Shown here: one piece after another, positions 1-35,085 of the stretch
How positions within the stretch are numbered: position 1 is the stretch's first letter
How the letters are laid out: every line of letters starts with the position of its first letter
DNA from: Deltaproteobacteria bacterium RIFCSPHIGHO2_02_FULL_43_33
GTDB taxonomy: Bacteria; Desulfobacterota; GWC2-55-46; UBA9637
DNA: 35,085 nucleotides
NCBI GenBank assembly: GCA_001798165.1
Contig: MGRL01000098.1
Coordinates: 1 to 35,085, forward strand
Direction of reading: 5' to 3'
Position numbers and translations under genes: made by a program
Notes under the pieces: model-generated
The model's input: only the letters and a program-made list of their open reading frames with translations
Databases searched by the model: none
Told to the model about the DNA's origin: nothing

Positions 1-741
1 GCCATTGGTAAAAATAATGTAACAGGGGTATTTATGCCGTCGCAGTATTCTTCAAAGGCAAGCAAAGAAGATGCAGAGGCGCTTGCAAAAAATCTTGGCA
101 TTGAATTGTTGACAGTGCCGATACAAAATATTTTTCAAGACTATTTAAAAACATTGTCGCCTGCCTTTAGAAAGAAAAAGCCTGATGTGACAGAAGAGAA
201 CATACAGGCAAGGATAAGAGGGAATATACTTATGGCGATTTCCAATAAATTCGGCTGGCTTGTCCTGACAACAGGCAACAAGAGCGAGATGAGCGTCGGC
301 TATGCAACCCTTTACGGGGATATGGCAGGCGGCTTCGCTGTTATAAAGGATGTGCCAAAGACGCTTGTATATAAATTGGCTGAATACCGGAATGGAGTTC
401 GGGGTTCGGAGTTCGGAGTTCGGAGTAAGAACTTCATAATCCCTGAAAGGGTTTTGACAAAGGCCCCCACGGCTGAGTTAAGACCAAATCAGACAGACCA
501 GGATATACTTCCGCCGTATGATATGCTGGATGACATCTTAAAGGCATATGTGGAGTATGACAAGAGCTTTGCCGAGATTATGGAGATGGGTTTTGGCAAG
601 GAGACTGTCAGGAAGGTTATAAGGATGGTTGATAAATCAGAATACAAGAGGCGCCAGTCCCCGCCCGGTGTTAAGATTACACCCCGGGCATTAGGTAAGG
701 ACAGGAGGATGCCGATAACGAATAGATACGAAAGCTATTAA
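1..741 (+). CDS. nadE: NAD+ synthetase, C-terminal part (5' truncated by window edge)
   Basis: This is the C-terminal part of the ATP-dependent NAD+ synthetase that amidates nicotinic acid adenine dinucleotide. Frame 1 is open from base 1 and already reads family sequence ([13 protein letters not shown]) before the ORF-track ATG at 34, so that ATG is internal and the true start lies outside the window. Visible family blocks are the [18 protein letters not shown] segment, [15 protein letters not shown], the [16 protein letters not shown] block and a C-terminal [14 protein letters not shown]. The P-loop SGGxDS motif lies upstream of the window. Between YRN and IIPERV there are about 14 extra residues ([14 protein letters not shown]) coded by a tandem TTCGGAG repeat, where the family normally has only a few residues. 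The assignment is secure. Whether the repeat-bearing protein is fully active cannot be judged. Confidence 0.93.
394..434 (+). repeat. In-frame TTCGGAG tandem repeat inside nadE
   Basis: Four to five copies of a 7-base unit GGAGTTC/GGGGTTC lie head to tail and stay in the nadE reading frame. They encode the residues absent from the family consensus between YRN and IIPERV. Confidence 0.8.
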
Positions 742-753
742 ATTTACAAACAC

Positions 754-805
754 AGGTTGAGGCTTAGGTTAAGGTTAAGTATGTTCTCAACCTCAGCCTT
801 AACCT
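754..805. terminator. Imperfect stem-loop between convergent nadE and trxA
   Basis: The arms 754-770 (AGGTTGAGGCTTAGGTT) and 789-805 (AACCTCAGCCTTAACCT) pair at 15 of 17 positions. The hairpin sits between two converging genes and ends four bases from the trxA stop, so a shared bidirectional terminator is likely. There is no strong U-tract. The TTAAGG/TTGAGG units also resemble the short-repeat families found elsewhere in the window. Confidence 0.55.
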
Positions 806-808
806 ATA

Positions 809-1138
809 TTAACCAACCGCCTTTGCTATTAGCCCCTGCACCTGACTCTTAGGTACTGCCCCCACTACCTGGTCAACCACTTCACCTTTCTTAAAGAGTA
901 TCAATGTTGGAATGCCGCGAACGCCGTATCTTCCCGGTGTCGCCGGATTTTCATCCACATTCATCTTTGCTACCTTCAACTTTCCGCTGTATGTCTCTGC
1001 CATCTCATCGACAATCGGGGCAATTGCCCTGCACGGGGCGCACCAAGTAGCCCAAAAATCCACAAGAACCGGCGTATCTGATTTTAAAACCTCCAAGTCA
1101 AATGATTTGTCAGTAACATGTAAAACCTTTTCGGACAT
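809..1138 (-). CDS. trxA: Thioredoxin
   Basis: Small cytoplasmic disulfide reductase of 109 residues, a normal length for the family. The active site is WCAPC (Cys33, Cys36), with Ala where many thioredoxins have Gly. The cis-proline motif GIPT and the LILFKKGE strand follow as expected. I take the ATG at 1138 (MSEKVLHV) because AAGGAGG lies about ten bases upstream. The 23 extra residues in the ORF track ([10 protein letters not shown]...) do not resemble thioredoxin. It is transcribed towards nadE and looks monocistronic. Confidence 0.93.
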
Positions 1139-1282
1139 TTTCCCTTGCCTCCTTGATGTAAAAAGATTTTTGGATAAAAAGTTAATGTTAATATTTCTTA
1201 GAATCACTTATATTGTAATACTCCTTTAACTTGTTTTTCGCAATATTAAAACAAGGCATTGTGGTTGTCAACTATTTTATTA

Positions 1283-1311
1283 TTGACACCCATTGCTTTA
1301 GAGTATATTAT
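1283..1311 (+). promoter_or_regulatory. Sigma-70-type promoter for gmhA
   Basis: TTGACA at 1283-1288 and TATTAT at 1306-1311 are separated by 17 bases. The predicted transcript would start near 1318, about 20 bases ahead of the gmhA ATG at 1337. The spacing and both hexamers are close to consensus. Confidence 0.7.
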
Positions 1312-1336
1312 TTTTTCAAACTTATCGGAGATTTAT

Positions 1337-1921
1337 ATGAAGGATATCATTACAAGGAGTTATAAAGATAGCATCAATGTCAAAGAGGCATTTTTTAAAC
1401 AAAATTTGCCCTTAATTATGCAGACAGCAGAGGTTATTGCTGATGCATTCAAGGCAGGCAATAAATTGCTCCTCTGTGGAAACGGCGGCAGCGCCGCAGA
1501 TGCCCAGCATCTTGCAGCAGAGTTTGTAAACAGGTTTATGATTGAAAGACCGCCGTTGCCTGCGGTTGCGCTTTCTACCGATACCTCCATCTTAACCAGT
1601 ATAGGAAATGATTACAGCTTTGACCAGATATTTTTAAAGCAGATAAAGGCAATTGGCAAAGAGGGGGATGTTTTACTGGCTATATCCACAAGCGGTGAAT
1701 CAAAGAATGTGATTATGGCAGTAAAGACAGCCAGGGATATGGGTATAAAGACCATTGGCTTGACCGGCAAGAGCGGCGGCAAGATGGCAAAGATGGTGGA
1801 CATACTCTTGAATGTGGATGCTAATATTACTGCAAGGGTTCAGGAGGTTCATATTACTATTGGGCATATAATCTGTGAACTGATTGACCATATCCTTTTT
1901 CAGCAAGGTGGTAAGGATTAA
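1337..1921 (+). CDS. gmhA: Phosphoheptose isomerase
   Basis: Converts sedoheptulose 7-phosphate to D-glycero-D-manno-heptose 7-phosphate, the first step of ADP-heptose synthesis for the LPS inner core. It is a single SIS domain of 194 residues, the usual length. The CGNGGSAADAQHLAAEF phosphosugar-binding block, the ISTSGESKNV loop and the C-terminal QEVHITIGHIICELID helix are characteristic. I choose the ATG at 1337 because the product then matches GmhA length and CGGAG lies just upstream; the ORF-track start at 1259 lies inside the promoter. The next gene begins three bases after this stop, so the two are probably co-transcribed. The presence of gmhA implies a Gram-negative envelope. Confidence 0.9.
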   Translation: MKDIITRSYKDSINVKEAFFKQNLPLIMQTAEVIADAFKAGNKLLLCGNGGSAADAQHLAAEFVNRFMIERPPLPAVALSTDTSILTSIGNDYSFDQIFLKQIKAIGKEGDVLLAISTSGESKNVIMAVKTARDMGIKTIGLTGKSGGKMAKMVDILLNVDANITARVQEVHITIGHIICELIDHILFQQGGKD

Positions 1922-1923
1922 GA

Positions 1924-2874
1924 ATGAAATTCAAGCCCATCTCTTCATCAAAACTTAAGACCTATTCCATAAAAACCAGAAAAAGCAAGGTTACTGTCAA
2001 TGATTTTGCGAAACCCTTCACGCAAGACAGCGCCTTCAAGGACTTCTTAAACTCGCTTCCCAATATACTCGCAGCGCAGAATCTAAAAGAGATTGCATCT
2101 AAGATTGTTGACGCGCATAAAAACAATAAGACCGTTGTAGTCGGCATTGGCGCCCATGTAATAAAAGTAGGATTAAGCCCTGTTATCATTGATTTAATGG
2201 AGATGGGAGTTATAAATGCCGTTGCAATGAACGGCGCATGTATTGTCCATGACTTCGAGAGCGCCTATGCAGGCATGACATCAGAGGATGTGGATGCAGA
2301 GATTGGCAAGGGCGAATTCGGCATGGCAGAAGAAACAGGGAAATTATTAAATGGCGCCATAAAAAACGGTGTTAAAAAAGGCTGGGGTATTGGTAGGTCA
2401 GTTGGAGAACTCATAAATAAATCAAAATATCCGTATAGAGATTTAAGCATTCTTGCAGCAGGCGCAATGCTTGGTATACCTGTAACTGTCCATGTTGCAA
2501 TAGGCACGGATATAATTCATATCCATCCGCAGATGGACGGCAAGGCAACAGGGGAGGGGAGCCATAGGGATTTTAAACTCTTTGCAGGAGTTGTGGCAAA
2601 TCTTGAAGGTGGGGTTTACCTCAATATCGGTTCTGCCGTGCTTTTACCAGAGGTATTTTTAAAGGCATTAACCCTCGTAAGAAATGTTGGGTATAAGGTT
2701 AAAAACTTCACAACAGTAAATATGGATTTTATCCAGCACTATAGGCCATTAACAAATGTTGTGAGAAGGCCCACAAAAGAAGGTGGCAGAGGCTATACCC
2801 TTACAGGCCACCACGAAATAATGGTGCCGCTTTTGGCAGGGGCGATAAAGGAGGGGTTGGGTAGACATGTTTAA
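1924..2874 (+). CDS. Deoxyhypusine-synthase-like conserved protein (role unknown)
   Basis: A 316-residue cytoplasmic protein with no signal peptide. Its core (VVVGIGAHVIKVGLSPVIIDLMEMG, then AVAMNGACIVHDFE) looks like the Rossmann-type NAD-binding core of the deoxyhypusine synthase superfamily; that resemblance is my inference. Bacteria lack eIF5A hypusination, so the substrate should differ. Its start two bases after gmhA and its TTAAG ribosome site suggest an operon, possibly tied to heptose or envelope metabolism. The last codons (GLGRHV) overlap the start of the downstream nucleotidyltransferase, and a diverged second copy of the gene's 3' end occurs at 3523-3586. The present C-terminus may therefore be a recombinant end. 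Confidence 0.55.
   Translation: MKFKPISSSKLKTYSIKTRKSKVTVNDFAKPFTQDSAFKDFLNSLPNILAAQNLKEIASKIVDAHKNNKTVVVGIGAHVIKVGLSPVIIDLMEMGVINAVAMNGACIVHDFESAYAGMTSEDVDAEIGKGEFGMAEETGKLLNGAIKNGVKKGWGIGRSVGELINKSKYPYRDLSILAAGAMLGIPVTVHVAIGTDIIHIHPQMDGKATGEGSHRDFKLFAGVVANLEGGVYLNIGSAVLLPEVFLKALTLVRNVGYKVKNFTTVNMDFIQHYRPLTNVVRRPTKEGGRGYTLTGHHEIMVPLLAGAIKEGLGRHV
2801..2861 (+). repeat. Copy 1 of 61-bp duplication (3' end of DHS-like gene)
   Basis: Begins TTACAGGCCACCACGA and runs to the end of the conserved coding sequence. It matches 3523-3583 at 52 of 61 positions. The nucleotidyltransferase/HEPN pair lies between the two copies. Confidence 0.85.
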
Positions 2875-3184
2875 GAAACTTACTGATAAGATAATAATAC
2901 AAACACTGAAGAAACACATAGACACATTGAAAAGGTATGGGGTCAAGCGAATAGGACTATTTGGCTCTTTTGTAAGGGGAGAACAAAGAGAAGATAGCGA
3001 CATAGACTTTATTGTAGAATTTGAAACACCTGATTTCGATAACTTCATGGATTTGGCGTTTTATCTTGAAGATTTGTTTGGCAGAAAGGTGGAACTTATA
3101 ACGAATGGAAGTCTAAGCCCTTACATTCAACCTTATATAGAGAAGGAAATTAAATGGTATGAAGCAGAATCTCCCATTTCTTAA
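2867..3184 (+). CDS. MntA-type nucleotidyltransferase antitoxin
   Basis: Minimal nucleotidyltransferase of 105 residues. It carries the family signature GS-X10-DxD: Gly33-Ser34 (GSFVRGE) followed by Asp45-Ile-Asp47. In characterised MntA/HepT systems this enzyme adds AMP to a tyrosine of the HEPN toxin and silences it. Its start overlaps the end of the upstream DHS-like gene and its 3' end overlaps the HEPN gene by 26 bases, so translational coupling is likely. The pair is bracketed by a 61-bp duplication of the upstream gene's end, which marks it as an insertion. The toxin-antitoxin role is inferred from family and pairing. Confidence 0.85.
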   Translation: MFKKLTDKIIIQTLKKHIDTLKRYGVKRIGLFGSFVRGEQREDSDIDFIVEFETPDFDNFMDLAFYLEDLFGRKVELITNGSLSPYIQPYIEKEIKWYEAESPIS

Positions 3185-3509
3185 ACATATCCTTGATGAA
3201 ATAAATTTCTTATTGAAAGAAACCAAAGGATTGGCTTATAAAGATTTTGCCTCCAATGAATTATTAAAGAGAGGATGTACCCGAAGTATTGAAGTTATCG
3301 GCGAAGCAGTTAAAAATATATCTAACGAATTAAAAGAGAAACATAAGGATATTGACTGGAAGAAAATTACTGGAATGCGCGATAAAGTTATTCATTATTA
3401 TTTCGGAGTAAATTGGAATATCGTATGGGATGTGATTCAGAAAAGAATACCCGAACTTAAGCCGAAGATAGAGAAAATCGTTGAAGAAATGGAAGGCCGG
3501 AAAAGTTGA
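3159..3509 (+). CDS. HepT-like HEPN (DUF86) ribonuclease toxin
   Basis: A 116-residue all-helical HEPN protein. It has the DUF86 active-site motif R-X4-H-x-Y as Arg74-DKVI-His79-Tyr-Tyr81, followed by FGVNW. In HepT toxins Arg and His form the RNase centre of a dimer and the Tyr is the target of AMPylation by MntA. The EVIGEA helix upstream is also typical. It overlaps and is coupled to the nucleotidyltransferase gene. All motif residues are present, so the pair looks intact. Which RNA it would cut is unknown. Confidence 0.85.
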   Translation: MKQNLPFLKHILDEINFLLKETKGLAYKDFASNELLKRGCTRSIEVIGEAVKNISNELKEKHKDIDWKKITGMRDKVIHYYFGVNWNIVWDVIQKRIPELKPKIEKIVEEMEGRKS

Positions 3510-3522
3510 AAAACATTGTTCT

Positions 3523-3586
3523 TTACAGGCCACCACGAGGTAATGGTGCCGCTTCTAACAGGGATGATTAAGGAGGGGTTGGAGTA
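3523..3586 (+). pseudogene. Detached, diverged copy of the DHS-like gene 3' end
   Basis: Reads TGHHEVMVPLLTGMIKEGLE and then a TAA stop in the frame that matches the DHS-like C-terminus TGHHEIMVPLLAGAIKEGL. The 61-bp core (3523-3583) differs at nine positions. It has no start and no upstream coding sequence. It is either the original gene end displaced by the cassette or an end carried in by the cassette. Confidence 0.8.
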
Positions 3587-3596
3587 AGTCAACTAG

Positions 3597-3829
3597 CACC
3601 GCCTAAAGGCGGTGGCTTTGAATTCGGCTGTAAGCCGACTAAAGTACTGCAACTGCTTAACCCCTCACCCCAACCCTCTCCCGCAAGGGGAGAGGGAGTT
3701 TTAAACATTTTCCCTCCCTTGATGGGAGGGGATTAAGGGGAGGGTGTGCTTTTGCATCTTGATGCTTGAACTAAAATCTTCGCCTAAAGGCGAGGGTTTT
3801 TCTCCCATTCCCCGAGGGGGACAATAAAA
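3597..3829. repeat. Non-coding stretch packed with hairpin repeats
   Basis: Contains a perfect palindrome CACCGCC-TAAA-GGCGGTG (3597-3614), CGGCTGTAAGCCG (near 3625), a CCCTCTCC/GGGGAGAGGG hairpin (3672-3698), CCCTCCC-TTGAT-GGGAGGG (3712-3730) and TCGCC-TAAA-GGCGA followed by GGGTTTTT (3780-3801). The last could act as an intrinsic terminator. Relatives of the CCCTC hairpins recur at 33.0-33.2 kb, 26.4 kb and inside cobD and cooS. No gene is seen here. Confidence 0.7.
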
Positions 3830-4747
3830 ATGGCCATATATTCAATAAAAAACAGAAAATTGAGTTTCATTGAAGAGATTAATTTCAAATTAGAAAAAGA
3901 TATTCAAGAAATATGCGAAGAAAATCTTAATCAATTGTTTGGATTGCAAATAGTAAGATCACAATTGGCCTTTCAGAATTTTAGGATAGATACCCTTGCA
4001 TTTGACCCTAAAGTGAAGTCTTTTATGGTGATCGAATATAAAAAGGATAAAAATTTTAGCGTTATAGACCAAGGATACGCCTATCTTTCTTTACTACTCA
4101 ACAATAAAGCTGATTTCATCCTTGAATATAATGAGAATTGCAAGGCATCGTTAAGAAAGAACGACATAGACTGGTCGCAAACAAAAATTATATTCATTTC
4201 CCCTTCTTTTACTCCTTACCAAGTTCAATCGATAAATTTTAAGGATTTACCTATAGAACTCTGGGAGATTAAAAGGTATGCAAATGATGCTGTAACTTTT
4301 GAACAAATCCAGCCTTTAGGTGCAACCGAATCAATAAAAACAATTTCTAAAGGAGACAAGATTATTGAGGGTGTAAACAGGGAAGTCAGAGTATATACCG
4401 AAGATGATCATTTGGCTGAAATTTCATACGAGATCAAAGAATTATATGACAAATTTAAAATATCTTTATTGGCTATAGGTAATGACATTAAAATGAAGCC
4501 GACCAAATGGTATATCGGGTTTTTAAGCAAAACAAATTTCGTTGATATGCATATTCAGAAAAAAGCCCTGAAAATTTGGTTAAATTTGAGAATAGGTGAA
4601 TTGGATGATCCAAAAGGATTGTCCAGAGATGTTTCTAATATTGGTCATTGGGGAAATGGAGATTATGAAATACAGGTTAGCAATGATGAGAATATTGATT
4701 ATATTATAAGTTTGGCCAAACAGTCATATAAGAAAAACTCAGTTTAA
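3830..4747 (+). CDS. NucS-like nuclease/DUF5655 (COG3586-type) protein
   Basis: A 305-residue soluble protein. The N-terminal half looks like a PD-(D/E)XK fold: Asp54 in RIDTLAF, then Glu69-Tyr-Lys71 in VIEYKK, matching a D-X14-ExK pattern. The C-terminal part (KFKISLLAIGNDIKMKPTKWYIGF onward) resembles the DUF5655 domain that often follows such modules. Family members are annotated loosely as predicted transport proteins, but the motif suggests DNA binding or cleavage. GAGGGGG precedes the ATG. It sits alone between hairpin repeats and a toxin-antitoxin remnant, consistent with an accessory or defence gene. No partner methylase or helicase is present. Confidence 0.6.
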   Translation: MAIYSIKNRKLSFIEEINFKLEKDIQEICEENLNQLFGLQIVRSQLAFQNFRIDTLAFDPKVKSFMVIEYKKDKNFSVIDQGYAYLSLLLNNKADFILEYNENCKASLRKNDIDWSQTKIIFISPSFTPYQVQSINFKDLPIELWEIKRYANDAVTFEQIQPLGATESIKTISKGDKIIEGVNREVRVYTEDDHLAEISYEIKELYDKFKISLLAIGNDIKMKPTKWYIGFLSKTNFVDMHIQKKALKIWLNLRIGELDDPKGLSRDVSNIGHWGNGDYEIQVSNDENIDYIISLAKQSYKKNSV

Positions 4748-4809
4748 GCTAAAGATAGTATGACTCTGTAGTCTACACATATTATATTTATTAACCATTG
4801 AGATAAACA

Positions 4810-4881
4810 ATGAAAAAGCAGGCTAACACATCCAAACCCTGGTCAGGTCGTTTTACGCAGGAAACAAATAAGCTGGGTGAA
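4810..4881 (+). repeat. Partial duplicate of the argH 5' end
   Basis: Seventy-two bases from the ATG match the argH start at 5291-5362 with 13 differences, several at third codon positions. The duplicated peptide keeps [10 protein letters not shown]. Divergence argues against an assembly duplication. Confidence 0.85.
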
Positions 4882-5193
4882 AAAAATATAGAAAACATAC
4901 TCCATGAATTGAAGCAGGAGTTAAAACGGGTCTATAAAAACAGACTCGTCTCCCTCATCCTCTATGGCTCTTATGCAAGGGGAGAGGCTGGAGCAGACTC
5001 GGACATTGATGTTGTTGTTTTAAAAGGCAATGTTGTGCCTGGTCGTGAAATTGATTGTATGCTGGATATAATAACAGACTTAGGTTTAAAATATAATACG
5101 CTCATATCCATTTATCCTGTATCTGAAAATTCCATGCAATCAGTGAAGAGTCCTCTGCTCTTGAATGTTCATGCAGAAGGAATAAGTATATGA
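4810..5193 (+). CDS. Nucleotidyltransferase fused to a partial argH N-terminus
   Basis: A 127-residue ORF in two parts. Residues 1-24 ([20 protein letters not shown]) copy the first codons of argH, matching 5291-5362 at 59 of 72 bases. From about residue 27 it is a minimal nucleotidyltransferase with Gly53-Ser54, ten residues, then Asp65-Ile-Asp67. The antitoxin domain seems to be translated from an argH start copy. The stop overlaps the ATG of a broken HEPN gene by four bases, as in intact MNT/HEPN pairs. The GSX10DxD motif is intact, but the partner is truncated, so it is probably a decaying cassette. Whether the fused leader is tolerated is unknown. Confidence 0.8.
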   Translation: MKKQANTSKPWSGRFTQETNKLGEKNIENILHELKQELKRVYKNRLVSLILYGSYARGEAGADSDIDVVVLKGNVVPGREIDCMLDIITDLGLKYNTLISIYPVSENSMQSVKSPLLLNVHAEGISI

Positions 5194-5277
5194 GAGAGAT
5201 TAAAAATCTATTGGCTCGCTCTCAAAGATATTGTTTCAGTATCACAATATTTGACAAAACAAGGTTTTGACATATAA
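5190..5277 (+). pseudogene. Truncated, frameshifted HEPN gene remnant
   Basis: The ATG at 5190 overlaps the upstream stop (ATGA). It reads MREIKNLLARSQRY, the usual start of HEPN partners of MNT enzymes, then hits a stop at 5268. A frame change after RSQRY gives [14 protein letters not shown] with a stop at 5275, restoring HEPN-like sequence. The gene then ends abruptly at the argH leader, so most of the domain is missing. It is too short for the ORF track. Confidence 0.65.
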
Positions 5278-5290
5278 AAGAGGTTTCTAT

Positions 5291-6682
5291 ATGAAAAAAC
5301 AAACCATTTCATCCAAACCATGGTCAGGCCGTTTTACGCAGGGAACAAATAAACTTGTTGAAGAGTTCAATGCCTCCATCTCCTTTGATAAGCGGTTATA
5401 TAAGCATGACATCATGGGTTCTATTGCCCATGCGAAGATGCTGACAAAGGTTGGTATTATTAAAAAGAGAGAGGCAGAGAGGATTATCTCAGGCCTTAAG
5501 GCCATTGAGAAAGAAATTGAGGCAGGTAAATTTAGATTTACATCGGATATGGAGGACATCCATATGGCAATTGAAAAGAGGCTTATTGAAAAGACAGGCC
5601 CTGTTGGCGGAAAATTGCATACTGCAAGGAGCAGGAACGACCAAGTGGCGCTCGATGTGAGGTTATATTTAAGAGATGAGGTTAAAGAGACCCAGGGATT
5701 GATAAGGGGTTTGCAGCAATCTCTTGTAGATGTTGCAAAGAAGAATCTTGGCTGTATAATGCCTGGCTATACCCATTTACAAAGGGCTCAGCCGATTTTA
5801 TTCAGCCATCATCTGCTTGCATATTATGAAATGTTGAAGCGGGATTATGAAAGGTTTGAGGACTGCTTTAAACGTGTAAATGTCATGCCTCTGGGCGCAG
5901 GCGCACTGGCAGGAAGCCCGTATCCACTGGACAGGGATTTTGTTGCAAAAGAGTTAGGTTTTTCAAAGCCCACAGATAACAGTCTTGACTCTGTAAGCGA
6001 CAGGGATTTTTGCATAGAGTTTTGCGGCGCTGCGTCAATTATTATGATGCATTTGAGCAGATTGAGCGAAGAACTTATTTTATGGTCTTCTCAGGAATTT
6101 GGTTTTGTTGAGTTGTCTGATGCATTTTCCACAGGTTCATCCATAATGCCGCAGAAAAAGAATCCTGATGTGCCAGAGTTGGTAAGGGGAAAGACAGGAA
6201 GGGTCTACGGAAATCTTTTGTCTTTACTAACAACAATGAAGGCTCTGCCGCTTGCGTATAATAAAGACATGCAGGAGGACAAAGAGGCATTATTTGATAC
6301 GATAGATACTGTGAAGGATTGTCTAAAGGTTTTTCCTCCCATGTTGCAGATGATGCAGATAAATAAACAGAGAATGCTTGATGCAACCAAGAAAGGTTTT
6401 CTTACTGCAACCGATGTGGCAGACTATCTTGTTAAAAAAGGTGTTCCGTTTCGTGAGAGCCATCATATTGTCGGCAGGATTGTTGCCTATTGCATTAAAA
6501 ATAAAAAGGTGTTGGAAGATTTGCCTTTGAGGGAATGGAAGGGATTTTCTAAAGTTTTTGATGACAGGATAAAAAAGGTAATCTCTGTAGAGTCGTCAGT
6601 CAACAGCAGAAAGTTAAAAGGCGGGACAGCATTGGAATCAGTCAAAAAGAGATTGAAGGAGATAGAGAGGGAGATAAAATGA
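5291..6682 (+). CDS. argH: Argininosuccinate lyase
   Basis: Cleaves argininosuccinate to arginine and fumarate in the last step of arginine synthesis. It is a 463-residue cytoplasmic homotetramer subunit of the fumarase/aspartase superfamily, full length. The signature [12 protein letters not shown] is intact, as are HTARSRNDQ and the [10 protein letters not shown] block. I take the ATG at 5291 (MKKQTISS); the ORF-track extension MTYKRGFY lies in the HEPN remnant. AGAGG lies upstream. The next gene starts inside its stop codon (ATGA). A diverged copy of its first 24 codons lies 480 bases upstream with an inserted antitoxin gene between. The host gene itself is undamaged. Confidence 0.95.
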
Positions 6683-7032
6683 CAGAAGCCAGGAGTCAGG
6701 AGCTTGCCCCCGCAGGCTTTAAGCAGGGGTCAGGAGTCAGCAAAAGGACTGAAACGGAGAATGGGAGAAACGGAGAAAGGGGGAAAAATCTTTCGCCGAT
6801 TCGCCGATTCACCGATTCACCGATTCGTTTTTCATTTTTACTGCTGCTTACTGCTTACTGTTTACTGTTCACTGTAACAACCGGTTGCGGCAAAAAGGCG
6901 CCGCCAAAACCGCCGCAGGAGACGGCATTGGTAAAAATTACAAAAAAAATTGATAAGGCAAGAAGAATGAGAGGGCTTGCCCTGAGAAAACAGGATAAGG
7001 CCATGAGGGAAGGACAATATGAAGAAACATGA
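6679..7032 (+). CDS. Small LptM-like lipoprotein with repeat-derived leader
   Basis: A 117-residue predicted lipoprotein. Residues 51-69 form a hydrophobic segment ([19 protein letters not shown]) ending in a lipobox before Cys70; the mature start [10 protein letters not shown] matches the small LptM/YifL-type lipoprotein often found between argH and lysA. The start overlaps the argH stop by four bases. The roughly 50 residues before the hydrophobic segment are unusual. They are coded by a 51-bp repeat shared with cooS, then GGAGAAACGG units and CCGATTCA tandem units, and the hydrophobic segment itself contains CTTACTG tandem units. Export with so long an n-region is uncertain. Confidence 0.65.
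6690..6740 (+). repeat. 51-bp AGGAGTCAG hairpin repeat (copy in lipoprotein gene)
   Basis: Matches 11674-11724 in cooS at 48 of 51 bases and is read in the same frame there (RSQE-x-APAGFKQG). It contains an inner CCCC-TGC/GCA-GGGG hairpin. Confidence 0.85.
6792..6878 (+). repeat. CCGATTCA and TTACTG tandem units coding a signal peptide region
   Basis: The 8-base unit CCGATTC(A/G) is repeated about four times (6795-6827). It is followed by CTTACTG/TTTACTG/TTCACTG units at 6847-6874, which encode the hydrophobic core next to the lipobox. Confidence 0.7.
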
Positions 7033-7339
7033 GTTGGACAAAATATCCATCGGCTTTACGGATATTGTAAAAAGTAAATTGAAACCGCATTTAAAAAAGA
7101 TAATCTTGTTTGGCTCTCATGCAAGAGGCGATTTCAAAGAAGGTTCGGATTATGATTTTCTTCTCGTTGTAGACAAGAGAGAGAAGGATATTCAGGAGAT
7201 AGTTCTTGATGCGTCTGTTGAAATAATGAACAAATATTATGCCTTGATTGCCTGCATCGTTTGCGATGAAAAGGAATGGGAGAGGAAAAAGCGGTTTCCC
7301 ATCGGGCTCAATATATTAAAAGAGGGGATTGAGTTATGA
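7019..7339 (+). CDS. MNT-type nucleotidyltransferase antitoxin
   Basis: A 106-residue minimal nucleotidyltransferase with Gly32-Ser33 (GSHARGD), ten residues, then Asp44-Tyr-Asp46. Its ATG overlaps the end of the lipoprotein gene by 14 bases, and its stop overlaps the HEPN start (ATGA). It is a different sequence type from the pairs at 2867 and 4810, so the three are not recent tandem copies. The pair separates the lipoprotein gene from lysA, which are neighbours in many related genomes. By family it is expected to neutralise the adjacent HEPN protein by nucleotidylation. Confidence 0.82.
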   Translation: MKKHELDKISIGFTDIVKSKLKPHLKKIILFGSHARGDFKEGSDYDFLLVVDKREKDIQEIVLDASVEIMNKYYALIACIVCDEKEWERKKRFPIGLNILKEGIEL

Positions 7340-7767
7340 AGGAAGGCGGAGATATCGGCGCTGTCAGGATGATTCTTGCAAAGGCTCGCTCAAAATTAAA
7401 AACCGCTCAGATAGATTTTGACAATGCAAGATACGATGATTCCGTCTCCCGCTCCTATTATGCTGTTTATCACGCAATTTCTGCGGTATTGTTGTCAAAA
7501 GGGCTGCATTTTTCATCCCACGGTCAGACTATCGGCGCCTTTAGCCGCGAATTTGTCAAAACAAAAACTTTCCCTGCCGCATTTACGAAAATGATAGAGA
7601 AACTTTACAATGAAAGACAAACAGGTGATTATGATTTTGAAAGTCATATTGATGAGGATGTTGCGGAAGGAGATTTGAATTATGCAAAAGATATATTGAA
7701 GACGTGCGAAGAATATCTGGCAAAGGCATATAGGGTTACGATTGATTATTGGGAAAAGGAAGTATAG
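7336..7767 (+). CDS. HEPN-domain protein, partner of the MNT enzyme
   Basis: A 143-residue helical HEPN protein of the longer class (COG1895-like). The central helix VSRSYYAVYHAISAVLLSKG is typical and is followed by FSSHGQTIGAF and GDYDFE. A possible catalytic Arg39-X6-His46 lies in this helix, but the DUF86-type R-X4-H-x-Y motif is absent. It overlaps the nucleotidyltransferase gene by four bases. It is probably the toxin of the pair, but the RNase role is less certain than for the DUF86 protein at 3159. Confidence 0.78.
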   Translation: MKEGGDIGAVRMILAKARSKLKTAQIDFDNARYDDSVSRSYYAVYHAISAVLLSKGLHFSSHGQTIGAFSREFVKTKTFPAAFTKMIEKLYNERQTGDYDFESHIDEDVAEGDLNYAKDILKTCEEYLAKAYRVTIDYWEKEV

Positions 7768-7807
7768 GGAATCCGAATAGTTTGTGTGAGACAACTATGA
7801 CCAGTGG

Positions 7808-7830
7808 GGAGCAGGTTGCAAACCTGCTCC
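7808..7830. terminator. Perfect hairpin after the HEPN gene
   Basis: GGAGCAGGTT-GCA-AACCTGCTCC: a 10-bp perfect stem with a 3-base loop, 40 bases after the HEPN stop. It lacks a T-run, so it may be a repeat element rather than an intrinsic terminator. Confidence 0.5.
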
Positions 7831-7895
7831 TGCAACTGCTCCTGATAAAGTGTAAAAAGTTGATAATAAGTTGTTGGATTGTTTAGGAGAGTGCT

Positions 7896-8316
7896 GTGGA
7901 AGAGATTAAATTCAAACTAAAGAAGGATGAATTCGCACGGCTAAAGAGGAAATATCCTAAAAACGGGAAAAGCTCTATTATCGCAAAGCGCGCAATTGAG
8001 TTGGTGAAGCTCTACTTCCTGAGTAAAGACCCAAACTGCAATTTCTCAACACCCAGAGATGGCAGCGACCTTGAAATTACATGCGGCAACATAACGCATC
8101 GGATTGAAGTAAAGGGCACAGCTGATGACGATATTGCATGGGCAAAACTCAAAGTTTCTGGAGAGCCTTCATATGAATTACTTTTGAAAGGTTTACCGTT
8201 CTTCGGGTATGCGGCGTATACGACCCTAACCCTCCATCTTCGTTTTGCAGTATGATAGTGATTTTAAAATGGAGCCAGAACCTCGCTGGAGTGTTCGTGC
8301 TAAAACAACGACATAA
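7896..8316 (+). pseudogene. Frameshifted PD-(D/E)XK nuclease-like (DUF3883-like) gene
   Basis: The GTG at 7896, preceded by AGGAGA, opens a 119-residue ORF. It has a nuclease-like core: Asp in SDLEITCGN and Glu-Val-Lys in HRIEVKGT. The ORF ends at 8255 in an atypical tail (YTTLTLHLRFAV). In the +1 frame the sequence continues as IFVLQYDSDFKMEPEPRWSVRAK to a TAA at 8314-8316, which looks like the expected C-terminus of such proteins. A frameshift between about 8200 and 8250 is therefore likely. It could be a real pseudogene or a sequencing error. The family name is tentative. Confidence 0.55.
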
Positions 8317-8365
8317 CCATCGCCTACATCTTCCATACCATTTTTAACAGGAGGAATCATACGCA

Positions 8366-9628
8366 ATGCATTTCTTTGATTACAAAGAAAGTAAATTCTA
8401 TGCAGATGGCGTGTCAATAGAGAAGATTATTAGGGAGGTCGGCACGCCATGCTATATCTACAGCCATAAAACACTTACGAGGCACTACCATGCATTTGAT
8501 GAGGCGTTTAAAGATATGCCGCATCTTGTATGCTATTCTGTAAAGGCTAACTCAAATATTGCAATACTGAAAACATTTGTAAAAGAGGGGAGCGGGTTTG
8601 ACATCGTTTCGGGCGGAGAACTCTACAGGGCATTGAAGGCAGGGGCTAATCCTAAAAAGATTGTCTACTCAGGGGTTGGGAAAAGAGAGGATGAGATAGA
8701 GTATGCGCTGAGAACAGGGATACTCATGTTTAATGTTGAGTCGCCGGAAGAACTGCGCGCATTAAATGAAATTGCCGGAAGGCTCAAGAAAAAGGCAAGC
8801 TTTGCCATAAGGGTAAATCCTGATGTTGACCCAAAGACGCATCCGTATATTTCAACAGGACTCAAAAAGAATAAGTTTGGCATAGAGACAAATCAAGCGA
8901 TAAAAGAGTATGTTTATGCAAAGAGCCATCTGAAAAACCTTATCCCATTTGGCGTTGATTGCCACATTGGTTCACAGATTACACAGCTTTCTCCGTTTAT
9001 TGATGCGCTTAACAAGACAAGGGAGATTATTGTGATACTTCGCAGAGAAGGAGTTGATGTTCAATATCTGGATATAGGCGGCGGTCTTGGAATAACCTAC
9101 AAGGATGAGGATGCTCCGCATCCAAGCAAATATGGCAAGGTAGTTATAAATGAGACAAAAACCCTTGGCGTAACCCTGATATTTGAGCCTGGCAGGGTAA
9201 TGGTTGGCAATGCCGGCATACTGGTAGCAAAGGTTTTATACACTAAATATGGCATGGAGAAGAATTTTATTGTTGTTGATGCAGCAATGAATGATCTGGC
9301 AAGGCCGAGCCTTTATGGGTCGTATCATTCTATAAAATCTGTAAATAAGCAAAATTCTGCGCCAGCTATGATTGCTGATGTTGTTGGCCCAATCTGCGAA
9401 TCAGGCGATTTCTTTGCAAAAGACAGGGAAATCTCTGCGTTTCAATCCGGTGATTTAATGGCCATAATGAGCGCCGGCGCTTACGGTTTTTCCATGTCAA
9501 GCAATTATAACTCAAGGCCAAGGGCAGCAGAGGTTATGGTGAAGGGAAATAGGTTTTATATAATAAGAGATAGGGAATCTTACAAAGATTTGATAAAAGG
9601 CGAAAAGATACCAAAAGACAGGCGATAG
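8366..9628 (+). CDS. lysA: Diaminopimelate decarboxylase
   Basis: PLP enzyme that decarboxylates meso-diaminopimelate to L-lysine, the last step of lysine synthesis. It is a 420-residue alanine-racemase-fold enzyme of full length. The PLP lysine is Lys60 in YSVKANSN. Other family blocks are HIGSQI, DIGGGLGI, EPGRVMVGNAG and GPICESGD, which carries the active-site Cys from the partner subunit. AGGAGG lies about ten bases upstream of the ATG. The last codons (KDRR and stop) fall in the left arm of a hairpin repeat. Its ancestral upstream neighbours argH and the lipoprotein gene are now separated from it by accessory genes. Confidence 0.95.
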   Translation: MHFFDYKESKFYADGVSIEKIIREVGTPCYIYSHKTLTRHYHAFDEAFKDMPHLVCYSVKANSNIAILKTFVKEGSGFDIVSGGELYRALKAGANPKKIVYSGVGKREDEIEYALRTGILMFNVESPEELRALNEIAGRLKKKASFAIRVNPDVDPKTHPYISTGLKKNKFGIETNQAIKEYVYAKSHLKNLIPFGVDCHIGSQITQLSPFIDALNKTREIIVILRREGVDVQYLDIGGGLGITYKDEDAPHPSKYGKVVINETKTLGVTLIFEPGRVMVGNAGILVAKVLYTKYGMEKNFIVVDAAMNDLARPSLYGSYHSIKSVNKQNSAPAMIADVVGPICESGDFFAKDREISAFQSGDLMAIMSAGAYGFSMSSNYNSRPRAAEVMVKGNRFYIIRDRESYKDLIKGEKIPKDRR

Positions 9629-9690
9629 GCAAGAGGCTATAGGCAATAGGAAAAATTTATACCCCAATGCCCATAGCCTATCGTCTGTCT
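9616..9690. repeat. AGGCGATAGGC inverted-repeat element overlapping the lysA stop
   Basis: Left arm AGACAGGCGATAGGC (9616-9630) and right arm GCCTATCGTCTGTCT (9676-9690) pair at 14 of 15 positions. Direct AGGCTATAGGCAATAGG units lie between. The element supplies the last lysA codons and could also terminate transcription. Confidence 0.65.
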
Positions 9691-9706
9691 TCAAGAGGTT
9701 TAATCC

Positions 9707-10612
9707 TTGCAAAGATTAAAAATCTATTTTCTTGCCACCCGTCCTCAGTTTTTTACTGCAATCATCCTTCCTGTTGGCTTAGGCGCAGCAGTTGCATGGT
9801 ATGAGCATAAGATATTCTCTTTAAGTTGTTTTTTCCTATCCTTCCTTGCTGCCGTTTTTTATAACGCAGGTATAAATGTATTGAATGATTATTTTGATTA
9901 TATGAACGGGACTGATAACATAAACCGTGCAGGGCTTACGCCGTTTACAGGCGGAAGCAGGATGATACAGAATAAAATTATGACGCCGAAAGAGACATAT
10001 CTTTTAGGTGTTGCACTTCTGATAATTGGAAGTATAATTGGCCTATATCTTGTCTATGACCGGGGCATGTTTTTATTTTTCATTGGTGTTGTTGGGCTTT
10101 TCTCAGGCTATTACTACTCTGCCCCGCCGCTTTTCTTTGTGGGCAAAGGGGTAGGGGAGTTGCTGGTTGGTCTTAATTGCGGTCTTCTGTCAGTTGTTGG
10201 GTCATACTATGTGCAGGCGCAGGATGTTTCCACTGTTGTTGTATTTGCTTCTCTGCCGCTGTCATTTCTCATAGCGGCAATTCTTTATATAAACGAATTT
10301 CCAGACTATGATGCTGACAAGGCTGTTGGGAAAAATCATTGGGTGGTGCGCCTTGGAAAGAAGAATGCAAGATGGGGCTTTGCCCTGCTCATGGCCGGGG
10401 CTTATGCAAGTATTGTAATCGGGGTTATAATAAATCTGCTTCCAGGCATAGCGCTATTTGTTATTCTCACAGGTGTATTTGGCATAAAGGCTGTAAACGG
10501 GCTTTTTAAAAATTACGATAAGCTTCAAGAGCTTATCCCTTCCATAAAGGCTACTATTGCCACGCATTTGACAACCGGAATTGCCCTTATTGCAATGTTC
10601 CTCATATCTTGA
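9707..10612 (+). CDS. menA: UbiA-family prenyltransferase, probably MenA
   Basis: Integral membrane prenyltransferase of 301 residues with about eight hydrophobic segments. The first Asp-rich motif is NDYFDYMNGTD and the second is NEFPDYDADKAVGK, which bind the Mg-prenyl diphosphate. Similarity to 1,4-dihydroxy-2-naphthoate octaprenyltransferase makes a role in menaquinone synthesis most likely. Other UbiA aromatics cannot be excluded, since no other men genes are in the window. The start is a TTG at 9707 with AGAGG upstream. cooS begins 15 bases after its stop, so the two may be co-transcribed. Confidence 0.7.
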   Translation: MQRLKIYFLATRPQFFTAIILPVGLGAAVAWYEHKIFSLSCFFLSFLAAVFYNAGINVLNDYFDYMNGTDNINRAGLTPFTGGSRMIQNKIMTPKETYLLGVALLIIGSIIGLYLVYDRGMFLFFIGVVGLFSGYYYSAPPLFFVGKGVGELLVGLNCGLLSVVGSYYVQAQDVSTVVVFASLPLSFLIAAILYINEFPDYDADKAVGKNHWVVRLGKKNARWGFALLMAGAYASIVIGVIINLLPGIALFVILTGVFGIKAVNGLFKNYDKLQELIPSIKATIATHLTTGIALIAMFLIS

Positions 10613-10627
10613 TAAAAATAAAAGAGT

Positions 10628-12700
10628 ATGAACCAATATCCAGACATCTTTGATTTCAGGCCATGGGATTTAACCCTGCTTAAAAGATATCAGCCGGTCT
10701 TTCCGAAATTGGACAAGACCTGTCATCTTTGCGCCCTGGGGCCTTGCAAACCAATCCCCCCATCCCCCTCTTTAATAAGGGGAGGGCGAGAGGGGAGTAG
10801 TAAATGCGGTATTGATGAAATGGGTTTTAAGGCAAGAGAGGGCCTATTAAGCGCTGTTATAGGCGCATCTGGCCATACCTCCCATGCTGTAAGGTTATTG
10901 GATGATTTGATATTGAAATTTGGTAAAGACTGCCCTATAAATGTTGGCCAGCATACAACTGTGCCAACCCCAATTACAACGCTTATAACAGGATGTAAAC
11001 CGAAAAATATAGGCGAAGCAAGAGATATTCTGAACTATATAGAAGGCCAGTTAAATCACCTCTTATCCTCTGTAAGTTTTGGCGCTGAGGCATCTCCGGA
11101 AGATTTTGTAAGCAAGATGTTCCATGCAGGCATGCTGGATAATCTTGCAATTGAGATTACGGATATTTCCCAGATGTCTGCCATGAATATGCCAAAGGGC
11201 GAGTCCAATTCTCCGATTATAACTATCGGCTTGGAAACTGTAGATACATCAAAGCCTGTAATCCTTATCATAGGGCATAACTCGTCTGTTGCGCATGAGA
11301 TTATTCACCTTGTTGAAGATAGAGGGCTTAAGGATAAGATAGAGGTATGCGGCCTATGCTGCGCTGCGTTAGACGGCGCAAGGCATAGTCATGGCTTTAA
11401 GATAATCGGCAACCAGGCCGCACAATTGGATGTCATCCAATCAGGTATTGCAGATGTAGTCATACTGGATACCCAATGTATCAGGGCAGATGTGGTTGCA
11501 GAGGCAAAGAAGGTTCATAGCATAGTTATTGCAACAGCACAGGAAACAGCCTTGGGGCTTGAGGATTTGACAGATATAGCGATAGAAAATGCATCAGAAC
11601 ATATTTTAAAGAATGGCGCAGGTATTATGCTTGATAAGCGGAAGGCGGCAGAGGCGGCGGTAAATATAGCAGTCAGGAGTCAGGAGCCTGCCCCTGCAGG
11701 CTTTAAGCAGGGGTTAGGAGTCAGAAATCAGGAGCGAAGCGGAGAAACGGAGAAACGGGGAAACGGAGCAATCCATTCTCCCATTCCCCCATTCTCCCAT
11801 TCCCCCATTCATGGTTGTTTAAGGATTGGCCGCGGTCTTATACGGGACAGTGAAATCAGGGGCATTGCGCCATCCATTGTGATGGGAGAGATTCCAGGGA
11901 TTGTGGGGATATTTGGATGTCCAACCCCCCCTAACCCCCCCTTTAACAAAGAGGGGGAGGGAGGGGTTAAAAAACTCGCACAGGAATTTCTTAACAGAGG
12001 CTATATTGTTTCTACCGGCGGCTGCGCTTCAATGGATATAGCAAAGGGCGATTTATTTAAAAATAATCCAGATTCATTTGATAGCAAAAATCTGATAAAT
12101 CTCGGCTCTTGTGTATCGGCATCACACCTTATAGGCGCCTGTATAAAGATAGCCCAGATCATGTGCCACAGAAAGCTGGAAAATAATTATAAGGAGATAG
12201 CGGATTATATAATCAACAGGGTTGGCGCTGCGGTAATCCTCTGGGGTGGGTTTACGCAAAAGGCATTTTCTTCTGCCCTGGGTATGGCAAGGCTTGGAAT
12301 ACCTGTTATCTTTGGGCCGAGGTTTAAAAATTACGGCCTCCATCTTTTGGGAGGTAATGGTGAGTGGCTGGTAAAGGACGCAAGGCTGGGCGATATGGTT
12401 TCAACCGGCCCTGTGCCTCAAAATCTTTTATGTTTTGCTGAAAGGATAGAGGATGCCCTTCCGCTTATAGCTAAACTCTGTATGAGGGCTAATGATACGA
12501 GTGAGGGGCGAAAGGCAAAACTCACAAGCTACATAGAATTTTATAAAAAACTCAAGGGTCAATTACCCCCTGATATAGCTCTATTTATCAGAACACATTA
12601 CGACATACCCGAGGGCATGGAAGCAGAGGTTCATACTTTTTTGAAAGAAAAGAATTGGCAGCCAACCGTTATCTCTGATCCAACAATACTGAATATGTAG
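10628..12700 (+). CDS. cooS: Anaerobic CO dehydrogenase catalytic subunit with three in-frame repeat inserts
   Basis: Ni-Fe-S enzyme interconverting CO and CO2. Cluster B cysteines are Cys32, Cys35, Cys40 (CHLCALGPC) and Cys60 (KCGID). Likely C-cluster ligands are His in IIGHNSS and Cys in GLCCAALDG, LDTQCIRAD, TGGCASMD and NLGSCVSAS; I could not place a sixth. No Cys precedes Cys32, so the usual N-terminal D-cluster pair is missing. The 690-residue length exceeds the usual 630-640 because of three repeat-coded segments: after CKP (about 44-58), about 350-395, and about 436-453. The TAG stop lies inside a GTAG element. There is no ferredoxin (CooF) or ACS gene adjacent, so the electron partner is unknown. 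The frame is open throughout. Confidence 0.85.
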   Translation: MNQYPDIFDFRPWDLTLLKRYQPVFPKLDKTCHLCALGPCKPIPPSPSLIRGGREGSSKCGIDEMGFKAREGLLSAVIGASGHTSHAVRLLDDLILKFGKDCPINVGQHTTVPTPITTLITGCKPKNIGEARDILNYIEGQLNHLLSSVSFGAEASPEDFVSKMFHAGMLDNLAIEITDISQMSAMNMPKGESNSPIITIGLETVDTSKPVILIIGHNSSVAHEIIHLVEDRGLKDKIEVCGLCCAALDGARHSHGFKIIGNQAAQLDVIQSGIADVVILDTQCIRADVVAEAKKVHSIVIATAQETALGLEDLTDIAIENASEHILKNGAGIMLDKRKAAEAAVNIAVRSQEPAPAGFKQGLGVRNQERSGETEKRGNGAIHSPIPPFSHSPIHGCLRIGRGLIRDSEIRGIAPSIVMGEIPGIVGIFGCPTPPNPPFNKEGEGGVKKLAQEFLNRGYIVSTGGCASMDIAKGDLFKNNPDSFDSKNLINLGSCVSASHLIGACIKIAQIMCHRKLENNYKEIADYIINRVGAAVILWGGFTQKAFSSALGMARLGIPVIFGPRFKNYGLHLLGGNGEWLVKDARLGDMVSTGPVPQNLLCFAERIEDALPLIAKLCMRANDTSEGRKAKLTSYIEFYKKLKGQLPPDIALFIRTHYDIPEGMEAEVHTFLKEKNWQPTVISDPTILNM
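10752..10803 (+). repeat. In-frame CCCCCTCTTTAA-AAGGGGAG hairpin repeat in cooS (insert 1)
   Basis: Reads CCCCCCATCCCCCTCTTTA then ATAAGGGGAGGG and encodes IPPSPSLIRGGREGSS. It separates the third and fourth cluster B cysteines, where the family usually has fewer residues. Confidence 0.75.
11671..11812 (+). repeat. In-frame AGGAGTCAG composite repeat in cooS (insert 2)
   Basis: Begins with the 51-bp repeat at 11674-11724 shared with the lipoprotein gene, then GGAGAAACGG units, then CATTCTCCCATTCCCC units complementary in style. It encodes about 47 proline-, serine- and glycine-rich residues absent from typical CooS. Confidence 0.8.
11931..11969 (+). repeat. In-frame CCCCCCTTTAA-AAAGAGGGGG hairpin repeat in cooS (insert 3)
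   Basis: Encodes PTPPNPPFNKEGEGG after FGC. It lies at the loop where ordinary CooS proteins read a GCNNPK-like sequence, so it may replace native residues as well as add some. Confidence 0.7.
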
Positions 12701-12768
12701 GGCAGGGCTTTAGCCCTGCTTTAACCCCCGATAGAATCATTCGGGGGCTAAAGGCTGGCTTGCCCTAC
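12697..12768. repeat. GTAG...CTAC hairpin element providing the cooS stop
   Basis: Starts GTAGGGCAGGGCTTTAGCCC and ends GGCTTGCCCTAC. Inner hairpins are GCAGGGCT/AGCCCTGC and CCCCCGA/TCGGGGG. The TAG in the opening GTAG is the cooS stop codon. The element lies between convergent cooS and the radical SAM gene and may act as a terminator. Confidence 0.75.
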
Positions 12769-12794
12769 TGCAAGGAGAGGGGAGTAGATAAATT

Positions 12795-13853
12795 CTATAC
12801 CACTGCCCCGCCGCAGCTTGAGCCTGCCCCTGCGGTGCAGCCATAGCAGTGAATGCCTGTTACAATCCGCCTGTTGCAAAGTTTAGCCATATCAAATTCT
12901 CTTATATTTGAAGGTGCGCCGTGGTTTACCCTCATTCCAAGCATCTGGTTAAAATCACAGTCGTATAAATAGCCATCCCAGCTTACGGAGAGGGTATATC
13001 GGCACATAATTTGAGATGCTGTATTTGGATTATAGCTTGAGATGAGTCTTTCCATGTACGCATTATAATTTTCAGATGCATCGAGATAATTCAAAAAGCG
13101 GCCTATAGGCATATTTGTGATTGTATAAAGGTTGTTGAATGCAATACCATATCTTCGCAGCAGTTCTCTTTTGTAATCAGTTTCAACTGCCTTCTGTGAG
13201 GGCGGAAGAAATGCGCCTGCCGGGTTATAAACAAGATTTAAAACAAGGCCAGAACCCTCCCGGCCATAGCCAAGATTGTTGAGCCTCTTTAATGTCTCTA
13301 TGGACTTATTAAATACGCCGCTCCCGCGTTGTCTGTCTGTAGTCTGTTCAAGGTAATAGGGAAGAGATGCAACGACCTCTACTTTATTTTCTGCGAAAAA
13401 TTCAGGCAGGTTTTTATACTCAGGTTCCATGAGTATTGTCAGGTTTGAACGAACTATGATATGACGGTTTTTATTTCTTAATTCCTTTACAAACCATTTA
13501 AAGTTTGGATTCATCTCAGGAGCGCCGCCTGTTATATCAATGGTCGGGATGTCGGTTTTTTCAAGAATATTTAAACATGCCTCCATGACATCCTTTTGCA
13601 TTACCTCTTTTCTACCCGGCCCTGCCTCAACATGACAATGTTTGCATGCCTGATTGCAGAGCTTGCCAACATTCGCCTGGAATATGGTGATGCCGGTTGC
13701 AGTGAGAGGATGAAGGCCGCTATCTGATAAAGAGTTGTCAAAACGGTTGAGATAGGTCTGATCAATCATACTGTCCTTAAGTTCCGATGCAAAATTGTAG
13801 TCTGCCGATTTATCGGCGTATTTAAAAATGTCCAATGAGTTGGGCAACTGCAT
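12795..13853 (-). CDS. arsS: ArsS-type radical SAM protein (arsenosugar biosynthesis family)
   Basis: A 352-residue radical SAM enzyme. The 4Fe-4S/SAM motif is CNQACKHC in VGKLCNQACKHCHVEAGP, followed by TIDITGGAPEMNPNF. The Cys-rich C-terminus HCYGCTAGAGSSCGG matches the ArsS/DUF3641 family, proposed to add the sugar moiety to arsenic in arsenosugar synthesis. The stop is TAG; no internal UGA suggests a selenoprotein form. The upstream gene on the same strand is the AhpD-like partner usually found with it. The first 18 or so codons (MQLPNSLDIFKYADKSAD) come from a GTAG...CTAC repeat element, so the native start may have been replaced. The product is inferred from family only. Confidence 0.8.
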   Translation of the reverse strand: MQLPNSLDIFKYADKSADYNFASELKDSMIDQTYLNRFDNSLSDSGLHPLTATGITIFQANVGKLCNQACKHCHVEAGPGRKEVMQKDVMEACLNILEKTDIPTIDITGGAPEMNPNFKWFVKELRNKNRHIIVRSNLTILMEPEYKNLPEFFAENKVEVVASLPYYLEQTTDRQRGSGVFNKSIETLKRLNNLGYGREGSGLVLNLVYNPAGAFLPPSQKAVETDYKRELLRRYGIAFNNLYTITNMPIGRFLNYLDASENYNAYMERLISSYNPNTASQIMCRYTLSVSWDGYLYDCDFNQMLGMRVNHGAPSNIREFDMAKLCNRRIVTGIHCYGCTAGAGSSCGGAVV

Positions 13854-13887
13854 AATACTTTAACTGCGCCCATAAATGGGCAACTAC
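13797..13887. repeat. GTAG...CTAC element overlapping the arsS 5' end
   Basis: Begins GTAGTCTGCCGATTTATCGG and ends GCGCCCATAAATGGGCAACTAC. Hairpins are GCCGATTTATCGGC and GCCCATAAATGGGC. The arsS start codon at 13853 lies inside it, so one hairpin is coding and one is in the leader. Relatives occur at 22963-23065 and 33093-33147. Confidence 0.8.
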
Positions 13888-13920
13888 AAAAACTGAAATA
13901 GACCCCTTGCCTCTCGCCTT

Positions 13921-14253
13921 TTATAGGGATATCTTCTTAACCACATTTTTCATCTGAACGCCATGGACAAGGGATGCGCCCCCTCTGATGGCTGCTGCTA
14001 CATGGATGGCCTCTGTCATCTGTTCCTCGTTTGAGCCTTTTTCAAGGCATGTCTGGGTATAGGCATCTATGCAGTAAGGGCACTGAACGGTATGGGCGAC
14101 TGCCAGCGCAATCAATGCCTTCTCCCTTTCAGAAAGGGCGCCTTCGGCAAATACAGCGCCATACCATTCTGAAAATTTTTTCCACAACTCCGGCGCGCCT
14201 TCGCCAACGGTAGGAAATTTAGATAAATCTTCTGGAGCGTAATATGTCTTCAT
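13921..14253 (-). CDS. AhpD-like carboxymuconolactone decarboxylase-family protein, arsenosugar-associated
   Basis: A 110-residue AhpD/CMD-fold protein with the redox CxxC-type motif CPYC in VQCPYCIDAYTQ and a GGASLVHGVQM C-terminus. Together with the adjacent ArsS-type radical SAM gene it matches the arsenosugar biosynthesis-associated peroxidase-like family. AAGGAGA precedes the ATG. The first gene of a two-gene minus-strand unit, it is separated from arsS by 67 bases that are partly repeat element. Its biochemical role in that pathway is not established; peroxidase or disulfide-relay activity is inferred from the AhpD fold. Confidence 0.8.
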   Translation of the reverse strand: MKTYYAPEDLSKFPTVGEGAPELWKKFSEWYGAVFAEGALSEREKALIALAVAHTVQCPYCIDAYTQTCLEKGSNEEQMTEAIHVAAAIRGGASLVHGVQMKNVVKKISL

Positions 14254-14338
14254 AGATTCTCCTTATGTAAGGATTTTTTTATATCCAACCTTAGCAAATT
14301 TAATGCTGCTCTTCAAGTCAGCATATACTATACTAACG

Positions 14339-14421
14339 GCAATAAATAACTTGATGTAGGGCAGGGCTTTAGCCCTGCAAAGAAGCAAGCCTAAAGGCTT
14401 GCCCTACAAGTTATTTATTGC
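14339..14421. repeat. Nested palindrome: 15-bp inverted repeat around a GTAG...CTAC element
   Basis: Outer arms GCAATAAATAACTTG (14339-14353) and CAAGTTATTTATTGC (14407-14421) are perfect. Inside, 14356-14407 runs from GTAG to CTAC with two perfect hairpins, GCAGGGCTTTAGCCCTGC and GCAAGCCTAAAGGCTTGC. It lies upstream of the arsenosugar pair and downstream of the kinase. The stretch 14254-14697 has no supportable gene. Confidence 0.85.
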
Positions 14422-14600
14422 TTTCGCTATACCTTATACCTTACGGATTTTACCTAAAAAATATAAACAAAAAATTATTTTTTAGCAAGGTAGAAACAAG
14501 GGGTGGGCGCTGTGAAGTGGTTTTTTTATAAAACCGGCCAGAAAAGAATGAGATTTGATAAGGAGAGAGACTTATGGCTGTTATACATAACGACATAAAT

Positions 14601-14694
14601 AATTGTGCATACAGAGCGTAAGAACAAAGCAGACCAAGGCGCGACGAGCCGAGGAGCAACGCAGGTATGCGAAGTTATGACGCTCTGTATAATT
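14601..14694. repeat. MITE-like element with ATACAGAGCGT terminal inverted repeats
   Basis: The perfect 11-base ends ATACAGAGCGT (14609-14619) and ACGCTCTGTAT (14680-14690) are each flanked by AATT. The interior (AAGGCGCGACGAGCCGAGGA) is GC-rich and gene-free. It ends four bases from the stop of the sensor kinase. Confidence 0.65.
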
Positions 14695-14697
14695 GAA

Positions 14698-16860
14698 TTA
14701 TATATCGGAATTTTTTAATCCCATAACCTTGTTCATCATGGAAATCAGATGCACATCTTTAAACGGTTTACTGATGAATGCATCTATGTTCTTATCTCCT
14801 AAAAGAGGGTTTGCATTATGAGCGGAAATAGCAATTGTTTTGACCGTGGGCTTGATTGCCTTAAAATGTGTGATGAGCTTTTTGCCGTCCATGAGCGGCA
14901 TATTGATATCTGTTATAATAAGGTCTATGCCGCCTGCAATATCTCCAAATATCTCTAATGCATAATAAGGGTTGTCGGTTGCAATAAGTCTATACCCCTC
15001 TCTTTCAAGCGTCTCTTTTACAAAACTTAATACACCGGCTTCATCATCCACTACCAGTATTCTTATATTCTCTTTCATTGACGGGGGTGCGGCTTTTGAA
15101 ACTTCTTGAACAACAGCAGCATTGGTATTGGTAAAAGCCGGCAGATATATCTCAAATGTCGTCCCTTTGCCAATTTTGCTTTTTACATCAATTATCCCTT
15201 TATGCTCTTTAACAATTCCATAAACCATGGCAAGCCCCAGCCCTGTGCCTTTACCGGCTTCTTTGGTTGTGAAAAACGGGTTAAATATTTTATCCTTTAT
15301 TTCATCAGGTATGCCGGTGCCGGTATCGGAAACTTTAAGCAAAATATATTTTCCAGCGGTCAGCAACGGGTGTATGCGGCCGGCTGCCTTTTCTTCCAAC
15401 TCTAAAAACTCGGTTGTAATTGTTATTTTTCCGCCGTTAGGCATTGCATCCATTGCATTTACGAAAAGGTTCATAAAAACCTGCTCCAACTGATTATTGT
15501 CGGCATTAATATAAGGGATGTTGTCGTTGGGTTCCATCTTTATTTCTACGTTTCTTTTTTTTGATATGCTTTCACACAGCTCAACAGCGTCTCTGATGAC
15601 GTCATTTAAGTTAAGGGGCAGAATTTCAAAGCTTTCTTTGCGGGAAAAGCTTAAGAGGTTCGAAATAATATGGCCTGCCTTTCTTGCGGAATTTTCTATA
15701 ATCCTGAGGCTCTGCCTTGCTTTATCAGTCAAGGTATCGCATTCACTCAATAAATCTGCATGGCCAAGGATAGCCATAAGTATGTTCTTAAAGTCATGGG
15801 CAATGCCTCCGGCCAATGTGCCTATTGATTCCATCTTTTGAGCCTGGAATAACTGCTCCTGCAATTGCTTTTTCTCAGTAATGTCCCTGTGGAATGACTG
15901 AATATACAACTCGCCGTCAATATCAATGGCCTTGGAACTTACCTCAAGAAGGATAGCGCTTCCATCCTTTTTATAATGCCTGCTCTCATAAACGATGGCC
16001 TCGCCGTTCAATATACTTTTCCATCTTTCCTCTTTTTGGCCTTCGCGGTCTTTCCCCTCTAATAAGCTGAAGTGTATCCCTATAAGCGCATTTTTCTCAA
16101 AGCCGTGCAGCTCGCAAAATTTCTGATTCACATTAATGAGTATTCCAGTTGTGTTGAGAACAACAATGCCGTCGTTGGCATTATCAAAAAGCTCCCTGAA
16201 CCTCTGCTCTGATACGGAAAGCTCCTTTGTCCTTTCAGCAACAAGGTCTTCAAGCTGGGTGGAATATTGTTCGAGTTTACCCTTTTCTTTTGTCAAGTCG
16301 TACTGGAGGGAAAGCTCATTTATCATACTCCTTTGAGTCAGGATTCTTAGCGTGAGTGTGATGACAAAAGTAGAAAACATGAAAGTATTGTTCATAACAA
16401 AGGCGGGAATATTAGTCAGGGTATCAAAAAGTAAAATCGGTATCATATAAATTGCATATATAGAGAGCGCTATTAAAATAGTTAGAGGGGTATTAAAAGG
16501 TATTAAACCTAATGCCCCGATTATCAGAAGGTTCATTCCAGCATAATATGGCGATGTATGGCCGCCAAAGGGGATGATCATAAGTTCTATCGTAATAGCA
16601 GACAGGATAATCATTGTGCCGATTATCATCTGTTGGTAAAGTATGTTCTGCTTAATGCTGTTCAAGTAATAAAGAACAATAAGGATTAGGGATATGCCTA
16701 TTCTATAGAAGATAAACCTTGTGAAGTTCTGAGGCGTTGCAAGGTAGTCCATCACCCCCAGGAGCAGGAAAAGGATCATGGCAAGCATCAATAGTATGGT
16801 ATTCCAGAACTGAAGTTTCTTGGCAATCTGTTCTTCCAGATACTTTGCCTTTTCTAACAT
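14698..16860 (-). CDS. Membrane hybrid sensor histidine kinase (6TM-PAS-HisKA-HATPase-REC)
   Basis: A 720-residue inner-membrane sensor. About six hydrophobic segments (22-172) include [12 protein letters not shown]; a coiled coil follows (about 180-215), PAS (about 217-330), HisKA with phospho-His355 (GGIAHDFKN), HATPase with N box NLFVNAMDA and G boxes DTGTGIPDE and GKGTGLGL, then a receiver domain (600-710) with phospho-Asp651 (IITDINMP). I prefer the ATG at 16860 over the ORF-track start because a strong promoter places the transcript start right at this codon. The neighbouring PhcB-like methyltransferase suggests it may sense a fatty-acid-derived signal. The ligand is not known. Confidence 0.88.
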
Positions 16861-16867
16861 GCGTGTG

Positions 16868-16895
16868 ATTATAACAAATAAAACCAATCTGTCAA
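16868..16895 (-). promoter_or_regulatory. Sigma-70-type promoter giving a leaderless kinase transcript
   Basis: On the minus strand TTGACA (16895-16890) and TATAAT (16873-16868) are spaced 16 bases. The expected start falls at about 16862-16860, essentially on the ATG at 16860. No ribosome binding site lies between. Confidence 0.7.
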
Positions 16896-16949
16896 AGTAA
16901 TTTCCTTGCTGAAATCAGGTATCGCAAAGGGGACTAAAGGCCTTTTTTA

Positions 16950-17006
16950 AATCCCCACTCAACCTTGTCTCTTCTCCGAATGGGTAAGCAAGGTTGAGGG
17001 GGGATT
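16950..17006 (-). terminator. Long stem-loop after the methyltransferase gene
   Basis: Arms AATCCCCACTCAACCTTG (16950-16967) and CAAGGTTGAGGGGGGATT (16989-17006) pair at 16 of 18 positions. It begins six bases after the methyltransferase stop (minus strand) and ahead of the kinase promoter. The sequence also resembles the CCCCTC repeat families. Confidence 0.6.
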
Positions 17007-17011
17007 ATGAT

Positions 17012-18064
17012 TTATTTCACAGCTGTAAAGAAGTTGATGACCCCTGATTTCTCACGGATGGTGGTTATCTTTGTGCGCGGGATTCCTGCTTTTTCAAAGA
17101 GATTCCATACATCCTCTTCTGTACGTTGTAAGAAGCCATCCCAATCCAGAAGCCAGTGGTAATCAAAAGTCCTATACCGTCTACAGTCCTTGAATGATGT
17201 TATAAGGCTTCCACCGGGGGGGAGGAGTTCGTACAAGGCATTGAGAAGACGTGTTAGCACTTCATCGTTCAAATAGTCGAAGAATCCAACGCTGTAAATA
17301 ATATCCTGCATACCAAATTCTTTAAGATTTTTCTCATGGTTTACCATACGAACAGCATTATACTTGCGAAAAGTGATATTTTCTTCAGAGAGCCCTGTGT
17401 ACGATATCCGCTCACTCGAGAAACTTAGGGAATCAGAATCAAAATCTAAGCATGTCACCTTTGCATCAGACTCTTTAATATCAAGCGCAAGCTCAAATAT
17501 CTCACGGCATGAACCGCAGGCTATGTCAAGTATCCTTAGACCTTTTTTGGTTGTAATCTCTGTTTTTAAAAGTTTTTTCAATATCTCAAGCCTTCCGCGC
17601 ACCGCTACAGCAAGAGTCAAAGAAAGAAAATATCTATCTAAAGAGTAACCCGTACCACTGGATAAAGGCATATTTTTATAGACCCCTTCCAGTGCTTTAT
17701 AATCCCCCTGATAGCCCTGTGGCCATGTCCTTGCGCGGTTCATGAAATAGCTTTTGGAGACTATATGATCTGTTTTCTTTCTGAAGTTAATCTGAGATTC
17801 TTTCATTATATCTTTCTCATAACCAACACCTTGTTCAAATTCCTCACAAACATCAGATATATTATTTATGGCATTTGTAACTGCATTTAAAAGTGCATCA
17901 GGGGTTTCTTGGGAATCAAGGCATCTTTTTTCGATATCTTCAAGCTCGCCAATAAATCTTGTCGTTGCCTTATCGAGGAGTCTGTAATACTTTTCTGTCT
18001 CGTCATTGACAGACCATCTATTTTCTTTGATTGCCTCATTTCGATAGGTTATTAAACTTTCCAT
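17012..18064 (-). CDS. PhcB-like SAM-dependent methyltransferase
   Basis: A 350-residue soluble protein. Residues 1-100 are helical and charged; a conserved-looking MNRARTWPQGYQGDYKALE block follows at 108-126. A class I methyltransferase fold starts at about 176 with SAM motif ILDIACGSCRE (178-188) and acidic motif II CLDFD. The WPQGYQGDY block and layout recall PhcB-type proteins that make 3-hydroxypalmitate methyl ester quorum signals in Ralstonia; this is from memory and not proven. AAGGAG precedes the ATG. The hybrid sensor kinase gene downstream on the same strand parallels the phcB-phcS pairing. Other small-molecule methyl donors' targets are possible. Confidence 0.6.
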   Translation of the reverse strand: MESLITYRNEAIKENRWSVNDETEKYYRLLDKATTRFIGELEDIEKRCLDSQETPDALLNAVTNAINNISDVCEEFEQGVGYEKDIMKESQINFRKKTDHIVSKSYFMNRARTWPQGYQGDYKALEGVYKNMPLSSGTGYSLDRYFLSLTLAVAVRGRLEILKKLLKTEITTKKGLRILDIACGSCREIFELALDIKESDAKVTCLDFDSDSLSFSSERISYTGLSEENITFRKYNAVRMVNHEKNLKEFGMQDIIYSVGFFDYLNDEVLTRLLNALYELLPPGGSLITSFKDCRRYRTFDYHWLLDWDGFLQRTEEDVWNLFEKAGIPRTKITTIREKSGVINFFTAVK

Positions 18065-18370
18065 AGTTTGATATTCTCCTTTTAATCGGATTTTTAATTT
18101 AGTAAATGATTTTTGTGTCAGATTTGGAAATAAACTTGAGGTAGTCAGGGTGGATGAATTTTTGATGAGTATAAGCGCTGCTGCTTTATATCACATTGAT
18201 GAATGCAAGTATTTTGATAGCCGCATTTTCTGCAAATACTATATGCCATGGCAGTCCCTTTTCTTATTCAGGGTTTAATCTTTGAACAATTTGTAATTCC
18301 CTTTATAAGAGGAGTAGTTAGAGTTCCAATAATCAATCATTAAGGAAGCATAAAATGGTTTACCCCGTTA

Positions 18371-18454
18371 GAGCAGGGTGCCTCGCCCTTCAGGGCTGGG
18401 TCTTTAATTGGGTTTACATCTAACCAGTTATGCCCCCGATAAACGGGGGCGCTA
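18371..18454. repeat. Hairpin repeats in the 18.1-18.8 kb non-coding stretch
   Basis: GCCC-TTCA-GGGC (18385-18396) and GCCCCCG-ATAAA-CGGGGGC (18432-18450), the latter followed by GCTAC. The stretch 18065-18835 otherwise shows no supportable gene; the ORFs at 18408 and 18707 have no coding character. Confidence 0.55.
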
Positions 18455-18835
18455 CGGATTCTTGAATCACAGGTTTCGCAGCGTTGGGATTTATTCCCGG
18501 CGATATTTTGGCTCTACAAAAAATGTAAACTATCTAATGCTTCGAGTAATACATGACAAAGATTTAAAATTGAGGGGTGTATATTATGTATAAAGCGGAG
18601 CCCATGCTACGCATTTTTTGCTTTTTATTGAGCATTTTTTGTGTTGTTGTGAAAATGGAAAGGATTAGGCGTGTGGATGTTTTGTAGTCTGTGTTGAAGA
18701 GGGTTTTTACTTTATGCCATGGAAGTCCAATTCCTCAGAACGGAGATGGCTGCTATGTATAAGGAAAGGCTTGCCATTATAGGATTTGAGGCGCAAGATT
18801 TGCTTTTCAGAAGGGTTTAAAAAAGGTGTTTTAAG

Positions 18836-18976
18836 AGCTTGTTGAAAAACCCAACAATCTCTGATTACACAGATTAAAGAGCAGGTTACACAGATTAAAA
18901 CTCCTTGAAATATCTGTGTAATCATTTTTTCTAATCTGTGTAATCAAGGCTGTTGATGACTTTTTCAACAGCCTTT
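18836..18976. repeat. 140-bp MITE-like inverted repeat, copy 1
   Basis: Ends GCTTGTTGAAAAA and TTTTTCAACAGC are terminal inverted repeats; inside, GATTACACAGATTA pairs with TAATCTGTGTAATC. A close second copy lies at 28105-28253. The right end overlaps the stop codon of the response regulator. Confidence 0.85.
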
Positions 18977-19713
18977 TAATTATACGATGGGTTGCTTCTA
19001 TGCTTCCGATATTCTCTTGGCGCTATGCCGTATGTTTTTTTAAACGCTCGTTCAAACTGGGTAAAGCTCTTGTAACCAACAGCATAGGCTATCTCTGTGA
19101 TGTTCAAATTGGGTTTTTTGAGCAGTTCAGCGGCATTTTTTACTCGTATATTATTCAGATAGGATATAAAACCCTGCCCAAATCTCTCTTTAAATGACCT
19201 GCAAAGATTAAATTTGTTTATGCCGAGTTTGTTTGCGAGTTTATCAAGGGAAAAATCCTCCATGTAGTTTTCTTCAATATACCAGCCTACGCTGTCCATA
19301 ATAAACTCTTTTCTGTTCCCTGCATGTTCAGATTCAAAGTCAAATTCGCCGCTTGGTCCTTTGAGCAGTTCAGATACCCTCTTCATAAGATAGGTCAGTT
19401 TCATTGGCTTTTTTATGTAATCCGTTATTCCGACCCTGAGCGCCTTAAGCACCATTGTCTCTGTGCTGTAGGCGGTCATCATTATTATAGGCAGGTGTGG
19501 TTTTGTTTGTCGTATGGCTCTTGCCAATTCGAATCCATCATGGTCTGGCAAGGCATAATCAATAAGCGCGAGGTCTATGTGATCTGCGAGTTTTTTTACG
19601 GCCTCAGCGTATCTTGAGGTTTCTATTACATGATATTCCCTCTCAAGATAATCTTTTACCATGGTTCTTATCACTTCATCGTCTTCTACCAGGAGAATGG
19701 ATTTTTTTGTCAT
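18976..19713 (-). CDS. Response regulator with AraC-type DNA-binding domain
   Basis: A 245-residue two-domain regulator. The receiver domain (about 4-120) has acidic residues VEDDE, phospho-Asp52 in LALIDYALP and Lys in YIKKP. The C-terminal AraC/XylS helix-turn-helix pair (about 142-238) reads FSLDKLANKLGINKFNLCRSFKERFG and ITEIAYAVGYKSFTQFERAFKKTYG. I use the ATG at 19713: GGAGG lies five bases upstream, and the ORF-track GTG at 19725 overlaps that ribosome site. It could be the output partner of the hybrid kinase 2 kb away, but no evidence links them directly. Dyads in the upstream divergent region are candidate binding sites. Confidence 0.85.
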   Translation of the reverse strand: MTKKSILLVEDDEVIRTMVKDYLEREYHVIETSRYAEAVKKLADHIDLALIDYALPDHDGFELARAIRQTKPHLPIIMMTAYSTETMVLKALRVGITDYIKKPMKLTYLMKRVSELLKGPSGEFDFESEHAGNRKEFIMDSVGWYIEENYMEDFSLDKLANKLGINKFNLCRSFKERFGQGFISYLNNIRVKNAAELLKKPNLNITEIAYAVGYKSFTQFERAFKKTYGIAPREYRKHRSNPSYN

Positions 19714-19797
19714 ATTATCCTCCACAATGGCTTGCGGGAATAAATAATCAAGCGATAATTTCGTATCTTATGCTAGAGTAAGGGGTCTAAATATAGC

Positions 19798-19865
19798 ATA
19801 TTGAATACAATATTTCTTCAAGAATATTTCTCTGTAAAATAGCGATTGAAACCTCGCTATTTTAC
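19798..19865. promoter_or_regulatory. Divergent control region with three dyads
   Basis: ATATTG-AATA-CAATAT (19798-19813), an AATATTTCTT/AAGAATATT dyad (about 19809-19828) and a perfect 11-bp GTAAAATAGCG/CGCTATTTTAC hairpin (19834-19844, 19855-19865). They lie between the response regulator (minus) and the SRPBCC gene (plus). The last ends 12 bases before the SRPBCC start and could affect its translation. Confidence 0.5.
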
Positions 19866-19877
19866 TTATCCATCGTT

Positions 19878-20297
19878 ATGCCGTTTATAGAAAAGACAGT
19901 TGCCATAAAGGCTTCTCCTGAAAAGGTCTTTGACCTTATTGCAAGGGTAGAGGATTTTACTAAATATTCAAGCTTAATAAAAGAAATTTCTGCTATTGGG
20001 CCAAAGACATATCACTGGATTGTGAATATACATGGTATTGAGTTTGAATGGGATGGAAGAGTGGTTGAAATGATAAAACCAAGAAAGTTTGTGTGGCAGT
20101 CAATAAAAGGTATTCAAAATTCAGGCTCTTATACATTGGAATCTGTAAAAGACGGCACGAGGGTTACATTTTCTATGGAATACCATCTTCCAAGCGCAAT
20201 TTTGGAAAGGTTGGCAGAAATAATTGCAGGCGGTTTCATGGAAAGAATGGCTTCTGAAATATTGGAGAATGTAAAAAAAGAACTGGAAAATTCTTGA
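19878..20297 (+). CDS. SRPBCC / polyketide cyclase-like (COQ10-type) protein
   Basis: A 139-residue START-like (SRPBCC) protein with the usual opening IEKTVAIKASPEKVFDLIARVEDF, a WDGRVVEMIKPRKFVW strand pair and a long C-terminal helix ending ENVKKELENS. Members bind hydrophobic ligands such as quinones or polyketides. The COQ10-like subgroup is plausible here since a prenyltransferase of quinone synthesis is encoded nearby, but that link is speculative. No good ribosome binding site is visible; a strong hairpin ends 12 bases upstream. It is followed by a 120-base gap before thrC. Confidence 0.75.
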   Translation: MPFIEKTVAIKASPEKVFDLIARVEDFTKYSSLIKEISAIGPKTYHWIVNIHGIEFEWDGRVVEMIKPRKFVWQSIKGIQNSGSYTLESVKDGTRVTFSMEYHLPSAILERLAEIIAGGFMERMASEILENVKKELENS

Positions 20298-20418
20298 TGA
20301 CTTTCTCACACTCTTTTGATAATCTCTTTTAAATACATGGGTGTGAGAAGTAGGAGGGGAAGGATTTTGCCATACTCCACTTTCCATCTTCTACACCACA
20401 TCATTTTGGAGGGCATCT

Positions 20419-21489
20419 GTGCAGGCAATAAAGACACGCAATTGGAATGGAATAGTCAGGGAGTTTCAAGAATTTCTCCCGAAGGTAAAAGATGACTCTA
20501 TAGTTACCTTGAGGGAAGGCAATACACCATTGATAGAGGCATTAAATATGGGTGCGTTGTTCGGGAATGGATTAAAAATATTCCTTAAATACGAAGGCTT
20601 GAACCCAACCGGCTCTTTCAAAGACAGGGGTATGACTATGGCGGTATCAAAGGCCAATGAAGACGGTTCCCATGCCATAATATGCGCCTCAACAGGCAAT
20701 ACCTCAGCCGCAGCAGCAGCGTATGCAGTAAGGGGGGGATTAAGGGCCTATGTCCTGATACCCGAAGGCAAGATTGCGCTTGGCAAGTTGTCCCAGGCAA
20801 TGATGCACGGCGCAAAGGTTGTTCAGGTGCAGGGTAATTTTGATGAGGCGTTGACAATCGTAAAAGAGGTCTCCAAGGCATACCCTGTAACCTTGGTTAA
20901 TTCAATAAACCCTTACAGGCTTGAAGGGCAGAAGACAGCAGCATTTGAGATATGCAATCAGCTTGGCTTTGCGCCAAGGTATCATTTTCTGCCGGTAGGA
21001 AACGCCGGCAATATAACTGCTTACTGGAGGGGATATAAGGAATTTAAGGAAAAGGGGATAATAGAAAATCTTCCGAAGATGATGGGATTTGAGGCAGAGG
21101 GCGCAGCGCCTATTGTAAAAGGCCACCCAATAAAAAACCCGGAGACAGTTGCCTCTGCTATCAGAATAGGCAATCCTTCAAGTTGGGAGGCAGCAGTAAA
21201 GGCAAGGGATGAATCCGGCGGCGTGATAGACATGGTGTCTGACGATGAAATCATTTATGCGTATAAGCTCCTTGCAAAAGAAGGTGTATTCTGTGAACCT
21301 GCATCTGCCGCATCTTTGGCAGGTGTGATAAAGATGCACAAAAGAGATATTTTCAAGAACGGAGATACGATTGTCTGCACATTGACAGGGCATGGGCTTA
21401 AGGATCCGGACACAGCAATAAAGTCAAGTGATAAACCCATTACAGTGCCTCCAGAATTAGATAAGGTAGTCAAAGTGTTGGGGTTTTAA
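20419..21489 (+). CDS. thrC: Threonine synthase
   Basis: PLP enzyme converting O-phospho-L-homoserine to threonine. A 356-residue short-form threonine synthase. The PLP lysine is Lys68 in PTGSFKDRG; CASTGNTSAAAAAYA forms the phosphate-binding loop and PVGNAGNITAYWRGY the second. The GTG start at 20419 is preceded by GGAGGG. The ApgM-like gene begins three bases after the stop, indicating an operon in which the neighbour may provide the homoserine kinase step. No riboswitch or leader peptide was recognised upstream. Confidence 0.93.
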   Translation: MQAIKTRNWNGIVREFQEFLPKVKDDSIVTLREGNTPLIEALNMGALFGNGLKIFLKYEGLNPTGSFKDRGMTMAVSKANEDGSHAIICASTGNTSAAAAAYAVRGGLRAYVLIPEGKIALGKLSQAMMHGAKVVQVQGNFDEALTIVKEVSKAYPVTLVNSINPYRLEGQKTAAFEICNQLGFAPRYHFLPVGNAGNITAYWRGYKEFKEKGIIENLPKMMGFEAEGAAPIVKGHPIKNPETVASAIRIGNPSSWEAAVKARDESGGVIDMVSDDEIIYAYKLLAKEGVFCEPASAASLAGVIKMHKRDIFKNGDTIVCTLTGHGLKDPDTAIKSSDKPITVPPELDKVVKVLGF

Positions 21490-21491
21490 AT

Positions 21492-22682
21492 ATGAAATTT
21501 GTAATCTTAATAGGCGATGGGATGTCTGATTATCCCATTAAAGAATTGGGTGACAAAACGCCGCTCCATGCAGCCAGGACGCCCAATATGGATATGCTTG
21601 CGCAGAAGGGTTCTATCGGCCTTGTTCAGAATGTGCCTGACGGCTATTCACCAGGCAGTGATGTGGCTATTATGAGTGTTCTTGGCTACAATCCGGCGCA
21701 ATATTATACAGGCAGGTCTCCGTTAGAGGCTGCAAGCATTGGTGTAAAATTGGCGGCTGACGACCTTGCCGTTCGGTGCAACCTGGTTACTTTGGGCCAG
21801 CAGGACGGCAAGGTTTTTATGGATGATTTCAGCGCTGACCATATTACTACTGATGAGGCAAGGGAGATTATTATTGATGTTGACAAGGAATTGGGCGATA
21901 AAATAATAAGATTTTATCCTGGCGTAAGCTACAGGCATTTGATGGTATGGAGCGGCGGCCCGAACGGCCTTGAGACAACGCCGCCCCATGATATATCCGG
22001 CAAAGAGATAAAAGACTATTTGCCAAAAGGCAAAGGCGCGCAGAAATTTATTCAACTTATGAATGCCTCGCAGATGCTTCTCAAAGAGCATCCGGTAAAT
22101 GTGAAACGGGAAGAAGAAGGCCACAAGCCTGCAAATTCCATCTGGCTATGGGGGCAGGGGAGGATGCCGAAACTGCCGACCATGAAAGAGAAGTTCGGCA
22201 TTGAAGGCTCTATTATATCAGCAGTTGATTTGCTGAAAGGGCTTGGTATATATGCCGGCTTAAGGGTTGTGAATGTGCCTGGGGCAACAGGCTATGTTGA
22301 TACAAATTACAGAGGCAAGGCAGAATATGCCTTAAAAGAGCTTGAGACAAGGGATTTTGTATGTGTGCATGTAGAGGCGCCTGATGAGGCGGGCCACAAC
22401 GGCGATTTAAAGAATAAGATAAAGGCCATTGAGGATTTTGATAAAGAGGTTGTCGGCAGAGTGCTTGATGGATTGTCTCAATTTAAACAATACAGAATTC
22501 TTGTGCTTCCCGACCACCCCACGCCTATAGCGAAAAAAACCCATACCAGAGACCCTGTGCCATTTGCCCTGTATCCTTCCAATGATAGTCATGGCAAGGC
22601 ATACACAGAAGCAGATGCAAAGGCAAGCGGCCTGTTTATAGAAAAAGGATATAAGCTCATAGAGAGGCTTTTTGAGAGGTGA
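21492..22682 (+). CDS. apgM: ApgM-like phosphoglycerate mutase / proposed homoserine kinase
   Basis: A 396-residue alkaline-phosphatase-superfamily enzyme of the archaeal-type cofactor-independent phosphoglycerate mutase family. Metal-site blocks are ILIGDGMSDYP, SPGSDVAIMSVLGY (nucleophile Ser region), VHVEAPDEAGHNGD and LPDHPTPIAKKTHT. One bacterial subfamily has been proposed as a homoserine kinase because it clusters with threonine genes, and the three-base gap from thrC fits that idea. Phosphoglycerate mutase activity remains the alternative. The gene is intact. The downstream VapB-like ORF is probably unrelated. Confidence 0.82.
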   Translation: MKFVILIGDGMSDYPIKELGDKTPLHAARTPNMDMLAQKGSIGLVQNVPDGYSPGSDVAIMSVLGYNPAQYYTGRSPLEAASIGVKLAADDLAVRCNLVTLGQQDGKVFMDDFSADHITTDEAREIIIDVDKELGDKIIRFYPGVSYRHLMVWSGGPNGLETTPPHDISGKEIKDYLPKGKGAQKFIQLMNASQMLLKEHPVNVKREEEGHKPANSIWLWGQGRMPKLPTMKEKFGIEGSIISAVDLLKGLGIYAGLRVVNVPGATGYVDTNYRGKAEYALKELETRDFVCVHVEAPDEAGHNGDLKNKIKAIEDFDKEVVGRVLDGLSQFKQYRILVLPDHPTPIAKKTHTRDPVPFALYPSNDSHGKAYTEADAKASGLFIEKGYKLIERLFER

Positions 22683-22710
22683 TGAAAAGCCCTGTATGAA
22701 AGAAGTGCAT

Positions 22711-22908
22711 ATGCGAGCCACTATAACCATAGGAAAAGATATGCTTGACAGCATACTCAGGGAAACACACGCAAAAAGCAAGACTTCTGCTGTAAAAATA
22801 GTTATAGATGACTATTTGCGAAGAAAAAAAATAGAGAAGATAAAATCAATGAAAGGCAAACTTGAATTTGACAAATCTGCTGAAGAGATAAGGCATTATG
22901 AAAGGTGA
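22711..22908 (+). CDS. vapB: VapB-type antitoxin, orphan
   Basis: A 65-residue ribbon-helix-helix-type antitoxin. MRATITIGKDMLDSILRETHAKSKTSAVKIVIDDYLRR is typical of VapB partners of PIN toxins. I take the Met at 22711 because it matches family N-termini; the ORF-track start overlaps apgM. The toxin gene that should follow starts at 22898 in an overlapping frame but is cut after 13 codons. The antitoxin is therefore probably orphaned. Confidence 0.7.
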   Translation: MRATITIGKDMLDSILRETHAKSKTSAVKIVIDDYLRRKKIEKIKSMKGKLEFDKSAEEIRHYER

Positions 22909-22939
22909 GAAGGTCTTAATAGACAGCAAAAGTTTTTGA
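22898..22939 (+). pseudogene. Truncated VapC (PIN toxin) start
   Basis: Reads MKGEKVLIDSKSF and stop, overlapping vapB by 11 bases. MKxxKVLIDT-like starts with the first catalytic Asp are the hallmark of VapC. The rest of the domain is absent; a GTAG...CTAC element begins 24 bases later. Confidence 0.6.
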
Positions 22940-22962
22940 GGCTTGAGCATGCACAGCGAGTT

Positions 22963-23065
22963 GTAGTTTGCCGATTTATCGGCGATTGTAAGTCAAACCT
23001 TCAGGTTTGAGTTTTTCACGGCTAAAGCCTTGAGTTACAATGCGCCCAATAAATTGGGCAACTAC
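22963..23065. repeat. GTAG...CTAC element with nested second hairpin pair
   Basis: Starts GTAGTTTGCCGATTTATCGG, ends GCGCCCAATAAATTGGGCAA then CTAC. Inside is TCAAACCT-TC-AGGTTTGA and a CGGCTAAAGCC hairpin, bracketed by GTAA and TTAC, as if one element had inserted into another. It follows the truncated vapC. The 22940-23281 stretch holds no other gene. Confidence 0.8.
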
Positions 23066-23281
23066 ACATAAGAGTCTGAAAGGCTCAACTTGTATAATGA
23101 GCAGGAAGAATGGATGATTACAGCAGTTGGCAGATAAAATTAAGCGGGTTGTATATTGCAAGACCCTCTCACCTCTCGCTCACCCTCTCTTGTTATAGGC
23201 GGGCTTGACCATGCTATATTTGTCATTGACAAAAATGAAAATTTGAATAAGAATATCTCCGGGTTAATAAAGGAGGTAATT

Positions 23282-23473
23282 ATGAGAAGGAATTATGCAT
23301 TCATAGAAGGTATGTCCTCTGTTTTGGATATTGATGCAACTCTTGACGTGTCCAATATAGTCTCGCTTACAAGAACAGACTTGCAATCTTTGGGAGCGGA
23401 CTGGAAGATGGTTGGACAGGATTTACTTGACGCTATAGCAAAATACGAAAAGAATCTTCATGGCGAACCATAA
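23282..23473 (+). CDS. Small hypothetical protein upstream of DUF2335 gene
   Basis: A 63-residue soluble protein (MRRNYAFIEGMSSVLDIDATL...). The start at 23282 has AAAGGAGG five bases ahead, much better than the ORF-track start. Its C-terminal ADWKMVGQDLLDAIAKYEKN is helical and acidic. It overlaps the DUF2335 gene by 14 bases, so the two are translationally coupled. I do not recognise the family. A small antitoxin-like or accessory role is possible but unsupported. Confidence 0.6.
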   Translation: MRRNYAFIEGMSSVLDIDATLDVSNIVSLTRTDLQSLGADWKMVGQDLLDAIAKYEKNLHGEP

Positions 23474-23876
23474 TAAAAATCTAACGAAAACAAACCCGCC
23501 AAGCGGACAAGTAATACAAACCATTCAACAATTTACAGGGCCTCTGCCACATCCTGAAATTTTAGCTCATTACAATCAAATAGTTCCAGACGCTGCTAAT
23601 CGTATTATTTGTATGGCCGAGCAACAAGCATCTCACCGCCAACATATTGAAAAAACCATGATTGAAACAGAGACAGGATTGCGTAAGAAGGGACAGTGGT
23701 TCGGCTTTACACTTGGTATCATAGGATTAATAGGTGGAATTGTTTGTGTATTACTCGATAAACCCTGGGGTGCAGCTATAAGCGGAGCAAGTTTGGTAAG
23801 CCTTGTGTCCGTTTTTGTATTTGGGAGAAAAAAACAAAAGGTTGCCCAAGTTGAGACCCCTGAAAAATCTATTTAG
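23460..23876 (+). CDS. DUF2335 membrane protein
   Basis: A 138-residue protein. The opening GPLPHPEILAHYNQIVPDAANRIICMAEQQASHR is the DUF2335 signature: a proline-rich head and amphipathic helix. Two hydrophobic helices (about 82-98 and 101-120) place the C-terminus at the inner membrane. The function of the family is unknown; it is common in accessory regions. It is coupled to the 63-residue ORF upstream. Confidence 0.75.
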   Translation: MANHNKNLTKTNPPSGQVIQTIQQFTGPLPHPEILAHYNQIVPDAANRIICMAEQQASHRQHIEKTMIETETGLRKKGQWFGFTLGIIGLIGGIVCVLLDKPWGAAISGASLVSLVSVFVFGRKKQKVAQVETPEKSI

Positions 23877-24224
23877 GTTTTTTTCTTTTATTCCCCCTCA
23901 TGAAAGAATTGCCCCCTCGTATGTATAATTTAAGAGCTTTAAATTCGCAAACATGAATACTGGTACTAAAAAATTTTGGTATCTCCCTAATTCTGGGGAC
24001 ACCATACTTAATTTTTGGCATTGATGACAAAAAGGTTTTTGAGGTCAATTCTTTACATTCTTTACATCGATAAAATAGGCTTTAAAATGCTATAGGCTTC
24101 ATATAGCAATGCCGTGCAATTTACCACATAACCTATCGCGGCAATAAATGAAAAGAATCGCCATTGAAAATTCGTCTCTAATTTTATCCTTGCAAAATGA
24201 AACTGCTTGTTTTAAAATGCAAGC
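23877..24224. other. Non-coding stretch with a possible transposon-end relic
   Basis: No gene is seen. At 23975-24018 the sequence AATTCTGGGGACACCATACT with TTAATTTTT forms a weak dyad with AAAAATTTTGGTATCTCCC. From memory, similar strings accompany Y1-type (REP-associated or IS200-like) transposase genes, so a relic is possible. Confidence 0.35.
24190..24222 (+). promoter_or_regulatory. Inverted repeat before the DUF4143 ATPase
   Basis: TTGCAAAATGAAAC (24190-24203) and GTTTTAAAATGCAA (24209-24222) form an imperfect dyad ending two bases before the ATG. No ribosome binding site is visible. It could be an operator or a translational control hairpin. Confidence 0.4.
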
Positions 24225-25385
24225 ATGATATTAGAGAGGGAACTAAAAAAGGCAGTCATAGCCTTCCTTGGCAGATACCCTGTAGTGGGATTGATTGGCT
24301 GTCGTCAGGTTGGTAAAACCACCCTTGCCAAAATAATTGCAAAGGCACTAAGGAAAAGGGTTGTTTACCTTGATATTGAATTGCCTTCGGATCTGAGTAA
24401 ACTGCAAGAACCTGAATTATATTTAAACCAATTCACTGACTGCCTCGTGATTATTGATGAGATACAGCGTATGCCTGCGCTTTTTCCGCTTATACGGGCT
24501 ATGGTAGATAAAAAAAGGGTTGGGGGGAGATTCCTTATTTTGGGTTCAGCCTCGCCGCAGTTGATTAAACATTCTTCAGAAAGCCTTGCAGGCCGCATAA
24601 TCTATCACGAGTTAAAACCCTTTGCCCTGAAGGAAATAGGATATGATAACCTTAACGCCTTATGGTTAAGGGGAGGTTTCCCCAATAGCTACCTTGCAAA
24701 AGATTCCAATGATAGCTTTATCTGGCGGGAGTCGTTTATCAGGACATATCTTGAAAGGGATATACCGCAGCTCGGCATCCATGTGCCGTCAATAAATTTA
24801 CGGAGATTCTGGACAATGGTTGCGCATATGCACGGACAACTCTGGAATGCAAGCAAGATTGCAAGTGGGCTTGGACTTTCAGCGCCGACAGTCCGACATT
24901 ATCTTGACATCCTTGAAGAAACATTTATAGTGAGACAACTTCAGCCTTACCATTTAAATATCAAGAAAAGGCTGATAAAATCACCAAAGGTCTATATCCG
25001 GGATTCGGGTTTTTTACATGCCTTGTTAATGGTAAAAACATTTGATGATTTGCAGGCGCATCCTGTTGTTGGCAGTTCATGGGAAGGGTTTGTTATTGAA
25101 CAGATAGCAGGAATCTTGCCCGAAAATACACCTCTTTATTTTTATAGAACAGGCGCTGGCGCTGAAGTTGATTTATTGGTCTTTGACAGGAAGAATAGAC
25201 CCATAGCAATAGAGGTTAAATATTCCTTGAGCCCGAAGGCGGAAAAGGGATTTTGGATGGCATGTGAAGACCTGTCATGCAAAAAGGGGTTTATTATTTA
25301 TCCGGGTAAAGAATCTTATCCTGTAGGGCGAAATATCATGGCATTGCCTGTTAAGGAAATTTCAAAGATTGCGAAGGAATTTTGA
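24225..25385 (+). CDS. AAA ATPase with DUF4143 domain
   Basis: A 386-residue ATPase of the AAA_14/DUF4143 type. Walker A is GCRQVGKTT (25-33), Walker B is [11 protein letters not shown] winged-helix-like segment ([28 protein letters not shown]) follows, then DUF4143 with a PD-(D/E)XK-like core (AEVDLLVFD...AIEVKYS). Members are widespread accessory genes, suspected in defence or toxin-like roles but with no settled function. The gene is complete. The next gene overlaps its stop codon, possibly by chance. Confidence 0.85.
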
Positions 25386-25753
25386 GTGGCAATAAAGAAA
25401 TTGGATTGCGCATGTCTGCAAACTCTGCTATCAATATAAAAAAATCCGATATTGAGATAGAATTTTATCGGAGTTCCGGTCCCGGCGGCCAGCACAAGAA
25501 TAAAACCGCCACCGCTGTCCGCATTAGGCATATCCCGACAGGGATTGTTGCGCAGGCGTCAGAGAGACGTTCCCAGCATCTTAACAAGGAAGTTGCAATG
25601 GAGAGGCTTAAAAAGGCCATTGCAAAGTTGTATTATAAACCTAAAAAACGTATCCAAACCAAGATTTCAATATCGCAGAAGAAGAAACGGCTTGACGAAA
25701 AAAAGAAGATTGCGATAAAGAAGACATTGAGAAAGATTAGAGAGGAGGGTTGA
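25382..25753 (+). CDS. Release-factor-like protein (ArfB/RF-1 domain type)
   Basis: A basic protein of up to 123 residues with the peptidyl-tRNA hydrolysis motif GGQ (35-37) in [19 protein letters not shown] and a lysine-rich C-terminal tail ([19 protein letters not shown]). It lacks a codon-recognition domain, so it resembles stalled-ribosome rescue factors or the short release-factor-like proteins. The TTG at 25382 overlaps the upstream stop; the ATG at 25412 ([10 protein letters not shown]) is an equally possible start. Release of peptides on stalled ribosomes is inferred from the family. Confidence 0.75.
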
Positions 25754-25754
25754 A

Positions 25755-26378
25755 ATGAAAGAGTCAAAGTGTCAGAGAGTCAGAGAGTCAGAGGTAAGAG
25801 GGAGTTGGATCATGGGTCAGGGGGCAAGGGTCAGATTTTTCTTGTCTCTTGCCCCTTGCCTCTTGCCCCTTATTTTACTCTTCACTGTATTAACCGCCTG
25901 TGGCAAGAAAGAGGAGCCGGTAAAAGAAGAAACTCAAACTTCAGTAGTTGAAAAAAAGGCAGAGGTAGCGCCGTCTGCTGAAAATATTCCTGCTGAATTT
26001 GCAGAGGCATATAAAGGAGTAGTTGTCGTATCGCAAGTAGAAGGAGTTGACTGGCAGAAAGGGGTAATAACCGCAATTGGCCGCGGTCTGCCGCCGCAGC
26101 ACATCACAAACCCAGGCCAGGCCAAAATCCTTGCTATGCGCGCTGCAAAGGTTGAGGGATACAAGGCGCTCCTTGAAACAATTCTGCAGATGAAGACGCC
26201 TCCTGACAAGGGCATGAAAGAATACCTTAACGAGAAGCACATAGAAATAACCCGCATAGAAGGCTTTGTTAAAGGTGCAAGGGTGGTTAAAGAAGAATAT
26301 AAGGATGACGGCAGCGCTGAGGTTACTCTGGAGGCTCCGATAGCAGGAGGAAGCGGTTTGGTAGCGGTGCTTAGATAG
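25755..26378 (+). CDS. LPP20-like lipoprotein with repeat-derived signal region
   Basis: A lipoprotein of up to 207 residues. The lipobox LTAC ends at Cys49, followed by GKKEEPVKEE. The mature domain (GVITAIGRGLPP...AKILAMRAAKVEGYKALLE...) resembles LPP20-type outer-membrane lipoproteins. The Met at residue 20 (25812, MGQGARVRFFLSLAPC) gives a normal 30-residue signal peptide and is an alternative start. The DNA for the first 40 residues consists of GTCAGAGA and GGGTCAGG direct units followed by CTCTTGCCCCTTGCCTCTTG units. The latter encode the hydrophobic core, as in the lipoprotein at 6679. Confidence 0.75.
   Translation: MKESKCQRVRESEVRGSWIMGQGARVRFFLSLAPCLLPLILLFTVLTACGKKEEPVKEETQTSVVEKKAEVAPSAENIPAEFAEAYKGVVVVSQVEGVDWQKGVITAIGRGLPPQHITNPGQAKILAMRAAKVEGYKALLETILQMKTPPDKGMKEYLNEKHIEITRIEGFVKGARVVKEEYKDDGSAEVTLEAPIAGGSGLVAVLR
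25768..25872 (+). repeat. GTCAGAGA / CTTGCCCCT tandem and inverted units in a signal peptide
   Basis: Direct units GTCAGAGAGTCAGAGAGTCA and GGGTCAGGGGGCAAGGGTCA are followed by CTTGCCCCTTGCCTCTTGCC, which is complementary to GGGGCAAGGG. The block lies wholly within the coding N-terminus. Confidence 0.75.
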
Positions 26379-26388
26379 TACCAAACAC

Positions 26389-26419
26389 TCATGAGCCTTT
26401 GCCTCACAAAGGGGCATGA
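26389..26419 (+). terminator. Hairpin after the LPP20-like gene
   Basis: TCATGAGCCTTTG (26389-26401) pairs with CAAAGGGGCATGA (26407-26419) at 11 of 13 positions, ten bases after the stop. Confidence 0.5.
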
Positions 26420-26429
26420 AAATACAACC

Positions 26430-26512
26430 CCTTCTGACCTCCCCTTTAAATAAAGGGGAAGAACTAACTGATTTTTCCACCTCTTTGCTAAAGAGGGGAA
26501 GGTGGAGTTAAG
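26430..26512. repeat. Two CCCCTTTAAA / CTCTTTGCTAAAGAGG hairpin repeats
   Basis: CCTCCCCTTTAAATAAAGGGGA and CCACCTCTTTGCTAAAGAGGGG followed by AAGGTGGAG. They are intergenic members of the family that is coding in cooS and cobD. Confidence 0.7.
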
Positions 26513-26530
26513 GTATTTTGGAGCAAATAT

Positions 26531-26998
26531 ATGATGACATTGATTAGATTCCTACACCTCCTTTCCTTAGTTGCCTGGCTTGGTGGCATGATATTTTTCT
26601 CATTCATTGCTGCGCCGAGCATATTTAAGATTTTGCCCAGAGAGACCGCAGGCGATGTGGTGGGAGACATATTTCCCAAATACTGGATGATCGGCTATAT
26701 TTGCAGCATCACAGCCGTTGCAACGATAATGATATTGTCTTTTCAGGAAAAGGCTTACCCCTGGGCAAGAATTGGTTTGTTGGTTTTGATGACCGCGCTT
26801 GTGTTTTATGCCGGTAAGGTAATCGGCAAGAATGCAATGGAGGTCAAGGTGCAAATTCGTGCAACAGAAGACCAAACACAAAAAGAGGCATTGAGGTTCA
26901 AGTTTAAGGCCATTCACAGAAACTCAATGATAATGAATGTTGTGATTCTGATATTAGGGATAGTAGTTATACTTCTTACTGCCTATGCTCTCCGTTAG
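26531..26998 (+). CDS. DUF4149 (CopD/TMEM205-like) membrane protein
   Basis: A 155-residue protein with four hydrophobic segments and the family opening RFLHLLSLVAWLGGMIFFSFIAAPSIFKILPRETAGDVVGDIFPKY. The final segment is IVVILLTAYAL. The function of DUF4149 proteins is unknown. It overlaps the start of cobD by 14 bases, suggesting co-translation, though the cobD start may lie a little further in. Confidence 0.78.
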   Translation: MMTLIRFLHLLSLVAWLGGMIFFSFIAAPSIFKILPRETAGDVVGDIFPKYWMIGYICSITAVATIMILSFQEKAYPWARIGLLVLMTALVFYAGKVIGKNAMEVKVQIRATEDQTQKEALRFKFKAIHRNSMIMNVVILILGIVVILLTAYALR

Positions 26999-28070
26999 TC
27001 CGCTCTCAATTCATTCCCTGTCATTCACAATCTTTTTTGCCTATCTCCTTGATTTAATCCTCGGCGACCCCAAATGGCTTCCGCATCCTGTAAGATGGAT
27101 TGGCAGCTATATTGCATTTCTTGAAGGTAAGATAAGGCGATTTGCAACCCCCCCAGCCCCCCCTTTAGTAAAGGGGGGGGAAGGGGAGGGTTGGAGTGAA
27201 AAGGTTGGAGGGGTTTTTCTTTTTCTCATTGTTGTTGGAACAGTATTTGGTTTGGTGTGGTTTTTATTATATTTCTCATTTCTAATTTCTCATTTCTTAT
27301 TTCTTATTTTTTCTATCTTCCTCGCCTATACCACCCTTTCCATAAAATCCCTGCATCAGGAGGCATATGGAGTTGTAGGGGAGATTGAAAAGGTTTCCCC
27401 CCCTCCCTTGCCCTCCCCCCTTGCGGGGGAGGGTTGGGTGGGGGGACATCTTGATAGAGCCAGGGAAAGGCTTTCCAATATTGTCGGCCGTGATACGCAA
27501 AATCTATCAGAAGAAGAAATCTATCGCGCTGTTGTTGAAACCATCGCCGAAAATACATCCGACGGCATTATTGCCCCTTTTTTTTATCTGGCAATAGGCG
27601 GACCTGCGCTGGCTTTGACGTATAAGGCGGTCAATACCCTTGATTCAATGGTCGGCTATAAAAACGAGAAATACAAAAACTTCGGCTGGTTTTCTGCAAG
27701 AATGGATGATATTGCCAATTTCATCCCTGCAAGGATTACAGCGATACTCATGGTTGCTGCCTCTTTCATCTTGAGGCTTGATTGGAAAAATTCTTTAAGA
27801 ATAATTTTGAGGGATTCAGGGAATCACCCAAGCCCCAATGCAGGTTATCCTGAGGCAGCAGCGGCAGGGGCATTGGGTTTGCAATTGGGCGGCACAAATT
27901 ATTATTTCGGAGAGCCTCATCACAGGCCGTTCATCGGGGACAAGAATAATGAGTTTACGATTAAATCGGTAAAAGATACGGTAAAGATTATGCATCTGAC
28001 GGCATTTCTTGGCGTTGTTTTATTTTCAGGTTTTTGGTTACTCATTGGTTTATTATTTGATAATTGCTAA
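26985..28070 (+). CDS. cobD: Adenosylcobinamide-phosphate synthase with repeat inserts
   Basis: Membrane enzyme (CobD/CbiB) that attaches aminopropanol phosphate to adenosylcobyric acid in cobamide synthesis. Family blocks are LILGDPKWLPHPVRWIG, NIVGRDTQNLS, VVETIAENTSDGIIAPFFY, YKAVNTLDSMVGY and ARMDDIANFIPAR. At 361 residues it is some 40 longer than usual. Extra segments TPPAPPLVKGGEGEGW (about 55-70) and PPPLPSPLAGEGWVGG (about 139-154) are coded by CCCCTC-type hairpins. A transmembrane stretch (FLISHFLFLIF) is coded by ATTTCTC tandem units. The catalytic blocks are intact and the frame is open. No other cobamide gene is in the window. Its start overlaps the DUF4149 gene. Confidence 0.9.
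   Translation: MLSVSPLSIHSLSFTIFFAYLLDLILGDPKWLPHPVRWIGSYIAFLEGKIRRFATPPAPPLVKGGEGEGWSEKVGGVFLFLIVVGTVFGLVWFLLYFSFLISHFLFLIFSIFLAYTTLSIKSLHQEAYGVVGEIEKVSPPPLPSPLAGEGWVGGHLDRARERLSNIVGRDTQNLSEEEIYRAVVETIAENTSDGIIAPFFYLAIGGPALALTYKAVNTLDSMVGYKNEKYKNFGWFSARMDDIANFIPARITAILMVAASFILRLDWKNSLRIILRDSGNHPSPNAGYPEAAAAGALGLQLGGTNYYFGEPHHRPFIGDKNNEFTIKSVKDTVKIMHLTAFLGVVLFSGFWLLIGLLFDNC
27147..27192 (+). repeat. In-frame CCCCCCTTTAGTAAAGGGGGG hairpin in cobD (insert 1)
   Basis: CCCCCCTTTAGTAAAGGGGG forms a near-perfect hairpin and encodes PPAPPLVKGGEGEG between RRFAT and WSEK. Confidence 0.8.
27270..27312 (+). repeat. ATTTCTC tandem units coding a cobD membrane segment
   Basis: TTTCTCATTTCTAATTTCTC and further TTTCTTA units run for about 40 bases and encode FSFLISHFLFLIF. 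The tract is in frame and part of a predicted membrane helix. Confidence 0.7.
27398..27450 (+). repeat. In-frame CCCTCCCCCCTTGCGGGGGAGGG hairpin in cobD (insert 2)
   Basis: CCTCCCCCCTTGCGGGGGAG forms the core stem, with outer CCCCCC and GGGGGG arms. It encodes PPPLPSPLAGEGWVGG between GEIEKVS and HLDRARERL. Confidence 0.8.
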
Positions 28071-28104
28071 ATCCTATATTCCTATATATAATCGGCCCAG
28101 TTAG

Positions 28105-28253
28105 TTAACAGTTTGTTGAAAAACTCAACAAACTCCGATTACACGGATAAAAGATTAGATTTCACAGATTAAAACCCATTGAAATATCTGTGTAATCGTT
28201 TTCCCTAATCTGTGTAATCAAGGCTGTTGATGCCTTTTTCAACAGCCTGTTAA
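28105..28253. repeat. 140-bp MITE-like inverted repeat, copy 2
   Basis: Ends TTAACAGTTTGTTGAAAAA and TTTTTCAACAGCCTGTTAA pair at 17 of 19 positions. The interior TTGAAATATCTGTGTAATC is identical to copy 1 at 18836-18976. It carries no ORF. Confidence 0.88.
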
Positions 28254-28279
28254 TACCGAGATTGCCTTTATTTATTGTA

Positions 28280-28516
28280 AATTCACGCTCAAAAACTGGT
28301 GAGATGCAAGGCGCTGAGGAGCGAGCAGCGGGAGCATACTGGGGACAGATTTCAAATCTGTCCCCAAGTGAGCAGCGCAGCGGTTGTGAGGCGAAGCCGA
28401 AACAATTCTTGAAGTCAACGCAAGGGGAATACTACTCATAATCCAAATTGAGATTCCTCGCTTCGCTCGGAACAGGCTTCGGCAACACAGCAGATGGCCA
28501 TTTTTCAGCGTGAATT
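28280..28516. repeat. 237-bp element with AATTCACGCTGAAAAA inverted ends
   Basis: Left end AATTCACGCTCAAAAACTGG and right end CCATTTTTCAGCGTGAATT match over about 17 positions. It contains the 27-bp palindrome at 28340-28366 and fills the acetate--CoA ligase leader. Single copies of the end sequence occur after both ligase genes (near 30748 and 34586). Confidence 0.7.
28340..28366. repeat. 27-bp perfect palindrome (intergenic copy)
   Basis: TGGGGACAGATTT-C-AAATCTGTCCCCA, identical to 29803-29829 inside the downstream ligase gene. Confidence 0.9.
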
Positions 28517-28530
28517 GGTAAGGAGGCTGT

Positions 28531-30747
28531 GTGCTGGACAATTTTTTTAGACCCAAATCCGTTGCAGTCATAGGAGCATCAAGGGAAGAGGGAAAGACAG
28601 GGCACAGCATCCTCGCAAACCTTATCAATGATAAACTTGTCCTCGCAGGCCTGCCCTCGAATGGTTCTATCGGGGGCAGTAAGCGGGGATTCCCCGGCAA
28701 AATATTTCCGGTAAACCCCAAATCTTCTGAAATTCTCGGACTCAAGACATTTCCATCGGTTTTAGATGCAGACTCCGACATAGACCTTGCAATAATCGTA
28801 ATCCCGCCAAAATTTATACCGGCGGCGCTTGATGATTGCGCCAAAAAAGGCGTAAGGTCTGCCATTATCATATCTGCCGGTTTTAAGGAAACAGGCGCAG
28901 AAGGCGCAAGGCTTGAAAAGGAAATTGTATCAAAGGCAAAAGCTCTTGGCATAAGACTTCTCGGCCCGAACTGTCTTGGGCTTATAGACACCAATTCAAA
29001 CCTAAATGCCTCTTTTGCAAAGGGTATGCCGCCAAAAGGCAGGATTGCGTTCTTCTCGCAATCAGGCGCGCTTTGCACTGCAATACTTGACTGGGCAATT
29101 GGCACAAATGTTGGATTTTCAAAATTTATTAGTCTAGGCAACAAGGCTGATTTATCTGAAATTGATTTGCTTGAGTATCTGGCAAATGATGATGAAACTT
29201 CCGTTATCCTCGGCTATCTTGAGGGCATTGAAAACGGAAAGGCATTTATGGACATTGCAAAAAAGGCTGTCCAGAAAAAGCCTGTTATACTTATAAAGGC
29301 CGGCGGCACTCAAGCAGGCGCAAGGGCAGCATCCTCGCATACAGGCACGCTTGCAGGCTCTGACAAGGCATTTAATGCCGCATTTTTCCAAACAGGCATT
29401 ATAAGGGCAATGTCCATAGAGGAACTTTTTGACTATGCAATCCTCTTTGCAGAGCAGCCTTTGCCGCAAGGCAGCAGGCTTGCCATCATAACAAACGCAG
29501 GCGGGCCAGGGATTATTGCCGCTGATGCAGTAGAGAATACAAAAGGGATTGAGATGGCGCAATTTTCAAGCGATACGCTTGACAGCTTAAGGCAGAAACT
29601 CCCTCCAACAGCAGGTCTATTCAATCCTGTGGATGTGATAGGCGATGCAAAATCCGACAGATACAAAGATGCTCTAAATATTGTATTAAATGACAACAAT
29701 GTTGACGCAGGGCTTGTTTTGCTCACGCCTCAGGCAATGACAGATGTGGATAATATTGCGAGGGCTGTTGTAGGAGTAATCGCCCCCTTTATCCCCCTTT
29801 TATGGGGACAGATTTCAAATCTGTCCCCACAGGGGGACAGGGGGAGGATTGCCTCTACAAATTCCCAAAAGACCATTATGACATCATTCATGGGAGAGGT
29901 CTCTGTAAGGAATGCAGTAAACATATTGCAGGAAAACGGAGTCCCGAATTATCCATATCCTGAAAGGGCTGTCCGGTCATTTGCAAGGATGGCGCAGTAT
30001 GTGGAAACACTTAAATTGCCTGATGATAAACCAGTTTCATTCAATGTAGACAAAGCCCGTGCAGAAGACATATTAAAAAAAGCAGTTGATAACGGCAAGG
30101 CAATTATTTTAGATGAGGCAAAATCAATCATAGAGGCTTATGGTTTTAAAACGCCTGATGCGGTTCTTGCAGAGACATCAAATGAGGCAGTAAAGGCAGC
30201 AGAAAAGCTGGGCTATCCGGTTGTTATGAAGATTGCCTCCCCCGACATTATCCATAAGACAGAGGTGGGCGGCGTGCGGGTTGGCCTGAAGGATAAAAGA
30301 GAGGTAAAAAAAGCCTTTCTTGAAATGACATCCAAGGCAAAAAGACATATACCGAATGCAATAATTCTTGGCGTCAACATTCAGAAAATGGTAAAAGGCA
30401 AAGAGGTAATCCTCGGCATGAGCCATGACAGGAGCTTCGGCCCTCTCATAATGTTCGGGCTTGGAGGCATATATGTAGAGGTGATGAAGGATGTTGCCTT
30501 TCGGGTGGCGCCGTTTTTGCGGCGGGATGTTGAGTCCATGCTTGAAGAAGTTAAGGGCTTTCCAATCCTAAAAGGCGTGCGCGGCGAGAAAAAATCTGAT
30601 ATAAATGCCCTGATAAATGCAATCTTAAGATTGTCGCAATTAGTTACGGATTTCCCTGAGATTATAGAGATGGACATAAATCCATTGATGGTTTTGCCTG
30701 AAGGGGAAGGGGTTGTGGCGGTGGATGTGAGGATGGGGATAGGTTAA
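28531..30747 (+). CDS. acd: Acetate--CoA ligase (ADP-forming), fused alpha-beta, with repeat inserts
   Basis: Makes acetate (or another acid) and ATP from acyl-CoA, ADP and phosphate, or the reverse. It is a 738-residue fusion: CoA-binding domain (SVAVIGASREEGKTG), succinyl-CoA-ligase-like domain with the phospho-His loop SSHTGTLAGSD, and a C-terminal ATP-grasp (KLGYPVVMKIASPDIIHKTEVGG). It is longer than the usual 690-700 residues. PSNGSIGGSKRGF (about 42-54) is coded by a CCCTCGAATGGTTCTATCGG hairpin, and VIAPFIPLLWGQISNLSPQG and following residues by a GTAG...CTAC element. GTG start with AAGGAGG upstream. The leader is wholly repeat sequence. The acid specificity is unknown. Confidence 0.88.
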   Translation: MLDNFFRPKSVAVIGASREEGKTGHSILANLINDKLVLAGLPSNGSIGGSKRGFPGKIFPVNPKSSEILGLKTFPSVLDADSDIDLAIIVIPPKFIPAALDDCAKKGVRSAIIISAGFKETGAEGARLEKEIVSKAKALGIRLLGPNCLGLIDTNSNLNASFAKGMPPKGRIAFFSQSGALCTAILDWAIGTNVGFSKFISLGNKADLSEIDLLEYLANDDETSVILGYLEGIENGKAFMDIAKKAVQKKPVILIKAGGTQAGARAASSHTGTLAGSDKAFNAAFFQTGIIRAMSIEELFDYAILFAEQPLPQGSRLAIITNAGGPGIIAADAVENTKGIEMAQFSSDTLDSLRQKLPPTAGLFNPVDVIGDAKSDRYKDALNIVLNDNNVDAGLVLLTPQAMTDVDNIARAVVGVIAPFIPLLWGQISNLSPQGDRGRIASTNSQKTIMTSFMGEVSVRNAVNILQENGVPNYPYPERAVRSFARMAQYVETLKLPDDKPVSFNVDKARAEDILKKAVDNGKAIILDEAKSIIEAYGFKTPDAVLAETSNEAVKAAEKLGYPVVMKIASPDIIHKTEVGGVRVGLKDKREVKKAFLEMTSKAKRHIPNAIILGVNIQKMVKGKEVILGMSHDRSFGPLIMFGLGGIYVEVMKDVAFRVAPFLRRDVESMLEEVKGFPILKGVRGEKKSDINALINAILRLSQLVTDFPEIIEMDINPLMVLPEGEGVVAVDVRMGIG
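28651..28679 (+). repeat. In-frame CCCGAATG-TTCTATCGGG hairpin in acd (insert 1)
   Basis: CTGCCCTCGA and TCGGGGGCAG form the stem around ATGGTTCTA. The same loop occurs at 12724-12747 (inverted) and 34632-34658. Confidence 0.8.
29770..29858 (+). repeat. GTAG...CTAC element in frame inside acd (insert 2)
   Basis: Left arm GTAGGAGTAATCGCCCCC and right arm GGGGGAGGATTGCCTCTAC are inverted. The centre (29803-29829) is the 27-bp palindrome also found at 28340-28366. The 89 bases have no stop in the acd frame. Confidence 0.85.
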
Positions 30748-30787
30748 CGCTGAAAAATGAGAGATGCAATGAACTTAAGGTGATGAT

Positions 30788-31786
30788 ATGACGGAAATAA
30801 AACATAAAATAAGCAAAGGCGAAGTAATAATTTACGAGGCTAAAGATGGGCCAAGAATAGATGTGCGGCTGGAACAAGAAACAGTTTGGCTTGATGCTCA
30901 TCAAATAGCTTTACTTTTTGATGTAAACCGCCCTGCAATAGTCAAGCATATTCAAAATATTTACAAAATTAAAGAACTTAACTCCAAACCAACCTGTTCC
31001 ATTTTAGAACAGGTTGCCGCTGATGGTAAAACAAGAAAAATGAACCTTTACAACTTGGATATGATTATATCTATTAGCTACAGAGTTAATTCTCAAAGAG
31101 CAACTCAATTCCGCATCTGGGCTACGAAGACACTCAAAAACCATTTGGTCAGAGGCTATACAATAAACGAAAAACGATTGTTGAAAGCACAGGGTAATTT
31201 GAAACAACTTCAAGATTCCATCTCCTTTTTAGAAGAAAAAGCAAAACATGAACTTCTTAAAGGGCAGGCGCAGGAGATTTTAAGTTTACTTTCTTCATAT
31301 TCAAAATCACTTTCAATTCTGGAGCAGTATGATAAGGGGAAATTAACTAAAAAACAAAAAGGCAGAGCCAAATTTGTTTTAGAGATAGATGATTGCGAGA
31401 GGATTATGGTAAATCTCAAGCAAGAGCTCATAGCCAAAAAAGAAGCCGGCGAACTTTTTGGAAAAGAGAACTCCGGCAGGTTTGAGGGGATTATCAAGGG
31501 GCTGTATCAGACCTTTGGAGGAAAAGAGGTTTATAAGAGTATAGAAGAAAAGGCAGCGCATCTTTTATATCTTATTATCAAAGACCATCCGTTTTTAGAC
31601 GGCAATAAACGAATTGCCTCCATATTGTTTGTTTACTTTCTTGAGCGGAATAATTATTCACATAAGAAAAACTGGGAACGAAAGATAAATGACAATGCTT
31701 TGACGGCATTGGCGCTTTTGATTGCCATAAGCGACCCAAAAGAAAAAGAGACCATGATAAATATAATTACTAATTTGATCGGCTGA
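30788..31786 (+). CDS. RhuM-family protein with C-terminal Fic domain
   Basis: A 332-residue protein. The N-terminal RhuM-type domain (VWLDAHQIALLFDVNRPAIVKHIQNIYK...ISYRVNSQRATQFRIWAT) resembles KilA-N/BRO-like DNA-binding modules. A coiled coil spans about 135-200. The C-terminal Fic/DOC domain has the complete active-site motif HPFLDGNKRI, so AMP transfer or a related modification is possible. An N- or C-terminal inhibitory (S/T)xxxE helix was not obvious. No separate antitoxin gene is adjacent. AAGGTGATG precedes the ATG. It separates acd from the Pta-like gene and looks like an accessory insertion. Confidence 0.82.
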   Translation: MTEIKHKISKGEVIIYEAKDGPRIDVRLEQETVWLDAHQIALLFDVNRPAIVKHIQNIYKIKELNSKPTCSILEQVAADGKTRKMNLYNLDMIISISYRVNSQRATQFRIWATKTLKNHLVRGYTINEKRLLKAQGNLKQLQDSISFLEEKAKHELLKGQAQEILSLLSSYSKSLSILEQYDKGKLTKKQKGRAKFVLEIDDCERIMVNLKQELIAKKEAGELFGKENSGRFEGIIKGLYQTFGGKEVYKSIEEKAAHLLYLIIKDHPFLDGNKRIASILFVYFLERNNYSHKKNWERKINDNALTALALLIAISDPKEKETMINIITNLIG

Positions 31787-31876
31787 GGTTTTTGATAGTA
31801 ATAGACAGAAACACTTTATTGCTCCCCAATTGATAGTATATACAAAAAACAGTTTGTTTCTACAAGAAGAATTTAT

Positions 31877-31966
31877 ATGCAAAACCAAGATAAAATCCCT
31901 GTTGAATTGAGGTCGTTATGGGTAGGAGACAAAGAGCCTCCATTTAAACATGGAGACGAATTATAA
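31877..31966 (+). CDS. Possible 29-residue small ORF
   Basis: MQNQDKIPVELRSLWVGDKEPPFKHGDEL, with AGAAGAA upstream. It overlaps the ORF-track start of the next gene but ends before the start I prefer (31995). No family is recognised. It might be a leader peptide, a gene remnant or chance. Confidence 0.25.
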   Translation: MQNQDKIPVELRSLWVGDKEPPFKHGDEL

Positions 31967-31994
31967 TATATTTGCATTAAAAAGGAGTGCATGT

Positions 31995-33029
31995 ATGATT
32001 TCTATATATATCGGTTCATCGTCTGAATTTTCCGGCAAGAGTATGATCGTTATCGGCTTGGGGTTGAAGATGAAGACAGAGGGGCTTAAGGTCGGATATA
32101 TAAAACCCTTTGCAAAGTCTCAGGACAGCGCTGCTCACTCCATAAAAGAGATTCTGGATTTAAAGGAGCCGATTGAAGATATATGCCCTGTGATATTGAC
32201 GCATGATTTATTTATGCAGGCGATAAAAGGCAAAGCAAAGATTATTGACAAGACAATATTATCTGCATTTAATAAAACTACAAAGGGAAAGGATGCGGCT
32301 TTAATCGGCGGGGCAGGGAATTTTACGGACGGCAGTATGCTTGGCATATCAGGTATTAAAATTGCAAAACTCTTTAAGGCAAAGGTGTTGATGGTTGAGA
32401 GGTATAAAGACAGCTCAACCATAGATGCTATCCTTTCTGCAAAGGATTATTTTGGAAAGAGTCTAAAGGGTGTTGTATTGAACTTTGTGCCGCATGAAGG
32501 CATTGATTATATGAAGAAGAATGTTGCGCAGTTTCTTAAAAATAAAGGCATTGATGTCTTCGGTATATTCCCTGAAGAGCCGCTTTTACATTCCATATCA
32601 GTTGAGGATGCGAGGGACGCATTAAATGGCGATATTATCTGCGCTAAAGAAAAGACAGGAGAGCTTATTGAGCATTTGAGCATCGGCGCAATGGATGTGG
32701 ACAACGCCATGAAATATTTTAGAAAGACGTCTAACAAGGCTGTCATCACCGGCGCGCATAGGACAGACATACAGCTTGCTGCGCTTGAAACTTCTACCAG
32801 ATGTCTGATATTAACCGGCGGGCAGATGCCGAATAATATTATTATAGGAAAGGCAGAGATGGCAGGCGTTCCAATAATGGTTGTCCGGGATGATACGCTT
32901 TCAACAATTGAAAAGATAGAGCGGGCGATTTCTATGCTTCACCTGAGTGGTAAAAATAAGATTGAAAAGGCAAGAGAGATGTTTGATGAGTATTTTGATT
33001 ATGTGATGTTTATGAAGAAGGTGAAGTGA
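31995..33029 (+). CDS. Phosphotransacetylase N-terminal-like (BioD/DRTGG) protein
   Basis: A 344-residue protein. Residues 1-200 are a BioD-like P-loop fold: SSSEFSGKSMIVIGLG is the modified P-loop and GGAGNFTDGSMLG the effector-binding-like strand. The C-terminal part is a DRTGG domain (AVITGAHRTDIQLAALE...LILTGGQMPNN). This is the N-terminal regulatory half of long phosphotransacetylases, here without the catalytic domain. I choose the ATG at 31995 because AAAGGAG lies ahead and the P-loop starts at once. It usually accompanies ADP-forming acyl-CoA ligases, as here, and may be a sensor or regulator of acetyl-CoA metabolism. Confidence 0.8.
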   Translation: MISIYIGSSSEFSGKSMIVIGLGLKMKTEGLKVGYIKPFAKSQDSAAHSIKEILDLKEPIEDICPVILTHDLFMQAIKGKAKIIDKTILSAFNKTTKGKDAALIGGAGNFTDGSMLGISGIKIAKLFKAKVLMVERYKDSSTIDAILSAKDYFGKSLKGVVLNFVPHEGIDYMKKNVAQFLKNKGIDVFGIFPEEPLLHSISVEDARDALNGDIICAKEKTGELIEHLSIGAMDVDNAMKYFRKTSNKAVITGAHRTDIQLAALETSTRCLILTGGQMPNNIIIGKAEMAGVPIMVVRDDTLSTIEKIERAISMLHLSGKNKIEKAREMFDEYFDYVMFMKKVK

Positions 33030-33092
33030 TACCCCTCACCCTTACCCTCTTCCGCAAGGGGAGAGGGAACTTATAGCCAGCGACATAAATTT

Positions 33093-33147
33093 GTAGTCTG
33101 CCGATTTATCGGCGGTTTTAAAATGCGCACATAAATGGGCAAACTAC
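33093..33147. repeat. GTAG...CTAC element between Pta-like gene and ligase alpha gene
   Basis: GTAGTCTGCCGATTTATCGG at the left and GCGCACATAAATGGGCAAAC then TAC at the right; the shortest member of the family (55 bp). Confidence 0.8.
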
Positions 33148-33174
33148 ATCTACTTATTTTTGTCGTCACTATAA

Positions 33175-33203
33175 TTTTCCCCTCCCTTGACGGGAGGGGA
33201 AAA
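33175..33203. repeat. Perfect 12-bp hairpin of the CCCTCCC family
   Basis: TTTTCCCCTCCC-TTGAC-GGGAGGGGAAAA, 26 bases before the ligase alpha start. The related CCCTC/GGGGAGAGGG hairpin is at 33032-33068. The flanking T-run would let it act as a terminator for the Pta-like gene. Confidence 0.75.
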
Positions 33204-33228
33204 AGGGGAGGGTGAATAGAGGTAAAAT

Positions 33229-34593
33229 GTGAAAAACAAAGATATATCCTTTTTTTTTAACCCCAAATCCATCGCCATTGTAGGCGCATCGTCTGTTGCA
33301 GGCAAGCTTTCCCATGCAATTATGAACAGCCTCAAAGATATAGGCTTTCAGGGAGATATATATCCTGTAAATCCGAAATATAAAACCATTGATAGCATGG
33401 AATGCCATCAATCCGTAAGCGATATAAAAGAAGATGTGGATTTGGCAATCCTCTGCATACCTGCATCCCAAGTTTTAGGCGCAATGGAAGATGTTGCAAG
33501 AAAAAAGGCAAAGGGCGCAATTATCGTAAGCGCCGGATTTAAAGAAACAGGGCAGGAAGGCGCGGAGTTGGAGGTGAGGCTGAAAAAGATTACAGGGGAA
33601 ACAGGCATCAGGATTATGGGGCCGAATTGTCTCGGGGTTTTTGACAATATTTTCAAGATTGACACTTTTTTTGTTTTAAGGGAAAGAGTAAGGAGACCGC
33701 AGGTTGGCGGATTATCTATCCTATCGCAAAGCGGCTCATTTGCAGGCACTATCATGGATGAACTTTCAGCAGAAGGGCTCGGCGTTGCAAAGATAGTTAA
33801 CTACGGCAATAGGGTGGATGTGGGAGAAACGGATTGCCTGGAATATCTCGCAGAAGATAAATCAACAAAGGTTGTCGGCATTTATATGGAGTCAGTGGAT
33901 GACGGCAAAAGATTTATAGAGGCTGCCAAGAGCTGCGCGCAGAAAAAGCCTGTTTTTGCCATTAAGGTAGGCAGGCATGAAGCAGGAATGTCTGCTGCCA
34001 AATCGCATACAGGCGCGATAGCAGGGAAGTATGAGATTTACAGCGCAGCGTTCAAAAAGGCAGGGATAATAGAGGTAAAGGGCTACAGCGAATTCCTTGA
34101 TGCATGCAAGGTTTTGAGTAAACAATATCCTGCTGACGGGAAGCGGGTGTTGGTTGTAACCGACGGCGGCGGCATGGGCGCAAGCATTGCGGATGCGTGC
34201 AATGATTTTGGGCTTCAGGTTGCAGAGCCGTCTCAAGAGATTAAAAACACCCTTGCATCAAAACTTCCGCCATTCTGCGCAGTGGGCAATCCCATAGACC
34301 TTACCGGTAGTGTTACGGATGATGACTATGTTATGGCAGTGAAAGAGGCGATGGCTGAGTATGATGCGGCGATAGTAATGGTATTATGGGGGCCGCCGAC
34401 TCTGACGGATAAACTTATAGGAATGCTGGCGGGTGCTGCCGCAGAATTGAAAAAACCTGTGATAATATGCAGCCCGGGCGGGGAATACAGCCGGAAGAGG
34501 AATAGAATGTTTGAGGAAGCAGGATTGCCTGTATTTTCAAGCCCGGAGGAGGCAGCAAGGGCAGCGGCAGTGTTAGCAAAGAGTTCACGCTGA
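33229..34593 (+). CDS. Acetate--CoA ligase (ADP-forming) alpha subunit, stand-alone
   Basis: A 454-residue protein equal to the alpha half of the fused enzyme at 28531. It has the CoA-binding domain (SIAIVGASSVAGKLSH), MGPNCLGV, SQSGSFAG and the phospho-His loop AKSHTGAIAGK. No ATP-grasp beta subunit follows; the next gene is acs. It would need a beta subunit encoded elsewhere, or could share that of the fused enzyme. GTG start with GAGG ten bases upstream. Unlike the fused paralogue it has no repeat insert. The acid it activates is unknown. Confidence 0.85.
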   Translation: MKNKDISFFFNPKSIAIVGASSVAGKLSHAIMNSLKDIGFQGDIYPVNPKYKTIDSMECHQSVSDIKEDVDLAILCIPASQVLGAMEDVARKKAKGAIIVSAGFKETGQEGAELEVRLKKITGETGIRIMGPNCLGVFDNIFKIDTFFVLRERVRRPQVGGLSILSQSGSFAGTIMDELSAEGLGVAKIVNYGNRVDVGETDCLEYLAEDKSTKVVGIYMESVDDGKRFIEAAKSCAQKKPVFAIKVGRHEAGMSAAKSHTGAIAGKYEIYSAAFKKAGIIEVKGYSEFLDACKVLSKQYPADGKRVLVVTDGGGMGASIADACNDFGLQVAEPSQEIKNTLASKLPPFCAVGNPIDLTGSVTDDDYVMAVKEAMAEYDAAIVMVLWGPPTLTDKLIGMLAGAAAELKKPVIICSPGGEYSRKRNRMFEEAGLPVFSSPEEAARAAAVLAKSSR

Positions 34594-34725
34594 AAAATAC
34601 CTAACCTGGACAAGCCGGAACCAAAAAATGTCATGCCCGAATGTTTCTATCGGGCATCCAGTATTTTTGCAATATAGGCAACAAGATAAAGACTCTGGAT
34701 TCCCGCTTAAAGATTGCGGGAATGG
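34585..34725. repeat. Hairpin repeats after the ligase alpha gene
   Basis: TTCACGCTGAAAAATA at the gene end matches the inverted ends of the 28280-28516 element. ATGCCCGA-ATGTTTCTA-TCGGGCAT (34632-34658 region) matches the acd insert 1 loop. ATTCCCGC-TTAAAGATT-GCGGGAAT lies near 34699-34723. Confidence 0.7.
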
Positions 34726-34746
34726 TATGAGTTTTTGGTTCAGATT

Positions 34747-34776
34747 TTGAGACATTTAATGTGTATACTCTATTAT
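34747..34776 (+). promoter_or_regulatory. Candidate promoter for acs
   Basis: TTGAGA (34747-34752) and TATTAT (34771-34776) with an 18-base spacer, about 60 bases ahead of the acs ATG. Confidence 0.45.
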
Positions 34777-34839
34777 TAGGGACTATTTTACTGTTCATAA
34801 ATTCCAATTCATAATTCTTAATTAAAAATAGGGGGTTTT

Positions 34840-35085
34840 ATGTCAGATGAACATGTAGAAAGTATGCTGAAGGTTGAAGAGGTTTTTAAGCCTTCAAAGG
34901 ATGTTATTGAAAGGGCGTGGATAAAGGATTACGAAAAGGTTTATAAACATTCTATAGAAAACCCTGAAACATTCTGGGGAGAGATTGCAAAGGAGCTTGA
35001 GTGGTTCGAGCCGTGGAAGAAGGTCTTAAAATGGGAGCATCCCTGGGCAAGCTGGTTTGTCGGCGCAAGATGCAATATTACATAC
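34840..35085 (+). CDS. acs: Acetyl-CoA synthetase (AMP-forming), N-terminal part, 3' truncated
   Basis: Absent from the ORF track because it runs off the window. The ATG at 34840 is preceded by GGGGG. The 82 visible residues (MSDEHVESMLKVEEVFKPS...NPETFWGEIAKELEWFEPW...WEHPWASWFVGARCNI) match the N-terminal domain of acetyl-CoA synthetase, which activates acetate through acetyl-AMP. Its place after ADP-forming ligase genes suggests a locus for acetate activation and release with both energy-cheap and energy-costly routes. The catalytic motifs lie beyond the window. Confidence 0.85.
   Translation, partial: MSDEHVESMLKVEEVFKPSKDVIERAWIKDYEKVYKHSIENPETFWGEIAKELEWFEPWKKVLKWEHPWASWFVGARCNITY

Follow-up and report, generated by a model that had tools for sequence, protein, structure and literature searches.

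Palindromes that lie in frame in coding sequence are best known from Rickettsia. The very small mobile repeats of cyanobacteria, a subject of Elhai et al. in 2008, are reportedly units of about 21-27 nt, some of them inside other repeats. Rickettsia palindromic elements (RPEs) are palindromic repeats that many unrelated genes carry in frame (review PMC10969869), and REP-type units of R. conorii have CGTC ends (PMC3733652). In the GTAG-tagged REP/RAYT systems small palindromes are tied to Y1 transposases (PMC2817692, PMC3733652), and intragenic REP copies are known in several species (PMC3733652). The TIR repeats of TIR-associated tyrosine transposases (TIRYTs) carry a GGGGWSAS motif, and some TIR families are self-complementary (Di Nocera et al. 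2013, PMC3733652); TIRYTs are largely the transposases of subclass 2.1 (PMC6006769).

The window analysed here, the whole stretch of 35,085 nucleotides from a groundwater bacterium, contains in the gene acd two small palindromic repeats, one within the other, placed in frame in a variable loop. The host gene (28531..30747, + strand) encodes an ADP-forming acetate/acyl--CoA ligase of 738 aa, related to PDB entry 8wzu (1.4e-162) and scoring 563 bits against TIGR02717, just below the cut-off of 567. As the sequence-only reading had claimed, the frame (ORF 28531-30747) runs without a stop through the entire insert. The inner repeat is a perfect palindrome of 27 bp, TGGGGACAGATTT-C-AAATCTGTCCCCA (29803..29829), whose peptide here is WGQISNLSP and whose 25-mer core has 33 copies in the genome. 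It occupies the loop of an outer palindrome of the CCTCCCCC...GGGGGAGG family (29781..29847, with the boundary placed by comparison of copies). The remainder of the 89-bp span (29770..29858) is acd flank: GTAG (29770..29773, + strand) is no end of the repeat family and is also present in the repeat-free acd of G005 and G001, and CTAC (29855..29858, + strand) is also present in that of G005. The flanks GTAGGAGTAAT/ATTGCCTCTAC within the span pair imperfectly with each other. The span can fold as a single hairpin, and the 99 nt around the insert give one long hairpin with z = -6.6 against shuffles. The sequence and positions of the palindrome, GTAG and CTAC thus agree with what had first been read, as does an unchanged non-coding copy 1.4 kb upstream: an identical 27-mer (28340..28366) lies in the cbiB-acd intergenic region, 1463 bp from that of acd, where shuffles lead one to expect 0. 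This copy sits within another repeat, AGCATACT[..]AAGTGAGCAGCG, which is seen again in L012 and L013 and, reversed, in L010.

Comparison with relatives defines the size of the acd insert. The compared stretch, its lengths taken by direct reading and not by automatic measurement, has 161 nt in the source genome (G000), whereas G005 has 107 nt there, and G006, G007 and G010 have 83-86 nt. The net gain over G006, G007 and G010 is 75-78 nt, or 25-26 codons, which bears out the earlier estimate of about 25 added residues. All four close orthologues (G005, G006, G007 and G010; 86-88% amino acid identity over the alignment) are without the nest, and the acd copy itself is present in one genome only. 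In the structural model the insert forms an unstructured loop (residues 419-444, pLDDT <50) between the helix 406-416 and the strand 448-453, and at this place 8wzu has merely a few residues between two aligned stretches.

Two units are mobile here, the 27-mer and the palindrome CCTCCCCC...GGGGGAGG, and each of them occurs without the other. The outer one stands without the 27-mer in L262-L267 and L272, as a short-looped unit of some 40 bp; in L265 it is in frame in a gene resembling fabZ by eye, and L271 has a related C-rich insert in a metG-like gene. The 27-mer stands without the outer palindrome in many genes of G000. Some 15 outer copies contain the 27-mer, either intact or in a decayed or interrupted version, and in L015, L074 and L075 the 27-mer in turn encloses a third palindrome, TCCGCC...GGCGGA, which builds a nest of three levels. 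One dnaE gene (L015 1625 and 2003, G000:C44) carries in frame both such a three-level nest and, apart from it, a bare 27-mer. A nested palindrome also lies within a TPP riboswitch (L014 1921-2084, G000:C40), which is still recognised by an Rfam match that spans it. The flanks of the outer copies pair mutually at 5.1 of 8 positions against 3.2 by chance (p = 5e-5; n = 22, hand-curated), the pairing is weak for bare 27-mer copies (p = 0.07), and in 12 of 90 palindromes from named genomes four or more adjacent flank bases are complementary, versus 0.8% expected. It is possible, and we put it forward tentatively, that this is a self-nesting system in which tiny palindrome families of one bacterial order insert into each other's hairpin loops. 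If so, conserved proteins would be hit repeatedly in the same surface loops, and core enzymes as well as a riboswitch would have a lasting supply of loop variants. In an unrelated bin (L143, 6049 and 6493) the palindrome is found twice between GAAACAAA and TTTGTTTC, as a longer repeat with the same core.

Searched elsewhere in the genome, the 27-mer proved to be a family, with 33 exact copies in G000 when any central base is allowed and 24 with the C/G centre of the acd copy; a reversed-pattern control gave 0. T precedes and A follows the palindrome in 33/33 copies. Twenty of the 33 are in frame in genes, every genic copy preserving the frame. Hosts matched by NCBIfam models, a few of them under the curated cut-offs (ScpA and the amidotransferase, for example), are LeuRS, DnaE, RecJ, SelB (two copies), SdhB/FrdB, TrpS, ScpA, an RluB-type pseudouridine synthase, a glutamine amidotransferase, NnrD, QueA, TsaD, Fhs, IlvB and TruA; a methyltransferase host is clear to the superfamily only, and the QueH-like and DUF1015-like hosts were named by eye. 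Copies in ORFs of at least 200 aa amount to 21/33 (64%) versus 65% of random positions, so that G000 shows no depletion, while depletion in such ORFs is seen for 90 copies from named genomes (46% vs 80%); the test is crude, as antisense ORFs enter it both for the copies and for the random positions. These hosts suggest that repeats can remodel conserved proteins beyond the known Rickettsia case.

The likeness to RPEs that had been noticed at the outset is supported: here too a palindrome is inserted in frame in unrelated genes, the host gene is kept open, and orthologues exist without the insert. RPEs differ in being about 150 bp long and of other sequence, and their descriptions set them apart from the present unit of 27 bp, which has no CGTC tag; CGTC/GACG lies near 1/33 copies, and that copy is within another repeat. 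With the GTAG REP/RAYT systems the family shares a small palindrome linked to Y1 transposases, but here the palindrome is perfect, has no GTAG tag and is not depleted in genes of G000 (20/33 genic). The palindrome acts like RPEs and intragenic REPs but apparently forms a family different from them, marked by systematic nesting and a plausible transposon parentage. A literature text search with the sequence and the peptides returned unrelated papers only.

The parentage is indicated by the halves of the palindrome. The 27-mer consists of two GGGGACAGATTT 12-mers placed head to head around one base, and the half-palindrome followed by ATTT, GGGGACAGATTTATTT, was searched in 59 genomes. In G016:C329 (L345) it lies at both ends, at 657 and about 1398, of a Y1 ORF of 234 aa (698-1400). 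In G002:C64 (L343) it closes a Y1 ORF cut by the contig start, on the only assembled side; that ORF is 74% identical to L345. L345 scores 79.7 bits against REP_Tyr_transpos, the NCBI model of REP-associated tyrosine transposases, whose cut-off is 80, and Y1_Tnp is its sole Pfam match. The C-terminal helix-turn-helix characteristic of subclass 2.1 was not found in L345 with Pfam, and we therefore do not file it as a TIRYT of that subclass. Like TIRYT TIRs, the half-palindrome fits GGGGWSAS (PMC3733652, PMC6006769), with GGGGACAG at each end of the 27-mer, and is inverted at both ends of the Y1 gene in G016:C329. The differences are that the ends are here fused as a 27-mer, that the copies are largely genic, in frame and nested in other palindromes, and that the inverted placement at a Y1 gene is not seen in G000 itself. 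The description as REP-like holds to the extent that, in relatives, genes for REP-type tyrosine transposases are bounded by half of the 27-mer, and falls as to the GTAG tag.

Because GGGGACAGATTT is the terminal tag of a Y1 (HUH) unit in relatives, the 27-mer looks like a transposase unit without its interior. We consider, with a probability of roughly 60%, that it is a minimal non-autonomous REP/TIR-type element, made of transposon ends joined head to head and tolerated in surface loops. The observations on which this reading builds are the nesting, the independence of the units, the 33 copies with 20 in frame, the empty orthologues, the sharing of single copies and the half-palindromes at transposase genes. 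In the proposed mechanism, the palindrome GGGGACAGATTTCAAATCTGTCCCC would fold, when single-stranded, into a hairpin; a Y1 transposase would transfer such hairpins to single-stranded DNA targets, frequently the loop of another hairpin, and insertion there would lead to nesting. Genic copies would persist where the frame is kept and the surface loop is tolerant. We infer that the copies were mobilised by a transposase of the L345 type, or by a relative in trans, and that the insert peptides are translated and neutral. Mobilisation by the cognate clade is put no more firmly than this since that clade was not found intact in G000 and Y1 gene counts do not closely track palindrome counts. The 27-mer is not adjacent to any of the four Y1 genes of G000, where no intact close cognate transposase was found, the best Y1 relatives being 35-44% identical; the RAYT-like genes of G000 and G001 have a related end, GGGGACGGTTCT. 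In G008 there are 8 copies of the palindrome but no match to PF01797, though a transposase fragment is present, and G016 has the cognate transposase without the full palindrome. The flanks also differ, T...A for the 27-mer versus A...T for the transposase units, and tblastn of the Y1 proteins of G000, which are distant queries, against 80 named palindrome-bearing loci gave no match. The palindrome is found in 10/11 genomes of the order, the source genome included, the exception being 62% complete, and is absent from 48/48 other genomes of the class that were searched. Among the matches listed, the identical 25-mer is also carried by bins of Gammaproteobacteria, Nitrospirae and others, a broad spread that a widespread transposase tag would explain with no transfer of the 27-mer itself. 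The interest of the family is that its palindrome can be connected, through the ends of the units, with a named family of transposases and that it is lodged in core genes such as leuS, dnaE, trpS and tsaD. Together with the empty sites in sequenced relatives, this makes it possible to test by what route the repeats move and how host proteins tolerate them.

Those sites were compared over orthologous stretches of 13 genes in up to eight relatives, the net gain being taken where the orthologue is repeat-free. It is +24 to +27 nt in rluB, +21 in the DUF1015-like gene, +12 to +24 in dnaE, +18 in the queH-like gene, selB, trpS and scpA, +15 in recJ, the amidotransferase and the methyltransferase, and +6 in leuS. 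A clean insertion would add 27 nt; the gains being mostly smaller, resident loop codons must have been lost at insertion or later. No repeat-free tsaD was present among the orthologues examined, each having another repeat in the same loop, and in leuS, tsaD and the queH-like gene other repeats occupy the same loops in other genomes. The LeuRS and TsaD loops of relatives (L196, L198, L247, L248, L250) hold short tandem repeats in frame, with units close to seven bases in length (AATCCGC and GGGGTCA, for example). No target-site duplication was visible, in loops too diverged for fixing exact junctions. Copies at the same site in separate genomes were found for ilvB and recJ in G001, trpS and leuS in G002, and the amidotransferase in G003 and G005. 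Such sharing is patchy and the palindrome tends to exceed its flanks in conservation; repeated hits on one loop, recombination or conversion could explain the pattern. The recJ copy of G001 is weak evidence for vertical inheritance because this genome has two recJ loci (L208, L211). One of them is nearly identical to recJ of G005, suggesting a mixed bin or strain mixture.

From these data a spread independent of transposase can be argued, in which replication template switching, hairpin-primed copying or gene conversion would carry the palindrome into variable loops, replacing codons and homogenising copies. It would accommodate the small net gains, the conservation of shared copies beyond their flanks, the nesting and the inversion of inner segments, the unrelated repeats, short tandem arrays included, in the same loops elsewhere, and a source genome without cognate transposase. 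However, it leaves unexplained why each half is identical to the tag that ends a transposase unit and why the unit is a constant 27 bp with T...A ends in 33/33 copies, and we hold it to be a rather doubtful account. Selection of the palindrome for a host function, be it DNA topology, mRNA structure or a useful peptide, is quite unlikely. The copies are well conserved among themselves and the GTDxKSVP frame is used in 13/20 genic copies (binomial p = 0.004), but all three frames occur, the distribution among relatives is patchy, the loop is disordered in the acd model, and selection against Cys, Trp and stops would produce the same bias. For annotators, the stretches GTDFKSVP/GTDLKSVP, GDRFxICP and WGQISNLSP are repeat-derived in these genomes and no conserved motifs. 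Very unlikely is the single 89-bp GTAG-tagged REP-like element, inserted whole, that the sequence-only reading had proposed: the hairpin does have GTAG and CTAC at its base, and the tag that REPs usually carry is GTAG (PMC2817692), but the two occur together at 1/33 copies, that of acd, the repeat-free acd of G005 has both at the same place, and the inner units occur alone, so that the span resolves into two different repeats plus acd flank. An assembly artefact of the metagenome bin, as a draft of 126 contigs, the end of the G001 acd contig exactly at the site and an acd copy in a single genome might suggest, is hardly credible given same-site copies in separate genomes and genic copies that are all in frame.

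Other segments of the neighbourhood have a comparable appearance. A second in-frame hairpin-forming segment of acd, CTGCCCTCGAATGGTTCTATCGGGGGCAG (28636-28690 of the window), is present in G001, G006 and G010 and absent from G005 and G007; residues 35-51, in its region, are likewise of low confidence in the model. Upstream of acd, cbiB contains two further in-frame palindromes with G/C runs, at 27148-27190 and 27396-27447, with the peptides TPPAPPLVKGGEGEG and PPPLPSPLAGEGWVGG.
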